NCBI RefSeq assembly: GCF_013181195.1
Contig: NZ_SMZP01000001.1
Span: 682,001-746,000 of the forward strand
Origin: Caulobacter sp. RHG1
GTDB lineage: Bacteria; Pseudomonadota; Alphaproteobacteria; Caulobacterales; Caulobacteraceae
Length of the DNA: 64,000 bases
Reading direction: 5' to 3'
The position numbers and the translations under genes were made by a program. Every line of letters starts with the position of its first letter. Position 1 is the stretch's first letter. Positions 1 through 64,000 of the stretch are shown here, one piece after another. The notes beneath the pieces were generated by a model. The model made no database searches. It saw nothing but the letters and a program-made list of their open reading frames with translations, and had not been told where the DNA came from.

Positions 1-753
1 ATGAAGAAGGGGACCAAGCTGGACGGCACGGCCCCGCTGCTGCTGTACGGCTACGGCAGCTACGGCATCGCCATGGAGCCCAGCTTCTCGATCCGGAACC
101 TGTCCCTGGTTGATCGCGGCTGGATCTGGGCCACGGCCTGCCCGCGCGGCGGTTCCGAGAAGGGCTGGGGCTGGTTCCTGGACGGCAAGAAGTTCAAGAA
201 GAAGAACACCTTCACCGACTTCATCGCCTGCGCCGAACACCTGCACGGGGCCGGCTACGGCAAGCCGGCCAACACGGTCGCCTATGGCGGCTCGGCCGGC
301 GGCCTGCTGATGGGCGCGATCACCAACATGCGGCCGGACCTGTTCGCCGGGATCATCGCCGCCGTGCCGTTCGTCGACGTGGTCAACACCATGAGCGACA
401 CCACCCTGCCGCTCACCCCGCCGGAATGGCCCGAATGGGGCAATCCACTGGAGGACAAGGCGGCCTACGACTACATCGCCAGCTACTCGCCTTACGACAA
501 CGTGACAGCCAAGCCCTATCCGGCCGTGCTGGCCACTGGCGGCCTGTCGGACCCGCGCGTCACCTACTGGGAGCCCGAGAAGTGGGTCGCCAAGCTGCGG
601 CCGGCCACCACCAGCGGCAATCCGGTGCTCCTGAAGATCAACATGGACGCCGGCCACGGCGGCGCGTCGGGGCGCTTCGACTTCCTGAAGGAGATCGCCC
701 TGGACTACGCCTTCGCCGTCTGGGCGGTCGACAAGGGTTGGACCAAGGCGTGA
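1..753 (+). CDS. Prolyl oligopeptidase family (S9) serine protease, oligopeptidase B-like, C-terminal part
   Basis: This is the catalytic alpha/beta-hydrolase end of an S9 peptidase that cuts peptides after basic or prolyl residues. The nucleophile motif GGSAGG puts Ser at visible residue 98. The acid is probably Asp184 in GLSDPRVTYWEP and the base His219 in DAGHGG, the oligopeptidase B pattern. Full-length relatives are about 700 residues with an N-terminal beta-propeller, so most of the gene lies left of the window and the ATG at base 1 is an internal Met. The stop codon overlaps the GTG start of the following acetyltransferase, which suggests coupled translation. Confidence 0.9.
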   Translation: MKKGTKLDGTAPLLLYGYGSYGIAMEPSFSIRNLSLVDRGWIWATACPRGGSEKGWGWFLDGKKFKKKNTFTDFIACAEHLHGAGYGKPANTVAYGGSAGGLLMGAITNMRPDLFAGIIAAVPFVDVVNTMSDTTLPLTPPEWPEWGNPLEDKAAYDYIASYSPYDNVTAKPYPAVLATGGLSDPRVTYWEPEKWVAKLRPATTSGNPVLLKINMDAGHGGASGRFDFLKEIALDYAFAVWAVDKGWTKA

Positions 754-1301
754 GCTTAGTGATCAGGGCGTCAGCCGACGCCGACGTACCGGCGATCACC
801 GCCGTCTATGCCTGGAACGTCCTGAACGGCTTCGGCACGTTCGAAGAGATCCCGCCCGACGAGGCCGAGATGGCCCGTCGCCGGGCGGCGTTCCTGGACC
901 GCGGCCTGCCCTACCTCGTCGCCGAACTGGACGGAGAGATTCTGGGCTACTGCTACGCTGGCCCGTTCCGCCTGCGCGCGGCCTATCGCTACACGGTCGA
1001 GGACAGCGTCTACGTCTCGCCCAACGCCGTGGGCAAGGGCGTCGGCAAGGCGCTGCTGGCGGCCCTGATCCAGTCTTGCGAAGCTTTGGGCCTGCGACAA
1101 ATGTGCGCGGTGATCGGCGACAGCGAAAACGCCGCTTCGATCGGCCTGCACGCCGCCATGGGCTTTGAAAAGCAAGGCGTTTTCCCGGCCATGGGCTACA
1201 AGTTCGGCCGCTGGGTGGATCTGGTCTGGATGCAGCGCTCGCTGAACGGCGGGAGTGAAACCGCGCCCGACGCCCCGGGGATGTCGCTCAGCGGCGTTTG
1301 A
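750..1301 (+). CDS. GNAT family N-acetyltransferase, phosphinothricin acetyltransferase-like
   Basis: This 183-residue protein has the N-terminal block IRASADADVPAIT, the central YRYTVEDSVYVSP strand and an acetyl-CoA loop around GKGVGKALL. That arrangement is characteristic of the phosphinothricin/methionine-sulfoximine acetyltransferase branch of GNAT enzymes, which acetylate small amino-acid analogues. The natural substrate here is unknown. I chose GTG at 750 because it overlaps the preceding stop (GTGA) and keeps the first beta-strand; GTG at 759 is an alternative. It is probably co-transcribed with the upstream protease gene. Confidence 0.85.
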   Translation: MSLVIRASADADVPAITAVYAWNVLNGFGTFEEIPPDEAEMARRRAAFLDRGLPYLVAELDGEILGYCYAGPFRLRAAYRYTVEDSVYVSPNAVGKGVGKALLAALIQSCEALGLRQMCAVIGDSENAASIGLHAAMGFEKQGVFPAMGYKFGRWVDLVWMQRSLNGGSETAPDAPGMSLSGV

Positions 1302-1373
1302 GATACCGGCGTTCCAAGCAAAGTTTAACCTGTAGGGTCTAGACCTCGCCCCGAGATCAGTCGGGGAACAGGT

Positions 1374-3179
1374 TTGGCGACTTCGCGGACAGAAGAAACG
1401 CGGCCGGCGCAGGTTGCGCTGATGCGCGCTTATGTGCCGATCGCGCGCGGCTACCTGATCGCCGCGGCGATTTACTACGCCCTGATCAGCCTGTCCCACC
1501 CCTACTACGAGACCGGCGCAGCGTTTGCCGTGCTGGAAGGCCTGTCGGCGATCTCGGCGCTCTACGCCTTCGCCAGCTGGTTCGCGCTGGGCCGGGGCAA
1601 GCTGGCGGGTCCTGGGCTGGAGCTGCTGGTCCTGGGCATGAACGCCCTCTTCCTGGGCAACACCCTGGCCTATCAGCTGCTGCATTTCGAACCGGCCAAG
1701 CTGGTCTATTTCGTGCTGATGGCCCTGGTGTTCGCGACCTCGGCCCCCACGCGCCGCGTCGCCATGGTCAGCGTCGCCGCGGCGACCGCCAGTCTGGTCT
1801 GGATGTGCCGTCACGCCCCGGGCGACGCCGTGGGCCAATACATGTTCATCGGCCTGGCCGGCGCCTTCGCGGCCGTCGGCATGTCCAGCCTGATGCGCGG
1901 CGTCGTCGGCCGCGAGGTGCGCGCGCGCCTGGCCAGCGAGGCCCTGACCGAGGACCTGCAGCGCGAACTGACCAACAACCGCCGCCTGCAGGCCGAGGCT
2001 CAGGAGCTGGCCCTGGCGGCCGAGACCGCCAACCGCGCCAAGACCGAGTTCCTGGCCACCATGAGCCACGAGATTCGCACGCCGCTGAACGGCGTGCTGG
2101 GCATGGCCCAGATCATGGCCTCAGGCGAACTGGCCTCCGACCAGCGCCTGCGCCTCGACACCATCACCGCCTCGGGCAAGTCGCTGCTCAGCGTGATCAA
2201 CGCCATCCTGGACATCTCCAAGATCGAAGCCGGCAAGGTCGAGATCGTTTCCGAGCCGTTCGACCTGTGCGCCCAGCTCGACGCGCTGCGCCAGCTCTAT
2301 GACGGCCTGGCGCGCGACAAGGACCTGAGCTTCAGCCTGGACGTCGCTCCCGAGGCCCAAGGCTGGCGGCTGGGCGACGCCGAGCGCCTGCGCCAAGTGC
2401 TGTCGAACCTGATCTCCAACGCCGTGAAGTTCACCAGCTTCGGCGGGGTCCATGTCCTGGTCGAGGGCGACGCAACCAGCCTGACCGCGCATGTGACCGA
2501 CACCGGCGCCGGCATCCCGGAAAATCAGCGCGAGCGCCTGTTCACCAAGTTCGCCCAGCTGGACAGCTCCAGCACCCGCCAGGCCGGGGGTTCAGGCCTG
2601 GGCCTGGCGATCTGCAAGACCCTGACCGAGCTGATGGGCGGCGCGATCGCCTTTTCCGCGCCCCAGGAAGGCGGCGCACGCTTCACCGTCAGCCTGCCGC
2701 TGCCCCGCGTCGCGTCGACCGATACCCCGCAGCCGGAGATCGCCGCCCCCGACCTGGGCGAGGCCGGCGCGCCGCAGATCCTGGTGGTGGACGACAATCA
2801 GACCAACCGCGCCGTCCTGCTGACCCTGCTGGGCCATTTGGGCGTGGTCGGCCAGTTCGCGGTCGACGGCCATGACGCCGTCGCCATGTGGGAGCGCCGC
2901 CATTGGGACGCGATCCTGATGGACATCCACATGCCCGTCATGGACGGCGTTCAGGCCAGCCGCATCATCCGAGAGCGCGAGCGCCAGACCGGACGCCCTC
3001 GCACCCCGATCATCGCCGTCACCGCCAGCGTGCTGAGCCATGAGCGCAAGCTCTATGTCGACGCCGGCATGGACGCCCTGGTCGCCAAGCCTGTGGAGGT
3101 GCCTCGCCTGGTCGAGACCCTCGCCAGGGTGCTGGCGGTCGAGGAAAGCCCCGCCGAAGACCAGGCCGGCGCGGCCTGA
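1374..3179 (+). CDS. Hybrid sensor histidine kinase/response regulator with N-terminal membrane domain
   Basis: A 601-residue membrane kinase. Residues about 20-175 hold some six hydrophobic segments and no extended periplasmic loop, so the stimulus may be sensed in the membrane. A short coiled coil (about 180-220) leads to the HisKA box MSHEIRTPLNG with phospho-His232. The ATPase has NLISNAVKF, DTGAGIP and GGSGLGLAI. A receiver (about 467-590) has Asp517 in LMDIHMPVMDG and the conserved Lys in AKPVE. No HPt domain is present, so phosphotransfer to a separate protein is expected. The TTG start at 1374 follows a GGGGA-rich stretch; ATG at 1422 is possible. It resembles the kinase at 15.8 kb. 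Confidence 0.88.
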   Translation: MATSRTEETRPAQVALMRAYVPIARGYLIAAAIYYALISLSHPYYETGAAFAVLEGLSAISALYAFASWFALGRGKLAGPGLELLVLGMNALFLGNTLAYQLLHFEPAKLVYFVLMALVFATSAPTRRVAMVSVAAATASLVWMCRHAPGDAVGQYMFIGLAGAFAAVGMSSLMRGVVGREVRARLASEALTEDLQRELTNNRRLQAEAQELALAAETANRAKTEFLATMSHEIRTPLNGVLGMAQIMASGELASDQRLRLDTITASGKSLLSVINAILDISKIEAGKVEIVSEPFDLCAQLDALRQLYDGLARDKDLSFSLDVAPEAQGWRLGDAERLRQVLSNLISNAVKFTSFGGVHVLVEGDATSLTAHVTDTGAGIPENQRERLFTKFAQLDSSSTRQAGGSGLGLAICKTLTELMGGAIAFSAPQEGGARFTVSLPLPRVASTDTPQPEIAAPDLGEAGAPQILVVDDNQTNRAVLLTLLGHLGVVGQFAVDGHDAVAMWERRHWDAILMDIHMPVMDGVQASRIIRERERQTGRPRTPIIAVTASVLSHERKLYVDAGMDALVAKPVEVPRLVETLARVLAVEESPAEDQAGAA

Positions 3180-3210
3180 TCCGCCGACAAACCTGATCCA
3201 CAGACAAAAA

Positions 3211-3237
3211 AAGGGGACGCCCCTAGAGCGTCCCCTT
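3211..3237. terminator. Bidirectional intrinsic terminator between hybrid kinase and mucR
   Basis: A perfect 10-bp stem, AAGGGGACGC/GCGTCCCCTT, with a 7-nt loop. It is preceded by a run of A residues and followed by T-rich sequence, so it can terminate both convergent genes. Confidence 0.8.
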
Positions 3238-3267
3238 TCTCGTGTTCTCAAGAGATTGATCGAACGA

Positions 3268-3702
3268 TCAACCCTTGCGACCGCGCGGCGCCTTGGTCTT
3301 GCGGCCGCCCTGGCCCAGGCCGAGGGCCTTGGCCATTTGCGACCGGGCCTCGCTGTAGGCGGGCGCCGTGGTCGGATAGTCGTTGGGCAGGCCCCACTTG
3401 GCCTTGTACTCGGCCACGGTCATGCCGTGCGTGGTCAGGTGGCGCTTCAGCGTCTTGTAGGGCTTGCCGTCCTCGAAGCTGATCAGGGCTTCGGGCGTGA
3501 TGCTCTTGCGGATCTGAGCCGGCGTCGCCTTGCTGACCGCCTCGACGGTCGGCGCGGGCGGGGCGCCGATATTGGCCAGAGCATCGTGCGTCGCGCGGAT
3601 CAGCGCAGGCAGGTCCGACACCGGCGTAGAATTGTTGGCCACATAATTGGCGACGATTTCAGCCGTAAGCTCGATCAGGGTCGCTTTGTCTTCCACGATC
3701 AC
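3268..3702 (-). CDS. mucR: MucR/Ros family transcriptional regulator
   Basis: This 144-residue protein is a Ros/MucR regulator; in Caulobacter the MucR proteins repress G1-phase, cell-cycle and surface genes. The N-terminal half (about 1-50) matches the oligomerisation region. The C-terminal half carries LKRHLTTHGMTVAEYKAKWGLP and the family tail APAYSEARSQMAKALGLGQ. The two Cys of the Ros zinc finger are replaced by Ser75 and Asp78 (ISFED), while His88 and His92 remain. The start is GTG (3700-3702) with GGGGA about 9 nt upstream. Its own promoter must lie in the gap at 3703-4207. Confidence 0.9.
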   Translation of the reverse strand: MIVEDKATLIELTAEIVANYVANNSTPVSDLPALIRATHDALANIGAPPAPTVEAVSKATPAQIRKSITPEALISFEDGKPYKTLKRHLTTHGMTVAEYKAKWGLPNDYPTTAPAYSEARSQMAKALGLGQGGRKTKAPRGRKG

Positions 3703-4207
3703 AACTCCATTCCCCTATTCGTCCGGAGTTACACCCTCTCATCAGAAAAACAAGTAGTGCGATGGCAGAAACTCTCCAAGTTCGTGACATATCGTAACAA
3801 TTGACTGTCATTGAGATCGATCAACGAGGCAAATTTCCCGTCAACTATAGCCACGATGATCTTGATTTCAGACACCGCCGACTCAGCGGGCCTCGTTGCG
3901 ACACCGCTCTATCTCGCAACTGCGAACTCGACTGACGCCTGAACAGGCTTCCCGCGCGCCAATACCGATGCAATGCGAATCGAAATTCGATGAGCACGCA
4001 AGCGTTGAACCCCAACGCCGCCATACACTCATGCGTCGACTAAACGATTGCACAACTCAACTTGAAGCGAGGCGCGGTAAATCCGCCCGTAGCCTTGGCA
4101 GATTCACGGGATCGAGGACGGCCTCAGCACAGCCAAGCGCAGGCCTCTCGCAAGGCAAGCGAAGCCTCCGGTGAGGTCGCTTCGAATGCTGACTATTCGG
4201 AGAGAAG
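3703..4207. other. Intergenic region upstream of mucR
   Basis: About 500 bp without a convincing gene. The part nearest mucR (about 3730-3860) is AT-rich for this genome and probably holds the mucR promoter. Short open frames here have no family resemblance or ribosome-binding site. No strong terminator was seen. Confidence 0.5.
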
Positions 4208-4281
4208 TGGCTGGGGAACTAGGACTCGAACCTAGAATGACGGTACCAAAAACCGCTGTGTTACCATTACACCATTCCCCA
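4208..4281 (-). tRNA. tRNA-Gln (TTG anticodon)
   Basis: On the minus strand the 7-bp acceptor TGGGGAA/TTCCCCA is followed by discriminator G and an encoded CCA (4208-4210). The anticodon stem GCGGT/ACCGT encloses loop TTTTGGT, giving anticodon TTG. The T-arm reads TAGGTTCGAGTCCTA. Length with CCA is 74 nt. It diverges from tRNA-Pro. Confidence 0.96.
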
Positions 4282-4446
4282 GCAGGAACGGCTAAACCCC
4301 GTGGGGCCCGGCGAGGCGGTGGAAATAGCTCACGACTCGGATGGATGCAACAGGCCATTTCAGAAGTTTTTTCGGCCTGTCGCACGAACGTCGAAAAAGG
4401 CGCTTGCGTCCTCTGAAACCCACACCTATAAGGCCGGCCTCCAAGT

Positions 4447-4523
4447 CGGAGTGTGGCTCAGTCTGGTAGAGCACTGCGTTCGGGACGCAGGGGTCGCAGG
4501 TTCAAATCCTGCCACTCCGACCA
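4447..4523 (+). tRNA. tRNA-Pro (CGG anticodon)
   Basis: The acceptor stem CGGAGTG/CACTCCG is followed by discriminator A and an encoded CCA. The anticodon stem CTGCG/CGCAG encloses TTCGGGA, giving anticodon CGG. The T-loop is TTCAAAT. Length with CCA is 77 nt. It reads CCG, a frequent proline codon in a high-GC genome. Confidence 0.96.
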
Positions 4524-4697
4524 TTTTCCCCCGCTAACCAGAAGCGGGAAACTTTCCAAGAAAACAGAAGCTTAGGCGTCGCGAAAGCGGCGCCTTGCCT
4601 GCGCCTGCAGGGAACGCTCTCGCATTGCGCGCTCTTCATTTGGTCGCAACGCGAACCGTGTTTAGCTTGTCGCGAATTTTCGAGAGCGGGTTTCCCG

Positions 4698-6482
4698 ATG
4701 AAGCAGTTCTTCCTGACCGTCGCCGGCGTCTTCGTCGGCCTCTTGCTGTTTGTGGTCGGGGTTCCCTTCCTGCTGATCGTGATGGCCGCGGGCGCGACAC
4801 GTCCGACGCCGGTTCCCGCCCAGGCGGTGCTGCAGCTGGACCTCCGCAGCGGCCTGACCGACCAGGCGCCTAAGAGCCCGTTCGCGGCCCTGGGCTCGGG
4901 AGGCACGTCGGTGCTGTCGATCATCGAGACGATGCGGCGCGCCGAGAAGGACGACAAGGTCAAGGCGATCCTGGTGCGCCTGCCCGAGGGCGGCCTGGCG
5001 CCGGCCGCCGCCGACGAGCTGCGCCTGGCCCTCAAGCATTTCCGCGAGACGGGCAAGAAGCCCGTCTATGCTCACAGCCAGGGGCTCTATCCCTCCGGCA
5101 TGATCACCTCGACCTACATGGTCGGCGCGGCCGCCAGCGAATTCTGGATGCAGCCTGATTCCAGCTTCCAGGCCGTCGGCGTGTCGTCGGAGTCGATGTT
5201 CTTCAAGCGCTTCTTCGACAAGTACGGCGTCAAGGCCGACTACGAGCAGCGCTACGAGTACAAGAACGCCGTAAACCCCTATCTCTACAGCGACTACACC
5301 CCGGCCCACCGGGAATCGACGCTGTCCTGGATGGGCTCGGTCTACGGCTCGGCCCTGACTCACGCGGCGATCGATCGCAAGCGCGAGCCCGCCCAACTGA
5401 TCAAGACCCTCGAGAGCGGCCCCTACAGCGCCGAGGAGGCCGTGGAGAAGGGCTTGATCGACAAGGTTGGCCAGGTCAGCGACATCCAGGCCCTGGCGCT
5501 GGAAAAGGCCGGCAAGAACGCCAAGCTGATCGACTTCGGCGACTACGCCTCGCGGTCCAAGCCGCCGACCGTCAAGACGGGCCCTGCCATCGCAGTGATC
5601 GGGGCCGAGGGCGCGATCGTCACGGGCGCAGGCGGCGGCGGCTCGCCGTTCGGCGGCGACAGCAACGTCTATTCCGACGACGTGGCCAAGGCCTTCCGCG
5701 ACGCGACCGAGGACAAGGACGTCAAGGCGATCGTCTTTCGCGTCTCCTCGCCCGGCGGCTCCGACACAGCCTCCGAGCAGATCCTGGCGGCCGTCAAGGC
5801 GGCCAAGGCGGCCGGTAAGCCCGTCGTCGTCAGCATGGGGACCTATGCGGCCTCGGGCGGCTACTGGATCAGCAGTGCGGCCGACTCGATCGTCGCCCAG
5901 CCCTCCACCCTGACGGGCTCCATCGGCGTCTACGGCGGCAAGTTCGCTGTCGGCGACGCTCTCGCCCGGTTCGGCGTCGACAGCCGGCCGCTGCACGTCG
6001 GCGGCGACTACTCGGAAGCCTTCGCCGCCGGTCAGGGCTTCACGCCCGAACAGCGCGCCAAGTTCGCCGGCTGGATGGACCATATCTATGCCGGCTTCAT
6101 CAATCGCGTGGCCGAGGGCCGCAAGCTGCCGCCGGCCCGTGTGCGCGAGATCGCCAAGGGCCGCGTCTGGACCGGCGAGCAGGCCAAGCAGATCGGCCTC
6201 GTGGACGAGTTGGGCGGCTTCTATGACGCCGTCGACAAGGCCCGCGCCCTGGCCAAGCTGAAGGACGACGTGCGCCTCAAGCGCATGGACGGCGCCAAGT
6301 CGCCGTTCGAGGCCTTCGAGCAGTTTCTGGGGGTCAGCGAGACCTCGGCCCGCACCTTGGCCGCTGCGGCCTGGGTGATGGGCGATCCGCGCTCGCAGGC
6401 GATCCTCGACGAGATGGCCAAGGCCCGCCTGCGCGCTGCGCCCGGCGGCGCCGCGGTCCTGGCCGATACGCCGGTGCGGTAG
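4698..6482 (+). CDS. sppA: Signal peptide peptidase SppA, 67-kDa tandem type
   Basis: A 594-residue membrane-anchored S49 serine protease that degrades cleaved signal peptides. One N-terminal membrane segment (about 5-30) is followed by two S49 repeats, as in the E. coli 67K enzyme. The catalytic pair is split between them: Lys189 in [10 protein letters not shown] of the first repeat and Ser386 in [10 protein letters not shown] of the second. The C-terminal repeat also has the TGSIGVYGG loop. It stands as a single gene ended by a strong terminator. Confidence 0.95.
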
Positions 6483-6507
6483 AGCGCTCCACAGCCCAAG
6501 ACCACAG

Positions 6508-6539
6508 AAAGCCGCCCGGCGTCCGTCGGGCGGCTTTTT
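6508..6539 (+). terminator. Intrinsic terminator of sppA
   Basis: Stem GCCGCCCG/CGGGCGGC (6511-6518 and 6527-6534), extended by AAA/TTT pairs, followed by TTTTT. Confidence 0.9.
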
Positions 6540-6741
6540 CGTGTGCGTGAGGCAGTCGTGTTCGGATGAGCGGCCCCTGCCCCTCCCCGCCCCGTTCAGC
6601 CCCCGCGCGAAGGCGCGGGGTGTAGTGCGCCTCGCCAGGCTTCAGATGACGCAGGAACCCAGCCAGCTCTTCTCCTGGCTTGCGCCTACGCCTCTGCGCA
6701 AGGACGTGGCCGGCCATCGCCTCGCTGATCAACGCGCAAAG

Positions 6742-6770
6742 AAAAACGGCGGGCTCTTGCGAGCCCGCCG
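6742..6770 (-). terminator. Intrinsic terminator of the Oar-like receptor gene
   Basis: A perfect 10-bp stem CGGCGGGCTC/GAGCCCGCCG with a 4-nt loop. On the minus strand it is followed by TTTTT (complement of 6742-6746). Confidence 0.9.
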
Positions 6771-6797
6771 CCTTCCGTTCGCTTCCGCTGGAGCGGA

Positions 6798-9700
6798 TTA
6801 GAACTGCAGATCGAAGCCGAAGCGGATCGACCGCGGCGTCTGGTAGGTCGTCGGAGCCATGTAGTCCAAACGAGCCGTGTTCAGGGCGCTTTCCCCGAAC
6901 TCGTTACGCTCCGACACGCCCTTCAGGTTGAAGACGTTGAAGATGTCGGCGCGCAGGACCAGCGAGCTGTCATCCGAGCCGATCATCGGCAGGCCCGGGA
7001 CGAACTTCGACGGCACGGTGTAGCGCACCGAAGCGTCGAAACGCGTGACCCAATCGCTGTCGAAGGCCGTACCGCGGTTCACGAGCTTGCTGCCGCAGTA
7101 GCGCGAAGCCGCACCGTAGCTCGAGTTAGCCACTTGCGAGTCCGGAGCCGAGCCGTCCGGCGCGAAGCCGATGCAGCCGTACTTACGCGGCGAGATCACC
7201 GACAGGTTGCCACCGAACAGCAGGTTGTCGGTCAGAGCATACGAACCGAACAGCTTCAGCTGGTGACCACGGTGGTTCGGCAGCAGGCCGTACGAACCGG
7301 GGACGAACGCCAGGTGGTCGAAGTCGACGGTGATGCCGGCGTCGGCTTGGCCGTTGTCCGAACGCGCCTGACCTTCGAAGTTACCCTTCGATTCCGAGAC
7401 GACGTACGACCCTTGCAGGCCCCACTTGCCATCGAACGAACGCTCGAAGTTGAACTCGAGGCCGAGGTATTCGCGCTTCACCTTCGGGAAGCCCAGTTGG
7501 GCGGCCGTGACGGTGATGGTGCGGATCTGGGTCTCGCCCGGCAGCGGGTCGCTGAGGGTGATCACAGCGTCCTTGCCCGGGTTGATGATCAGGTACTGGT
7601 GCTCACCACCCCAGATGGCGGCGCAGCCCGTACCGCCGGCGCCGCTGGCGCCGCGGACCGACGGATAACCGTTGGCCAAGCACCAGTTTTGGATGCCGTA
7701 GTCGAGCAGGGCGTCTTCCGACACGCGGCCCAGGGTGCGGTAGGTCAGGTTGACGCCAGCGCGCCACAGCGGGCCGAAGCGGTGCTCGTAACCCAGGATG
7801 TATTCGTCCTGATAGGTCGAACCCAGGTTCTTGGCGGCGACGGCTTCCGGATCCGGCGAGCGACCGTTGTTACGGGTGACGCAGGCATACGAGTTGACCG
7901 GAGCGATCGAACCGACGGCCGCGACGCAGGGCTGCAGCGTGCCGGGGTTCGAGGCGGAACCGATGATCTGAGCGCCGAGACCCGCGGTGGGCAGGCCCGT
8001 GGTGGTGCTCAGGTTGGTGAACGCCAGAGCGCCGCCAGCCGGCAGGAAGAACTGCGAGTTGTCGATGGCCGGCGAAGCCGCGCGGAACGCGGTGTTCGAG
8101 GCGACCGGCACGAAGGTGCGGCCGTACGAGCCATAGATCTTGTCGTTACGATCGCCGAAGACGTCGTAAGCGAAGCCCATGCGCAGACCAACTTCGTTGT
8201 CGAAGCTGGAGAACACTTGGCCGTTCGGGTCGGCGACGGCGAACTGGTCGCGACGCACGCCCAGGTTCAGGGTCAGACGATCGGTGATGTCCCAGGCGTC
8301 CTGGATGTAGATCGCCTTGTTGACGCCGTCGAAGCCGCCACCGGTTTCGAACTTACGCAGCTCGACATATTCCTGGTTCGCAGCAACCAGACCGCCGAGA
8401 GCGCCGCCGGCCGGAGCGCGACGATAGATGTAGTTGTAGCCGCCGTTACGACGGGTGAACTCGGTCAGCGTGGTGTTTTCGCGGTCGTAACCGGCGCGAA
8501 TGTGGTGCGAACCGAACAGCTTGAAGTACAGGTCGACGTCGCCGCGATAGAATTCACGTTCGGCGATGAACGGGAAGGTGCTGGCGGCGGCGGTCTGACG
8601 GCTCAGGGTCGTCGTGGAGCCACGGGCGTCTTGAACCAGCGGTTCGCCGATCAGGTTGCCGACGTTGGCGTTGTCGACTTCGCTGCGGCCGTAGGCGGCC
8701 GAAACGGTCAGCCAGTCGGTGAAGCTGCCGGTGTAGCGAGCGACGTAGTTCTCACCACCTTGGTACAGCGTGTTCGCCGCCGTGCGGCCGCCGACGATCT
8801 GGTCGGTGTCCAGCGAGTAGCGATAGACGTCGCTCTTTTGCTTACGGCTGGTGTCGAAGTAGGTGAATTCCAGGTGCTGACGGTCGGTGATGTAGCCGTC
8901 CAGCTTGAAGGCGTAGAACGGGTCCGACGTACGGAACTTGCTCACGTTGCTTTGAGCGCCAGCGGCCGGCTGGAAGATGTTGGTGGCCGACTGGGTTTCC
9001 AGGCTGTTGAACGAGGCCAGGCCGTAGAAGAACAGGTGGTCCGGGATGATCGGGCCGCCGGCTTCGACGATCAGGCTCTTGTCCGTGCGCTTGGACATCG
9101 AGTTGCGCGTGGTCAGAGCGTTCGGAGCCTGCTCGCGCAGCGAGTTGGGCTCGTAGTTGCCGTGCAGGGCGAAGGTGAAGTCGTTCGAGCCCGACTTGGT
9201 GACGGCGTTGATCATGGCGCCGGTGCCGCGGCCGAATTCGGCGGGGAAGCCGCCGGTCTTCACTTCAACCGACTTGTAGAATTCGAACGGAACGGTAGCG
9301 CCACCGATGCCGTTGACGAAGTTCGTGATGTTCAGGCCGTTGACGTAGAAAACGTTTTCGCCGAGCGACGAACCACCGATGGCGGCTTGCGACTGGCCCT
9401 GCTGCGTGAAGGCCGCGGCCGAGTCGCCGGGGATGGCCGACGGAGCCAGCAGCGTCAGAGCGGTGACGTTCCGGGCGATCGGGACTTGCTTGGCCAGGGT
9501 TTCGACGTCGACGACGAGGCCGGTCGTGGTGTTGGCGAAGTCCAGCTGCGGGTTGGCGGTGCCGGTGATGACGATTTCCGAAACGGCTTCGCCTTCACCC
9601 GCCAGGGTGAAGCTGTAGTTCGAGGCCGAGCCGGCGCGGACGCGGACGTTGCCGTCGTTGGCGGCGACGAAGCCACCCTTGTTGATCGAAACCGAGTAGC

Positions 9701-9998
9701 CGCCCGACGGGATCAGGGCAGCGCGGAATTCGCCCGACGAGTTGGTCGTCAGGTTACGCTCGAAGCCCTGGGCCAGCGACTTCACGACGACGGTCGCGCC
9801 GGCGATCGGAGCGCCCGAGGTGTCGTTGACGGTGCCGACCAGCGTACCGTTTTGATAGTCCTGCGCGCTGGCCACGGCCGGAGCGAAGGTAGCGACCGTC
9901 AACGCAGCCATCGGCGCCGCCACGGTGGCGATGCCGGCGAGCAGCGTGGACGTCAGCAGGCGCGAGCGCGCGCTACCCTTGGTGGAATTCGTATTCAT
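6798..9998 (-). CDS. TonB-dependent receptor with N-terminal carboxypeptidase-regulatory-like domain (Oar-like)
   Basis: A 1066-residue outer-membrane protein. A long signal peptide ends near PAVASAQ. A CarboxypepD_reg-like beta-sandwich follows (GTLVGTVNDTSGAPIAGATVVVK), then a plug region (about 140-260) and a large 22-strand barrel ending in a C-terminal Phe (RSIRFGFDLQF). This order is that of Oar-type receptors, whose ligands may be proteins, peptides or glycans. The ligand here cannot be told. I chose ATG at 9996-9998 because GAGGGGA lies 6 nt upstream. It is a single gene with its own terminator. Confidence 0.92.
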   Translation of the reverse strand: MNTNSTKGSARSRLLTSTLLAGIATVAAPMAALTVATFAPAVASAQDYQNGTLVGTVNDTSGAPIAGATVVVKSLAQGFERNLTTNSSGEFRAALIPSGGYSVSINKGGFVAANDGNVRVRAGSASNYSFTLAGEGEAVSEIVITGTANPQLDFANTTTGLVVDVETLAKQVPIARNVTALTLLAPSAIPGDSAAAFTQQGQSQAAIGGSSLGENVFYVNGLNITNFVNGIGGATVPFEFYKSVEVKTGGFPAEFGRGTGAMINAVTKSGSNDFTFALHGNYEPNSLREQAPNALTTRNSMSKRTDKSLIVEAGGPIIPDHLFFYGLASFNSLETQSATNIFQPAAGAQSNVSKFRTSDPFYAFKLDGYITDRQHLEFTYFDTSRKQKSDVYRYSLDTDQIVGGRTAANTLYQGGENYVARYTGSFTDWLTVSAAYGRSEVDNANVGNLIGEPLVQDARGSTTTLSRQTAAASTFPFIAEREFYRGDVDLYFKLFGSHHIRAGYDRENTTLTEFTRRNGGYNYIYRRAPAGGALGGLVAANQEYVELRKFETGGGFDGVNKAIYIQDAWDITDRLTLNLGVRRDQFAVADPNGQVFSSFDNEVGLRMGFAYDVFGDRNDKIYGSYGRTFVPVASNTAFRAASPAIDNSQFFLPAGGALAFTNLSTTTGLPTAGLGAQIIGSASNPGTLQPCVAAVGSIAPVNSYACVTRNNGRSPDPEAVAAKNLGSTYQDEYILGYEHRFGPLWRAGVNLTYRTLGRVSEDALLDYGIQNWCLANGYPSVRGASGAGGTGCAAIWGGEHQYLIINPGKDAVITLSDPLPGETQIRTITVTAAQLGFPKVKREYLGLEFNFERSFDGKWGLQGSYVVSESKGNFEGQARSDNGQADAGITVDFDHLAFVPGSYGLLPNHRGHQLKLFGSYALTDNLLFGGNLSVISPRKYGCIGFAPDGSAPDSQVANSSYGAASRYCGSKLVNRGTAFDSDWVTRFDASVRYTVPSKFVPGLPMIGSDDSSLVLRADIFNVFNLKGVSERNEFGESALNTARLDYMAPTTYQTPRSIRFGFDLQF

Positions 9999-10172
9999 CA
10001 ATATCCCCTCTGAACGCGGCGCAGGCGGCAAATCGGACATGTCCCCCTAGAAACTTTGTCCGACCTGGAGCGGAAATCCGCCGAAGTGCGCCACGAGATC
10101 ACTGGTGTCCCGGAAAAGATTTCCCCCGGTTGAGGCGACGTTAGGAGCGCCTGCTGCTCAGGGTCAATTGTC

Positions 10173-10188
10173 ATTGCAAATTTGTAAT
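10173..10188. promoter_or_regulatory. Near-palindromic AT-rich operator candidate
   Basis: ATTGCAAATTTGTAAT pairs at seven of eight symmetric positions. It lies about 175 bp upstream of the receptor start. The shape suits an iron- or metabolite-responsive repressor, but the factor is not identifiable. Confidence 0.35.
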
Positions 10189-10414
10189 CGACATCGCGCT
10201 CAGCTGTCGCAAAAACGCCACAGCGTCGCCGCTTTTCCGATGATCGGCGATCGCCAGACAGACGCAGGCGAGGACGATCTTGCCCAGGACCATGATTTAG
10301 CGGGTAAATTTCACATTCAAAGAACGTGGATTCCGACCAGCGCGCACGGCCAGAAATCTGAAGATTAATTGCGCCCGCATGTTGACTTGGGAGAAATCGA
10401 TCCCCCGAACACCC

Positions 10415-10426
10415 TCACATGTGTGA
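10415..10426. promoter_or_regulatory. Near-palindrome TCACATGTGTGA
   Basis: Five of six symmetric positions pair. A T-run follows at once. It may be a regulator half-site pair; the evidence is only symmetry. Confidence 0.25.
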
Positions 10427-10587
10427 AAGTTTTTTGAAGACACCGCTAACCGAAAGTATTTTCCGCCCTCAAAAGATGGGTTTGTGGGCGCCATTCGAGC
10501 GCCCCTGACCATTGCCTAGGCGCCGCATGGCCGTGAAGATGCGTCAGCGGCGAAATGCGCCGCGGCAGTACGAGCCTCGACCCGTCC

Positions 10588-10995
10588 ATGAGCGACTTCC
10601 GCCCCGTCACCGACTCTTTCTCGGTCGCCCCGCAGGTGAGCGAGGCCGACATGGCGCAGGCCGCGTCGGAGGGATTCGTCCTGGTCATCAACAATCGCCC
10701 GGATGGCGAAGACCCCAGCCAGCCTTCGAGCGCGACGATCGAGTCGGCGGTCCGCGCGGCGGGGATGGACTATCTGCACGCGCCCGTGCGCGGGGGCCCG
10801 ACCCAGGAGCAGGTCGACGCCGTCAAGGCGGCGATAGAATCGGCCGATGGCAAGGTGCTGGCGTTCTGCCGCTCGGGCACGCGCTCGATCGTGACCTGGT
10901 CGATCGGCCAGGCCCTGGCGGGTGAAGACCGCGAGACCCTGATCAGCCAGGGCCGTCAGGCGGGCTATGATCTGTCGGGCGTACTGCCCGGCTGA
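10588..10995 (+). CDS. DUF442/TIGR01244 rhodanese- or phosphatase-like protein
   Basis: This 135-residue protein is a DUF442 domain, the small sulfurtransferase/phosphatase-like fold found fused to beta-lactamase-like hydrolases (Blh). The active-site loop FCRSGTRS holds Cys94 and matches the six-residue rhodanese loop C-R-x-G-x-R. PVRGGPTQEQVDA is a family hallmark. I chose ATG at 10588 because the protein then starts just before the conserved FRPVTDSFSVAPQ. A metallo-beta-lactamase-fold hydrolase lies 215 bp downstream, the partner domain in Blh fusions. Confidence 0.8.
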   Translation: MSDFRPVTDSFSVAPQVSEADMAQAASEGFVLVINNRPDGEDPSQPSSATIESAVRAAGMDYLHAPVRGGPTQEQVDAVKAAIESADGKVLAFCRSGTRSIVTWSIGQALAGEDRETLISQGRQAGYDLSGVLPG

Positions 10996-10997
10996 TC

Positions 10998-11144
10998 CTA
11001 TTGGCCCAGTGCTTGGCGGGCCGCCATCGGCGTCGGTTCGGGCTGGCAGCTGGCCAGCGCGAACTGCGCCATGATGATACACAGAACAGCAAAGGCGGCG
11101 CGCTGGAGCCGTTTTGAGACAAAAATCGCCGCGTCCGCCGCCAT
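10998..11144 (-). CDS. Small putative lipoprotein, 48 residues
   Basis: This short minus-strand frame has a perfect GGAGG 7 nt before its ATG (11142-11144). It encodes a basic start (SKRLQR), a hydrophobic stretch and a lipobox LASC with Cys33, then a 15-residue tail rich in Pro and Gln. That is the design of a tiny exported lipoprotein. It converges on the DUF442 gene, with stops 2 bp apart, and diverges from the hydrolase gene. The family is unknown and the function is not predictable. Confidence 0.6.
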   Translation of the reverse strand: MAADAAIFVSKRLQRAAFAVLCIIMAQFALASCQPEPTPMAARQALGQ

Positions 11145-11210
11145 GGCCGGTCCTCCAGGGTTACTGGAGTGTTAAATCGCAAGACTGGCGCCGCGCTCTG
11201 GGAGCCCAAG

Positions 11211-12101
11211 ATGATCCCCTTCGTCCGCGAGCTCGCGTTCGAGTATGGCCGCTGCGACCAGGTCTCGCCGCTGATCCGCCGCGTGATCGCCCGTAATCCG
11301 GGACCGTTCACCTATACCGGCACCGGCGTCTATATCGTGGGCTCCGGCGAGGTGGCGGTGATCGACCCCGGCCCCGACCAGACCGAGCACCTGGAAGCCT
11401 TGCAGGCGGCTCTGTCCGGAGAGCGGGTGACCCATGTGCTGGTCACCCACCATCACCTGGACCACTCTCCCCTCGCCCATCCGCTGGCCCGGCTGCATGG
11501 GGCCAAGGTCTATGGCCTGCCCGCGCCCTCGCCCTACGCGAGCGATGCGCCAGCGCTGGAGGAAGGCGGCGACGACCGCTTCCGGCCCGACGTCACCCTG
11601 GCCGACGGCGACGTGCTGAGCGGTCCCGGCTGGACGCTGGAGGCGATCACCACCCCCGGCCACACGTCCAACCATGTCTGCTTTGCGCTGAAGGAAGAGA
11701 ACGCCCTGTTCGCCGGCGACCACATCATGGGCTGGTCGACCACGGTCATCACGCCGCCGGACGGCGACATGGGCGACTACTTCGCCAGCCTGGCCAAGGT
11801 GCGAGCGCGGGACTTCGACGTCCTGTGGCCGACCCACGGCGCGCCCATCCGCGACGTCGCGCCGTTCATCGACGCCTATGTCGCCCATCGCCGGGCGCGT
11901 GAGGCCCAGATCCTGGACGCCCTGGCCGCCGGCCTCACCACCATCAAGGCCATGGTGCCCAGCCTCTACGCGGCGGTGGATCCGCGCCTGCATCCGGCGG
12001 CGGCCCACTCGGTGCTGGCCCACATGCTGCAGCTGGTGCGCGAAGGACGGGTCGTTAGCGCGGGAACAGCGGGACTGGACGCGGAATATCGGTTGGCGTG
12101 A
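11211..12101 (+). CDS. Metallo-beta-lactamase-fold hydrolase (LACTB2-like)
   Basis: A 296-residue cytosolic hydrolase. The zinc-binding HxHxDH motif is HHHLDH at residues 80-85. Further ligands come from TPGHTSNH, FAGDHIMGW and WPTHGAPI, and a winged-helix-like C-terminal tail (about 225-296) follows as in LACTB2/glyoxalase II-type proteins. The substrate is unknown; relatives act on thioesters or RNA. ATG at 11211 has GGGAG 6 nt upstream. DUF442 lies upstream on the same strand. Confidence 0.85.
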   Translation: MIPFVRELAFEYGRCDQVSPLIRRVIARNPGPFTYTGTGVYIVGSGEVAVIDPGPDQTEHLEALQAALSGERVTHVLVTHHHLDHSPLAHPLARLHGAKVYGLPAPSPYASDAPALEEGGDDRFRPDVTLADGDVLSGPGWTLEAITTPGHTSNHVCFALKEENALFAGDHIMGWSTTVITPPDGDMGDYFASLAKVRARDFDVLWPTHGAPIRDVAPFIDAYVAHRRAREAQILDALAAGLTTIKAMVPSLYAAVDPRLHPAAAHSVLAHMLQLVREGRVVSAGTAGLDAEYRLA

Positions 12102-12185
12102 GCCCCTCGCCCTCTGGAAAACTGGGGCCGAAAAACTTCAGTTCAAGAATTGGCGGCGAATGAATTCTGCGTCGTCATGCCGTTC

Positions 12186-12584
12186 ATGAGCGACACACCC
12201 TTCTACCACGGCACAAAGGCCGATCTGAAAGCCGGCGACCTGATCGGCGCGGGCTATGCGTCCAACTACGGTCAGCGCAAAGCCGCGGCCTTCGTCTATT
12301 TCAGCGCTACCCTGGACGCGGCGACCTGGGGCGCGGAACTGGCCCAGGGCGAGACCCCTGGACGGATCTATGTCGTCGAGCCCACCGGTCCCTATGAGGA
12401 CGACCCAAACCTCACGGACAAGAAATTCCCGGGCAATCCGACGCGGTCCTACCGCACCCGCGACCCGCTAAGGATCGTCGGCGAGGTGACGGACTGGACC
12501 GGCCATCCGCCCGAGCAGCTCCAGGCGATGCAGGACCACCTGGAGACGCTCAAACGACAAGGCGTGGAAGCGATCGAGGACTGA
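12186..12584 (+). CDS. arr: Rifamycin ADP-ribosyltransferase Arr
   Basis: This 132-residue enzyme transfers ADP-ribose from NAD+ to rifamycins, inactivating them. The match to the Arr family is close: FYHGTKADL, LDAATWGAELA, RIYVVEPTGP, EDDPNLTDKKFPGNPT and YRTRDPLRIVGEV. The catalytic and NAD-binding residues are H8, Y38 and D73, each exactly 11 positions before the H19, Y49 and D84 described for the mycobacterial enzyme. ATG at 12186 gives the usual length, but no clear ribosome-binding site is visible; ATG at 12177 is possible. The gene looks native in composition and has no mobile element nearby. Confidence 0.93.
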   Translation: MSDTPFYHGTKADLKAGDLIGAGYASNYGQRKAAAFVYFSATLDAATWGAELAQGETPGRIYVVEPTGPYEDDPNLTDKKFPGNPTRSYRTRDPLRIVGEVTDWTGHPPEQLQAMQDHLETLKRQGVEAIED

Positions 12585-12587
12585 CCT

Positions 12588-15557
<2,970 letters not shown>

Positions 15558-15779
15558 CGGCTTCCTGCTCTCCCGGTCTGTCTTATCGTCGTTCAGGCGA
15601 GGCTAAAGGCGCACGGCCCAACGCGCAACGCGCAGCGCCCAAAGCGGGAAAATCCCTGGCCCTCAGCCGCCTTGACCGCACGCGGTGATCGGTCGCAGCG
15701 CCTGTAAGGAGACTCTTGGTTGCGATGGGAGGATAGTCCCACCCGAGGCGAAAGTGGTTCGTTGGTGGAGACTTAGCGC

Positions 15780-17540
15780 TTGGGTTGGGTGGCCGACACA
15801 TTGGCGGACGAGCGACTGGACGAGGTTGCAGCCGACATTCGACGGCTGGGCGTCTCGCGCCTCATCTCCGGCTGCCTGGCCGCCGGCGTCATCGGCCTGG
15901 GCCTCGGTTACGGCGTCGCCCTGGGCTGGCTGGCCAGCTTCATCGCCGCCGAAGGCCTGGCCACGCTCGCTACGCGCAACTTCGGCCAGGGTCGTCCCGG
16001 CTCGGCCCGCGATCGCGCCGGTTTCATCCTCGCCGCCATCCCCGTCAACGCCAGTTGGGCGGCCCTGGCCACCCTGCTGTGGATTCACGGCCCCGACCGG
16101 CTGAAGATCGCGGCGGTGGCCATCTGGTGCGGCCAGCTGGTCTTCGCCCAGCAATATCGCCACCAGCCCCTCGCGCTGCTGGCCATCAGCGGCCTGACGC
16201 CGGTGCTGTGCCTGATCGTCTTCCCCTTCTTCTACCTCGACGGCAACGATCCGGTGACCCTGGCCACGCGCTGGTCGCTGGTGCTGCTGATCGGCGTGAC
16301 CATCAACGTGTCGCTGCGAAACCGCGCCGCCGCCCAGCAGATGGACACCCTGACCCGCCGCCTGCGCGAGGAGCGGGAAAAGGCCCTGGAGGCGGCCCGC
16401 GCCAAGTCGACCTTCATCGCCGTCACCAGCCACGAGCTGCGCACCCCGATGAACGGCCTGCTGGGCATGGCCCACGCCTTGCGCCGCTCGGACCTCGACC
16501 CGGTGCAGCGCGAGCATGTGGAGCTGATGATCAAGTCGGGCGACAGCCTGATGCAACTGCTCAACGACGTGCTGGACATGTCGCGCATCGACGCCGGCAA
16601 GGTCGAGCTGGTTCCCGAACCGATCGATCCGCGCGTCGTGGTCTCAGACATCGTCGACGCCTGGCGCGACGCGGCTCAGGCCCGGGGCCTGGCCCTGCAA
16701 TGCCGCTTCGGCGCCGAGCTGCCCGCCGGCATCGCCGCTGACCCGCTGCGCATCCGCCAAGTGTTGGCCAACCTCATTTCCAACGCCATCAAGTTCACGC
16801 CCCAGGGCCATGTCTGCGTGGCCGTCGACGCCGAGCCTGTGGGGAGCGACTGGCTGGTGCGCCTGTCGGTCTGCGACACCGGGCCGGGCGTGCCGGAAGA
16901 CGCCGCCGAGCGGGTGTTCGACACCTTCACCCAGGCCGACGAGACGGTGTCGCGCCGGTATGGCGGCGCGGGCCTGGGCCTGGCCATCTCGCGCGCCCTG
17001 GCCCGGCAGATGGGCGGCGACCTGGTGCTGCGCCCCGATCCGGACGGCGCCTGCTTCCAGTTCAGCCTGCTGGCTCCCGAAGTCGCCGCGCCGGTCCGAG
17101 CCGAACCGCAGCCGGATCTGAACGAAGAAGAGCCGCTGGAGCAGTTGCGCGTGCTGATGGCTGAAGACAACGCCATCAACCAACTGGTCGTACGCACCAT
17201 GCTCGAGCCCGCCGGCGTCAACCTGACCGTGGTCGAGAACGGCGCCGAAGCGCTCAAAGCGATGACCGAGGGCCGCTACGACTGCGTGCTGATGGACATC
17301 AACATGCCGGTGATGGACGGCATCACCGCGCTGGAGGCGATCCGCAACGGTCAGGCCGGCGACCCGGCCCTGCCGGTCATCGCCCTGACGGCCTCGGCCA
17401 TGGCCGGCGACCGCGAACGCTTCCTGGGGCTGGGCTTCGACGACCACGTCGGCAAGCCGGTCAAGCCGATCGACCTGATCACGGCGATCGCGCGGGCTGT
17501 TGGTCCGGAACCGCCGACGAACGGGCTGAAGGCGGCCTAG
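15780..17540 (+). CDS. Hybrid sensor histidine kinase/response regulator
   Basis: A 586-residue kinase. Residues about 25-180 hold four to six membrane segments. A coiled coil precedes the HisKA box VTSHELRTPMNG with phospho-His218. The ATPase motifs are NLISNAIKF, DTGPGVP and GGAGLGLAI. A C-terminal receiver (about 455-580) has Asp506 in LMDINMPVMDG and a conserved Lys in GKPVK. No PAS or HPt domain is seen. The TTG start at 15780 is preceded by GGTGGAG with 9 nt spacing; GTG at 15789 is the alternative. It has the same plan as the kinase at 1.4 kb. The stop overlaps the end of the convergent gene by 4 bp. Confidence 0.87.
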   Translation: MGWVADTLADERLDEVAADIRRLGVSRLISGCLAAGVIGLGLGYGVALGWLASFIAAEGLATLATRNFGQGRPGSARDRAGFILAAIPVNASWAALATLLWIHGPDRLKIAAVAIWCGQLVFAQQYRHQPLALLAISGLTPVLCLIVFPFFYLDGNDPVTLATRWSLVLLIGVTINVSLRNRAAAQQMDTLTRRLREEREKALEAARAKSTFIAVTSHELRTPMNGLLGMAHALRRSDLDPVQREHVELMIKSGDSLMQLLNDVLDMSRIDAGKVELVPEPIDPRVVVSDIVDAWRDAAQARGLALQCRFGAELPAGIAADPLRIRQVLANLISNAIKFTPQGHVCVAVDAEPVGSDWLVRLSVCDTGPGVPEDAAERVFDTFTQADETVSRRYGGAGLGLAISRALARQMGGDLVLRPDPDGACFQFSLLAPEVAAPVRAEPQPDLNEEEPLEQLRVLMAEDNAINQLVVRTMLEPAGVNLTVVENGAEALKAMTEGRYDCVLMDINMPVMDGITALEAIRNGQAGDPALPVIALTASAMAGDRERFLGLGFDDHVGKPVKPIDLITAIARAVGPEPPTNGLKAA

Positions 17541-19036
17541 CCCATCGCCTCGGCCAGCGCACGGGCTTCATCTTCGAACGCGCTGACGGTGTCGACCTTG
17601 CGCCAGGTGATCTCGCCGGTGTCGCGGGTCAGCTGGTTCTCCAACACCGCCACGTCGGCGTCCGAGGCGTCGTTGACCCGAGCCGCCACGCGAGCGCGCA
17701 ACACTTCGGGCGGCGCTTCCAGCCACGCGCCCTGGAAGGCGACGCCGGCGCGCTCGGCCAGGGCTTCGGCGCGGGCTCGCTCCTCGGCCTTCAGGAACAC
17801 CGCGTCCAGCACCACCGACCGGCCAGCCTTCAGGCACAGCTCTGCGTCGCCGAACAGGCGATCGTAGACCTGGGCGCTGACTTCCGGCGTGTAAGCCTCG
17901 CGCGGCAGGCGCTGCAGAGACGGCACGCCCCACAGGCGCTTGCGGATCTCGTCGGTGCGCAGGACCACCGCGCCAGGGGCCGAGCCCAGGCCGGGAGCGC
18001 AGACGCGCGAGAAGGTCGACTTGCCCGAGCCCGACAGACCGCCGGCCGCCACCAAGCTGACCGGGCGCGGCGCCAGGTGCTCCAAGGCGGTCTGCAGATA
18101 GGCCCGCGCGGCCTCGTCGTCGCCGGTGTAGGCCCAGACGTGGGTGCGCACGGCGGCGCGGACGCTGAGCATCAGCGGCAGAGCCGCCAGGCCCGACCAC
18201 AGACCTTCGCCGAAGGTGCGGGCGGCCTCGTCCAGATAGGCGTTCAGCACCCGGCCCGCGGCGTCGCGGCGGCGACGGAAGTCCAGATCCATCAACAGGA
18301 AGGCCAGATCATACTGCACATCGATGTCCGACAGGGTGTCGTTGAACTCGATGCAGTCGAACAGGATCGGCTGACCTTCCTCGATCAGGATGTTGCCCAG
18401 GTGCAGGTCGCCGTGACAGTGGCGGGCGAAGCCGTCCTTGGCGCGACCGTCCAGCAGCGGACCCAGGCGTTCCAGCGCAATGTCGGTCTCGTGCACCAGG
18501 CGCTCGACGGCCTGCTTGCCCAGACGAGGAGCCAGGCCGCGCAGCAGGTTGGCGTTCGAGCGGATGGTGTAGCCCAGGGCAGAGACGCCGCCGCCTTCCG
18601 GGCGCAAGGTCGAGCCGGCGTGGAAGCGGGCCACGGTCCGGCCCAGCGAATCCTCCAGCGCGTCGTCGATCGCCCACGGCTGGGTGGCCAGCACCCCGTT
18701 CTGGTCGAAGCGGCGCATCTCCAGCAGGTACTCGACGATCTCGCCTTCGCCGTCGATCTCGATGCCGCCGTCGGCCATGCGCGTCAGGCAGCGCACCTCG
18801 CGATAGATGTCCGGCGCGGCGGCGCGGTTGAAGGTCAGCTCGCGCTCCAGCGCCCAGCGACGCAGCTCCAGCGTCGAGTAGTCCAGGAAACCGAAGTCGA
18901 CCGGGCGCTTCACCTTGAAGGCCGAACCGCCAATCAGGAACACCCGGGCGCACGAGGTCTCGATCGTGTTTTCCGCCCGCTCGCCGAACCAGGCGGCCAC
19001 TTCCTGCTCGCGCGCGGCTTCCACGTCCTTGATCAC
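17537..19036 (-). CDS. Bifunctional aminoglycoside phosphotransferase-like/P-loop kinase protein
   Basis: About 499 residues in two kinase modules. The N-terminal part resembles APH-fold kinases, with catalytic loop HGDLHLGN (208-215) followed by FDCIEFND. The C-terminal part is a P-loop kinase of the zeta-toxin/gluconate kinase type, with Walker A GLSGSGKST (333-341). Proteins of this two-part design are common in proteobacteria but have no established substrate. I chose GTG at 19034-19036 because upstream in-frame sequence up to 19105 is unlike the family; the longer start cannot be excluded. Confidence 0.82.
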   Translation of the reverse strand: MIKDVEAAREQEVAAWFGERAENTIETSCARVFLIGGSAFKVKRPVDFGFLDYSTLELRRWALERELTFNRAAAPDIYREVRCLTRMADGGIEIDGEGEIVEYLLEMRRFDQNGVLATQPWAIDDALEDSLGRTVARFHAGSTLRPEGGGVSALGYTIRSNANLLRGLAPRLGKQAVERLVHETDIALERLGPLLDGRAKDGFARHCHGDLHLGNILIEEGQPILFDCIEFNDTLSDIDVQYDLAFLLMDLDFRRRRDAAGRVLNAYLDEAARTFGEGLWSGLAALPLMLSVRAAVRTHVWAYTGDDEAARAYLQTALEHLAPRPVSLVAAGGLSGSGKSTFSRVCAPGLGSAPGAVVLRTDEIRKRLWGVPSLQRLPREAYTPEVSAQVYDRLFGDAELCLKAGRSVVLDAVFLKAEERARAEALAERAGVAFQGAWLEAPPEVLRARVAARVNDASDADVAVLENQLTRDTGEITWRKVDTVSAFEDEARALAEAMG

Positions 19037-19181
19037 GCTGGTGTTCCCATCTTTCGCGCCCCGAAATTCCGGCGCGGGCGCTCCATAGCCGAAACCGCGG
19101 CGCAAGTCGCCTCACGCCCTCCTTGCCACACCTTCAATTTCGCGGTTAGATTGTATTCACGGTCATCAGCGTGAGGGGCGC

Positions 19182-19820
19182 ATGCTTGTCGGTGCGGGTC
19201 TGAAGCGGTCTAGCCTCAAGCGAGAGGAGATCCTCGCCTCGGCGCGAAGTCTGTTCCTGCGCACCGGCTATTCGGACGCCGGCATGGAGGTGGTCGCCCG
19301 CACGGCGGGGGTGTCGACCGCGACCTTGTACGCCTACTTCCCCAGCAAGGCCGACCTGTTCAAGGCTATCGTCATGGAGACGGTGACCGACGTGGCGGCC
19401 CCCGTGCGAGAGGCCGCCCGCGCCAAGGGCGACGCGCGCACCCGGTTGACGGCGCTCGCCTGCGCCTACGCCGCCTTCTTCGCCCGCTCCGACGTGCGAG
19501 GCCTGTTCCGCATGGTCACGGCCGAGCGCCGCCGGTTCGAGGACGTGGCGGAATACTTCCTGCAAAGCGCTCGCGACGAGCTGGGCGGGGCCATGCTGGC
19601 GGTGATCAACGACCTGATCCGCGCCGGCGAGCTGAAGGTCGACAAGCCTTCCTGGGCCGCCGGCCAGCTGATGGGCATGCTGGACCACGTCACCCTGGTG
19701 CTGGGCCTTTCGGCCGGCGACGACATCCAGTCCCGCCGCCCGGTCCAGGACATCGCCGAAGACGCCGTAGAGACCTTCCTGGCGCGGTACGGAGCGTCGC
19801 GGAAAAACCCTTTGAGGTAG
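19182..19820 (+). CDS. TetR/AcrR family transcriptional regulator
   Basis: A 212-residue repressor. The N-terminal helix-turn-helix spans about 14-60 (REEILASARSLFLRTGYSDAG, then VSTATLYAYFPSKADLF), followed by an AefR-like C-terminal ligand domain. GAGGGG lies close before the ATG. It diverges from the APH/kinase gene, and its target may lie there or be its own promoter; no efflux genes adjoin it. Confidence 0.88.
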   Translation: MLVGAGLKRSSLKREEILASARSLFLRTGYSDAGMEVVARTAGVSTATLYAYFPSKADLFKAIVMETVTDVAAPVREAARAKGDARTRLTALACAYAAFFARSDVRGLFRMVTAERRRFEDVAEYFLQSARDELGGAMLAVINDLIRAGELKVDKPSWAAGQLMGMLDHVTLVLGLSAGDDIQSRRPVQDIAEDAVETFLARYGASRKNPLR

Positions 19821-19967
19821 ATTTAATCATTCAATACAATTTATACTTTTCTTTCTTCCGCCGCCGTGAGTTAATCCCTGCCGATAGCCGGGGGGCCTTC
19901 AAGTTGTGTGCGTGCGGACTTTGCGTCCCCGGCGAAAGGATGAATGCATCCTCATTCGGAGACGCAC

Positions 19968-20501
19968 ATGCCCACGCTGGCCAAGGAATATCAGTGGCTT
20001 AAACAACTCGATCTGCTGCCCAAGATGGTGACGTCCGCTCTCGAGAGCTATGGCGTCAAGGAGACCCAAGGCCCCGGCAATACGCCCGAGATCATGGCCT
20101 GGGCGACGCAGACGGGGCTCAGATCCTCGTACAACGCCGACGCCATCCCGTGGTGCGGGCTGTTCATGGCCTACGTGGCCAAGAGCAGCGGCAAGGCGTT
20201 CCCGAAGGACCCGCTCTGGGCGCTGAACTGGTCGAAGTTCGGCGAAGACGGCGGCCAGCCCGAGCTGGGCGACGTTCTGGTCTTCGTCCGCAAGGGTGGC
20301 GGCCACGTCGGCCTCTATATCGGCGAAGACAGCGAATGCTACCACGTGCTGGGCGGCAACCAGGGCGACGCCGTCAGCATCACCCGCATCGACAAGGAGC
20401 GCCTCTACGCGGTCCGTCAGCCGCCCTATAACAATAAGCCCAGCACAGCGAAGACCTACCTGCTGTCGTCCAACGGCAAGAAGTCGGTGGACGAGGCCTG
20501 A
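19968..20501 (+). CDS. TIGR02594 family peptidoglycan hydrolase-like (NlpC/P60-fold) protein
   Basis: A 177-residue protein of the phage-endolysin-like TIGR02594 family. Residues PWCGLFMAYVAK contain the probable catalytic Cys63, and GGGHVGLYIGED the His113 of a Cys-His amidase/peptidase. No signal peptide is seen, so export would need a holin-like route or lysis. ATG at 19968 has GGAG 6 nt upstream; ATG at 19944 is poorer. It stands alone, without phage structural genes. An AT-rich segment (19820-19860) precedes it. Confidence 0.75.
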   Translation: MPTLAKEYQWLKQLDLLPKMVTSALESYGVKETQGPGNTPEIMAWATQTGLRSSYNADAIPWCGLFMAYVAKSSGKAFPKDPLWALNWSKFGEDGGQPELGDVLVFVRKGGGHVGLYIGEDSECYHVLGGNQGDAVSITRIDKERLYAVRQPPYNNKPSTAKTYLLSSNGKKSVDEA

Positions 20502-20531
20502 GGCGTCGCCGCGGCTCGACGACTTGGGCGC

Positions 20532-20559
20532 GGCGGAGGAAATCGAAACGTCCTCCGCC
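20532..20559. other. Perfect 9-bp stem-loop
   Basis: GGCGGAGGA (20532-20540) pairs with TCCTCCGCC (20551-20559), 10-nt loop, then a C-rich tract. It may end the preceding transcript, though there is no T-run. Confidence 0.4.
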
Positions 20560-20626
20560 CCTCCCCCTTGAGCTTGCCCGCGCTTCGTGGCCCTCTGGGC
20601 CGTCGGGGTAGACGGAGGTAATGCTC

Positions 20627-21001
20627 ATGTTCAGGCCTGTGTTCGCACCGCCGCCCCTCTTGGCGATAGTCTTTGCCCTGCCGGTTCTGGCCCTGCCCGC
20701 GGCCACCCTCGCTCACCACGGCTGGAGCGCCTACGACGCCACCAAGGTCATCAAGATCACGGCGCCCGTCAGCGACATCACCTGGGGCAATCCCCATGGC
20801 GCGGCCAAGGTGCGTCACGAGGGCAGGACCTGGGACGTCGTCCTGGCGCCGGTGACACGCATGGAGGCCCGGGGCCTAACCCGGGCCATGCTCGCCTCCG
20901 ACAAGCCGGTCACGCTGGAAGGCTATCCTCGCAAGGACGGCGTGGCGGAAATGCGCATTGAGCGCGTCACCGTCGACGGCAAGACGGTCGAGCTGCGCTA
21001 G
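20627..21001 (+). CDS. DUF6152 family exported protein
   Basis: A 124-residue protein with a signal peptide ending near ATLAHH. The mature part begins HHGWSAYD and contains ITWGNPHG, the hallmarks of DUF6152, a small periplasmic family of unknown role. ATG at 20627 has GGAGG 8 nt upstream; ATG at 20621 is too close to it. The stop is followed directly by the GTG of the membrane protein gene, so the two form an operon. Confidence 0.75.
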   Translation: MFRPVFAPPPLLAIVFALPVLALPAATLAHHGWSAYDATKVIKITAPVSDITWGNPHGAAKVRHEGRTWDVVLAPVTRMEARGLTRAMLASDKPVTLEGYPRKDGVAEMRIERVTVDGKTVELR

Positions 21002-21484
21002 GTGAGCGGACTGATCGACGCCGCCACGATGCTGCAGAATTCCGGGTTCGCGACCTGGGCGCGGGGGTCGGCCTATGCCTACCCCATCGCCAATCTGGCG
21101 CACCTGCTGGGCTTGGTGCTGTTGGTCGGCGGTATCGGCGTACTGGACCTGCGGGTCGCCGGTCTCTGGCGCAGCCTGCCCGTCGCGCCGCTGTCGCGGG
21201 CCCTGACGCCGCTGGCCATCACGGGCCTGATCCTGATGCTTCCCAGTGGCTTCACGATGTTCGCCGCCGACGCCCGGGCGCTGGCCGGCTCGCCGCTGTT
21301 TCGCTGGAAGATCGTGATGATCGTCCTGGCCGTCACCAACGCCGTCGCCTTCCGGCGGGCCTGGGGCGCGCGACTGGACCGCTGGGGCGAGACCGTGCCG
21401 CCAGCGGCGCGCAGCCTGGCGGCGCTGTCGCTGCTGCTGTGGCTGACCGTGGCGGCGCTGGGCCGGTTGATCGCCTACGCCTGA
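21002..21484 (+). CDS. Small integral membrane protein, DUF6644-like
   Basis: A 160-residue protein with four predicted membrane helices (about 35-55, 72-92, 105-122, 138-158). It begins with GTG directly after the preceding stop, so it is translationally coupled to the DUF6152 gene. Proteins of this type often accompany DUF6152. The early motif YPIANLAHLLGL places a His in the first helix, which could bind metal or haem; that is only a suggestion. Function unknown. Confidence 0.7.
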   Translation: MSGLIDAATMLQNSGFATWARGSAYAYPIANLAHLLGLVLLVGGIGVLDLRVAGLWRSLPVAPLSRALTPLAITGLILMLPSGFTMFAADARALAGSPLFRWKIVMIVLAVTNAVAFRRAWGARLDRWGETVPPAARSLAALSLLLWLTVAALGRLIAYA

Positions 21485-21488
21485 AGGC

Positions 21489-22529
21489 TCACTTCACTTC
21501 GTAGGCGAGCGAGACCTTGAAATTCGACTTGGCCGCCATGGCCCCGCGGGTCTTCAGCCGGACGTACTTCACCTGGCTCTGCGTCGCCGCCGTGGGCTGG
21601 AAGGTGAAGACCTGGTCGGTGGTGTCGGAGAACTCGACATCGTCGGTCGTGCTGGTGCTGCCGCTATAGGTGAAGGCCAGGCCCGAGGTCGGGCTGCCCT
21701 CGGTGAAGGTAGCGAACGCGCCGCCAGCGCCGTCACCGTTCAGCGCGATGGTGGTGTTCGGCGGCGTGGCGATCACCACGGCCACCACATTGCTGTCCTG
21801 AGCTGCGATGTCGGGATTGCCGACCGTCGCCGTCACCCGCCGCTTGCTGGCGGGAATGGCCTTAGGATTGCTGGTCCCGTTCAAATCGTCCCAGGTGGTG
21901 GTGGTGACGGTCGAAATCGTCGGGGCGACGCCGCCGACATTCAGGGTCACGGTGACGTCGGTGTTCACCGTGCCTGTCTCCGTCTTTCCGAGGATGCAGA
22001 GATTGGCGACGCTGATCGCGGTGCAGAAGCTCCACTCCCACTTCACCCTGAAGGTCCCGGAATAGGTTCCCGGCAGAGGCGCGAGCACGGGGGTCGTCAG
22101 GCGGGGCTTGATGTAGATCGGGATGCTGGTGGGCGCGCTGCCCGTCAGGCCCAGCAAGTCCAGGACCGTTCCATTGATGAAAAAGGTGGTAGTGCCCGAC
22201 AGCTGCGGCGTGCCCGATGACTGGGCGGCTAGCAGAAAGTCGACGGTGTTGGTCCCATTCGTATGGGTCACCTTGTAGGTCGTATTGCTGATCGTGGCCT
22301 TCAGAAAGTTGGCCCCGAGCAGGGTGAGAACCGGACTGCCCGTCGGACAGCCGAAGCCTCCCGGAAAGCCGGTGTAGGGCGCAACGTCTGTAAAGACGGC
22401 GTTGGGCGACTGGGAGAGCGTCACCGACGAGGTCGCCGCGGCGCCGCAAGAGGCCGCCGACGCCCCGGACGCGGCGAACAGCAGCGCGCACGCCGCAGCC
22501 AGGCCTGTGAAAATCGAGTTCAGCCGCAT
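21489..22529 (-). CDS. Exported protein with spore-coat-protein-U/Csu-like N-terminal half
   Basis: A 346-residue secreted protein. A signal peptide ends at GASAASCG. Residues about 25-200 are Thr/Ser-rich beta sequence with LGANFLKATISN, LLGLTG, IYIKPRLTTPV and PGTYSGTFRVKWEWSFC, resembling SCPU/Csu adhesin subunits. Residues about 205-346 begin with LNGTSNPKAIPAS, like the start of DUF11-type repeats. No chaperone or usher is nearby, so polymer assembly is not supported by context. It may be a single surface or periplasmic protein. Confidence 0.55.
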   Translation of the reverse strand: MRLNSIFTGLAAACALLFAASGASAASCGAAATSSVTLSQSPNAVFTDVAPYTGFPGGFGCPTGSPVLTLLGANFLKATISNTTYKVTHTNGTNTVDFLLAAQSSGTPQLSGTTTFFINGTVLDLLGLTGSAPTSIPIYIKPRLTTPVLAPLPGTYSGTFRVKWEWSFCTAISVANLCILGKTETGTVNTDVTVTLNVGGVAPTISTVTTTTWDDLNGTSNPKAIPASKRRVTATVGNPDIAAQDSNVVAVVIATPPNTTIALNGDGAGGAFATFTEGSPTSGLAFTYSGSTSTTDDVEFSDTTDQVFTFQPTAATQSQVKYVRLKTRGAMAAKSNFKVSLAYEVK

Positions 22530-22644
22530 TGCTTATGGGTCTTCCGGATTTCACCCGAAAACCTAGGCCATCACGGTTAATCGCCCCTCAAGGATGTGGC
22601 GAGCGCAAACGCTCAACCCATAGACTTTGGTCTAGAAATGCCCC

Positions 22645-23313
22645 CTAGGGGAACAGGCGCTTGGTCGTCCAGCCCTCGACCACGCGATCGAACACCAGGC
22701 GCTCGTGCAGCCGGAACGGCCGATCGCGCCAGAACTCGATGGCGACGGGGACGATGCGATAGCCCGACCAGTGCGGCGGACGCGGCACCTTTCCCAGGCC
22801 GAACTTCAGGCCCATCTCGGCGACCCGTTTCTCCAGCGCCAGGCGGTCGGGCAGCGGTCGCGACTGGTCGCTGGCCCAGGCGCCGATCTGGCTGTGGCGG
22901 GCGCGGCTGGCGAAATAGGCGTCGGCCTCGACCTCGCTGACCGGCTCGACGATCCCGCGGATCCGCACCTGGCGGCGCAGCGACTTCCAATGGAACAGCA
23001 GGGCGGCCTTGGGCTGCCCCGTCAGTTCCTGACCCTTGGCGCTGTGGGTGTTGGTGTAGAAGACGAAGCCGCGGGCGTCGAAGTCCTTCAGCAGCACCAT
23101 GCGCGAGTCCGGCATCCCCTCGGCGTCGACGGTCGAGACCGTCATGGCGTTGGGATCGTTTGGCTCCTTCTTGCCCGCCTCCTCCAGCCACTCGGCGAAC
23201 AGGGCGAACGGATCTTCCTCGCTCAGCAGGGCCGGCGGCGTGGCCTCGGTGACCTGGCGGACATAGTCGTCTTCGCTGGGCGAGGCGGGGATCAGGGTCG
23301 GGTCGGCGCTCAT
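22645..23313 (-). CDS. pdxH: Pyridoxine/pyridoxamine 5'-phosphate oxidase
   Basis: A 222-residue FMN enzyme that oxidises pyridoxine or pyridoxamine phosphate to pyridoxal phosphate, the last step of vitamin B6 synthesis and salvage. Family blocks are [20 protein letters not shown] (FMN phosphate site), [29 protein letters not shown] and the C-terminal [13 protein letters not shown] with TTKRLFP. I chose the ATG at 23311-23313 (MSADPT); upstream sequence is not conserved-looking. It diverges from the J-domain gene. Confidence 0.95.
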
Positions 23314-23415
23314 GCCACCGATATAGGCCGCCGCCGCGCCAGGGGCCACACCGGGATCATCACCTAAAGTCTTAACTTAACCCGTCGTTGACCATCCCGG
23401 CGCAAGGGTCGGACA

Positions 23416-24117
23416 ATGACTGCCCGCCCCTCCGCCCTGTCGCTCTCGGCCGCCCGCGCCCTCCTGGGCGTGACGCCGGACGCTGACGAGCGCGAGTTGC
23501 GCAAGGCCTACCGCGAAGCCGCCAAGCGGGCCCACCCCGATCGTCCGACCGGCGACGCGGCCCTGTTCCGCGACGTGCTGGCCGCCTATCGCCTGCTGCA
23601 GGACACGCCCATCGTCCGCGCGAGCTTTCCGCCGGTCGTGGCCCAGGCCGCGCCTCTGGTCGATCGCGTGTTTCTGGACATCGACATCGCCACCGCCTTC
23701 GCCGGCGGGGCCGAGGACCTGGATATCGACGGCCGCCGCCTGCGGCTGAAGCTGCCCGCCGGCCTGCGCGACGGCGACAAGGTCCGCGTCGACGGCGTGC
23801 TGTTCGAAGCCCGCATCCGCGCCCAGGACGGCGCCCTGCTGCGCGGCTCGGACCTGTGGCTGACCGGCAAGGTCGATCCGCGCGTGCTGGCCGAAGGCGG
23901 CCGCGTCGAGGCCGACACCCCGCTTGGTCCGCGCCTGGCCTGGATCTCGACCAAGGCCGCCGCCCGCGGCCTGGTCCGCCTGCCCGGTCAGGGCCTGCCG
24001 GCCCGCGCTGAGCACAAGGCCGGCGACCTCTTCCTGCGCCTGGAAGCCGCCGAAGCCGGCGCCGAAAGCCCAGCCCGCTCGCTGCTGAAGCGCTTCGCGG
24101 CGGCCTGGGCCGCCTAA
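23416..24117 (+). CDS. J-domain (DnaJ-like) co-chaperone protein
   Basis: A 233-residue protein. An N-terminal J domain (about 8-62) has the essential HPD in AKRAHPDRPTGD, so it should stimulate a DnaK-type chaperone. Residues about 80-230 resemble the C-terminal beta-domain of DnaJ/CbpA (LDIDIATAFAGGAEDLDIDGRRLRLKLPAGLRDGDKVR type pattern). The G/F and zinc regions are missing. It stands alone; no dnaK is visible. Confidence 0.85.
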   Translation: MTARPSALSLSAARALLGVTPDADERELRKAYREAAKRAHPDRPTGDAALFRDVLAAYRLLQDTPIVRASFPPVVAQAAPLVDRVFLDIDIATAFAGGAEDLDIDGRRLRLKLPAGLRDGDKVRVDGVLFEARIRAQDGALLRGSDLWLTGKVDPRVLAEGGRVEADTPLGPRLAWISTKAAARGLVRLPGQGLPARAEHKAGDLFLRLEAAEAGAESPARSLLKRFAAAWAA

Positions 24118-24158
24118 TTCCGACGCCAAGCGCGATTTTTCGAAGCTCCGCCACTTGA

Positions 24159-24194
24159 AGTTATATTGCGCGCGATTAAATCGCACTCATAACT
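24159..24194. promoter_or_regulatory. Nested dyad upstream of ohr, candidate OhrR operator
   Basis: A perfect palindrome GCGATT-A-AATCGC (24172-24184) is flanked by outer arms AGTTAT (24159-24164) and ATAACT (24189-24194). It lies 20-55 bp before the ohr start, where OhrR repressors bind in other bacteria. Assignment to OhrR is inference. Confidence 0.5.
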
Positions 24195-24213
24195 CAAGCC
24201 TTGGAGCTTCCCG

Positions 24214-24630
24214 ATGAGCACTCTCTACTCCACCCGCGCCACGGTCGTCGGCGGCCGCGAAGGCCATGTCCGCACTGACGACGGTCTGCTGGATCTGCAA
24301 CTGTCGATGCCCAAGGCCCTGGGCGGCAAGGAGACCGGGACCAATCCCGAGCAGCTGTTCGCCGCCGGCTACGCCGCCTGCTTCCAGAGCGCGCTGGCCC
24401 ACGTCGCCCGCACCCAGAAGATCGCCCTGACCGGCTCGACCGTCACCGGCCAGGTTGGCCTGGCGACGCAAGAGGTCGGCTTCAAGTTGGAAGTGGCGCT
24501 CGAAGTCGAGACCCAAGGCCTCAGCCAGGCCGACGCCGAAGCCTTGGTGGCCACCGCACACCAGGTTTGTCCGTATTCGAACGCCACGCGAGGCAATGTT
24601 GACGTGGCCATCACCGTCAAGGCGGCGTAA
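24214..24630 (+). CDS. ohr: Organic hydroperoxide reductase Ohr
   Basis: A 138-residue peroxidase that reduces organic hydroperoxides with lipoylated partners. The reactive Cys56 sits in YAACFQSA and the resolving Cys119 in HQVCPYSNATRGN. The start STLYSTRATVVGGREGHVRTDDG is typical. GGAG lies just upstream of the ATG. ohrR follows 11 bp downstream, so the pair is an operon, probably de-repressed when OhrR Cys is oxidised. Confidence 0.96.
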   Translation: MSTLYSTRATVVGGREGHVRTDDGLLDLQLSMPKALGGKETGTNPEQLFAAGYAACFQSALAHVARTQKIALTGSTVTGQVGLATQEVGFKLEVALEVETQGLSQADAEALVATAHQVCPYSNATRGNVDVAITVKAA

Positions 24631-24641
24631 CTAGTACTGTA

Positions 24642-25088
24642 ATGAGCAAGAATAACGCGTCATCCGATCCGTCCGTCGAAGCCCTCAAGCTCGACAACCA
24701 GCTGTGCTTTGCCCTGTACGGGGCGGCCAATCGGATGACGCGGCTCTACCGTCCCTTGCTGGACGCCATGGGCCTGACCTATCCGCAATATCTGGTGATG
24801 CTGGTGCTGTGGGAAAGCAGCCCCCGCACCGTCGGCGCGCTGGGCGAGGCGCTGGATCTGGATTCCAGCACCTTGACCCCGCTGCTCAAGCGGCTGGAAG
24901 CTGCTGGCCTGGTCGAACGCCACCGCGATCCCGAGGACGAGCGCCGGGTGATCGTCGATCTCAGCGAAGCTGGCCGCGCGCTGCGCGAACAGGCCAAGGC
25001 GATCCCGGAACAGATGATCTGCGCGCTGGACCTGCAGATGGACGCCATCTCGACCCTGCGCGAGCGCCTGAAGGTCCTGGCCCGGTAA
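24642..25088 (+). CDS. ohrR: MarR-family organic peroxide sensor OhrR
   Basis: A 148-residue winged-helix repressor. The peroxidatic Cys22 is in LDNQLCFALYG, the invariant OhrR context. The wing region has LDLDSSTLTPLLKRLEAAGLVER and RDPEDERRV. Oxidation of the Cys releases DNA in studied homologues. It lies 11 bp after ohr in the same direction and probably controls the pair through the dyad at 24159-24194. Confidence 0.95.
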   Translation: MSKNNASSDPSVEALKLDNQLCFALYGAANRMTRLYRPLLDAMGLTYPQYLVMLVLWESSPRTVGALGEALDLDSSTLTPLLKRLEAAGLVERHRDPEDERRVIVDLSEAGRALREQAKAIPEQMICALDLQMDAISTLRERLKVLAR

Positions 25089-25094
25089 GCCGCG

Positions 25095-25499
25095 TTACAG
25101 CTGGCGCGGCGGCGGTTGAGTCGCTTGCGGTTGCTGACGCCGCGCCAGGAGCGCGGCGTGATCGGCGTCGCTGGTCTGACGCAGGGCCCGCAAATCCTCG
25201 CTGATTCGGAAGATGGCGACGTAGAACTCGCAGAACGCGCGCCACAGCAGCACCAGGGCGCCCGCGACCAGCAGGCCTGCGATCAACATCGGGAAGGCCA
25301 GCAGCAGCGAGCCCACGCCCGGCTCCTTGAGCGCCAGGCCGACGGCGGCGCCGACGACCGAGAAGCCGAACAGCGTCACGACGCCCAGCCCAGCCCAATA
25401 GATGAAGTGGATCACCGGCCCGGTCACCAGGCGGTCGAACGTCAGCAGATCCCAAAGCAGCGAGTTCGACGCACGCTTGGTCTTATTGGCCGGAGGCAT
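25095..25499 (-). CDS. DUF4282 membrane protein
   Basis: A 134-residue protein with two membrane helices (about 35-60 and 70-97). DLLTFDRLVTGPVIHFIYW and RAFCEFYVAIFRISEDLRALR mark DUF4282, an uncharacterised family. The C-terminal tail is rich in Gln and Pro. I chose the ATG at 25497-25499, with GGGG upstream; an ATG 45 bp earlier lacks a binding site. The gene converges on ohrR. Confidence 0.78.
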   Translation of the reverse strand: MPPANKTKRASNSLLWDLLTFDRLVTGPVIHFIYWAGLGVVTLFGFSVVGAAVGLALKEPGVGSLLLAFPMLIAGLLVAGALVLLWRAFCEFYVAIFRISEDLRALRQTSDADHAALLARRQQPQATQPPPRQL

Positions 25500-25552
25500 A
25501 CTGAACCCCAAGTCGGCGAGAACCGCCCCGTTTTGAGGCTCCATCGCTAGCA

Positions 25553-25588
25553 GCGAGAAGCCCGCTCGGCAATGCCGGGCGGGCTCGC
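25553..25588 (-). terminator. Stem-loop after the PRC-barrel-like gene
   Basis: GCGAG-aa-GCCCGC pairs with GCGGGC-TCGC across a 13-nt loop, with only a weak T-rich tail on the minus strand. It lies between two minus-strand genes. Confidence 0.5.
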
Positions 25589-25616
25589 GTTTGTCTTAGA
25601 TCAGATCGAAGATGGG

Positions 25617-26114
25617 TTACTGAGGCTTGGCGCCCGCAACCGTGGCGTCAATCTGAGCCTTGGTGGCGGTGGTCGAGACGCTGCCGTCGGCGGCCGCACT
25701 GAGGCTGTTGCCCGGCAGGGCGAACTTCACACCGCCGTTGGTGACGATGACGTTGGTCGAGCCGTCTGCGCCGGTGCTGGTGCCGGTGATCTGGCCGACC
25801 GAGACGCCTTGGGCGTCCTTCACGGCCGCGCCGACCTTGATGTCAGCGGCGGTGGCCGAGCTCGGCGTCGCAGCGCTCTCGGCCGGGGTGGCCGAAGGCT
25901 GAGTCGCAGCGGCCGGAGCCGCACTCTCGGTCGTCGGGGCCGGCGTCATCGACTGCGCGGGCGCGGTCGGCGAAGCCGGGGCGGTCGGGTCAGGCGTGGT
26001 CGCAGCGGGCGGCGTAGCCTGCGGCGCGGCCGGAGCCGTCATTTCCTGGGCGAAAGCAGCGCCAGCGAACGTCAGGGACGCAGCGGCGGCGAGCAGCGCG
26101 ATCTTGTTGGTCAT
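25617..26114 (-). CDS. Exported Ala/Pro/Thr-rich protein with C-terminal PRC-barrel-like segment
   Basis: A 165-residue protein with a signal peptide cleaved near GAAFAQE. Residues about 25-90 are a low-complexity Ala-Pro-Thr-Ser stretch typical of periplasmic spacers. Residues about 92-165 (IKVGAAVKDAQGVSVGQITGT, then KFALPGNSLSAAADG) resemble a PRC-barrel-type beta domain. Function unknown. ATG at 26112-26114 is used; a GTG 6 bp earlier is nearer the GAGAGAG binding site. Confidence 0.65.
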   Translation of the reverse strand: MTNKIALLAAAASLTFAGAAFAQEMTAPAAPQATPPAATTPDPTAPASPTAPAQSMTPAPTTESAAPAAATQPSATPAESAATPSSATAADIKVGAAVKDAQGVSVGQITGTSTGADGSTNVIVTNGGVKFALPGNSLSAAADGSVSTTATKAQIDATVAGAKPQ

Positions 26115-26202
26115 GTTCACTCTCTCTCCGTCGGGGCCCCACCCGTTGCAGAAACAACGTCACCTTGCGGCGGGGGTTCCGTCGGCGAGTCGACGCAGCG
26201 CT

Positions 26203-26850
26203 CTACTCCCGCGCGTTCCGGGCGCTCAGCAGGGCGAAGACATAGGCCTCCATCAGCCGCACCAGTTCGTCTTCCAGGCGCTCGGGATCCAGCTGCAGGT
26301 CGGCTTCGATGGTGGCCGCGCGCAGCAGGCCGACCACCGCGTGGGTCAGCACGAAGCCAGCCTCGGGCGACAGGTCAAACCCCAGGCTGGCCTTGCCGGC
26401 GATGGCCTCCAGAAACGACTGGTGATGGCGCATGATCACCTGATCGCCGCCCTCCAGGAACAGCGCATCCAGCAAGGCCCGACGGGTGGCGGGCGCGCCT
26501 TCGAAGGCCGTGATCAGGGTGCGTACGATCAGACGCACCGCGCCCAGTTCCGGCCGGGTGATGACGAGATCGGCGATACGGTCCCGCGCCGCCTCGGCCC
26601 GGCGCTGGGCCAGGGCCGCCAGGATCGCCTGCTTGCCGCCGAAATACTGATAGAGCGTGCCGATGCTGACCCCTGCCCGCTCGGCGACGTGGTTGGTGGT
26701 CAGGGCGTCGGGACCATCCTGCTCCAGAAGTTGAAAGGCCGCTTCGAGAATCGCCTCGACCGTCGCCTCGGACCGCGACTGGCGCGGCGTTCGCCTCGTC
26801 TTTTCAGTCACTTGTTGCGTCGCTCCTGCGTCCGCTCCGCTGGATGGCAA
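26203..26850 (-). CDS. TetR/AcrR family transcriptional regulator
   Basis: A 215-residue repressor. After a basic tail (RRTPRQSRSEATVEAI) the helix-turn-helix continues AGVSIGTLYQYFGGKQAILAAL (about 60-80). The C-terminal half is a ligand-binding helical bundle. It diverges from the MpaB-type oxygenase gene with 57 bp between starts, so that gene is its likely target. Confidence 0.88.
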   Translation of the reverse strand: MPSSGADAGATQQVTEKTRRTPRQSRSEATVEAILEAAFQLLEQDGPDALTTNHVAERAGVSIGTLYQYFGGKQAILAALAQRRAEAARDRIADLVITRPELGAVRLIVRTLITAFEGAPATRRALLDALFLEGGDQVIMRHHQSFLEAIAGKASLGFDLSPEAGFVLTHAVVGLLRAATIEADLQLDPERLEDELVRLMEAYVFALLSARNARE

Positions 26851-26907
26851 GGCGAGTAGTCCCTGCCGCTCAGCCCTCTAACCTAAGACGTAATCGAAGG
26901 ATCCGTC

Positions 26908-28257
26908 ATGGGTCCGCTACGTCACGAGGATGAGATGCAAACGCCGCTGGATCGCGTCCGGGCCAAGGTCGCGTCGCAGAAGACCGCCCTGCCCGAGCTC
27001 TATGGCGACGTCGACTTCGACCGCACGCCCGAGCGCTTCACAGACGATCCCAAGGCCAGCGTCGCGCCCAAGCTGGGCAAGGCCGCGCTGGACCCCGACA
27101 AGGTCGCCCTGATCAAGGCCTACACCATGCTGGGGGACGGGGTGGCCGACGCCTATGCCGCCCTGATGCCGAAATACGGCTTCCGGCCGCTGATCCAGAT
27201 GCTGACCAAGGCCTGCGACCAGGGGATTGCGGCTGTGCCCGACGCCCCGCCGGAACTGGCCGCCTTCATCGCCGACATGGAGGCCACGCCGGCCTGGGTC
27301 GACATGGACCTGGTCCGCGAGGGCCAGCGGCTGGACCGCAACGCCGCCGCCAATCTCGGTCCGTTCGCGATCCGCGGCGCGTTCATCGCCACCTTCATGA
27401 ACAAGTACGCCGCCCTGCCGATGGCCCTGACGGGGACCCTGTCGAACGACACGGCCGCCCGCCGGGTCAACGAGACGGCGACCTTCTTCACCACCACTTT
27501 GCTGCCCGGTTCGCTGGAGCGGCACGGCGCCGGCTTCAAGGCCGCGGCCATGGTGCGGCTGATGCACTCGATGGTGCGCTTCAACGCCCTCAAGCGCTCG
27601 GACCGTTGGGATGTCGGCGTCTATGGCATCCCGATCCCCCAGGTCGACCAGATGCCGGCTGGCCTGATCCCGATCTTCCTGATGAGCTACAAGATCGTCG
27701 CCAAGGGCCGCACGACCTTCACCGCCGACGAGCGCGCCCGGGTCGAGCTGGCTCGCTATCGCTGCTTCCTCCTGGGCCTGCCCGAGGACCTGCTGGCCGA
27801 CACCCCGCAAGGGGTCGTCGACACCATGAACGCCCGCAGCGGCACCTTGCGCGCCGGCTTCGACGACGAGACCTGCGGCGAGCTGGTCCGCGCCACGCTC
27901 AGCGCCTACCTGCCGCCGGACGAGCGCCCCGACAATCGCCTGTTCGACAAGGTCGAGCGCGGCTTCTCCAAGGTGTTCTTCCTGCGCAACTTCATGAACG
28001 GCGACATGGCGGCGGCCCGGCGCATGGGCGTCGAGATCGGCCCGCGCGACTTCGCCCTGTTCGGTCTGGTGGCGACGCTGATCACCAGCCAGCTTCTGGC
28101 CTTCCGCATGGCGCGCGAGGTCCCGGTGCTCTCGACCCTGGCGGACGCCCACCTGGTCGGAAAGCTGCGCCGCCAGCTCAAGCGCTACGGCCACGCCGAG
28201 TTCACCAGCGACGCGGAAAAGTACCGGCCTGCGGGGACGCGACCCGCGGCCGCCTAG
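26908..28257 (+). CDS. Oxygenase MpaB/DUF2236 family protein (latex-clearing-protein-like)
   Basis: A 449-residue protein of the DUF2236 family, haem-dependent oxygenases that include rubber oxygenase Lcp and fungal MpaB. Family-like blocks are AYTMLGDGVADAYAALMPKYG, IRGAFIATFMNKYAALPMALTGTL, ETATFFTTTLLPGSLERHGAG (about 190-210) and MVRLMHSMVRFNAL, whose His is a good haem-ligand candidate. No signal peptide is seen. AAGGA lies 6 nt before ATG 26908. The divergent TetR gene probably regulates it; the substrate is unknown. Confidence 0.8.
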   Translation: MGPLRHEDEMQTPLDRVRAKVASQKTALPELYGDVDFDRTPERFTDDPKASVAPKLGKAALDPDKVALIKAYTMLGDGVADAYAALMPKYGFRPLIQMLTKACDQGIAAVPDAPPELAAFIADMEATPAWVDMDLVREGQRLDRNAAANLGPFAIRGAFIATFMNKYAALPMALTGTLSNDTAARRVNETATFFTTTLLPGSLERHGAGFKAAAMVRLMHSMVRFNALKRSDRWDVGVYGIPIPQVDQMPAGLIPIFLMSYKIVAKGRTTFTADERARVELARYRCFLLGLPEDLLADTPQGVVDTMNARSGTLRAGFDDETCGELVRATLSAYLPPDERPDNRLFDKVERGFSKVFFLRNFMNGDMAAARRMGVEIGPRDFALFGLVATLITSQLLAFRMAREVPVLSTLADAHLVGKLRRQLKRYGHAEFTSDAEKYRPAGTRPAAA

Positions 28258-28300
28258 AGGCCCCTGGCAGACGGCGGCGGCGCGTGGCACAGCTTGCGCC

Positions 28301-29377
28301 ATGCGCCTGCCGCCCCTGAAGCCCGACTCCGACCAGATGCTGCACCTCGACGCCCTGCGCATCGTGGGGGCGGTGATGATCGTGGTGTTCCACTTCAACC
28401 GGTTCATCAATCTGGACGGCCGCTGGCAGCTGGCCGACGACACGATCAAGAGCTTCAGCCTGATCGTCGACCTGTTCTTCCTGATCTCCGGCTACGTGAT
28501 GGCGGCGATCTATACCGGCCGCCTGACCACCTTCGCCAAGTATCGCGACTTCCTGCAGAAGCGCGTGGCGAGACTGGGGCCGTTGCACTGGGCCACGATG
28601 CTGGTCTTCGTGGTCATCGCCGCCCTGGGCTGGGCGGGCCTGATCAACGAGCGCGACGCCTCGCGCTACGACGTGACCTGCATTCCGCAAAACGTGCTGT
28701 TCATCCACGCCTGGGGGACCTGCAAGGCCCAGACCTGGAACTTCGCCAGCTGGGCGATCAGCGCCGAGATGGGGCTGTACCTGGCCCTGCCGCTCCTTTT
28801 TAAGATTACCGCTTTGGGCCGCTGGCCCACGGCCGCCGTGGCGTTCGGCAGCCTCGCCGTGCTGCTGTGGATCTCGCGCGACGGCGAAACCTTCTCGCAG
28901 TGGACCTTCAACTTCGGCGTCGCCCGCGCCGTGCCTGGCTTCATGCTGGGCATGCTGGCCTTCCAGATGAAGGACGTACTGGCCAAGATCCCGCAGGCGC
29001 GGTTCGTGATGTGGGCGCTGCTGGCGGCGTTCGTCATCGCCTCAGGGCTGGGCGCGTCGCGGACCAGCCTGCTGCTGGTGATCTACGCGGTCGGCCTGGC
29101 CGCGGTCGCAGCCGACGCCGCCGGCGTCCAAGGCGGGATCAGCCGCGCCCTGGCGCCGTGGGCGCAACTCAGCTTCAGCCTCTACCTGCTGCACCCGATC
29201 GCACTGAAGATCGCCCTGAACTGGGTCGGCTTCGGGATGTGGCATCTGAACGGCGACGCCATGCGGCTGTGGTGCCTCGTCTGGGTGATCGCCCTCTTCC
29301 CGATCGCATACCTGTCGCTGATTGGCTTCGAGCGCCCAGCCCGCGACTGGATCGCCAAGCTGGGCCGCAAGGCCTAA
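28301..29377 (+). CDS. Membrane acyltransferase, OafA/YrhL (acyltransferase 3) family
   Basis: A 358-residue inner-membrane protein with about ten helices. The N-terminal block HLDALRIVGAVMIVVFHFNRF contains catalytic-type His31, followed by DLFFLISGYVM. RVARLGPLHW is the conserved Arg block. Such enzymes O-acylate exopolysaccharide, lipopolysaccharide or peptidoglycan sugars. No polysaccharide genes adjoin it. Its stop overlaps the convergent HAD gene by 4 bp. Confidence 0.88.
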   Translation: MRLPPLKPDSDQMLHLDALRIVGAVMIVVFHFNRFINLDGRWQLADDTIKSFSLIVDLFFLISGYVMAAIYTGRLTTFAKYRDFLQKRVARLGPLHWATMLVFVVIAALGWAGLINERDASRYDVTCIPQNVLFIHAWGTCKAQTWNFASWAISAEMGLYLALPLLFKITALGRWPTAAVAFGSLAVLLWISRDGETFSQWTFNFGVARAVPGFMLGMLAFQMKDVLAKIPQARFVMWALLAAFVIASGLGASRTSLLLVIYAVGLAAVAADAAGVQGGISRALAPWAQLSFSLYLLHPIALKIALNWVGFGMWHLNGDAMRLWCLVWVIALFPIAYLSLIGFERPARDWIAKLGRKA

Positions 29378-30072
29378 CGCAGGCTGTCCACCCAGGCCGG
29401 CAGCTCGCTGATGCTGCCCAACTCCGCATAACGCGCATGCCCCACGGGCGCCTCGGCGGCCTCGTGAGCCCAGACCAGGGGATAGGGGATCAGCGCGCCC
29501 CAGCAGCCGGCCTCCAGCGCCGGCAGCACGTCCGAGCGCATCGAGTTGCCGGCCATCACCGCCTGCTCCGCGCCCGTGCCATAACGCTCGAACACCCGGC
29601 GATAGGTGCCCGCGTCCTTCTCGGACACGATCTCGACCGCCACGAAGAAGTCGCCCAAGCCCGACGAGGCCAGCTTCTGCTCCTGGTGCAGCAAGTCACC
29701 CTTGGTGACCAGGATCAGACGATAGCGTTCCGACAGCGTCGCCAGCGCCTTCTCGACGCCCGGCAGCGGCTCGATCGGCTCGGTCAGCATCTCGCGGCCC
29801 ACGGCCAGGATCTCGCGGATCACCCGCGTGTCGACCCGGCCGTCGGTCAGCTCCAGCGCCGTCTCGATCATCGACAGGGTGAAGCCCTTGGCCCCGTAGC
29901 CATAGACTCGCAGGTTGCGCTTCTCGACGGCCGTCAGCTGGGCCTCGATCTTGTCGGTATCGCCATGCTCGGCCAGCAGGTCGATGAAGCGCTGATGGGA
30001 CAGGCGAAACAGGCTTTCGCAGTGCCAGAGGGTGTCGTCGGCGTCCACGCCGACGGTGGTGATCGAAGTCAT
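29374..30072 (-). CDS. HAD superfamily hydrolase
   Basis: A 232-residue phosphatase-like enzyme. Motif I is VDADDTLW with nucleophile Asp10 and acid Asp12. Motif II is the Thr in LILVTKGD, motif III the Lys near KDAGTYRRVFERYG, and motif IV GNSMRSDVLPALEAG. The cap is helical (subfamily I). The substrate is unknown. Confidence 0.88.
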   Translation of the reverse strand: MTSITTVGVDADDTLWHCESLFRLSHQRFIDLLAEHGDTDKIEAQLTAVEKRNLRVYGYGAKGFTLSMIETALELTDGRVDTRVIREILAVGREMLTEPIEPLPGVEKALATLSERYRLILVTKGDLLHQEQKLASSGLGDFFVAVEIVSEKDAGTYRRVFERYGTGAEQAVMAGNSMRSDVLPALEAGCWGALIPYPLVWAHEAAEAPVGHARYAELGSISELPAWVDSLR

Positions 30073-30171
30073 GGGGCCTTTCTATCGTCTCGCCGAACCG
30101 CCGCAAGCGGCGGCGGCGATGCCTCCGGCCTCGAACTGAACACGTCCACTTGCTACTAGGGACGGATGCAG

Positions 30172-30447
30172 ATGAGATTTGCCCTGGTCGCGGTGGCCGT
30201 CACGGCGCTGATGGCCGCGACTTCGACCCATGCCGAGGAACGCGCCCGTGTCCGGGTCTCCAGCCTGAAATGCCGCGCCACGCCCGAGCCCGCCGGCCAG
30301 GTCGTCGCCAAGCTGCGTCGTGGCGAGCGGGTACGGGTCGTCGGGCATAGCGCGGCCTGGGCGAGGATCCGCACGAACGGTCATCCGCCCTGCTGGACGG
30401 CGCAGCGCTACCTGACGCCGGATGCGGACGCCTATCGCGGGCGCTGA
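30172..30447 (+). CDS. Small exported SH3-like domain protein
   Basis: A 91-residue protein with a signal peptide ending at STHAEE. The mature part VRVSSLKCRATPEPAGQVVAKLRRGERVRVVGHSAAWARIR follows the bacterial SH3 (SH3b) pattern, often a cell-wall binding module. Two Cys may form a disulfide. ATG at 30172 is preferred because AGGGAC lies about 8 nt upstream; ATG at 30166 is too close to it. Confidence 0.72.
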   Translation: MRFALVAVAVTALMAATSTHAEERARVRVSSLKCRATPEPAGQVVAKLRRGERVRVVGHSAAWARIRTNGHPPCWTAQRYLTPDADAYRGR

Positions 30448-30529
30448 CCCTTAAGGCCGCCAACCCTTAAGGATGGGGCGAGACATCACGCCTCAAGACA
30501 TCCGTCGCGCGGTGCGTTAAATCGCCCTC

Positions 30530-30940
30530 GTGCCCCGCCTGACCGCCCTCGTCAGACCGATCGCCCGCGACGCCTTCCTGGTGCTCGCGACCCTGGCGAT
30601 CGCGCTGAAGATCATGTTGCCGGCCGGGTTCATGCCGGGCGCGACGCCGGTCAACGGCTTGCCCTTCGCGCTAGTGCTCTGCACCGCCGACGGCGCCAAG
30701 GTCGTCGAGCCCGGCGAGGCCCACAAGACGTCGGACGAACCCGCTGGCGCGACGCACGACCAGCCCTGTCCGTTCGCGACCCAGGGCGCGGTCGTGCCGC
30801 CACCGACCGTCGCCAGCGTCGGCGAGACCCTGGCCGTCGCCTATGTCGAGGCGCCTGCCCCGCTCGCGCGCACCGTCATGCCTGGGCGCGGCCTTGCCGC
30901 CCCGCCGCCGCCCAAGACCGGGCCCCCTTCGATCGCCTGA
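30530..30940 (+). CDS. DUF2946-like protein, first gene of a copper-type cluster
   Basis: A 136-residue protein with an N-terminal membrane helix (about 14-35) ending LKIMLPAGFMPG, a single Cys in LVLCTADG and QPCPFATQG further on. These features match DUF2946, small proteins frequent beside copper receptors and chaperones. The C-terminal tail is Pro-rich. It starts with GTG. A TonB receptor, a PCuA(C) chaperone and a SCO protein follow on the same strand. Confidence 0.65.
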   Translation: MPRLTALVRPIARDAFLVLATLAIALKIMLPAGFMPGATPVNGLPFALVLCTADGAKVVEPGEAHKTSDEPAGATHDQPCPFATQGAVVPPPTVASVGETLAVAYVEAPAPLARTVMPGRGLAAPPPPKTGPPSIA

Positions 30941-30998
30941 CCCTTCGCCGCCGCCCGCGCTCGCGAGCGGCAGATGCTGTCTGACGATCGGATTTTTC

Positions 30999-33080
30999 AT
31001 GTCCTCTCTATCGACCCGCCGCGCCCTCCTCGTGGGCGCCGCCTGGCTTGCCTTCGCGACCACCGCCCATGCCGACGACGCCGACTCCACCGTCTCCTCG
31101 GTGACCATCACCCAGGCCCGCAAGGACCAGAGCCTGCTGCTGGGCGCGCCCGCCGCCTATCTCGACACGCCGATGTCGACCTCCAGCGTGCCGACCGACC
31201 TGGTGCTGGACCAAGGCGGTACGACCCTGCTGGACGCCCTGCGCAACGTGCCCGGCGCCCAGGCCGACCTCAGCTTCAGCGGCAGCCATTCGCAGGTCGT
31301 CGTGCTGCGCGGCTCGATCGCCGACAGCGGCACTCAGAGCAGCCGCATCCTGCGTGACGGCGCGCGCCTCTCGAACTACGCGTTCACGCCCGCCTTCGTG
31401 GACGAAGTGCAGGTGCTGCGCGGCCCCGGCGCGGCGGCCTCGACCCGTTCAGAGCCCGGCGGCACAGTGGCCCTGGTCACCAAGGCCCCGCAGATGAGCG
31501 ACTTCGGAACCGCCTATGCCCGGGTCGGCGCGCACAATGCTCGCGAGGCCTGGATCGACGTCAACCGAGTGCTGTCCGAGCGCCACGGCGTCGCCGGCCG
31601 CGTCGTGCTGGTCCATTCCACCGAAAGCGAGTGGCGCCACGTCAAGGACGAGCTGCAGGGCGTCAAGCTGGGCGTCTCCAAGACCGACGGCGACCGCTAT
31701 CATCTGACCCTGGATTTCGAAGCCACCAACCAGACCTACAATCCCGACTTCGGCCTGCCCGCCCTGAACGGCAAGGTCGTCGCCGTGCCGCGCGACCGCC
31801 AGCTGGGCGAGCCGTTCGCGGACTCGACGACCGACAACCGGGTCTACAGCCTGCATGGCGACTACCGCCTGACCGACAACACCCGCCTGTCGCTCGACTA
31901 TACCCACCTCGACGGCAAGACGACGTCGGTGCGCAACTCGGTGTTCTCGATCGCTGCTGGCCAGCCGGTCGGGACCTACAACCGCGCCACGGCCTACGAG
32001 CCCGGCGGCAAGCGGATCATCGACTCGCTAGCGCTTGGGGCGACCTCGATCCTCCGGACCGGCGCCGCGACCCACAACCTCTATGTCGGCGCCGAGTACT
32101 ATGCCGAGGACCTGAACCTGCCGTCGCTAACCGTGCCGGCCGCCAGCAATCCGCGGATCAATGTCTACAACCCGGTCTACGGCCTGGTCGTCGCCCCGAC
32201 CGGCGTCCTGCCGCGCAGCCTGACGATCCAGGACACGAAGAGCTGGCTGGTCACCGTGCAGGACCGCATCGAGATCGGCCGCTTCAACCTGGTCGCCGGG
32301 ATCCAGTATGTCGACCTGGACTCGGCCTATGGCGTGGTCGGGGTGGTCAAGCCGGTCAGCGAGAAGCGCTGGTCGCCCAAGCTGGGGCTGACCTATGCGC
32401 TGACGCCGAACCAGAGCCTCTATGCCAGCTTCAGCACCGGCAGCGCCTTCCAGCCGGTGATGACCACGTCTGGCCAGTCCGCGCCGATGCGGCACTCAAA
32501 GCAATATGAGGCCGGCTGGAAGCTGGATCTGGGCGAGGGCCGGCTGCGCGCCGACGCAGCCCTGTTCCGCCTGGACCACAGCAACATGATCGCCGGCGAT
32601 CCCGCCTTCTTCGGCCGCTTCCTGATCGGCGGCGAGGCGCGCTCGCAGGGGCTGGAGGTCTCGGTCAACGGCCAGGTCACCGACCGGCTGTCGCTGAACC
32701 TCGCCTACGCCAACACCGACGCCAAGTATCGCGCGGCCAGCCTCTATCCCGGCCGGCATATCCCCAATGTCGCCCGCGACTCCGGCAGCGTCTGGGCCAA
32801 CATGCGGTGGGACGCCCATTGGCGCACGGGCCTGGGCCTGGCCGCCCAGGGCGCCCGCTATGCCGATGGCGCCAACACCACGCGCCTGCCGGGCTATGTT
32901 CGCGTCGACCTGGTCCAGGCCGTGAAATTCGCGGTTCAGGGCCGGCCGCTGGAGGTCCAGCTCAATATCGAGAACCTGCTCGACCAGGACTACTTCGCCG
33001 GCAGCCACGTGCATGTCGCCCGCTACATCCTGCCGGCCCAGGGGCGCAATGCCTCCGTCAGCCTGGCCTATCGTTTCTGA
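30999..33080 (+). CDS. TonB-dependent siderophore/copper-type receptor
   Basis: A 693-residue outer-membrane receptor. A signal peptide ends near TTAHADD. The plug (about 60-165) contains TTLLDALRNVPGAQAD, VVLRGS, SRILRDGARLSNYAFTPAFVDEVQVLRGP and SRSEPGGTV-type motifs of the TonB-siderophore class. The barrel ends in the C-terminal Phe of NASVSLAYRF. Its position before copper chaperone genes suggests copper or a copper chelate as ligand. ATG at 30999 is preferred; the upstream frame overlaps the DUF2946 gene. Confidence 0.85.
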   Translation: MSSLSTRRALLVGAAWLAFATTAHADDADSTVSSVTITQARKDQSLLLGAPAAYLDTPMSTSSVPTDLVLDQGGTTLLDALRNVPGAQADLSFSGSHSQVVVLRGSIADSGTQSSRILRDGARLSNYAFTPAFVDEVQVLRGPGAAASTRSEPGGTVALVTKAPQMSDFGTAYARVGAHNAREAWIDVNRVLSERHGVAGRVVLVHSTESEWRHVKDELQGVKLGVSKTDGDRYHLTLDFEATNQTYNPDFGLPALNGKVVAVPRDRQLGEPFADSTTDNRVYSLHGDYRLTDNTRLSLDYTHLDGKTTSVRNSVFSIAAGQPVGTYNRATAYEPGGKRIIDSLALGATSILRTGAATHNLYVGAEYYAEDLNLPSLTVPAASNPRINVYNPVYGLVVAPTGVLPRSLTIQDTKSWLVTVQDRIEIGRFNLVAGIQYVDLDSAYGVVGVVKPVSEKRWSPKLGLTYALTPNQSLYASFSTGSAFQPVMTTSGQSAPMRHSKQYEAGWKLDLGEGRLRADAALFRLDHSNMIAGDPAFFGRFLIGGEARSQGLEVSVNGQVTDRLSLNLAYANTDAKYRAASLYPGRHIPNVARDSGSVWANMRWDAHWRTGLGLAAQGARYADGANTTRLPGYVRVDLVQAVKFAVQGRPLEVQLNIENLLDQDYFAGSHVHVARYILPAQGRNASVSLAYRF

Positions 33081-33096
33081 TCCCCGGAGCCCGATC

Positions 33097-33561
33097 ATGA
33101 AGACCTTCGCTTTCACGACCCTCTCCTCCTCGATCTTGGCCGCCCTCGCCATGTCCGCCTGCGCTCAAGCCGCGCCCGCCGCCAAGGTGGTCGCCACCGA
33201 CGCCTGGTGCCGCCCCGCCCCCGCCGGCGCCCTGGCCGGCGGCTGCTACGTCACCCTGAAGGCCGCCGCCGACGACCGTCTGGTGTCGGTCGAGACCGCC
33301 GCCGCCGATCGTGGCGAGATCCACACCATGTCGATGGACGGCGGCGTCATGCGCATGCGCAAGCTGGCCGACGGCATCGCCCTGCCGGCCGGTACGAGCG
33401 TAGCGCTGAAGCCCGGCGCCGAGCACCTGATGATCATCGGCCCGAAGATCGCCCTGACGGCCGGCGCCAAGGTTCCGCTGGTGCTGAAGTTCCGCAACGC
33501 GCCGCCGGTCAAGCTGGACGCCGTCGTCCGCATGCCCGCCATGCCGGGGATGGCGCACTGA
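33097..33561 (+). CDS. Periplasmic copper chaperone PCuA(C)
   Basis: A 154-residue protein. A signal or lipoprotein-type leader has Cys22 in AMSACAQ. The mature part has the PCuA(C) copper site: His76 (EIHTM), Met87 (MRMRK), His110 and Met112 (EHLM). Such proteins deliver Cu(I) to the CuA centre of cytochrome oxidase with SCO. CGGAG lies upstream of the ATG. The stop overlaps the SCO start (ATGA), so the two are coupled. Confidence 0.92.
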   Translation: MKTFAFTTLSSSILAALAMSACAQAAPAAKVVATDAWCRPAPAGALAGGCYVTLKAAADDRLVSVETAAADRGEIHTMSMDGGVMRMRKLADGIALPAGTSVALKPGAEHLMIIGPKIALTAGAKVPLVLKFRNAPPVKLDAVVRMPAMPGMAH

Positions 33562-34133
33562 TGCGCGGGCTGGTTCTGGCCCTGGGCCTCTGCGTGCTGC
33601 CGCTGGCGGGCTGCGGAGCCAAGGACGCGACCGAAACGCCCAAGGCCTCGGTACAGATCGGCGGGCCGTTCAATCTGGTCGACCAGGACGGCAAGCCGGT
33701 CACCGAGAAGGATCTGCTGGGCAAGCCCACGGCGGTCTTCTTCGGCTTCACCTATTGTCCGGAGGTCTGTCCCACCACCCTGACCGACCTGACGGCGTGG
33801 CTGAAGGCGCTGGGCCCCGACGCCGACAAGCTGAATGTCGTGTTCGTCTCGGTCGATCCCGAGCGCGACACGCCCCAGCAGCTGAAGCTCTATCTGTCGA
33901 ATTTCGACCCGCACATCCGCGGGCTGACCGGCACGCCGGACGAGATCGCCAAGACCGCCAAGGCCTATCGAGTCTATTATCAGAAGGTCCCGCAGGACGG
34001 CGGCGAGTACACGATCGACCACTCGTCGGCGATCTATCTGTTCGACCGCAAGGGGACCTTCGTGGCGCCGATCGGCTACCAGTCCCCGCCCGACATGGCG
34101 CTGGCGCAACTGCGCCGGCTGATCAAGGGCTAG
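33561..34133 (+). CDS. SCO1/SenC family copper-binding thioredoxin-fold lipoprotein
   Basis: A 190-residue lipoprotein with lipobox LAGC (Cys18). The thioredoxin-fold domain has the copper/redox motif TYCPEVC (Cys66, Cys70) and His154 in TIDHSSAIYLF, the three ligands used by SCO proteins to insert copper in cytochrome c oxidase. Blocks FVSVDPERDTP and YLSNFD are typical. It overlaps the PCuA(C) gene by 3 bp and is last in the cluster. Confidence 0.93.
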   Translation: MRGLVLALGLCVLPLAGCGAKDATETPKASVQIGGPFNLVDQDGKPVTEKDLLGKPTAVFFGFTYCPEVCPTTLTDLTAWLKALGPDADKLNVVFVSVDPERDTPQQLKLYLSNFDPHIRGLTGTPDEIAKTAKAYRVYYQKVPQDGGEYTIDHSSAIYLFDRKGTFVAPIGYQSPPDMALAQLRRLIKG

Positions 34134-34144
34134 AGTTCATGCTC

Positions 34145-34171
34145 GCGCCGGGGCGTTTTGCGCTCCGGCGC
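34145..34171. other. Strong 11-bp stem-loop between convergent genes
   Basis: Positions 34145-34155 pair with 34161-34171 (one G-T pair), with TTTTG as loop. It lies between the SCO gene and the small membrane gene. Termination is likely but there is no T-run. Confidence 0.5.
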
Positions 34172-34178
34172 GCCGTCT

Positions 34179-34319
34179 TCAGAAGGTGAGGACGGCGAAC
34201 ACCACGATCGACACCGGCACCGCCGCCGACAGGGCCAGGTTCAGCAGCGTCTCGCCGACGCCGAGCACGACGCGGGACGACAGCTCGGAAATCTTGGCCT
34301 GGGATTGGGCGGGAATCAT
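34179..34319 (-). CDS. Small single-span membrane protein, 46 residues
   Basis: A short frame with AAGGAG 10 nt before its ATG (34317-34319). It encodes a polar, amphipathic N-terminus (IPAQSQAKISELSSRVV) and a hydrophobic stretch of about 25 residues reaching nearly to the C-terminus. No family is recognised. It converges on the SCO gene. Confidence 0.5.
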   Translation of the reverse strand: MIPAQSQAKISELSSRVVLGVGETLLNLALSAAVPVSIVVFAVLTF

Positions 34320-34429
34320 TCGGTGGGGCTCCTTTGACGCTGGAGCTTGCACCGGGAGCGGTTAATGACCTGAAAGCATGGGCCACATTGGCCTTGCGAC
34401 AGATTGTCCCGAGACCAGCGTTCTTCGGC

Positions 34430-34672
34430 TTAATGCGGCAGTCTGTGGCCGCGGCTCACCCGACGCAGAGAGGCCGGGAAACGGTGCAGCTGGTTCTCGG
34501 GCCGGATCGGTCTGGCGACCAGCCCGCCCCCGCAATCGGGACAGGCCGCATCGAACCGCTCGTCCGCGCATGCCGAGCAGAAGGTGTGCTCGAAGGTGCA
34601 GATTCGGGCCGCGTCGCTGGCCGGCGGCAGGTCGGCGTCGCAGGACTCGCAATTGGGGCGCAGTTCGAGCAT
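34430..34672 (-). CDS. DUF1272 family zinc-ribbon-like protein
   Basis: An 80-residue protein. MLELRPNCESCDADLPP, ARICTFEHTFCSACAD and CPDCGGGLVARPIRP are diagnostic of DUF1272, with four Cys pairs fitting two zinc sites. GGAGGA lies about 7 nt before the ATG at 34672. The C-terminal 25 residues are basic. Function unknown. It diverges from carA. Confidence 0.88.
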   Translation of the reverse strand: MLELRPNCESCDADLPPASDAARICTFEHTFCSACADERFDAACPDCGGGLVARPIRPENQLHRFPASLRRVSRGHRLPH

Positions 34673-34810
34673 GGGTCCGTCCTCCCGTGTTCGTCTGATC
34701 TTGGCTTGGAAGCCCCGCACCATAAGGGCTTTTCGCTCCGTCGCGCGAGGCCGCGCGGTCGCATATCACGGGAATGTGGAGCCAAGCGAAATCCGCGTGA
34801 TCGCGAGGGG

Positions 34811-34839
34811 TTGACCCCCCCTCTCATACCCCCTAGACA
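34811..34839 (+). promoter_or_regulatory. Candidate carA promoter
   Basis: TTGACC (34811-34816) and TAGACA (34834-34839) are spaced by 17 bp. The second block sits in CTAGAC, partly matching the Caulobacter housekeeping -10. Transcription would start near 34846, ahead of the leader hairpin. Confidence 0.4.
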
Positions 34840-34855
34840 CCGCGCCGTTTGCGCG

Positions 34856-34887
34856 GCGGGCCGGGGTTACTCCCTGCCCGCTTTTTT
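34856..34887 (+). terminator. Terminator-like hairpin in the carA leader (attenuator candidate)
   Basis: GCGGG-cc-GGG pairs with CCC-tg-CCCGC, followed by TTTTTT (34882-34887). The hairpin lies about 55 nt before the carA ATG, and no plus-strand gene just upstream needs termination. An overlapping upstream hairpin CCGCGC/GCGCGG (34840-34856) shares base 34856, so the two could compete. Confidence 0.55.
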
Positions 34888-34942
34888 GCAAAAATAGACC
34901 GCCCAATTCCGGGCCCGACCGCGTCCAGGAGCGCTTCCAAGA

Positions 34943-36109
34943 ATGTCCCAAGACCTTCTCCCCGGCGTTACCGGCGTTCTGGCCCTGGCCGACGGCACCA
35001 TCCTGCAAGGCGTGGGCTGCGGCGCGGTCGGCGACGCGGTCGGCGAGGTGTGCTTCAACACCGCCATGACGGGCTATCAGGAGATCCTGACCGACCCGTC
35101 CTACATGGCCCAGATCGTCGCCTTCACCTTCCCGCACGTGGGCAATGTCGGCACGAACGTCGAGGACGTCGAGCAGATCACCGGCGTCGCCGAGACCGCC
35201 GCCCGTGGCGCCCTCTTCCGCGAAGTCCCGACGCAGCAGGCCAACTGGCGCGCCGGCGGCGACTTCGACGCCTGGATGAAGGCGCGCGGCATGGTCGGCC
35301 TGGCCGGCGTCGACACCCGCGCCCTGACCCGCAAGATCCGCGAGACCGGCATGCCGCACGGCGTCATCGCCCATTCGCCCGACGGCCAGTTCGACCTGGA
35401 CGCCCTGGTCGCCAAGGCCAAGGCCTGGGCCGGCCTGGAAGGCCTGGACCTGGCCAAGGACGCCTCGACCACCCAGACCTTCACCTGGGACGAGGGCCTG
35501 TGGTCGTGGCCGGAAGGCTACGCCAAGCTGGACAAGCCCAAGTACGACGTCGTGGTCATCGACTATGGCGTCAAGCGTAACATCCTGCGCGCCCTGGCCC
35601 ATGTCGGCGCCCGCGCCACGGTGGTGCCGGCCTCGACTTCGGCCGAGGACATCCTGGCTCGCAATCCCGACGGCGTGCTGCTGAGCAACGGCCCGGGCGA
35701 CCCGGCCGCGACCGGCGCCTACGCCGTGCCGGAAATCCAGAAGCTGGTGCAGAGCGGAAAGCCGGTGTTCGGCATCTGCCTGGGTCACCAGATGTTGGCC
35801 CTGGCTCTGGGCGCCAAGACCGTGAAGATGGAACAGGGCCACCATGGCGCCAACCACCCGGTCAAGGACCTGACCACCGGCAAGGTCGAGATCGTGTCGA
35901 TGAACCACGGCTTCACCGTGGACTCGTCCTCGCTGCCGGCTCCGGTGCAGGAGACCCATGTCTCGCTATTCGACGGCACCAACGCCGGCATCCAGCTGGC
36001 CGACAAGCCGGTGTTCTCGGTGCAGCACCACCCGGAAGCCTCGCCCGGCCCGACCGACAGCCTCTATCTGTTCGAGCGCTTCGCCGGCCTGATGGACAAG
36101 GCGAAGTAA
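34943..36109 (+). CDS. carA: Carbamoyl-phosphate synthase small (glutaminase) subunit
   Basis: A 388-residue subunit that hydrolyses glutamine and passes ammonia to CarB, feeding pyrimidine and arginine synthesis. The N-terminal CPSase domain has [13 protein letters not shown] and [17 protein letters not shown]. The class I amidotransferase domain (about 200-385) has Cys279 in FGICLGHQ and His363/Glu365 in [10 protein letters not shown]. carB is not adjacent in this window. The terminator-like leader hairpin suggests attenuation control. Confidence 0.97.
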
Positions 36110-36122
36110 GACCCGCCCAACG

Positions 36123-36395
36123 CAAAAAGACTCGCCATTACCGACGGCCCCACCGGCTGCGGAATGGCGAGTTAAAGGTCTCGTCGTCGTTATTCCCGGA
36201 TGTCAGCTCCAGGCGTGGTGCCGCCTCCCGCGAGACTAGGGGCGCTTGCGGGAGGCGGCGGCCGGACACCCCCGGGGCAATAGGGGGGCGCTTCGGAGGT
36301 ATCCGGCGGCTCGCACCCGTCCGCTTCGCCGGACAGCTTGGTCCGGCGATCAGGTCGGGCGTTATGTCGAAACCTGGTGGAGCGCGAGCGCTCCC
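36123..36395 (-). ncRNA. Candidate structured minus-strand RNA
   Basis: The gap between carA and the small rod-like gene is densely structured on the minus strand. In transcript order it holds a GCCGGAC/GTCCGGC hairpin, a C-rich loop closed by CCCCC/GGGGG, a 12-bp hairpin GCCGCCTCCCGC/GCGGGAGGCGGC whose loop contains CCCC, and finally an intrinsic terminator. It could be an independent small RNA or the 3' untranslated region of the rod-like gene. No known RNA family was recognised. The 5' end is uncertain. Confidence 0.4.
36124..36172 (-). terminator. Intrinsic terminator, minus strand
   Basis: A perfect 10-bp stem ACTCGCCATT/AATGGCGAGT with a 23-nt loop that can pair further. On the minus strand it is followed by C and TTTTT (complement of 36124-36128). 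Confidence 0.7.
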
Positions 36396-36404
36396 TTCGG
36401 CGCG

Positions 36405-36644
36405 CTAGACCTTGAGGTTCAGCAGCGCGCCGGACATCTGGTCGGCTGTGCGGATGACCGCGGCGTTGGCCTTGAAGTCGACCTCCGCACTGATCTGCCC
36501 GACCCGTTCCTTCACGTAGTCGACGTCATTCACCTGCTCGACCCGGTCGGCCTGAGCGCCCGCCGCGGCCACGCGCTGGGCGCTGGAGCTGAGACGGTCG
36601 GCGGCTGCCATCATTCCGGCGGCGGCGATCGAAAGAGCCTGCAT
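36405..36644 (-). CDS. Miniature flagellar rod/hook-like protein, 79 residues
   Basis: The N-terminus (MQALSIAAAGMMAAADRLSSSAQ) looks like the flg_bb_rod motif of axial flagellar proteins. The C-terminus (ISAEVDFKANAAVIRTADQM, then LLNLKV) looks like their C-terminal helix. The central region of FlgB/C/F/G-type proteins is missing. GAGGGG lies about 9 nt before ATG 36644; a longer form from 36677 is possible. It may pack in the flagellar rod or be a domesticated remnant. No other flagellar genes are nearby. Confidence 0.6.
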   Translation of the reverse strand: MQALSIAAAGMMAAADRLSSSAQRVAAAGAQADRVEQVNDVDYVKERVGQISAEVDFKANAAVIRTADQMSGALLNLKV

Positions 36645-37039
36645 GAGGATGTCCCCCTCAAAGATTGGCGTCAGCAAAGTTGCTGTTGTTGACGTTGGTT
36701 ATCGCGGCGGTTGGGTTAAGCAGCTGCAACCAAAAATGGTAAAATTCATACTCTGGTCATCTTTTTTAGCGCGCGTTAACCCTTTTCGGGGACACCCGAA
36801 CGGCGCTGGAAACAGGGTGAATCTGTCGCTAACCGAAACCTGCTTGGAACATCTCAAGCCCTTGCAGCGCCAAGCCTTGGCCGCGCCTTGCCGGAACGAC
36901 GTTCCGCATGGGAAATCCTGCCCCACATTACAAAACGTTCAGGTTGCGACCCTCGACAAGCCGTCAGCACACCGACATGGTTCGCCCCCTGCTGCGGGCC
37001 CCGAGGGGCGGCGCCCGCGCCCTAGGAGTTTCCCTGCCT
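36645..37039. other. Intergenic region between divergent genes
   Basis: About 395 bp with an AT-rich stretch (36735-36785) that probably holds promoters. A perfect 13-mer palindrome GGAACG-A-CGTTCC lies at 36893-36905 and a TTCGGG/CCCGAA hairpin at 36785-36800. No gene is supported here. Confidence 0.45.
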
Positions 37040-38734
37040 ATGTCGTTTACGCGTCGCGCCGCGCTCGCCAGCGCAGCCTTGCTCATGGTTGCGCAACCGG
37101 TCCTCGCGGCCACTCCGGCCAAGCCTGCCGCTCAGAAGACGGTCAAGACCGCTACGTCGGACTTCGTCCCGTCGGCCGAAGCCATCAAGGCTCACATGGG
37201 CTTCCTGGCCGATGACGCCATGGAAGGCCGCGAAGCCGGCACTCGCGGCTACGACATCGCCGCCAACTATGTCGCCGCCCAGTACGCCCTGCTCGGCGTC
37301 AAGCCGGCCGGCGGCGCGGGGTCCTACCTGCAGCCCGTGCCGCTGCTGGCCTTCCGCCCGGTCGGCGAAGGCGTGCTGACCATCACCGGCGCCGACGGCA
37401 AGCCGGTCGCTCTGAAGTACGGCGAGGACTACCTGCCCTCGGGCCAGGCCCAGGCCGCCGAGCTGAACCTGGACGCGCCGCTGGTCTTCGTTGGCTACGG
37501 CGTCGTTGATCCCAGCCGCAACCGCGACGACTTCGCGGGCCTGGACGTGAAGGGCAAGATCGTCGTCATGCTGACCGGCGCCCCGACCTCGATCCAGACG
37601 GAAGAGCGCGCTCACCTCAGCAGCCCCAACACCAAGCGCACCGAAGCCCAGAAGCGCGGCGCCATCGGCGTTCTCACCATCCCGACCACCAGCGGCGAGA
37701 AGCGCCGTCCGTTCGTGCGCGGCCTGTCGGGCATGAAGGAATGGCGCGTGGTGTGGCGCAACGCCCAGGACGTCGGCTCCATCCGTGCGCCGGGCGCTCC
37801 CGCCCTGGCCAGTATCAGCCTGGCCGGCGCCGAGAAGCTGTTCGCCGGCGCCCCGACGCCGCTGGCGACCGTCCTGGCCGAGGCCGAGACCCCGGCCGGC
37901 GCGGTCAAGGGCTTCGCCCTGCCCTTCAAGGCCCAGATCGCCCTGAAGACCGAGATCGAGAAGCGCGAGAGCAGCAACGTGGTCGGCCTGATCGAAGGCT
38001 CTGACCCGACGCTGAAGGCCCAGACCATCATCCTGTCGGCCCACCTCGACCACATCGGGATCAAGGACAACGCCAAGCCGGGCGAAGACCGCATCAACAA
38101 CGGCGCTCTGGATAACGCCTCGGGCATCGCCACCCTGCTGGAGGTCGCGCGCGGCTTCAAGAACAGCAAGGTGCGCCCCAAGCGCTCGATCGTGCTGCTG
38201 GCCGTGACCGCCGAGGAAAAGGGCCTGGTCGGCTCGGACTACTTCGCCACCAACCCGACGGTGAAGAAGGCCGACATCACCGCCGACGTGAACCTGGACA
38301 TGCCGGTGCTGCTGTATCCGTTCACCGACGTCATCGCGTTCGGCGCCGACCGCTCGACCATCGGCGCCACCGTGAGCCGCGCCGCCGGCCGCGTGGGCGT
38401 GGCGCTGTCAGGCGACCCGATGCCGGAAGAAGGCCTGTTCACCCGCTCGGACCACTACCGCTTCGTCGAGCAGGGCGTGCCGTCGGTGTTCCTGATGACC
38501 GGCTTCCAGAACGGCGGCGAGAAGGCCTTCACCACGTTCCTGAAGACCAACTACCACCACCCGGGCGACGACCTGAACCAGCCGATCGACTACCAGGCGG
38601 CCGCCAAGTTCGCGCTCGTGAACTACGAGATCGCCCGCGAACTGGCCAATCAGCCCGAGCGTCCGGTGTGGAAGAAGGGCGACTTCTTCGGCGGCGCCTT
38701 CGCCCCGGCGGGTCATCCGTCCGCGGCGAAATAA
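37040..38734 (+). CDS. M28 family zinc aminopeptidase/metallopeptidase, exported
   Basis: A 564-residue exocytosolic peptidase. The leader SFTRRAALASAALLMVAQPVLAA has a twin-arginine-like RR. A PA-type insertion spans about 115-290. The M28 metal ligands are SAHLDHIG (His, Asp), NNGALDNASG (Asp), TAEEKGLVGSDYF (Glu-Glu), NLDM (Asp) and the final His in NYHHPGDDLNQ. ATG at 37040 follows AGGAG by 11 nt. It is a single gene with its own terminator. Confidence 0.92.
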   Translation: MSFTRRAALASAALLMVAQPVLAATPAKPAAQKTVKTATSDFVPSAEAIKAHMGFLADDAMEGREAGTRGYDIAANYVAAQYALLGVKPAGGAGSYLQPVPLLAFRPVGEGVLTITGADGKPVALKYGEDYLPSGQAQAAELNLDAPLVFVGYGVVDPSRNRDDFAGLDVKGKIVVMLTGAPTSIQTEERAHLSSPNTKRTEAQKRGAIGVLTIPTTSGEKRRPFVRGLSGMKEWRVVWRNAQDVGSIRAPGAPALASISLAGAEKLFAGAPTPLATVLAEAETPAGAVKGFALPFKAQIALKTEIEKRESSNVVGLIEGSDPTLKAQTIILSAHLDHIGIKDNAKPGEDRINNGALDNASGIATLLEVARGFKNSKVRPKRSIVLLAVTAEEKGLVGSDYFATNPTVKKADITADVNLDMPVLLYPFTDVIAFGADRSTIGATVSRAAGRVGVALSGDPMPEEGLFTRSDHYRFVEQGVPSVFLMTGFQNGGEKAFTTFLKTNYHHPGDDLNQPIDYQAAAKFALVNYEIARELANQPERPVWKKGDFFGGAFAPAGHPSAAK

Positions 38735-38761
38735 GCTGCGCTGAAAAGCTTGATTGACCCG

Positions 38762-38799
38762 GAGGGCGGCGGAAGGGATTCTGCCGCCCTCTTGCTTTT
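38762..38799 (+). terminator. Intrinsic terminator of the M28 peptidase gene
   Basis: GAGGGCGGC (38762-38770) pairs with GCCGCCCTC (38783-38791), followed by TTGCTTTT. Confidence 0.8.
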
Positions 38800-38817
38800 C
38801 GGACCTCTGGATTTCGC

Positions 38818-39453
38818 GTGACTCTCCGCACCGGCGCCTTCCTGAAGATCGGGGTGATCGCGCCGGCCATCATGGTGGCAGACGTGTGGCTGGCGCAGCG
38901 GCTGTTTCCGGGCTTCGACGCCGGCGCTCAGTTCATCAGCGAGCTGGGCGGCCCAGCCGCGCCCCTGCCCGAGGTCTTCAACTACGGCATGATGATCGCC
39001 GGCATCGCGGGCCTCTTGGCCGGGGCCGGCTTCGCCCATGCGCTGGAACAGGCCGGCAGCCGCCGCGCGGTGTCGGCCTTCGCAGGGCTGTTCGTGGCGC
39101 TGACGGGCCTGGGCGCCTTCTTCGCCGGCGTGTTCCACTGGCCCGATCCGATGCACCGCGCCTGCGGCGTGGGCCTGGCCATCCAGTTCGCGCCGCTGTT
39201 CACGGCGTGGGCGCTGTGGGGAAAGCCGGGCTACCGCCGGCTGGCCAGCTTCTCGCTGGGCTGGTTCCTCGGCCTGCTGCTGGTCTTCGCCCTGCTGACC
39301 GGGGTTTGGAACGTGCGCACCGGCAACGACGTCGGCTTCTGGCAGCGCGGCCACGCCTTCCTGGGCCTGCTGTGGCTGGCCATCGCCGCCTGGACCCTGG
39401 AGAAGGGCTGGAAGGCGTCGCTGACCGCCGAGCCTGAGGCCGCGACCGCTTAA
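38818..39453 (+). CDS. DUF998 family membrane protein
   Basis: A 211-residue protein with six predicted helices. It shows the DUF998 traits QFISELGGPAAPLPEVFNYG near residue 45 and FHWPDPMHRACGVGLAIQF (about 105-123). Function unknown. It starts with GTG and the binding site is weak. It lies just past the terminator of the M28 gene and so has its own promoter. Confidence 0.72.
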   Translation: MTLRTGAFLKIGVIAPAIMVADVWLAQRLFPGFDAGAQFISELGGPAAPLPEVFNYGMMIAGIAGLLAGAGFAHALEQAGSRRAVSAFAGLFVALTGLGAFFAGVFHWPDPMHRACGVGLAIQFAPLFTAWALWGKPGYRRLASFSLGWFLGLLLVFALLTGVWNVRTGNDVGFWQRGHAFLGLLWLAIAAWTLEKGWKASLTAEPEAATA

Positions 39454-39461
39454 CGCCCCCC

Positions 39462-40082
39462 TTAACGCCAGGCGTAGTTGAAGCTGACGCTGATCCGCTG
39501 CTCGTCGGCGCGATTGGGCGTCACCTCGTGACGCAGCCAGCTCTCCCACATCAGCACCGTGCCGGGCGCGGGCTGGACGTAGACGAACGGCTGCAGGCCC
39601 TCGGGCGCGTCGGCCTCGCGGGTCGGGGCGGCCATCATCATCGCCAGGCGCGGATCTTCCAGCTTCAAGGCCGAGGCGCCCGGCGGGATGGTGATGTAGA
39701 CCGTGCCGGAGATGACGCTGTGCGGGTGGATGTGGCTGGTGTGCTGGCCGCCCGGCTCCAGGATGTTGATCCAGTAGCTGTCCATGACCAGCTTGCCGCC
39801 GGCCAGGTCGAAGCGCAGCTCCTTGGCGAAGGCCAGGGCGTGCTTGTCCAGCTTGCGCTTGAGGTCGTCGAACAGGCTGTCGCGCTGCGCCAAGTCGTTC
39901 AGCGAGGCGTAGGACGTATAGCCCAGATAGCCTTTGTTGTAGGCCCAGGCCTGGCCGGCGTCGTCGTCCTCGGCGATGGCGATGCACGCGTCATGCAGGT
40001 CGTCGATGAAGGTGTCGAAACCCTTCTCCCCAGCCAGGGAAGCTTCATAGAGCGGCGTGACGAAGAGCGAGCGCATGGTCAT
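39462..40082 (-). CDS. TIGR02466 family putative 2OG-Fe(II) oxygenase
   Basis: A 206-residue protein. The iron ligands of the double-stranded beta-helix fold are visible as HTSHIHPHSVISGTVYI (His, His) and WLRHEVTPN (His), followed by the 2-oxoglutarate Arg in ADEQRISVSFNYAW. TIGR02466 proteins are related to prolyl-hydroxylase-type enzymes of phages and proteobacteria; the target is unknown. It converges on the DUF998 gene. Confidence 0.85.
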   Translation of the reverse strand: MTMRSLFVTPLYEASLAGEKGFDTFIDDLHDACIAIAEDDDAGQAWAYNKGYLGYTSYASLNDLAQRDSLFDDLKRKLDKHALAFAKELRFDLAGGKLVMDSYWINILEPGGQHTSHIHPHSVISGTVYITIPPGASALKLEDPRLAMMMAAPTREADAPEGLQPFVYVQPAPGTVLMWESWLRHEVTPNRADEQRISVSFNYAWR

Positions 40083-40194
40083 GGAGCGCGGCGTAGTCCA
40101 CCCGGTTCAAGGATGTCAAAGACACTTTATAGTTGTTTCACAAAAAGATTAATGCGAGAGTGGAATATCAGTGTTCTTCCAGCGGGGGCGGGGA

Positions 40195-41097
40195 ATGCGT
40201 ACAGCTTTCATGACGACGGTTTTGCTGGCGGCGGCGCTCGGGCTGGGTGGCTGCGCAAGTTTCGAGGGATATCCCTCCCACAGCGTGGCCGCGGATGAGG
40301 TGTCGGCGTGCCCGGTTTCGGCCGGAACACTCGCGACCCTTCAGCGAACCGACTACGACACCGCCCGCAAAAGCGCCAGCACGAGCGACGCCGAGCGGCG
40401 GAGGCTGCGAAACATCTTCATCGATAGCTGCATGGGCGCGATCAATGCGAGCTATCGCGCGTTCGCCCGCGAGCTGACCGGTGATCAGAAGTATTTCAAT
40501 GTCGGAACCGATGTGGCCGCGGGGGGCTTCACGACGGCCGCGACCCTGGCGAAGAGCGCCAGAACCAAGACCTTCCTGGCGGCCTATGCGACCACGATCC
40601 TTGGCCTTCGCAGCAGCGTCGACAAAGAGGTTTTCCTCGGGAAGACCCTCACCGCCCTGACCGCCCAGATGGACGCCTCCCGCAAGGTCGTGATGGTCGA
40701 CATCATCATCGGCCGGAACGAACCCGACAGCGACTATTCACTCGATACCGCGCTTCTGGACCTTCAGGAACTCTATGAGGCCGGCAGCATCAACAGCGCG
40801 ATCACCGCCGTCACCGCCGACGCCGGAGAGAAGAGCAAAGAGGCGAAGGCCGAAATCAAGGAGTTCCGTTACAAGTCCACGGCGGATGCGCAGACCGACA
40901 AAATATACGCCTACTTCGCCGCCAACACTCCCGGCGACGGTGCAAGACTAAGTGAAATAGTCAAATGCACATCTTCCGCCGCCCGCATGACGCCGATGGA
41001 TGCTCAGTTGGAAGCGCTGCGCGTCTCCGAAGCCGGGAGCCCTGTTGAACGCGCGGAGATCGTCGGCTGCCTCAAGGGCAAGAACCTCATCCAATAG
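40195..41097 (+). CDS. Hypothetical lipoprotein, 300 residues
   Basis: The leader ends with lipobox LGGC (Cys20), so the protein is probably lipid-anchored. The mature part is mostly helical, with four further Cys spread along it, and ends CLKGKNLIQ. No family was recognised. Codon use is a little less GC-biased than in neighbours, and the region before it (40090-40190) is AT-rich. A 63-residue gene follows 9 bp downstream, forming a two-gene unit. Confidence 0.72.
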   Translation: MRTAFMTTVLLAAALGLGGCASFEGYPSHSVAADEVSACPVSAGTLATLQRTDYDTARKSASTSDAERRRLRNIFIDSCMGAINASYRAFARELTGDQKYFNVGTDVAAGGFTTAATLAKSARTKTFLAAYATTILGLRSSVDKEVFLGKTLTALTAQMDASRKVVMVDIIIGRNEPDSDYSLDTALLDLQELYEAGSINSAITAVTADAGEKSKEAKAEIKEFRYKSTADAQTDKIYAYFAANTPGDGARLSEIVKCTSSAARMTPMDAQLEALRVSEAGSPVERAEIVGCLKGKNLIQ

Positions 41098-41106
41098 GAG
41101 CCTGGA

Positions 41107-41298
41107 ATGTCCGAGCTGCACGAGACACCCGCCAGCGAAAAGAAGCTCAAGCAAGTCGTCTATGAAGGCGTTACGGAAGAGCGCCGCCCGACTGTGATTC
41201 GCATTCTCTGGCTGAGCAAGGCGATCAAGGTGGACGCCGTCAAGACCGGAGAAACCTATACGATCACGGCGTTGATCGAGGTCCCCGCAGCCGAGTAG
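41107..41298 (+). CDS. Hypothetical 63-residue cytosolic protein
   Basis: AGGAG lies 7 nt before the ATG. The sequence ([20 protein letters not shown], then [14 protein letters not shown]) is charged at the N-terminus and beta-like towards the end. There is no signal peptide or membrane segment, unlike its lipoprotein partner. The family is unknown. Confidence 0.65.
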
Positions 41299-41347
41299 AC
41301 AACTCTGCCCCATCGCGCCCGTCGCCGCCTTCCTCGGACTCGCCTAT

Positions 41348-43261
41348 ATGTCGGGCGTGACCGACACGACTGACGACTCCCCTACCCCGCCCCGCCTCAT
41401 CGGCGCCGCCCTGATCAAGGACGAGGTCACGCGCCTGCCTGACGCGCCGGGCGTCTACCGCATGATCGGCGACGCCGAGGAAGTGCTGTACGTCGGCAAG
41501 GCCAAGAGCCTGAAAAAACGCGTGGTGCAGTACGCACAAGGCCGCTTCCACACCAACCGCATCGCCCACATGGTCGATGCGACGCGGTCCATGGAGTTCG
41601 TCACCACCCGCACCGAAGCCGACGCCCTGCTGCTCGAGATCAACCTGATCAAGCAGCTGAAGCCGCGCTTCAACGTGCTGCTGCGCGATGACAAGAGCTT
41701 CCCAGAGATCGTTATCCGCCGCGATCACGACGCTCCGCAGCTGCGCAAGCATCGCGGCGCGCACACGATCAAGGGCGACTATTTCGGACCGTTCGCCAGC
41801 GCCTGGGCGGTCAACCGGACGCTGAACACCCTGCAGAAGGCCTTCCTGCTGCGCTCATGCAGCGACAGCGTCTACGACGCTCGCGACCGGCCCTGCATGC
41901 TGCACCAGATCAAGCGCTGCGCCGCGCCGTGCACCGGCCTGATCGGCAAGGACGACTATCAGGCCCTGGTCGACCAGGCCGAGGCTTTCTTGAGAGGAAA
42001 GTCCCGCGCGGTCATGGCGTCCATGGCCAAGCAGATGGAAGAGGCGGCCGAGGAGCTGGAATTCGAGCGCGCGGCCCGCCTGCGCGACCGCATCCGCGCC
42101 CTGTCGGCCGTCGCCCAGGAGACCCAGATCAATCCCGAGACCGTGGACGAGGCCGACGTCGTGGCCCTGCACGTCGAGGGCGGCCAGGCCTGCGTGCAGG
42201 TGTTCTTCTTCCGCGCCGGCCAGAACTGGGGCAACCGCGCCTATTTCCCGCGGGTCGCCGGCGCAGCCGACGAGTCCGAGGACGAGACGACCACCGAGGA
42301 ACAACGGATCCTGACCGCGTTCCTGGGCCAGTTCTATGACGACAAGCCGATCCCGCGCCTGATCCTGGCCAATCTGGAGCCGGCCGAGATCGGGCTGCTG
42401 TCCGAGGCCTTCGCCCTGAAGAGCGGCCGCAAGGTCGAGATCGCCGTGCCCAGGCGCGGTGAAAAGGCCGATCTGGTCGGCCACGCCCTGACCAATGCCC
42501 GCGAGGCCCTGGGCCGCAAGATGGCCGAGGGCTCGGCCCAGACCAAGCTGCTGGCCGGTGTGTGCGAAGCGTTCAAGCTGGAAGCCCCGCCCGAGCGGAT
42601 CGAGGTCTACGACAACAGCCACATCCAGGGCACCAACGCCGTGGGCGGCATGATCGTGGCCGGGCCGGAAGGCTTCATGAAAGGCCAGTACCGCAAGTTC
42701 AACATCAAGAGCACCGAGCTCACCCCCGGCGACGACTACGGCATGATGAAGGAGGTGCTGAAGCGCCGCTTCGCCCGCCTGGTCAAGGAAGAGGAGGAAG
42801 GCGACAGCGACAACCGCCCCGACCTCGTGCTGGTCGACGGCGGCAAGGGCCAGCTGGACGCGGCGCTGGAGATCATGGCCGATCTTGGCGTCGACGACAT
42901 CGCCGTCGTGGGCGTCGCCAAGGGCCCGGACCGCGACGCCGGCTTGGAGCGCTTCTTCATCCCCGGCCAGACGCCGTTCATGCTCGAGCCCAAGTCGCCG
43001 GTGCTCTACTACCTGCAGCGCCTGCGCGACGAGGCCCACCGCTTCGCCATCGGGGCCCATCGCACCCGCCGCAGCATGGACCTGAAGAAGAACCCGCTGG
43101 ACGAGATCGAGGGCGTCGGGCCCGGCCGCAAGAAGGCCCTGCTGCACGCCTTCGGCTCGGCCAAGGGCGTGGGCCGCGCCAGCGTCGAGGACCTGGTCAA
43201 GGTCGAGGGCGTGAGCCAGGCCCTGGCCGAACGCATTCACGGCTTTTTCCGCAAGGGGTAG
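41348..43261 (+). CDS. uvrC: Excinuclease ABC subunit C
   Basis: A 637-residue nucleotide-excision-repair endonuclease that makes both cuts at a UvrAB-marked lesion. The GIY-YIG domain (about 27-110) has APGVYRM and [15 protein letters not shown] Cys-rich stretch ([15 protein letters not shown]) and a UVR helix ([14 protein letters not shown]) follow. The RNase H-like nuclease has [10 protein letters not shown] and [15 protein letters not shown]. Two helix-hairpin-helix motifs close it ([25 protein letters not shown]). No LexA-type box was seen upstream. Confidence 0.97.
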
Positions 43262-43327
43262 AAGGTTCACTTGACGGTCGCGCAGGCGGCGGGGATAGCT
43301 AGCTCAACCTTAGATCGCGGAGCGCCC

Positions 43328-44443
43328 ATGCGCGGTTTGCTGCTGGCCCTGGCTGTCGTGTCGCCCGTCACCGCCCTGGCGAGCGTCCCACCGCCGCCCG
43401 TCACCGAAAACGCGGCGGAGATGCAGCTGGTCAGCTTCGCCGCCGCACCAGTCGTCACCTGCGCCCAGGGAACCGCCCGCCTGGTCGAGGGCGCACCGCC
43501 CTCGCCACGGACCTGGCAGCCCTGGCGGCCGCCGGGCGCGCCCGCCCCCGTTCCGCCGACGCTCGCCGCCCATACCTTCTCGATCAACGCCGAGGGCCGG
43601 GTTCTGGATCTGAAGAGCACGACCCCCTCGACGCAGTGGCTGGCCCAGGAACAGGCTGCCGCCATCGTCAGCTGGCGGTTCGCGCCGGGCGCGCCCGCCA
43701 GCGGCTGCAGCGTCGATCTGGCGCCGACCTACGTCCCGGTGACCGCGGCCTCGCCGGCCCGGCTGTTCGCCCTGCTGGCCGCCGAGGGCCGCAATACGCC
43801 GCTCCCCGTCCGCAAGGCGCTCGCCGCTGGCGGCGACTGTGGCGAGGCAACGCCGCGCCGTCGCCCGCAGATGGTGATCTATCCCGACCTGCGCCCCTTC
43901 GAGAACAAGACCCTCGATCCGGCCTGGGCTGGCGTACGCTACGACATCGACGCCAGCGGCGCGGTCCGCAATGTCCGGGTCGCGGCCCAGCACGGAGAGC
44001 CCGCCTTCGCCGACGCCGCCGCCTCGGCCGTTGCAGAGGCCCGGTTCTTCCCGGGTCCGGCGCGCACCGGCTGCTACGCGGCCTTCAAGGCCTCCCCGCG
44101 CGCTACGGAGGCGCCCGCCCGGCCGGACGCCAAGCGCTTCGATCGCCCCGACGACGCTTGCAAGGTGACCCGCGAGGCGCTGAACATCCCGGCGGCGAAG
44201 TTCTACCCGCCGGCCTACGCCAAGCAGCGCGTTTCCGGCTGGGCGATCGTGCGGTTCGACGTCGCCCCCTGGGGCCAGGTCGGGGCCATCGAGGTGCTGG
44301 AAGCCCAGCCCAGCGCCGCCTTCGGCGATGCGGCTCGCAGCCTCGTGCAGTCCGCCCGCCCCAGTCCGCCGGCCAGCGGCTATCGCGGCTGCGTCATCCC
44401 GATCGTCTACGCTATTCCGTCGCCTCCGGAAGACAACGACTAG
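43328..44443 (+). CDS. Exported protein with TonB C-terminal-like domains
   Basis: A 371-residue periplasmic protein with signal peptide ending TALASVP. Three beta-alpha-beta segments resemble TonB_C: HTFSINAEGRVLDLKS, VRYDIDASGAVRNVRVAAQHGEPAFADAA and IVRFDVAPWGQVGAIEVLEAQPSAAFGDAA. The usual N-terminal membrane anchor and Pro-rich linker of TonB are absent. GGAG lies 5 nt before ATG 43328. Energy transduction is therefore doubtful; it may bind outer-membrane partners. Confidence 0.7.
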   Translation: MRGLLLALAVVSPVTALASVPPPPVTENAAEMQLVSFAAAPVVTCAQGTARLVEGAPPSPRTWQPWRPPGAPAPVPPTLAAHTFSINAEGRVLDLKSTTPSTQWLAQEQAAAIVSWRFAPGAPASGCSVDLAPTYVPVTAASPARLFALLAAEGRNTPLPVRKALAAGGDCGEATPRRRPQMVIYPDLRPFENKTLDPAWAGVRYDIDASGAVRNVRVAAQHGEPAFADAAASAVAEARFFPGPARTGCYAAFKASPRATEAPARPDAKRFDRPDDACKVTREALNIPAAKFYPPAYAKQRVSGWAIVRFDVAPWGQVGAIEVLEAQPSAAFGDAARSLVQSARPSPPASGYRGCVIPIVYAIPSPPEDND

Positions 44444-44489
44444 CACGCGCCCCCTCCCCCTTCGCGCGCAACGCGGTTAAACCATCGCC

Positions 44490-45509
44490 ATGGTTCAGCC
44501 TGTCGTATCGCCCGTTTCCATTCCGCCCCTGCCCGTCGTCGTCGCCCGTTCACGCGCGGGCAAGCGCCTGTCGATCGTAGCCCCCTGCTACAACGAGCAG
44601 GAGGTGCTGGACCTGTTCTTCGGCCGCATCGAGGACGAGCTGGCCCAGCTGGGCGTCGACTACGAGATCGTCTGCGTCAACGACGGCAGCCGCGACCACA
44701 CCCTGGCCGTGCTGCTGCGCCATCATCAGCGCAACCCGAAGATCAAGGTCATCAACCTGGCCCGCAACTTCGGCAAGGAGACCGCCCTGTCGGCCGGTCT
44801 GGACGCGGTGATCGGTGACATGATCGTGCCGATCGACGTCGACCTGCAGGACCCGCCCGAGCTGATCGGCCAGTTCATCACCGCCTGGGAGAACGGCGCC
44901 GACGTCGCCTATGGCGTTCGCATCGATCGCAGCAGCGACACAGCCCTCAAGCGCTTCACCGCCCAGGGCTTCTACAAGGCCTTCAACCGCCTGTCGGACG
45001 TCGACCTGCCCTACAACGCCGGCGACTATCGGCTGATGGACAAGCGGGTGGTGGACGTGTTGCGCCAGCTGCCCGAGCGCAACCGCTTCATGAAGGGCCT
45101 GTTCGCCTGGGTCGGCTTCCGCCAGGAGGCCGTGCCGTATGCGCGCCCCGAGCGCGCGGCCGGCTCCAGCTCGTGGCGCTACTGGAAACTCTGGAACTTC
45201 GCCCTGGACGGCATCACCTCGTTCAGCACCGCGCCGATCCGGGTGTGGAGCTATGTCGGCGTCGTGGCCGGCGTGCTGGCCGCCCTGGCTGCGCTGTTCC
45301 TGGTGCTGCGCACGCTTCTGGAGGGCAACAAGGTCCCCGGCTACCCCTCGCTGATGGTGGTGATCCTGACCGGCTTCGCCATCCAGATGCTGGCCATCGG
45401 CTCGCTGGGCGAATACGTCGCCCGCATCTATCAGGAGGTGAAAGGCCGCCCGCTGTACGTGGTCATGGACCGCTACGGCTTCGACGCCACGCCCGGAGCG
45501 GACGCTTGA
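44490..45509 (+). CDS. Glycosyltransferase family 2, GtrB/DPM1-like polyprenyl-phosphate sugar transferase
   Basis: A 339-residue membrane enzyme expected to move a sugar from a nucleotide donor to a polyprenyl phosphate. The GT2 domain has SIVAPCYNEQEVL, VCVNDGSRDHT, the DxD-type PIDVDLQDPPE and the acceptor region AGDYRLMDKRVVDVL. Two C-terminal helices (about 252-275 and 290-312) anchor it. The following GtrA-like gene starts at its stop codon, so the pair probably supplies sugar for surface glycan modification. Confidence 0.9.
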   Translation: MVQPVVSPVSIPPLPVVVARSRAGKRLSIVAPCYNEQEVLDLFFGRIEDELAQLGVDYEIVCVNDGSRDHTLAVLLRHHQRNPKIKVINLARNFGKETALSAGLDAVIGDMIVPIDVDLQDPPELIGQFITAWENGADVAYGVRIDRSSDTALKRFTAQGFYKAFNRLSDVDLPYNAGDYRLMDKRVVDVLRQLPERNRFMKGLFAWVGFRQEAVPYARPERAAGSSSWRYWKLWNFALDGITSFSTAPIRVWSYVGVVAGVLAALAALFLVLRTLLEGNKVPGYPSLMVVILTGFAIQMLAIGSLGEYVARIYQEVKGRPLYVVMDRYGFDATPGADA

Positions 45510-45937
45510 GCGTGGCCGCGATGCTGACCCCGGCCCGACGGGATTTCCTACTGTCCGCGCTGCGCTACGGCCTGGCGGGCGTCATCAACACCCTGGTCGG
45601 CTTCTCGATCATCATCGCCCTGGACGTCGGCCTGGGCCTGGACGCGCACCTGGCCAACGCCGTCGGCTATGCGGTCGGCATCTGTGTCAGCTTCGCCCTC
45701 AGCAAGCTCTTCGTGTTCAAGGACCGGCAGACCAAGGCCCGCGCGCCGCTGCGCTACCTCACCGCCGTGGCCCTGGCGTTCGCGATCAACCAAGGCGTCC
45801 TGACCCTGGCGCGCTTCGTGGTTCCGCCGGGCGCGGTGTTCGATGTTGCAGCCCAGGGTGCAGCCGTGGTCAGCTATACCGCGACGCTGTTCCTGCTGAG
45901 CCACTTCTGGGTCTTCGCCCACCAGCCGGACGCCTAA
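45506..45937 (+). CDS. GtrA family membrane protein
   Basis: About 143 residues with four helices. RYGLAGVINTLVGF and VGYAVGICVSFALSKLFVFK are the GtrA signatures. GtrA proteins are thought to flip polyprenyl-linked sugars. TTG at 45506 overlaps the GT2 stop (TTGA) and has GGAG 7 nt upstream; GTG 45512 and ATG 45521 are alternatives. It lies between the GT2 and methyltransferase genes. Confidence 0.85.
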   Translation: MSVAAMLTPARRDFLLSALRYGLAGVINTLVGFSIIIALDVGLGLDAHLANAVGYAVGICVSFALSKLFVFKDRQTKARAPLRYLTAVALAFAINQGVLTLARFVVPPGAVFDVAAQGAAVVSYTATLFLLSHFWVFAHQPDA

Positions 45938-45952
45938 AGACCAGGACTCGCC

Positions 45953-46678
45953 ATGGAACGCCTGATCTACGACCGCATCCGCGACCTGGAGACCGACCAC
46001 TGGTGGTTCGTCGGCCGGCGTAAGATCCTGCGTCAGCTGCTGCGCCGCATCGGCACGCCCGCCGGCGCCCGGATCCTGGAAGTCGGCTGCGGCGCAGGCG
46101 GCAATGTCCCGCTGCTGCGCGAGTTCGGCTCCGTCGCGGCCCTGGAGCCCGACGACGAGTCGCGCGCCTACGCCTCCGAGCGCCTGGATCTGAAGATCGA
46201 CTCCGGCCTGCTGCCCGACGGCCTGCCCTATGCGCCCGAAAGCTTCGACCTCGTCTGCGCCTTCGACGTGGTCGAGCACGTCGACGACGACGCCGGCTCG
46301 GTCAAGGCCCTGGCCCGCCTGGTCAAGCCGGGCGGCGCGATCCTGACCACGGTGCCGGCCTATCAGTGGATGTGGAGCCACCACGACGTGGCCCATCACC
46401 ACAAGCGCCGCTATCTACTGCCGGCCTATCGCGCCCTGTTCGACCAGGCCGGGCTGAAGGTCGAGACCGCGACCTACTTCAACACCCTGCTGTTCCCGCT
46501 GGCCGCCGTGCGGCGGACGGCCAAGAAGCTGCTCAAGGACGAGAGCGCCGACGACGCCATGCCGCCCGCCTGGCTGAACAAGACCCTGGCCGGCGTCTTC
46601 TCGCTGGAGGCGCCGCTGGCCGTGGGCGGCGGCCTGCCGTTCGGACTCTCGATCGCCGTGATCGCTCGCAAGCCCTGA
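45953..46678 (+). CDS. Class I SAM-dependent methyltransferase
   Basis: A 241-residue enzyme. The SAM site is ILEVGCGAGGNVPLL (about 42-56), with ALEPDD as the acidic loop and FDLVCAFDVVEHVDDD as motif II/post-I. HHDVAHHHKRRY is a marker of methyltransferases found with GtrB/GtrA cassettes. It follows the GtrA gene by 15 bp, so a lipid-linked sugar or glycan is a plausible substrate. Confidence 0.88.
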   Translation: MERLIYDRIRDLETDHWWFVGRRKILRQLLRRIGTPAGARILEVGCGAGGNVPLLREFGSVAALEPDDESRAYASERLDLKIDSGLLPDGLPYAPESFDLVCAFDVVEHVDDDAGSVKALARLVKPGGAILTTVPAYQWMWSHHDVAHHHKRRYLLPAYRALFDQAGLKVETATYFNTLLFPLAAVRRTAKKLLKDESADDAMPPAWLNKTLAGVFSLEAPLAVGGGLPFGLSIAVIARKP

Positions 46679-46758
46679 AATTACTTTCGTAAATTTTATA
46701 CTTGTAATTTTCGCTGCCGGATTCGAACCTCCCATCGAATGAGACGGGAGGCGCGGCC

Positions 46759-47298
46759 ATGGCTTTGCGAAACTTCGGGACGCCAAGCGCGAGGCGATCG
46801 CTGACGCCCAGAGTCATTTCCGCCATTGCGGTCGTCGGGCTGCTGGGCGCCCTGGCCTTCACGGTCAAGGATCTGGTGCGGTTCGAGCGGGCCAACGCCA
46901 TCAAGCCGCCGGCCTCCCCTGAAGACATCGCTCCAGCGCGGATCCGGGCCGAGGCGGAATGGCGGATCGTACGTCCGCGCCTGGAAGCCCGACTGGACCA
47001 GAACACGCCGCTGGAGCTGGGCGCGGTCTGGTCCACCCGCGCCGGCCAGATTTGCGGCCTGGTCAACGGCCGGGGCAGCTTCGGCGGGCTGGCCAGCATG
47101 GTGCGGTTCTACACCGTCGACCGACAGCCGGTGTTCCACCGCGACGCCGACCACGTCGCCTTCCAGCGCGCCTGGTTCGAGTGCCGCCGCGATCCTTATG
47201 TGACCCTGAATTCGGGCCCGGCCGAGCCGGGCTTCTGCAGCAGCGCCCAAGGCCGCCGCCACTGCTACGACGTCGTCAACGGTGTGCGGCGGGAGTGA
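46759..47298 (+). CDS. Hypothetical membrane-anchored protein
   Basis: A 179-residue protein with a basic start and one helix (about 18-37), then a soluble domain of about 140 residues with four Cys and a conserved-looking QICGLVNGRGSFGGLASMVRFY. No family name is certain. GGGAGG lies 8 nt before the ATG. An AT-rich stretch (46678-46715) with arms AAATTAC/GTAATTT precedes it and may hold its promoter. Confidence 0.7.
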   Translation: MALRNFGTPSARRSLTPRVISAIAVVGLLGALAFTVKDLVRFERANAIKPPASPEDIAPARIRAEAEWRIVRPRLEARLDQNTPLELGAVWSTRAGQICGLVNGRGSFGGLASMVRFYTVDRQPVFHRDADHVAFQRAWFECRRDPYVTLNSGPAEPGFCSSAQGRRHCYDVVNGVRRE

Positions 47299-47312
47299 CA
47301 TCCACTCCCGCC
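47288..47312. terminator. Stem-loop between convergent genes
   Basis: A perfect 10-bp stem GGCGGGAGTG/CACTCCCGCC with a 5-nt loop that overlaps the stop of the hypothetical gene. There is no T-run, but the place suits shared termination. Confidence 0.5.
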
Positions 47313-47320
47313 TGGCAGCC

Positions 47321-48289
47321 TTAGAAGGTCTCGCCGACCATGGTCTCGCTCAGCGCCCAAAGGGCCTGGGCGCGGGCCGGATCGAGGGCGTAGCTGCGCA
47401 CGCCGGCGCGGATCTGCGAGGCGTCCTCGACCAGTTCCGCGACGTGGCAATCCTCGCAGTAGCGCCCCGCGACCTCTTCCACCGGCGCCTTGACCCCGGC
47501 CCAGACGCTGGTCGCCGCGCCCTGCGGGATGGTCTTCCACTCGATCGGCGGCTGGCCCTGGGCGGCCGCCTGGGCGTTCAGCTGGTCGATCCATTGCTGA
47601 ATGAAGCTCGGCTCCAGGTGACGCGCCAGCTCGGTCTGGATGCCGCCCGGATGCACGGCGGTCGCCCGCACGCCGCGGTCCTTGTGCCGACGATCGAACT
47701 CGACGGCGAACAGGATGTTGGCGGTCTTCGAGCGGCCATAAGCCTCGAACGGCACGTATTCGGTGGTCTCGAAGGTGGGGTCTTCCAGGTTCACGTCCGC
47801 GAACCGGTGGCCCGACGAGGCCAGGGACACCACGCGTGAGCCGGCCTTCAGCAGGCTGGCGATGCGATTGATGAACACGAAGTGGCCCAGGTGATTGGTG
47901 CCGAACTGGGTCTCGAAGCCGTCGGCGGTCTTGCCGAACGGCGGCGCCATGACGCCGGCGTTGGCGATGACCAGATCGAAGGTCTTGCCGTCCGCGACCA
48001 GGGCGTCGGCGGCGGCCCGGACGCTGGCGAGATCGGCCAAGTCCAGTTGGATCAGCTGCAGCGAGCCGCCATGGGCGGCGGCGGCCTCACGGACAACGGC
48101 GGTCGCGCCTTCGGCCTTGGCCAGGTCGCGGGCGGCGCCGACGACATCCGCGCCATGGGCGGCCAGGACGCGGGCGGTCTCCACGCCCAGGCCGGCCGAA
48201 ACGCCGGTGACCAGCACGCGCTTGCCGGAAAGATCGACGCCGGCCAGGACGTCGTCAGTGGTGGATTGGGCGCCGAATGGATTGCTCAT
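47321..48289 (-). CDS. Short-chain dehydrogenase/reductase
   Basis: A 322-residue NAD(P)-dependent oxidoreductase. The Rossmann motif is TGVSAGLG (about 29-36), NAG appears in VIANAGVMAPP, and the catalytic set is Ser in SLASSGH with YGRSK (Tyr and Lys). The length and N-terminus match retinol-dehydrogenase/WW-oxidoreductase-like SDRs. It diverges from a TetR gene, and a palindrome lies between them. Confidence 0.88.
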   Translation of the reverse strand: MSNPFGAQSTTDDVLAGVDLSGKRVLVTGVSAGLGVETARVLAAHGADVVGAARDLAKAEGATAVVREAAAAHGGSLQLIQLDLADLASVRAAADALVADGKTFDLVIANAGVMAPPFGKTADGFETQFGTNHLGHFVFINRIASLLKAGSRVVSLASSGHRFADVNLEDPTFETTEYVPFEAYGRSKTANILFAVEFDRRHKDRGVRATAVHPGGIQTELARHLEPSFIQQWIDQLNAQAAAQGQPPIEWKTIPQGAATSVWAGVKAPVEEVAGRYCEDCHVAELVEDASQIRAGVRSYALDPARAQALWALSETMVGETF

Positions 48290-48352
48290 GACTCTCTCGT
48301 CCCTTGAAGGAAGTGTTGTCCGAGCCGTTCCGGAGGATTAAATGGAGGAAGG

Positions 48353-48372
48353 CTCCGGATACATATTCGGAG
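48353..48372. promoter_or_regulatory. Palindromic operator candidate between SDR and TetR genes
   Basis: A 20-bp element with arms CTCCG and CGGAG and inner ATA/TAT: 8 of 10 symmetric pairs match. It lies between the divergent starts (48289 and 48396), a common layout for TetR autoregulation. Confidence 0.5.
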
Positions 48373-48395
48373 GCACCCTCCGCTTTTCAAGGCCG

Positions 48396-48980
48396 ATGTC
48401 CGAAGATTCCGAGCTCAAGATCCGAAAGCCTCGCGCCGACAGCCTGCGCAATCGCGAGCTGCTGCTGACTGCGGCCAAGGCGGCCTTCACGGAAACCAGC
48501 GCCGACGCCCCCCTGGAGGATGTCGCCCGGCGCGCAGGCGTGGGCATCGGCACGCTCTATCGCCACTTCCCCACTCGCGAGGCGCTGGTGGCCGCGGTCT
48601 ATGCGCGCGAGATCGAACAGCTGGCCGCCTCGGCCGACAGCCTGCTGGCCGAGCGCACGGCGGGCGACGCCCTCGGGGCCTGGCTGGACCTCCTGATCGA
48701 TTACATGGCCACCAAGCGCGTGGTGGCGCCGGCCCTGCGCGCCGATCCCGGCGAGGGCTCACGGATTTACGCCAGCTCCGGCGCGACTATCCTCTCGACC
48801 CTGCAACGCCTGACAGAGGCCGCCCACGCCGCCGGCGACATCCGCCCCGACATCGGCTTCGAGGACATCCTGCGCATGATGAGCGGCCTGTCCCAAGGCT
48901 TCGAACAGCCCGGTTGGGAAGCCGGCGCCCGACGCCTGCTCAGCGTGATGATGGCGGGGCTGCGGGCCAGGCCGAGCTAA
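48396..48980 (+). CDS. TetR/AcrR family transcriptional regulator
   Basis: A 194-residue repressor. The helix-turn-helix (about 14-62) contains RNRELLLTAAKAAF and AGVGIGTLYRHFPTREALVAAVY. ATG at 48396 leaves the palindrome upstream. However, ATG at 48342 has a better ribosome-binding site (GGAGG, 6 nt away) and would add 18 residues covering the palindrome. The divergent SDR is the likely target. Confidence 0.85.
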   Translation: MSEDSELKIRKPRADSLRNRELLLTAAKAAFTETSADAPLEDVARRAGVGIGTLYRHFPTREALVAAVYAREIEQLAASADSLLAERTAGDALGAWLDLLIDYMATKRVVAPALRADPGEGSRIYASSGATILSTLQRLTEAAHAAGDIRPDIGFEDILRMMSGLSQGFEQPGWEAGARRLLSVMMAGLRARPS

Positions 48981-49002
48981 ACGATCGCCTCGGCGTCGAG
49001 GC

Positions 49003-52000
49003 CTACTCTGCCAACTCGAACCCGTGCTCCCAGATGATGCGGTTGAATTGCCGCACGGCGTCGGGCTCGACGCGGGTCTTGGCGAACAGGGTCGACGCGG
49101 AGGTGGGATCCTTCAGTTCGCAGACCCCCAGCAACCTGGCCAGCGCCGGATCGGCCCGCAGGCGTTTGACCTCGGCCTCGACCGCAGCCTTGCCGTTCTT
49201 GTCCTCGCCATCGGTCAGGGCTTTCATCGCCGCCTTCGCCTCCGCGCTTGACCCGTAGGCAGCGTCCAGCAGCAGCGGCGAGCGCGCCAGCTTGCGCCAG
49301 GTATCGGGCCATTCCGTCGAGAGCGCCACCCACAGGGCCAGCTGCCGCCAGCGCGAGGTGCTCTCGGTCGTCGAGAGCGGACCGGGCTGTTCGTACTGGA
49401 AATACTGCGCGCCGACGGTGGCGAACAGCGGGAAGGCGTTGATCACCCGCTTGATCTGCCGAGGGTTGTTGGGCAGCAGCGGCGCCAGGCCGCCCAGCAC
49501 CTTCTCGACCCGCTGGGTCAGGGCGGCGTCGCTGTTGGTGGCCTGGGTCACCCCGCTGGACGCCGCGACGCGAGCCGCCTCGATGTCTTCGCCTAGCGCT
49601 TCCTGCTCCTCCAGAACAGTCTTCAGAACTTGCTCTTGCTCGGATGCGGACCCGCCCCCGGTCAGCACCGCCTCCACGGCCTGGGTCGCAGCGTTGGGTG
49701 CGGGCGGCGGTGATGGGAGCGGGTAGTCGTGCTTTCGACCGCCCACCTGTTTGAGGGTGAATAGGGCGCGGCTCTCGGGGGTCATGGCCGGCAGGACGAA
49801 CGAGAGCTGGAAAATCTTCTCCACGAAACGCGCGCCCAGCTTGGTCTCCGGCCCGACCGCCAGGCTGCCCATGTCGGCGTGGGCCACCGAGTGAGCCGTC
49901 TCGATCCAGTTGCGGTCGCCCAGGATCATCACGAACATCCGGGGCGACTGCAGGATGGTCTGGAAGCCACGCAGCATCTCGACCACCATCTTAGGCGGGC
50001 AACGATCCAGGTCGTCGACGATCAGCAGGATCGGTCGTCGGCCTACGGCCAGGATTCCCTGGATCGTCCGACGGAAGCGCGCGATCGGATCGCCGACGCC
50101 GACACGCCGCGTCTCGCCCGAGAAGTCGATATCGGGGGCCAGCGATTGCGACAGGGCAGAACCCAAGGTCACCAATCCTCCGCCCAGAAGGGTGAGACCC
50201 AGCATCACCAGCTCGGCCATCTTCTTGAAGTCATCCAACGTCATGCCGCCAAGCACCCGGCCCGGCGTACAGTTCGGGAGGGCGGTCGGGCAGGCGCTGG
50301 CGGTCAGAGGGATAATCGTCAGCAAAAACCACACGCCGCCCCCAGCAAGGGCGGTCCATGCCAGTTGCTTGATCAGCCGAGTGTTGGTGATCCGATAGAC
50401 CAGTCCGAGGACAAGCGCCCATCCCCATCGGCCCAAAGCCCGTGTCATGCCAACGAGCGCACGAAGGCGCTCGCTGGGCGTCGCGCGGGAGGCGATCAGA
50501 ACCTTCGCGCAGTGGCGGAAGTCCTCCAGCATCCCGTCGCGCACCGCCTTGGCGACGTCCAGATAGATCTGCCACCAGGGCGGCTCGACATCCTGATAGC
50601 GCCAGGCATTGGAGCGCACGATGATCCACGGCCGCCGCCCCTCGCGCGGATGCGGCTCCCACGTCGTCGCCGAATAGTCGCCCAGGAAGATCCCGTCGAA
50701 CGAGGCCTTCTCGGGCGGCTGGTCCCCGGCCTTCAAGCCCAGTTGCCCGTACAGGAAGTGATCGGCCGCGACCTTGGCCCCGCGCGGATTCAGCGCCCGA
50801 GCGACGAAATTGGCGAAGGTTGTCTTGCCCCCGCCCCACGGCGCGTCGACATGGATGATGAAGGTGTCATCGCCCCCGCCCCCACGACCGGATCGGCCAT
50901 CCGGCGGGTCATCGGCGCTCGACCCGATGCGGTTGCGCTTGCACCAGATCAGATGCAGCCGCCGCGCCAACGCCAAGGCCAGGCTTCCCCGCTCCAGCAG
51001 ATCAACCTCCTCGGCCGGCGCATCGGTCAGGTAGTCGGAAGCGCCATCGAAGGTCGCGTCGGGCGGAGGCTGCGGCCCGATATGCGGATGCCGCCGCAGA
51101 GCGGCGTCGATCGTCTCGCCGGCCGCAAGGGCGCCCTCCGCATCGATGTCGGACAGAGGGATGCTTGGGACACCGGCCTCCCCCAGAGCCCTCGACAGGA
51201 TGGCGGCCTGAGCGCTGTCGATCGCATGGACGCCCCCGCCGGCGCTCTTCAACAACGGGCCTGCCTGCGCCTCGACACGGGCGCGCGGGAACAGGTTCCG
51301 ATCGAAGACTTGCGTGATCAGAACCGGCCAGCGACGACGCCCCTGATTGTCGGTGAACTCCCGCTCGGGACCAGCCGCCAGCACACCAACCGCGACAATC
51401 GCCCCGCGACCGCCTTCCTCACCGGACAGGAGCACGACGGTATGACCGCGCCTGAATCGCAGGAGATGGGGCTGGCCGTTCTTGATCCAGAACAGGATCT
51501 TGCCGGTCTCCAGCGCCATCAACCAGTCGGCGTTGCGCTGGTCGGGATTGGCGTAGAACACCGAGGCATTGACGCTCACGCGATCGCGAGGCGGCCGAGA
51601 CCGCGAAGGAGCCGCGCCGCCGTCGGCAGGGGCCTTGGCGCCGAGCGGCGGCGGAGAGGGCCGCGCCTCGACTTCCGGCGTCGAAATGACGACACCGACG
51701 CCGGGCCGTTCAGCCCACCTCGTCGCCTCCAGCGCGCGTCGCGTGACCTGAAGGCTCTGGTCCAGGCTCAACCCGCCGGAGCCCATCCCCATCAAGGGCA
51801 GCCAAAGGCTGCTCGCTCTGGTGATCCTGAAGTCGTTCAGGGCGCTCGTAAGATTGACGAAGAGGGCTTCATCCGTGTCCATCTTCAGGCCGACGGTCAC
51901 GACAAAGCACAGGAGGTTCCCCCCTATGCTGACGATCGCGTAGCCCTGCGCGAGATCCCTGGCGGTGGGGATGACGCGGGTCGTGAGATTGAGGCTCTCC

Positions 52001-52119
52001 AGGACGGCGGTATTCAGCGCCCCTGGCGTCCCCGCCGAGTCGCACGACATGAAGATGACATCGCCCTGCGGCGGCGCCGCCTCGATGATCGTGATTCCGC
52101 CCGCCGCGCTCGCGTCCAT
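49003..52119 (-). CDS. KAP family P-loop NTPase with macro-like and EVE/PUA-like N-terminal domains
   Basis: A 1038-residue multidomain protein. Residues about 5-150 resemble a macro domain (GDVIFMSCD near the start, SLWLPLMGMGSGG about 104-116). Residues about 180-285 resemble an EVE/PUA-like modified-base reader (VFYANPDQRNADWLMALETG, then LLRFRRGHTVVLL, then IVAVGVLAAGPE). From about 375 it is a KAP NTPase: Walker A APWGGGKTT (426-434), SNAWRYQDVEPPWWQIYLDV, three hydrophobic segments between the Walker motifs (about 562-577, 588-607, 635-655) and Walker B ILLIVDDLDR (697-706). ATG at 52119 has GGGGGA 7 nt upstream. KAP proteins have been linked to phage defence; a role here is inference. 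Confidence 0.8.
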   Translation of the reverse strand: MDASAAGGITIIEAAPPQGDVIFMSCDSAGTPGALNTAVLESLNLTTRVIPTARDLAQGYAIVSIGGNLLCFVVTVGLKMDTDEALFVNLTSALNDFRITRASSLWLPLMGMGSGGLSLDQSLQVTRRALEATRWAERPGVGVVISTPEVEARPSPPPLGAKAPADGGAAPSRSRPPRDRVSVNASVFYANPDQRNADWLMALETGKILFWIKNGQPHLLRFRRGHTVVLLSGEEGGRGAIVAVGVLAAGPEREFTDNQGRRRWPVLITQVFDRNLFPRARVEAQAGPLLKSAGGGVHAIDSAQAAILSRALGEAGVPSIPLSDIDAEGALAAGETIDAALRRHPHIGPQPPPDATFDGASDYLTDAPAEEVDLLERGSLALALARRLHLIWCKRNRIGSSADDPPDGRSGRGGGGDDTFIIHVDAPWGGGKTTFANFVARALNPRGAKVAADHFLYGQLGLKAGDQPPEKASFDGIFLGDYSATTWEPHPREGRRPWIIVRSNAWRYQDVEPPWWQIYLDVAKAVRDGMLEDFRHCAKVLIASRATPSERLRALVGMTRALGRWGWALVLGLVYRITNTRLIKQLAWTALAGGGVWFLLTIIPLTASACPTALPNCTPGRVLGGMTLDDFKKMAELVMLGLTLLGGGLVTLGSALSQSLAPDIDFSGETRRVGVGDPIARFRRTIQGILAVGRRPILLIVDDLDRCPPKMVVEMLRGFQTILQSPRMFVMILGDRNWIETAHSVAHADMGSLAVGPETKLGARFVEKIFQLSFVLPAMTPESRALFTLKQVGGRKHDYPLPSPPPAPNAATQAVEAVLTGGGSASEQEQVLKTVLEEQEALGEDIEAARVAASSGVTQATNSDAALTQRVEKVLGGLAPLLPNNPRQIKRVINAFPLFATVGAQYFQYEQPGPLSTTESTSRWRQLALWVALSTEWPDTWRKLARSPLLLDAAYGSSAEAKAAMKALTDGEDKNGKAAVEAEVKRLRADPALARLLGVCELKDPTSASTLFAKTRVEPDAVRQFNRIIWEHGFELAE

Positions 52120-52231
52120 ACTGGCTTCCCCCAAAGCACCGCTATTGGGACGAGCGAGGAGACATCAGTCAACCAGTAAGAGAATTGATCTCAAAGACAC
52201 GCGCATTGCGAACGGACGCTACGTCCGTCGC

Positions 52232-52564
52232 TTATAGCCCTTCCTCATCCACGTAGATCAGCACGGGCTTGCCGCGCGACAGCGGCTCCCAGCCGGCTTC
52301 GATAGCCGAGGCGATGGCCTTGGCGACGATGCGCACGGGGACCTGCGAAGGCTTCAGCGGCGGGGCGCTGAACTTGGGCTTGGGGCCAGGCGGGAACTCC
52401 ACCAAGGCCTCGCGCTGGCCCTCCTTGTGGCGGACGGCCAGCACCTTGCCGTGCCGCTCCGACGGGTCGTAGTTCCATTGCGGCAGACGGTGCAGCCGCC
52501 AGACATAGAATTCGCCGTCGACCTCGATGTCGAACTCAACGGTCAGCTTGGTGGTTTTGGCCAT
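52232..52564 (-). CDS. Hypothetical 110-residue protein
   Basis: An N-terminal beta-like segment (LTVEFDIEVDGEFYVWRLHRL) is followed by a charged middle and the end IVAKAIASAIEAGWEPLSRGKPVLIYVDEEGL. There is no signal peptide or membrane segment. No family was recognised. GAGG lies about 11 nt before the ATG. It lies between clpB and the KAP gene, all on the minus strand, but a terminator separates it from clpB and 112 bp separate it from KAP. Confidence 0.7.
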   Translation of the reverse strand: MAKTTKLTVEFDIEVDGEFYVWRLHRLPQWNYDPSERHGKVLAVRHKEGQREALVEFPPGPKPKFSAPPLKPSQVPVRIVAKAIASAIEAGWEPLSRGKPVLIYVDEEGL

Positions 52565-52591
52565 GCCGGGGAATACCTCAGCCTGGGCTCA

Positions 52592-52622
52592 AGAAAAAGG
52601 GCCGCCCCTTTCGGAGCGGCCC
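52592..52622 (-). terminator. Intrinsic terminator of clpB
   Basis: GGGCCGC (52599-52605) pairs with GCGGCCC (52616-52622). On the minus strand the stem is followed by TTTTTCTT. Confidence 0.88.
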
Positions 52623-52632
52623 TTCGCCTTGA

Positions 52633-55227
52633 TTACTGCAAGGTAGCCTTGCCGAACGACAGGCCGCCATCCTCGACCCCGACGGCGATGACGCCGCCGT
52701 CCTCGATCTCGCCGGCCAGCAGCTTGCGGGCGATCGGGTCGACCAGCTCCTTCTGGATCACGCGCTTCAAGGGACGCGCGCCATAGACCGGGTCGTAGCC
52801 CTTGTCGGCGATCCAGTTCAGGGCCTCGGCGTCGATCGACAGCGCCATGCGACGGTCGGTCAGCAGCTTCTCGACCCGCTGCAGCTGGATGCGGACGATG
52901 TCCCCCATGTGCGGGCGCGACAGGCGCTTGAACAGGATGACCTCGTCGATCCGGTTGAGGAACTCAGGCCGGAAGTGGCCCCGCACCATGTTCATCACCA
53001 GCGGGCGGACGGCTTCCACGTCGGCGCTTTCGCCATTGGGGCCCTCTTCCTGGTTGGCCAGGAATTCGGCGCCGAGGTTGCTGGTCATGATGATCAGCGT
53101 GTTGCGGAAGTCGACCGTGCGGCCCTGACCATCGGTCAGGCGACCGTCGTCCAGCACCTGAAGCAGCACGTTGAAGACATCCGGGTGGGCCTTCTCGATC
53201 TCGTCGAACAGCACCACCTGGTATGGACGGCGACGAACGGCCTCGGTCAGCGCCCCGCCCTCGTCGTAGCCGACATAGCCGGGAGGCGCGCCGATCAGAC
53301 GGCTGACCGAGTGCTTCTCCATGTACTCGGACATGTCCATCCGGGTGATGGCGTGCTCGTCAGCGAACAGGAACTCGGCCAGGCTCTTGGTCAGTTCGGT
53401 CTTGCCCACGCCCGTCGGGCCCAGGAATAGGAACGAGCCGATCGGCTTGGACGGATCCTGGAGGCCGGCCCGCGCGCGGCGGACGGCGTCGGACACGGCG
53501 GTCAGGGCCTCGTCCTGGCCGACCACGCGACCGCGCAGTTCGTCCTCCATCTTCAAGAGCTTCTCGCGCTCGCCTTCCAGCATCTTCTCGACCGGCACGC
53601 CCGTCCAGCGGCTGACGACAGCGGCGATCTGCTCGGCGTCGACGACCTCGGGCGTCAGGGCGGCAGTGTCGCCTTCCTCAGCCTCCTCCAGGCGGCGCTC
53701 CAGGGCCGGGATCTCGCCGTACTGGATCTGGCCGGCGCGAGCGAAGTCGCCGGCGCGCTGCGCGGTTGCGAGGTCGGCGCGCAGACGGTCGAGCGCTTCA
53801 CGCGCTTGCGCAGCGCCGCCGACCTTGTCCTTCTCGGCCTTCCAGCGGGCGGTCATCTCGTCCGACCGGAACTGCAGATCGTCGACCTCGACCTCCAGGT
53901 TCTCCAGGCGATGCTTGGAGGCGGCGTCGGTTTCCCTCGACAAGGCCTCGCGCTCGATCTTCAGCTGCACCAGGCGGCGGTCGATCTCGTCCAGTTCCTC
54001 GGGTTTGCTGTCGATCGCCATGCGCACGCGGCTGGAAGCCTCGTCCATCAGGTCGATCGCCTTGTCGGGCAGGAAACGGTCGGCGATGTAGCGATTGCTG
54101 AGCGTGGCGGCGGCGACCAGGGCCGAGTCCGAGATGCGCACCCCGTGGTGGACCTCGTACTTCTCCTTCAGGCCGCGCAGGATCGAGACGGTGTCCTCCA
54201 CCGTGGGCTCACCGACGAACACCGGCTGGAAGCGACGGGCCAGAGCCGCGTCCTTCTCGACGTGCTTGCGGTACTCGTCCAGCGTGGTGGCGCCGACGCA
54301 GTGCAGCTCGCCGCGCGCCAGGGCGGGCTTCAGCAGGTTGGAGGCGTCCATCGCCCCATCGCCCTTGCCGGCCCCGACCAGCGTGTGCATCTCGTCGATG
54401 AACAGGATGATCGAGCCTTCGGCCGCCGTGGTCTCGGCCAGCACGGCCTTCAGGCGCTCCTCGAACTCGCCGCGATACTTCGCGCCAGCGATCAGGCTGC
54501 CCATGTCCAGCGAGAGGAGCTTCTTGTCCTTCAGGCTTTCCGGCACGTCGCCATTGATGATGCGCAGGGCCAGGCCCTCGACGATGGCGGTCTTGCCGAC
54601 GCCGGGTTCGCCGATCAGGACGGGGTTGTTCTTGGTGCGGCGCGACAGGACTTGGATCGTGCGGCGGATTTCCTCGTCGCGGCCGATCACCGGGTCCAGC
54701 TTGCCGTCGCGGGCGGCGGCGGTCAGATCGCGTGCGTAGCGCTTGAGCGCCTCATAGCCTTCCTCGGCATTGGCGCTGTCGGCGGTGCGGCCCTTGCGCA
54801 GGGCGTTGGCGGCGGTCTCCAGGGCCTGGGCCGAAACGCCGGCTTCCTTGAAGAGCTTGGCGGCCTCGGCGCCTTCCTTGGCGATGGCGATCAGCAGGCG
54901 TTCGGTGGTGACGAAGGCGTCGCCGGCCGTCTTGGCGCCCTTCTCGGCTTCGGCGAAGACGCGGGCCGTGTCGGGTTTCATGTAAAGCTGGCCGCCGGCG
55001 CCGTCGACGCGCGGGGTCTTGGCCAACAGGGTCTCGACGCCGCCGTCCAGCTGGTCGGGGCGGCCGCCGGCGCTCTGGATCAGGGCGCGGCTGAGGCCGT
55101 CCTTTTCCTCGAGCAGGACCTTGAGAATGTGTTCGGGCGCGAATTGCTGGTGACCACGGGCGAGCGCCAGGCTCTGGGCCGACTGGACGGCCTGTTTGGC
55201 GCGGTCCGAATAGAGATCGATGTTCAT
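52633..55227 (-). CDS. clpB: ATP-dependent disaggregase ClpB
   Basis: An 864-residue Hsp100 hexamer that pulls proteins out of aggregates together with DnaK. The N-terminal double repeat spans about 1-145. The first AAA+ domain has Walker [10 protein letters not shown] (206-213). A coiled-coil middle domain (about 400-520) distinguishes it from ClpA/C. The second AAA+ domain has GPTGVGKTE and [31 protein letters not shown] precedes the ATG. A heat-shock promoter is expected, but I could not place one firmly. Confidence 0.98.
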
Positions 55228-55299
55228 GGTGTCCCCTTCCTAGGCGGATCTGGACCCACCGCCTTCACGAAGCACGGTGAGTTCCAGAGGGGCATTTAG

Positions 55300-55319
55300 G
55301 TGTGGCTGATGAGCCACAC
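55300..55319. other. Perfect 8-bp inverted repeat upstream of clpB
   Basis: GTGTGGCT-GATG-AGCCACAC lies 72 bp before the clpB start and 5 bp after the M48 stop. It has no T-run, so it is either a weak terminator or an operator for clpB. Confidence 0.45.
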
Positions 55320-55324
55320 AAGGC

Positions 55325-56092
55325 CTACCAGCCCTTGCCGGAGAGATAAGCTTCCAGCGCCTGGATCCGCACCGCGTCGGACGGGTGGGTCGAGCTCAGC
55401 TCGCCGCCGGAAGCCTTGCCTTGGGCGATGTCCAGCGCCTGCATGTTGCGCCACAAGGTCACCGCCTCACGGGGGCGATAGCCGGCCCGCTGCATGTAGT
55501 CGACGCCCAGCTTGTCGGCCTCCAGCTCCTGCTTGCGGGAGAACGGCAGCAGAACCCCGAACTTGGCCGCGTCGCCGCCGTGATCCTTGACCAATCGCCC
55601 GAAATCGCTGCTGCCAGCCGCCGCCCCGGCGATGCCCAGCAGGATCTGCGAAGTGCGCTGCTGGGAGACCCGCTCGGCGGCGTGACGGGCGACGACGTGG
55701 CCGGCCTCGTGGCCGATCACCGCCGCCAGCTGATCGTCGTTCTCGACGACGGCCAGCAGGCCCACCGTAACCCCGACATGGCCGCCCGGCAGCACGAAGG
55801 CGTTGGGGGCCTCGTCCAGGAACACCGCATAGTCCCAAGGCCGGTCGGCCAGGCCCGCCGCCTGGATCACCCGCTGGCCGATCGCCCGCACCCGGCCGAC
55901 CTTGACCGGCTCGCGCGAGACATTGCCGGTGCGCAGGGTCTCGGCCCAGGCCTTCTCGCCCTCGGCCGCCAGGTTGTCGTCGCCGACGATCAGCAGTTGG
56001 TCGCGCCCCAGATCGGCGTTGTAGGCGCAGCCCGACATCGCGCAGGCGGCGGCCATCAGGAGGGGCAAGGTCAGTCGGCTAGGAAAGGCCAT
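55325..56092 (-). CDS. M48 family metallopeptidase lipoprotein
   Basis: A 255-residue periplasmic zinc protease. The lipobox MSGC puts the lipid on Cys22. The zinc motif is HEAGH (128-132) with the third ligand Glu in RKQELEADKLG. NAFVLPGGHVGVTVGLL is the M48 edge strand. Similar proteins (BepA, LoiP) serve outer-membrane quality control. ATG at 56092 is chosen because upstream sequence lacks a leader. It lies before clpB on the same strand. Confidence 0.92.
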   Translation of the reverse strand: MAFPSRLTLPLLMAAACAMSGCAYNADLGRDQLLIVGDDNLAAEGEKAWAETLRTGNVSREPVKVGRVRAIGQRVIQAAGLADRPWDYAVFLDEAPNAFVLPGGHVGVTVGLLAVVENDDQLAAVIGHEAGHVVARHAAERVSQQRTSQILLGIAGAAAGSSDFGRLVKDHGGDAAKFGVLLPFSRKQELEADKLGVDYMQRAGYRPREAVTLWRNMQALDIAQGKASGGELSSTHPSDAVRIQALEAYLSGKGW

Positions 56093-56166
56093 GGGCTCCG
56101 TCGGCTTTGTTTCAGACGTGAAACGCAGCCTTATCGCGCCGACCTTCCCTTGCGCAACCTGGGCCG

Positions 56167-56757
56167 CTAGCGGCGAAGCTCCAGGATGTCGAGCTTCGAC
56201 TCCTGCTGCGGCCACGGCATCGCCAGGCGGTACTGATTGGCGCCGACCCTCTCGAACACGCCCACCTGATCGCGCTCGGGGCTGCGGCCGTACTGAGCCC
56301 GGCCCTCGCCGGTTCCCCAGGCCACCGCGCCCAGGAACACCAGGCGCTTGGCGGCGTCGGGATAGAGGTTGCCGGCCTGGCGCTGCGAGCCTGTGGTCTT
56401 CTCCAGGATCAGGTCGCCGCCCGGGGTCAGCTCGACCCGGCAGCGGAACCAGCCGTAGGCGATGTAGGACGGGCCGACGCCCTGCGTCCCCAGCTTGATG
56501 GTCCGGCAGCGATAAGTCCCTGGCGTCGGCTGCGGGCGGGCCAGGGAGACGCGCGGATCGGCCAGAGGGCCCAGCGCCTTCAGGTCACGGCCGTAGCCAT
56601 CACGACGAACTTCCGCCAGCGCTTGCGTCCACGCCTCGTCCAGCCGCTCGATCCGCCGCACGTCCGCGCGCTTGGCGTCGGCGCGCCAGTCGCCGGACGC
56701 CGCCAATGCCGGGGCGGCGGTCAGTAGGGAGAGAGCGAGAACGGACGCGACGCGCAT
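56167..56757 (-). CDS. DUF4893 family exported protein
   Basis: A 196-residue protein with a signal peptide ending PALAASG. GTYRCRTIKLGTQG, YGWFRCRVE, KTTGSQRQAGNLYPD, RLVFLGAVAWG and the closing ESKLDILEL are the pattern of DUF4893. Two Cys could form a disulfide. AGGAG lies 6 nt before the ATG. The role is unknown. Confidence 0.8.
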   Translation of the reverse strand: MRVASVLALSLLTAAPALAASGDWRADAKRADVRRIERLDEAWTQALAEVRRDGYGRDLKALGPLADPRVSLARPQPTPGTYRCRTIKLGTQGVGPSYIAYGWFRCRVELTPGGDLILEKTTGSQRQAGNLYPDAAKRLVFLGAVAWGTGEGRAQYGRSPERDQVGVFERVGANQYRLAMPWPQQESKLDILELRR

Positions 56758-56812
56758 GGGCGGCTCCTGGAGTTTCGGGTCCGAGAAGAACTCCCGAAGG
56801 CGCCCCGCGGTT

Positions 56813-57595
56813 CTATCGGCAACCGGCGCGGCGCAGCTTGTCCATGGCTTGGGCCAGACGCGGACCCAGGTCACGCTGGGCCGCCGTGGTCAGGTGCAGG
56901 TCGTCGGGCTTCTTGGGCAAACCCTGGGCCGAGACCATGGCCACGCACGTCGGCAGCGGTCCGGCCTGAACCGCCTGGATCGCCGCCCAGCCGGGATAGG
57001 TCTTGGGCGCGCTGATCGCGGGCGACGGCGGATCGGCCAGTTGAACGATGACGATCGGCAGAAGCTTAGCGCCCAGGTCTGCGCGGAAGCGGGCGACCAG
57101 GGTCTCGAAGGCCGCGCGCCAGGCCTGCGCCGAGTCCGCCTGGCCGGCGTCGGTCTCGCCTTGATACCAGAGGATCCCCTTCGGCTTTCCGCCCACCGCG
57201 CGAGCCCGGGCCAGGCACGAGCCGTACAAGGTGTCGCGACCGCCGCCAGGCGTCCATTGCGCCATCGACGAGCCGCCCTTGGCGCAGGGGACCAGCAGGA
57301 TCGGCTTGGGCCTCAAGGTCTGCGTCGCACGAGCGAAGAACAGGCCCGGCCCCACCGCCGCCAGGCCGGCGTCGGACGAGACCGCGTCGACCTGCCCGGT
57401 CGCGTCGTCCAGCGGGTCCAGGGCCGGACGGACCTGCTCGTCGTTGCCATAGACCTGTATGGCCGGATCGGCGGTTCGCTCCGCCGCCGTCAGCGCCTCG
57501 ACCAGGCCACGGCCGGACATGTTGGACTGGCCGGTCAGAAGGTAGACGTCTGGCGCCGCCGTGATCGTCAGGGCCAGGGTCAGGGCCGCGATCAC
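56813..57595 (-). CDS. SGNH-type carbohydrate esterase (SASA/DUF303 sialate O-acetylesterase-like)
   Basis: A 260-residue exported esterase. A short leader precedes DVYLLTGQSNMSGRG with Ser24 as nucleophile. CAKGGSSMAQW and WYQGETDAGQ are the further oxyanion blocks, and DDLHLTTAAQ supplies the Asp-His pair. SASA enzymes remove acetyl groups from sialic acid or xylan. The GTG start overlaps the stop of the upstream SGNH gene (GTGA), so the two esterases are coupled. Confidence 0.87.
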   Translation of the reverse strand: MIAALTLALTITAAPDVYLLTGQSNMSGRGLVEALTAAERTADPAIQVYGNDEQVRPALDPLDDATGQVDAVSSDAGLAAVGPGLFFARATQTLRPKPILLVPCAKGGSSMAQWTPGGGRDTLYGSCLARARAVGGKPKGILWYQGETDAGQADSAQAWRAAFETLVARFRADLGAKLLPIVIVQLADPPSPAISAPKTYPGWAAIQAVQAGPLPTCVAMVSAQGLPKKPDDLHLTTAAQRDLGPRLAQAMDKLRRAGCR

Positions 57596-58833
57596 TTGCG
57601 CGGGGCCAGCAGCGACAGCGGGACGGCCGCGGCCATGGCCCGATAGCCGGCCGGCGACGGGTGCAGTTGGTCGCCGCTGTCGTACTCGGCCTTCAGGCGC
57701 GCGGGGTTGGCGGGGTCGCGGGTGGCGGCGTCGAAGTCGATTACCGCGTAAAAAGCGCCGGACGTGCGGATCCACTGGTTCACGGCCTGGCGGTCGGCGT
57801 CGGCGTCCGCGTCGGAGCGATAGACCTTGGTGCCGCCGAACGGCAGGATCGTCGTGCCGATCACGCGGATCCCCAGCCCGTGGGCGCGCTCGATCACCTG
57901 GCGGTAGCCGGCAATCAGGCCCTGGACGACCGCCTGGCGCTTCTCCGGCGTCACCGGCCCCTCGCGCGACAGGTTGCCGATGTCGTTGACGCCGATCAGC
58001 ACGATCAGAGTGGTGACGCCTGGATGCATCAGCACATCGCGGTCCAGACGGGCCAGGCCGCTGGGGCTGTTGCCGTCGGTCAGCAGGCGGTTGCCGCCGA
58101 TGCCGGCGTTGATCACCGACAGACCTCGGGTGCGGGGATCAGCCTGCAGCCGTTCGGCCAGGATGTCGGGCCAGCGCTCGTCGACGTCGACGCCTGTGCC
58201 AGCTCCGTCCGTGATGGAATCGCCGAAGGTCGCGATGGCGTTGACCTTGGCGTTCTCGACCTCGATCCCAGCCAGTTGCAGCCATTGAACGGTCTTGGTC
58301 GCCCCCGGCAGGTCGGCGGCGTCGGGCGCCGCGCCGGCGGCCAGGTAGCTGGTGGTGCGCGAGGCTCGGTGCTGGGTCGACAGACTGGGCGGCGCGGGCA
58401 GCTGCAGGCTGACGGCGAGGCGGTCCAGGGCCTTGGCCCGCAGGGCGATCGGATCGGACAGATAGACCGCTCCAGCCGGGATGGTGACGCCGTCGCGGCC
58501 GTCAAAGGTGACCTTGCGATCGCTGCCGGCGACGATGGCGGCGCTGGCCCGCGCCGTCGACAGCGCCACATGGGCGGCGTCGATGCGCAGCGGCGTGGTC
58601 CCAAAGGCGTTGGACAGGCGCAGGCGCACGCGCGGTCCGCCGGCGGTCAGGCGCACGACCTGGCGCAACACGAACGGGCCTTGCGGGAACGGCGGGGGCT
58701 TGTCGGGCTCGGCGGCGACCACCGCCGTCGACCAGGCGCTGACCCAGGGCCCGCGCCGCTCGGCCGCGCAGGGGGTTGCCGTCGCCAGCACCAGGACGCT
58801 CGCCAGCGCCAGAAGCCGCATCGCCTGTCTCAT
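57592..58833 (-). CDS. SGNH/GDSL hydrolase, exported
   Basis: A 413-residue secreted esterase. The signal peptide ends PCAAERR. Residues about 30-190 form an N-terminal beta domain seen in two-domain GDSL esterases (SNAFGTTPLRI). The SGNH blocks are FGDSITDGAG (Ser206), AGIGGNRLL, LIGVNDIG and the Asp-His pair in DQLHPSPAGY. GGGGAG lies 6 nt before the ATG. It is translated with the SASA esterase; plant or bacterial polysaccharide esters are likely substrates. Confidence 0.9.
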   Translation of the reverse strand: MRQAMRLLALASVLVLATATPCAAERRGPWVSAWSTAVVAAEPDKPPPFPQGPFVLRQVVRLTAGGPRVRLRLSNAFGTTPLRIDAAHVALSTARASAAIVAGSDRKVTFDGRDGVTIPAGAVYLSDPIALRAKALDRLAVSLQLPAPPSLSTQHRASRTTSYLAAGAAPDAADLPGATKTVQWLQLAGIEVENAKVNAIATFGDSITDGAGTGVDVDERWPDILAERLQADPRTRGLSVINAGIGGNRLLTDGNSPSGLARLDRDVLMHPGVTTLIVLIGVNDIGNLSREGPVTPEKRQAVVQGLIAGYRQVIERAHGLGIRVIGTTILPFGGTKVYRSDADADADRQAVNQWIRTSGAFYAVIDFDAATRDPANPARLKAEYDSGDQLHPSPAGYRAMAAAVPLSLLAPRK

Positions 58834-58878
58834 GGAAACTCCCCGACCAAACTCGGCCGGGAGCTTAGGCGCCGCTCA

Positions 58879-58911
58879 AAGAAAAAGGGAGCTGCTTTCA
58901 CGGCTCCCTTT
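58879..58911 (-). terminator. Intrinsic terminator of the DUF4167 gene
   Basis: AAAGGGAGC pairs with GCTCCCTTT across a 10-nt loop. On the minus strand it is followed by TTTTTCTTT. Confidence 0.85.
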
Positions 58912-58931
58912 GAACTTCAATCTCCCGAGGC

Positions 58932-60083
58932 TCAGGCCTCTTCGGACTCCGACGAAGCCGGGGCCCCCTCGCCCGCCTCGAAGCTGCGCGGAGCGCGGCG
59001 ACGGCGGGGCTTCTTGACCTCTTCGCCGCCTTCGGCCGCGGCGGGGGCCGGAGCCTCCTCGGCCGGAGCAGCAGCAGCGGCGGGCGCGGCGCGGGTCTTG
59101 CGGCCCAGGAAGGCCGGAGCCTCGCTGACCGTGCCGTCCTGGCCACGCAGCAGGGGCGAACCCTCGCTGGCCGGGGCTTCGCTGGCGGTCGGCAGCGGCG
59201 AGGCTTCCGGTTCGATCACGGCCATCGGGTCGCGCTCGCCGCGCGGCTGCCAGTCACGATCGCGGTCGCGGTTGCGTTCGCGGCGCGGACGGCGGCCCTC
59301 GCGGAACTCGCCCTCGGCCTGCGGCTGGTCTCCCTCGGCGGCCGCCCGGTCTTCACGGGGGCGCTCTTCACGCACCCGATCCTCACGGGGACGATCGTCG
59401 CGCGGACGGTCGTCACGGTCGCGGAAACGGTCTTCACGAGGCCGGTCGTCGCGAGGACGGTCATCCCGCGGGCGATCATCACGGGGACGATCCTCACGCG
59501 GCCGATCATCGCGCGGACGGTCATCGCGGTTGCGATCACGATCGCGGTCGTCGCGGTCGCGCCAGCGGTCGCGGCGGCCTTCGCCCCCGTCCCGGTTATC
59601 GCGGTTGTCGCGATTGCGGTCCCGATCACGGTTGCGATCGCGGTTTTCGAAACGATCACGGCGCTGCTCGCCGCCTTCGCCGCCTTCACCAGCCTCGCCC
59701 TGCTGAGACTCGGCCGGAGCCGGCGTCTCGACAGCTTCGACTTCCTCGGGCTCGGCCTCGAAGTCGATCTCGTAGGCCGCGTAGACGTCCTTGCCGATGA
59801 TGTCGGACACCGGACGATTCGGCTGGATGGCGCGCAGGACGCGGAAATAGTGCTCGGCGTGCTGCAGATAGTTCTCGGCCAGCACGCGGTCGCCGGACGA
59901 CGTCGCGTCACGCGCCAGCTGCTGGTACTTTTCGTACACGCTCTGGGCCGCGCCGCGCACCTTGATGCCTTCCGGGCCGTTCGAATCGAACGCGCGGTTG
60001 GCGTTGTGCTGCTGAGGCTTGCCACCGCTGCCGCCGCGATTGTTGCGGCCGCGCTGGCGCTTCATGCCCTTGAAATCTCTCAT
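58932..60083 (-). CDS. DUF4167 protein with long Arg/Asp repeat region
   Basis: A 383-residue protein. A basic RGRNNRGGSGGK start leads into the DUF4167 domain (about 25-105) with GAAQSVYEKYQQLARDA, DRVLAENYLQHAEHYFRVL and the conserved GKDV. Residues 141-246 are almost only Arg and Asp in RDR and DDRPR units. The C-terminus is Ala/Pro-rich with a basic KKPRRRRAPRSF. The layout suggests an RNA- or nucleoid-associated disordered protein. It lies downstream of prmC, a common neighbourhood. The start could be the ATG 18 bp later. Confidence 0.88.
   Translation of the reverse strand: MRDFKGMKRQRGRNNRGGSGGKPQQHNANRAFDSNGPEGIKVRGAAQSVYEKYQQLARDATSSGDRVLAENYLQHAEHYFRVLRAIQPNRPVSDIIGKDVYAAYEIDFEAEPEEVEAVETPAPAESQQGEAGEGGEGGEQRRDRFENRDRNRDRDRNRDNRDNRDGGEGRRDRWRDRDDRDRDRNRDDRPRDDRPREDRPRDDRPRDDRPRDDRPREDRFRDRDDRPRDDRPREDRVREERPREDRAAAEGDQPQAEGEFREGRRPRRERNRDRDRDWQPRGERDPMAVIEPEASPLPTASEAPASEGSPLLRGQDGTVSEAPAFLGRKTRAAPAAAAAPAEEAPAPAAAEGGEEVKKPRRRRAPRSFEAGEGAPASSESEEA
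59346..59663. repeat. Degenerate tandem repeat encoding RD/DDRPR units
   Basis: About 320 bp of short degenerate repeats (units of about 6 to 15 bp) inside the DUF4167 gene. Such runs vary in length by slippage between strains. Confidence 0.75.
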
Positions 60084-60326
60084 GGTCTTCTTCTGAACCT
60101 GTCCGGAGGTCAGTCTTGTGCTGGCGCACCCGGCCTTGCTGGTCTCTGGGCGGGTCGAACCCTGGTAGACGTCAGAGACACTGGTTTCCGTAGAGCCTCC
60201 GCCCTGCCGTTCGGCGCGACGACCGGCGGACCGGGAGCGCCTGCCGGGGGAGCCTGGCGAACGTCAGCGACGCTCGTCTTTCCCGTCACCCGGCGATCTG
60301 GAAGGAGACAAGACTCGTCTAACGGT

Positions 60327-61196
60327 TCACGCCCCGGTTTCCAAGGGATTTTTCACCCCCGTGACAACACGGTCGTGGGTGGACAGATCCTTGATCGTCG
60401 TGACCTGCTGGGCGCCCGCCTCGCGGAACAGGGCTTCGACGTCCTTGGACTGGTCGAAGCCGATCTCGACGGCGAACATGCCGGCGGGCTTGAGCACGCG
60501 CAGGATCTCCGGGGCCAGCAGGCGATAGGCGTCCAGACCATCCTCGCCGCCATCCAGGGCCAGGCGCGGTTCGTGGTCGCGAACCTCCGGCTCCAGGGTC
60601 TCGATGACCTTGGTCGGAATATAGGGCGGGTTGGAGACCACCAGGTCGAAGCTGGCGTCGCCCAGACCGGCGGTCCAGTCGCCGTGCATGAAGGCGGCGC
60701 GGTTGTTCAGGTCCAGACTGGCGGCGTTTTCGCGCGCCACGGCCAGGGCTTCGTCCGAGGCGTCGACACCCAGCCCCTTGGCCGCCGGGCGCTCGGCCAG
60801 CACCGCCAGCAGGATGGTGCCCGAGCCGACGCCCAGGTCCAGCATCGAGAAGCCCATCTGCTCGGGGAAGGCCTTCAGCACCTCGTCGACGATGACCTCG
60901 GTCTCGGGACGCGGGGTCAGGACGTTCTTGTTGACCTGCAGCAGGATCTTCCAGAAGCCCTTGCGGCCGATGATCTGGCTGACCGGCTCGCGCTTGGCGC
61001 GGCGATCCAGGTAGTTTTCCAGAGTCGCTTCCTGCTCGGGCGTCAGTTCGCGATAGGGATCGGTGACGATCTCGGTGCGGGTGACGTCGGCGGCCACCTC
61101 CAGCATCAGGCGCGCGTCGATGGACGGCTGATCGATGCCGGCGTCCTTCAGACGATCCTTGGCGGCGGTCCAGGCTTTCACGAGAGTCAGGGTCAT
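60327..61196 (-). CDS. prmC: Peptide chain release factor N5-glutamine methyltransferase
   Basis: A 289-residue enzyme that methylates the GGQ glutamine of release factors. The N-terminal helical domain spans about 1-85. The SAM fold has LDLGVGSGT (119-127) and the catalytic NPPY (189-192) in DLVVSNPPYIP. TPRPETEVIVDEVL and EPRLALDGGEDGLDAYR are family blocks. prfA is not adjacent here: upstream is a divergent hydrolase gene. A 243-bp gap to the DUF4167 gene holds no gene that I can support. Confidence 0.95.
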   Translation of the reverse strand: MTLTLVKAWTAAKDRLKDAGIDQPSIDARLMLEVAADVTRTEIVTDPYRELTPEQEATLENYLDRRAKREPVSQIIGRKGFWKILLQVNKNVLTPRPETEVIVDEVLKAFPEQMGFSMLDLGVGSGTILLAVLAERPAAKGLGVDASDEALAVARENAASLDLNNRAAFMHGDWTAGLGDASFDLVVSNPPYIPTKVIETLEPEVRDHEPRLALDGGEDGLDAYRLLAPEILRVLKPAGMFAVEIGFDQSKDVEALFREAGAQQVTTIKDLSTHDRVVTGVKNPLETGA

Positions 61197-61237
61197 GCGG
61201 CGGGTTTAGCGCTTCGAGCGCCGGTGCGAAACGGCTA

Positions 61238-61966
61238 ATGGTCGCGGCCATGACCACCGCCCTGCCCCAGCTTATTCTCCTTCCCGGCCTGCTGAACGAC
61301 GCCGAACTGTGGCGCGACCAGATCGCGGGACTGTCCGATGTCGCCCGCTGCTGGGTCCCGGACCTGACCCAGGGCGAGACGATCCATGCGCTGGCCCAGA
61401 GCGTCCTGGAACAGGCCGAGCCGACCTTCGCCCTGGCCGGCTTTTCGATGGGCGGCTATGTCGCCCAAGAGATCGCCCGCTTGGCGCCCGAGCGCATCGA
61501 ACGCCTGGCGCTGCTGGACACCGCCATCCGGGTCGACACCCCTGAACGCGCCGCCCAGCGCCGGGCGCTGAACAAGGCCGCCGCCAAGGGCGGGACGTTC
61601 CTGGGCATCGGCCAGGCCATCCTGAAGAGCTATGTCGACGCCTCGCGCCTGGACGACGCCGACCTGACCGGCCGCATCGTCGAGATGACCCAGCGCCTGG
61701 GCCGCGACGTGTTCCTGCGCCAGAACAGCCTGGAGCGCGAGGATGGCGAGGCGGCGCTGAAGGCCCTGCGCGTGCCGCTGGCGATCGTCGTCGGCGAGAA
61801 CGACCAGATCACGCCCGCCGAGGGGCACCGCGAGATGGCCCGGGCGATCGGCTGCTCGCATCTGCTGGTCATCCCGAACACCGGCCACATGACGCCGATG
61901 GAAGCGCCCGGCCCGGTCAACGGCGCCCTGCGTCACTGGCTGTCACGTCCTGCCGGCCACCGCTAG
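61238..61966 (+). CDS. Alpha/beta hydrolase
   Basis: A 242-residue cytosolic hydrolase. The oxyanion segment is LLPGLLNDAELW, the nucleophile Ser is in GFSMGGY (about residue 70), the acid is probably Asp in VGENDQITP and the base His in NTGHMTPMEAP. The substrate is unknown. ATG at 61250 is an alternative start; neither has a clear binding site. It diverges from prmC by 41 bp. Confidence 0.88.
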   Translation: MVAAMTTALPQLILLPGLLNDAELWRDQIAGLSDVARCWVPDLTQGETIHALAQSVLEQAEPTFALAGFSMGGYVAQEIARLAPERIERLALLDTAIRVDTPERAAQRRALNKAAAKGGTFLGIGQAILKSYVDASRLDDADLTGRIVEMTQRLGRDVFLRQNSLEREDGEAALKALRVPLAIVVGENDQITPAEGHREMARAIGCSHLLVIPNTGHMTPMEAPGPVNGALRHWLSRPAGHR

Positions 61967-61971
61967 CCAAC

Positions 61972-62001
61972 AAAAAACCTCCCCGGATCGCTCCGGGGAG
62001 G
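61972..62001. terminator. Intrinsic terminator between convergent genes
   Basis: A perfect 10-bp stem CCTCCCCGGA/TCCGGGGAGG with loop TCGC. On the minus strand it is followed by TTTTTTG, serving the TonB receptor gene; on the plus strand it may end the hydrolase transcript. Confidence 0.85.
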
Positions 62002-62035
62002 CTCTTGCAGACCGGGTGTCTACCCCAAGCCCTCA

Positions 62036-62060
62036 GAGCCTTTCTGTTCCAGAAAGGCTC
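62036..62060. repeat. Perfect 11-bp inverted repeat
   Basis: GAGCCTTTCTG-TTC-CAGAAAGGCTC. It forms part of a cluster of hairpins after the receptor gene. Confidence 0.6.
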
Positions 62061-62074
62061 CGCGCTTTTGCTTT

Positions 62075-62120
62075 GAGCGCGTCCGGGCGGCGAACCGCCC
62101 ACACTTCGCCTGACGCGCTC
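62075..62120. repeat. Nested palindromic element, REP-like
   Basis: Outer arms GAGCGCGTC (62075-62083) and GACGCGCTC (62112-62120) enclose an inner hairpin GGGCGG-CGAA-CCGCCC (62085-62100). The right end touches the receptor stop codon. It looks like a dispersed intergenic palindrome, but no second copy was found in the window. Confidence 0.5.
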
Positions 62121-64000
62121 TAGAAGTTGAAGCGCACGCCGCCGACGTAGCGGCGACCGAACTTCTCGTACTCGATCGGATAGCGCGACTGGTCGCCGTA
62201 GCGGCGCGAGCCCTGGTTGGTCAGGTTGCTGGCGTCGAAGAACACTTCGACGTTCTTGTTGACCCGATAGCGGGCCGAGAAGTCCAGCTCCTCGTCGCTG
62301 TCCCAGAAGATGTCGCCGTTGTCGCTGGCGTAGGACACGCCATTGCTGACGCGGCGCGCGCCCACCGACTGGCCCCACGGCGTGCGGTACTGGTAGGCCA
62401 GACGCAGGGTCATGCCGTACTTTTCGTAGATGGCCTGGACGTTGTAGACGGCGTCCGAGGTGCCCAGCACCGAGATCGTACGGGCCGGCACGGGACCAAC
62501 CGCCGCCAGGTCGACTTCCGACGAGGTCCAGGTGCCCGACAGGCGCGTGCCGAAGCCGCCCAGCCAGCTGGGCAGGCCGCGCTCCTGGACGAAGGTTTCG
62601 GCCGTGCCGCTGAAGAACACTTCCAGGCCCTTCAGGTGACCCGAGCCGGCGTTGCCGATCTGGGTGACCGTGTAGTCGGAGCGATCGACGCCACCGCTGT
62701 TGAGCGCGGTGCTGCCGAATGGACGCGTGGTCTGGACCAGCACATCCTTCAGGTCCTTGTAGAACAGACCCGCCGAGATGAAGGTCTCGCGGCCGGCGTA
62801 CCATTCCAGATAGGTGTCGAGGCCGATCTGGCGCTCAGGCTTGGCGTCCGGGTTGCCGCCCGAGATCGCCTCGTCGGCGTCGACGAAGGTGTAGTTCGGA
62901 CGCAGATCGTCGAAGTCGGCGCGCGAGGCCGAGGTGGTGACGCCGACGCGCAGCTTGAGGTCTTCGCGCAGGTTCCAGTTCACGTGGGCGCTGGGGTAGA
63001 ACAGCGTCACGTCGTTCTTGGTCTTGACCGCACGCCAGTCGCGCGTCGTCGCGTTAGGCGTAAAGTCGACAAAGGCTTGGCCGTGGTTCTGGATGTGCTC
63101 GACGCGCAGGCCGTAGACCACGTTACCCCAGTCGAAACGGGTGGTGCCCATGGCGTAGCCGGCGGTGATCGTCTCGCCCACGCGCCAGTAGTTGCCGGTC
63201 GTGTCGTTCTTCCGCGCCCCACCGGTTGCGATCAGGTTGTCCACGAACGCCTTGGTGACGTCCTTGTCGGTGTAGCGGAAGGTGTAGTTGAGCTTCTGGC
63301 TGCCCAGATAGTCGATGTCGCTGGCCAGTTGCGCCCAGGTCGGCGTCACGCCTGAGAAGGGAAGGTTGGTGAAGCTGCTTTCGCGCGACTTCTTGGTGCG
63401 GTCGGTCCACAGGCCGCCGAACTCGAACTTGGTCTCGTGGCCGCCCAGCTCGGCTTCATAGTCGAAGTCGGCCTTGGCGGTGTAGGCGTTGGTGAAATCG
63501 CCGCCCTTGAGGTTGCCGGCGCTGTTCATCGGGAACTGGAAGTCCTCGATGTTCATCACCTGGGCGCCCTTGGTGCGGGCGCCGGTGACGCCGCCGGTCT
63601 GGAACAGCTTCACGGTGTTCACGTCGCCGTTGCGGAAGTCATATTCCACAGTCGGGCGCAGCAGGAAGCTGGACGGGCTCTGGAAGGCCACCGTCACCGG
63701 GGTGTCGCGGCCGTCCTGGGTGAAGGTGTAGTTCAGGCGCCAGGTGGCGCTGAGCTTGTTCCACTTGTGCTCGCCGCCGATCGTGTTGGTCGACATCGCT
63801 TCCTTGGTGTCGCGATAGTCGATGCGGGCGTTGATGCGCGCGCCGTAGCTGGTCCCGAAGGTCGGGTCATTGCCGTTGACATAGGCGGCAGTGAGATAGC
63901 CGGCGCCGGCCGCGTTCGTGCCCTGGTCCAGACGGAAGATGAAATTGTCGCGCAGCTCGTCGTCGTGGAAGTAGGTGTTGACGGTGCTGAAGAAGACCGA
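62120..64000 (-). CDS. TonB-dependent receptor, C-terminal part
   Basis: The reading frame stays open to the right edge, so the N-terminus, signal peptide and most of the plug lie outside. About 626 residues of barrel are visible, with alternating aromatic strands and long loops, for example VEYDFRNGDVNTVKLFQ, HVNWNLREDLKLRVGVTTS, and ending in a C-terminal Phe (FGRRYVGGVRFNF). The style, with a conserved PNYTFVDADEAISGGNPDAKPE-like segment (about 300 residues before the end), fits the Xanthomonas-Caulobacter receptor family often used for sugars. The ligand is unknown. The Met at 63796 is internal. Confidence 0.88.
   Translation of the reverse strand, partial: SVFFSTVNTYFHDDELRDNFIFRLDQGTNAAGAGYLTAAYVNGNDPTFGTSYGARINARIDYRDTKEAMSTNTIGGEHKWNKLSATWRLNYTFTQDGRDTPVTVAFQSPSSFLLRPTVEYDFRNGDVNTVKLFQTGGVTGARTKGAQVMNIEDFQFPMNSAGNLKGGDFTNAYTAKADFDYEAELGGHETKFEFGGLWTDRTKKSRESSFTNLPFSGVTPTWAQLASDIDYLGSQKLNYTFRYTDKDVTKAFVDNLIATGGARKNDTTGNYWRVGETITAGYAMGTTRFDWGNVVYGLRVEHIQNHGQAFVDFTPNATTRDWRAVKTKNDVTLFYPSAHVNWNLREDLKLRVGVTTSASRADFDDLRPNYTFVDADEAISGGNPDAKPERQIGLDTYLEWYAGRETFISAGLFYKDLKDVLVQTTRPFGSTALNSGGVDRSDYTVTQIGNAGSGHLKGLEVFFSGTAETFVQERGLPSWLGGFGTRLSGTWTSSEVDLAAVGPVPARTISVLGTSDAVYNVQAIYEKYGMTLRLAYQYRTPWGQSVGARRVSNGVSYASDNGDIFWDSDEELDFSARYRVNKNVEVFFDASNLTNQGSRRYGDQSRYPIEYEKFGRRYVGGVRFNF

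Follow-up and report, generated by a model that had tools for sequence, protein, structure and literature searches.

Several anti-phage systems include a KAP ATPase, and little is understood of the way in which these proteins detect infection. A gene of Caulobacter sp. RHG1 raises this question for a single chain in which a KAP NTPase follows two putative ligand-reading domains: what would such a protein do, and is it part of an immune system? The gene lies at 49003..52119 on the minus strand of the window, i.e. the whole stretch of 64,000 nucleotides analyzed here, and runs from an ATG at 52119 to a stop codon at 49003-49005. Its product of 1,038 amino acids combines macro-like, EVE-like and KAP NTPase parts, in agreement with the coordinates given in a preliminary description of this DNA, the strand being minus. 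The neighbors named in that description, TetR, SDR and ClpB, were also found by Pfam, with a 110-amino acid ORF (52232..52564, minus strand) separating the gene from clpB. This ORF, which matches no Pfam family above cut-off and is present in 66 of 75 genomes of the genus, and the tetR gene (48342..48980, plus strand; Pfam TetR_N and TetR_C_43) lie outside the protein and were identified in the genus search as the two borders of a cargo site. No promoter was found in a scan at the gene, and the terminator scan gave no more than in shuffled sequence. A recent foreign origin was considered on the basis of base composition and is not supported, because the composition of the gene equals that of the window.

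Residues 419-897 (49429..50865, minus strand) match the Pfam family KAP_NTPase (PF07693) with an E-value of 7.3e-20 and a score of 71.8 bits, the cut-off being 20. KAP NTPases have Walker A and B motifs with hydrophobic segments between them. The same arrangement is found here, as had been proposed, and is borne out by Pfam, motif scan and hydropathy: Walker A (APWGGGKTT, residues 426-434, 50818..50844) and Walker B (VDDLDR, residues 701-706, 50002..50019), both read from the sequence and the motif scan, flank two segments defined by the hydropathy scan only, at residues 596-614 (50278..50334) and 637-655 (50155..50211), all on the minus strand.

The KAP region is matched by the PADLOC models of PifA, QatA and PDC-S20, these being KAP-wide matches. 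PifA is the KAP protein of plasmid F, involved in phage exclusion. Its likeness to the present protein is limited to the KAP region (37.9 bits, 2e-10, the best stretch covering profile positions 164-256 of 720), and the comparison holds within that region, whereas macro and EVE-like domains precede KAP in the Caulobacter protein. QatA, of the qatABCD system, is likewise a KAP NTPase, with KAP-region matches in both NCBIfam and PADLOC, but the present protein scores 39.1 bits where the equivalog cut-off is 600, and inspection by eye of the nearby reading frames revealed no recognizable qatB, qatC or qatD. QatA assembles into heptamers or octamers and binds DNA, both single- and double-stranded (PMC13279940). 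This would fit an alternative in which KAP forms a ring on DNA and the EVE-like domain finds modified DNA, which the protein would exclude or silence without acting at the membrane. Both the presence of the EVE-like domain and the link of a relative to type I restriction, described below, are consistent with this possibility; the two hydrophobic segments that separate Walker A from Walker B argue against it, as does the lack of any nuclease domain among the Pfam matches of the protein. We consider it unlikely.

The N-terminal region had been described as resembling a macro domain. An AF2 model of residues 1-152 (51664..52119, minus strand), with a pLDDT of 89.4 and a pTM of 0.86, has the DarG macrodomain as its best PDB match (Foldseek E-value 4.2e-7), and superposition with VIA-align gave a Z-score of 14.7 and an rmsd of 2.9 over 139 residues, at around 16% identity. 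Positions P108, G111 and G113 of the glycine loop are invariant in the nine aligned rows, and the macro-like domain is common to relatives of the protein. The predicted fold and this shared domain thus favor the proposed assignment, while the threshold of Pfam Macro (PF01661) was missed (E-value 0.71, 11.9 bits against a cut-off of 22). Since the score is below the curation threshold of Pfam, the model leads us to label this region as a divergent macro-fold domain and not as a member of Pfam Macro. A third hydrophobic segment flagged by the hydropathy scan, at residues 60-78, lies within this domain.

DarG is the antitoxin of DarTG, and the fact that its macrodomain is the nearest solved fold, along with the invariant glycine-loop positions, raises the possibility that the macro domain is an enzyme removing ADP-ribose. 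The protein would then undo or control the ADP-ribosylation exerted by a separate toxin, much as DarG counteracts DarT, and KAP would do no more than place or regulate it. However, identity to DarG is low, and here the domain is fused to EVE-like and KAP domains. Moreover, no DarT was recognized by eye among the nearby reading frames, nor any ADP-ribosyltransferase among the surrounding ones, profile scans having covered five proteins, and the macro domain is missing from the EVE-KAP relatives. On balance this explanation seems improbable to us.

The assignment of the second domain (residues 186-316, 51172..51564, minus strand) to EVE was reached by profile through intermediates. An HMM built from four EVE-KAP relatives, with the window excluded, finds this segment with an E-value of 5e-5, above 2,000 shuffles, and the resulting five-row profile aligns to canonical EVE, represented by alignment A15, with an hhalign E-value of 1.5e-6 and a probability of 90%. 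One relative, P0012, passes the Pfam EVE (PF01878) cut-off (23.6 against 23). On the other hand, the segment of the window has no match of its own to PF01878, it was not found by an HMM of seven canonical EVE proteins, and its single-sequence fold model (pLDDT 36.8) is uninformative. The EVE-like region anticipated in the preliminary description therefore holds by profile through intermediates, and not by Pfam or by the single-sequence fold; that the second domain is EVE is supported but not proven.

Ten loci were found via macro or EVE profiles, and in all ten KAP is encoded in the same gene, while the N-terminal modules vary; some relatives have EVE and KAP without the macro domain. Comparison of these proteins indicates that the relatives retain KAP and swap their N-terminal modules. 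In Zobellia (locus L022), the hsdM and hsdS genes of a type I restriction operon are separated by a macro-KAP gene, and in another flavobacterial copy (L023) the gene follows an hsdM remnant. The first 300 amino acids of these two proteins are 52% identical, and their KAP parts 23% over 247 amino acids. The second domain of both has no Pfam match and looks PUA/EVE-like by eye. It gave hhalign E-values of 0.041 and 0.019 against EVE-KAP profiles, and of 0.13 against alignment A13, two rows of which are on the wrong strand, and its alignments with the EVE-like segment of the window, done without intermediates, were in visibly wrong register. As no test identifies it as EVE, it was left out of the EVE count. 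With respect to the expectation that homologues would lie in defense neighborhoods, the two flavobacterial loci agree with it, while at five others (L019, L020, L021, L024 and P0002) the neighbors look related to metabolism or transport and no obvious defense genes were seen by eye.

The preliminary description had held that strict syntenic conservation throughout Caulobacter, with no link to defense, would speak against a role in immunity. The whole protein was found in one of 75 same-genus genomes. Of the seven genomes in which the site between tetR and the 110-amino acid ORF could be read, two have almost nothing there and four carry different cargo, among it an AAA_13 gene matching the PADLOC model PDC-S06 and a toxin of PemK-like type; together with the homologue in the type I restriction operon, this does not fit that pattern. 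The gene thus occurs sporadically, as an insert at a site of the chromosome that takes up cargo. In one genome the cargo is a TonB-receptor-like ORF, and the site is therefore not exclusively devoted to defense. The protein had no match in phage records, and queries with macro, P0003 and EVE gave no confirmed match in viral contigs, so that no mobile carrier was seen. Plasmid matches were restricted to four records, all from Rhizobium, none of them covering 80% of the query. A search of PDB by sequence gave no match, and a whole-protein scan of genome contigs returned 36 pattern matches, none of which was a relative.

The TonB-receptor-like cargo, the housekeeping-looking neighbors at the five loci mentioned above, and a relative (G570) that carries a peptidoglycan-binding domain and adjoins an amidase and a PhoD-like gene could all be accommodated if the protein were a stress or envelope regulator, encoded by an accessory gene with no anti-phage role. 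The location of the Zobellia gene within a restriction operon and of its counterpart behind the hsdM remnant argue against such a role, as do the presence in a single genome of the genus and the exchange of modules, and we give this interpretation a small chance of being correct.

Taken together, the rarity of the gene, its location in a variable-cargo site and the association of a distant relative with a restriction system suggest that it is probably a little-known virus-defense protein; such a role is probable, not established. The combination of sensor and ATPase put forward in the preliminary description is supported by the macro fold, the EVE profiles and the KAP match, and its view that the architecture is not a named system agrees with our search of open-license PMC papers, in which no description of macro-EVE-KAP was found, although one may exist elsewhere. 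The closest descriptions differ in their partners. In modification-dependent restriction, an EVE reader is fused to an NTPase in putative defense proteins, but the NTPase partner in the accessible part of that survey is McrB-like, and the terms 'KAP' and 'macro' do not occur in its main text (PMC7641849). KAP/STAND-type NTPases targeted by diversity-generating retroelements have been proposed as sensors in bacterial conflicts; those proteins, however, carry CLec domains, and the accessible part of the source does not mention macro or EVE with KAP (PMC10907252). The gene of PrrC, like that of Zobellia, is an accessory one lodged within a type I operon, that of EcoprrI (PMC3874165), but PrrC is an anticodon nuclease and no KAP ATPase, and the copy in the window lies outside any hsd operon.

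The interpretation we favor, to which we would assign about an even chance, is that of a membrane-anchored one-protein KAP sensor-effector, most likely serving in anti-phage or anti-plasmid defense. The macro domain would recognize a ligand derived from ADP-ribose or NAD, whether free or carried on a protein or nucleic acid, and the EVE-like domain would recognize a modified base. Once one or both readers have bound, the KAP ATPase might assemble at the inner membrane or become active there, and its action would disturb the membrane or block invading DNA, thus stopping the infected cell. In restriction operons, the macro-KAP protein may provide a second line, like PrrC. With more reserve, one can envisage a whole class of bacterial immune receptors centered on KAP. 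In these, a membrane ATPase would carry N-terminal readers that can replace one another (macro, EVE, Clp_N-like, peptidoglycan-binding), the genes would stand alone in chromosomal cargo sites or serve as backup within type I restriction operons, and the proteins would read ADP-ribose marks and base marks, whether these come from the host or from the phage.

The exchange of the sensor on a constant ATPase offers a direct test of what switches KAP on, be it ADP-ribose signals perceived by the macro domain or modified bases perceived by EVE, and the family would link ADP-ribosylation with base modification and type I restriction within a handful of genes.

The reading frame at 49003-52119 (minus strand) encodes a macro-like, EVE-like and KAP protein of 1,038 aa, and its base composition is that of the window (0.674 and 0.675, respectively). 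KAP_NTPase was the sole Pfam domain above the cut-off (residues 419-897, E 7.3e-20), and the PADLOC and NCBIfam matches, to PifA (2e-10), QatA (1.3e-9) and the PADLOC family PDC-S20 (2.9e-8), were confined to the KAP region, the QatA equivalog score being 39.1 bits, below the cut-off of 600. The stretch separating Walker A (428) from Walker B (701) contains two hydrophobic segments. Among the relatives scanned (P, proteins; L, loci), two such segments were also found in P0002, P0009, P0012, L018, L019, L023 and L024, and one in P0005, L020 and L022, with none in the pieces P0003 and P0004.

Other KAP proteins have N-termini to which residues 1-152 could be aligned, with identities of 47% and 41% in one comparison. 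In a nine-row alignment of the macro domain, one row of which was the second segment of the flavobacterial copy L023, identity to the window row ranged from 24 to 47%, and T75, P108, G111, G113 and S122 were unchanged across all rows. The AlphaFold2 model of residues 1-152 obtained from this alignment (pLDDT 89.4, pTM 0.86) gave 172 Foldseek matches in the PDB at E <= 0.001, the top one being the Thermus aquaticus DarG macrodomain (4.2e-7); for that chain, a second structural aligner returned Z 14.7, with an rmsd of 2.9 across 139 aligned residues. Titles among the best 50 of the 172 matches corresponded mostly to macro domains, and the designed hydrolases, Vtc4 carrier fusions and similar entries contain macro domains as well. 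At the sequence level the domain is divergent: PF01661 reached 11.9 bits against a cut-off of 22, and two relatives gave sub-threshold Macro matches (0.07 and 0.25) at the same portion of the profile. The domain was present in two of the 385 class genomes sampled, including that of the window, and is therefore rare. A separate gene in the window's genome (locus L094, G000:C3:5777-6106, plus strand) has a Pfam Macro match above the cut-off (62.1 bits).

Searched alone, the EVE-like segment (residues 186-316) gave no match in Pfam and was not found by an HMM built from seven canonical EVE proteins, and its single-sequence structure model was uninformative; the assignment to EVE comes from intermediate relatives, through a chain of profiles. 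The Rhizobium plasmid protein P0003, which has no macro domain, aligns to window residues 185-531, that is, the second domain and the start of KAP, with 29% identity. A two-row profile then matched genome G570 in the phylum sample (E 1.5e-7; two of 398 genomes, own included), whose protein P0012 (L081:6190-8586, minus strand) shows PG_binding_1, EVE and KAP in Pfam, the EVE match covering profile positions 1-142 of 145 with 23.6 bits (cut-off 23). The three-row profile matched genomes G075 (3.3e-8) and G401 (7.1e-7), three of 385 class genomes with the window's own; EVE was sub-threshold in G075 (profile 1-139, 0.0025) and had no Pfam match in G401. When compared with the canonical EVE alignment using hhalign, the five-row profile gave E 1.5e-6 and a probability of 90%, with 5.8e-4 and 29% for three rows, 0.078 for two rows, and 0.54 for the control of macro against EVE. 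A four-relative HMM from which the window protein was excluded recovered residues 186-316 of that protein (E 5e-5; 1e-6 with the segment alone), the best score among 2,000 shuffled sequences being 0.064. Neighbours of the G570 gene encode a PG_binding/amidase protein and a PhoD-like phosphatase. In G075, the EVE-like-KAP gene (L099:6504-10592, around 1,360 aa) overlaps the preceding one (L099:4609-6609), which encodes a hydrophobic protein with pentapeptide-like repeats, as judged by eye.

Ten loci were detected with the macro or EVE profile only (L018-L024, G570, G075 and G401; L021 corresponds to genome G258 and protein P0009), and all ten have KAP in the same reading frame, according to Pfam for nine (P0009 for L021) and BLAST for L019. 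The window gene, P0002, P0005 and P0003 were detected by whole-protein searches. The layouts comprise macro and KAP (P0009/L021); macro, Clp_N-like and KAP (P0002, Pfam Clp_N 20.9 bits against 20.7, and the nearly identical L019 protein), which P0005, L018, L020 and L024 resemble by eye, with Pfam Clp_N absent in all four; macro, a second domain with no assigned family and KAP (L022, from Zobellia); this L022 layout plus a further macro-like segment, seen in the alignment (L023); EVE-like and KAP (P0003); EVE-like, a region with no assigned family and KAP (G075, G401); and macro, EVE-like and KAP in the window protein. The first 300 aa of L022 and L023 are 52% identical, while their KAP parts share only 23% over 247 columns, and the C-terminal part of L023 is 29-30% identical to P0009 over 616 columns. 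These comparisons provide direct evidence that sensor and ATPase parts have been exchanged.

Within the genus, seven of 75 genomes gave a match (E <= 0.001), and the complete protein was found in the window's own genome only; G003 has a macro and KAP relative (P0005) at a different location, and the remaining five match in the KAP part alone. The gene is flanked by a tetR (48342-48980, plus strand) and, beside clpB, an ORF of 110 aa (52232-52564, minus strand; no Pfam family above the cut-off), which are convergent and occur in 28 (E <= 1e-20) and 66 of the 75 genomes, respectively. ORFs were listed for five of 16 stretches, one of them (G026) lacking such a tetR, and the site sequence was read in two more. 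The site was readable, with both genes convergent and at most 3.3 kb apart, in seven genomes; G050, whose ORF match was partial and not convergent, and G061, where the ORF falls at the end of a contig, were excluded. It is near-empty in G011 and G012 (12 and 128 bp separating the two matches), and holds the window gene in G000, a 766-aa AAA_13 gene in G038 (L066:3352-5652, minus strand; PADLOC family PDC-S06, 5.9e-144, and a weak PrrC match), a PemK/MazF-like toxin gene in G030 (L068:3578-4096, minus strand; Pfam 9.4e-9), a 194-aa ORF with no Pfam match in G025 and, by eye, a TonB-dependent receptor-like ORF of 829 aa in G013. The cargo is thus variable and includes one defence-candidate and one toxin-like gene, yet other genes too.

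In Zobellia uliginosa (L022), the start of the macro-KAP gene overlaps the hsdM stop codon by that codon's final base; hsdS comes two bases after the macro-KAP gene, with hsdR next. These neighbours match N6_Mtase (6.7e-98) and HsdM_N, Methylase_S (2.3e-40), and HSDR_N (1.2e-36) and SWI2_SNF2 in Pfam, and the best PADLOC families for all three are type I. Immediately upstream of the macro-KAP gene in L023, a 125-aa ORF (L023:7609-7986) matches the start and end of HsdM without the middle, so that hsdM has apparently been internally deleted and the accessory gene retained. L018 has a Xre-RES pair and a HEPN-nucleotidyltransferase ORF around 4-6 kb upstream, separated by other ORFs, and the Rhizobium EVE-like-KAP copy, on a conjugative plasmid, adjoins a RelA/SpoT-domain gene and an IS481 transposase. 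Annotation splits the latter copy into two reading frames that overlap (R. leguminosarum, L010:2015-4580), and a near-identical one on a second plasmid (L082, 98.7%) likewise aligns as two pieces. Judged by eye, the neighbours of L019, L020, L021, L024 and P0002 are metabolism-, transport- or general-maintenance-like. The neighbourhoods described here stand as individual cases and not as an enrichment.

In the open-licence PMC literature searched, no account of proteins with a macro-KAP or EVE-KAP layout was found, and "KAP" and "macro" occur 0 times in the main text of an EVE survey (PMC7641849). The combination appears to be new; KAP or STAND-type NTPases bearing extra sensor or effector domains are as such already known (PMC10907252). 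PrrC is a latent anticodon nuclease encoded within the EcoprrI type I operon, through which the infected host is sacrificed when T4 resists restriction (PMC3874165), and the macro-KAP gene inside the Zobellia hsd operon would follow the same logic. The KAP protein QatA binds DNA, seems to be a heptamer or octamer and influences the range of its system, defence against some phages persisting when it is deleted (PMC13279940), and a KAP P-loop NTPase has been noted in further defence-like neighbourhoods, with a role in anti-phage immunity cited from earlier work (PMC10853773). The domain layout, the exchange of modules, the sporadic occurrence and the placement of one relative within a restriction operon are shown here by computation. 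Based on these precedents and on the layout, we infer each functional step as follows: a mark or signal of the ADP-ribose type would be sensed by the macro domain and a modified base by the EVE-like domain, with the response at the membrane coming from the KAP ATPase.
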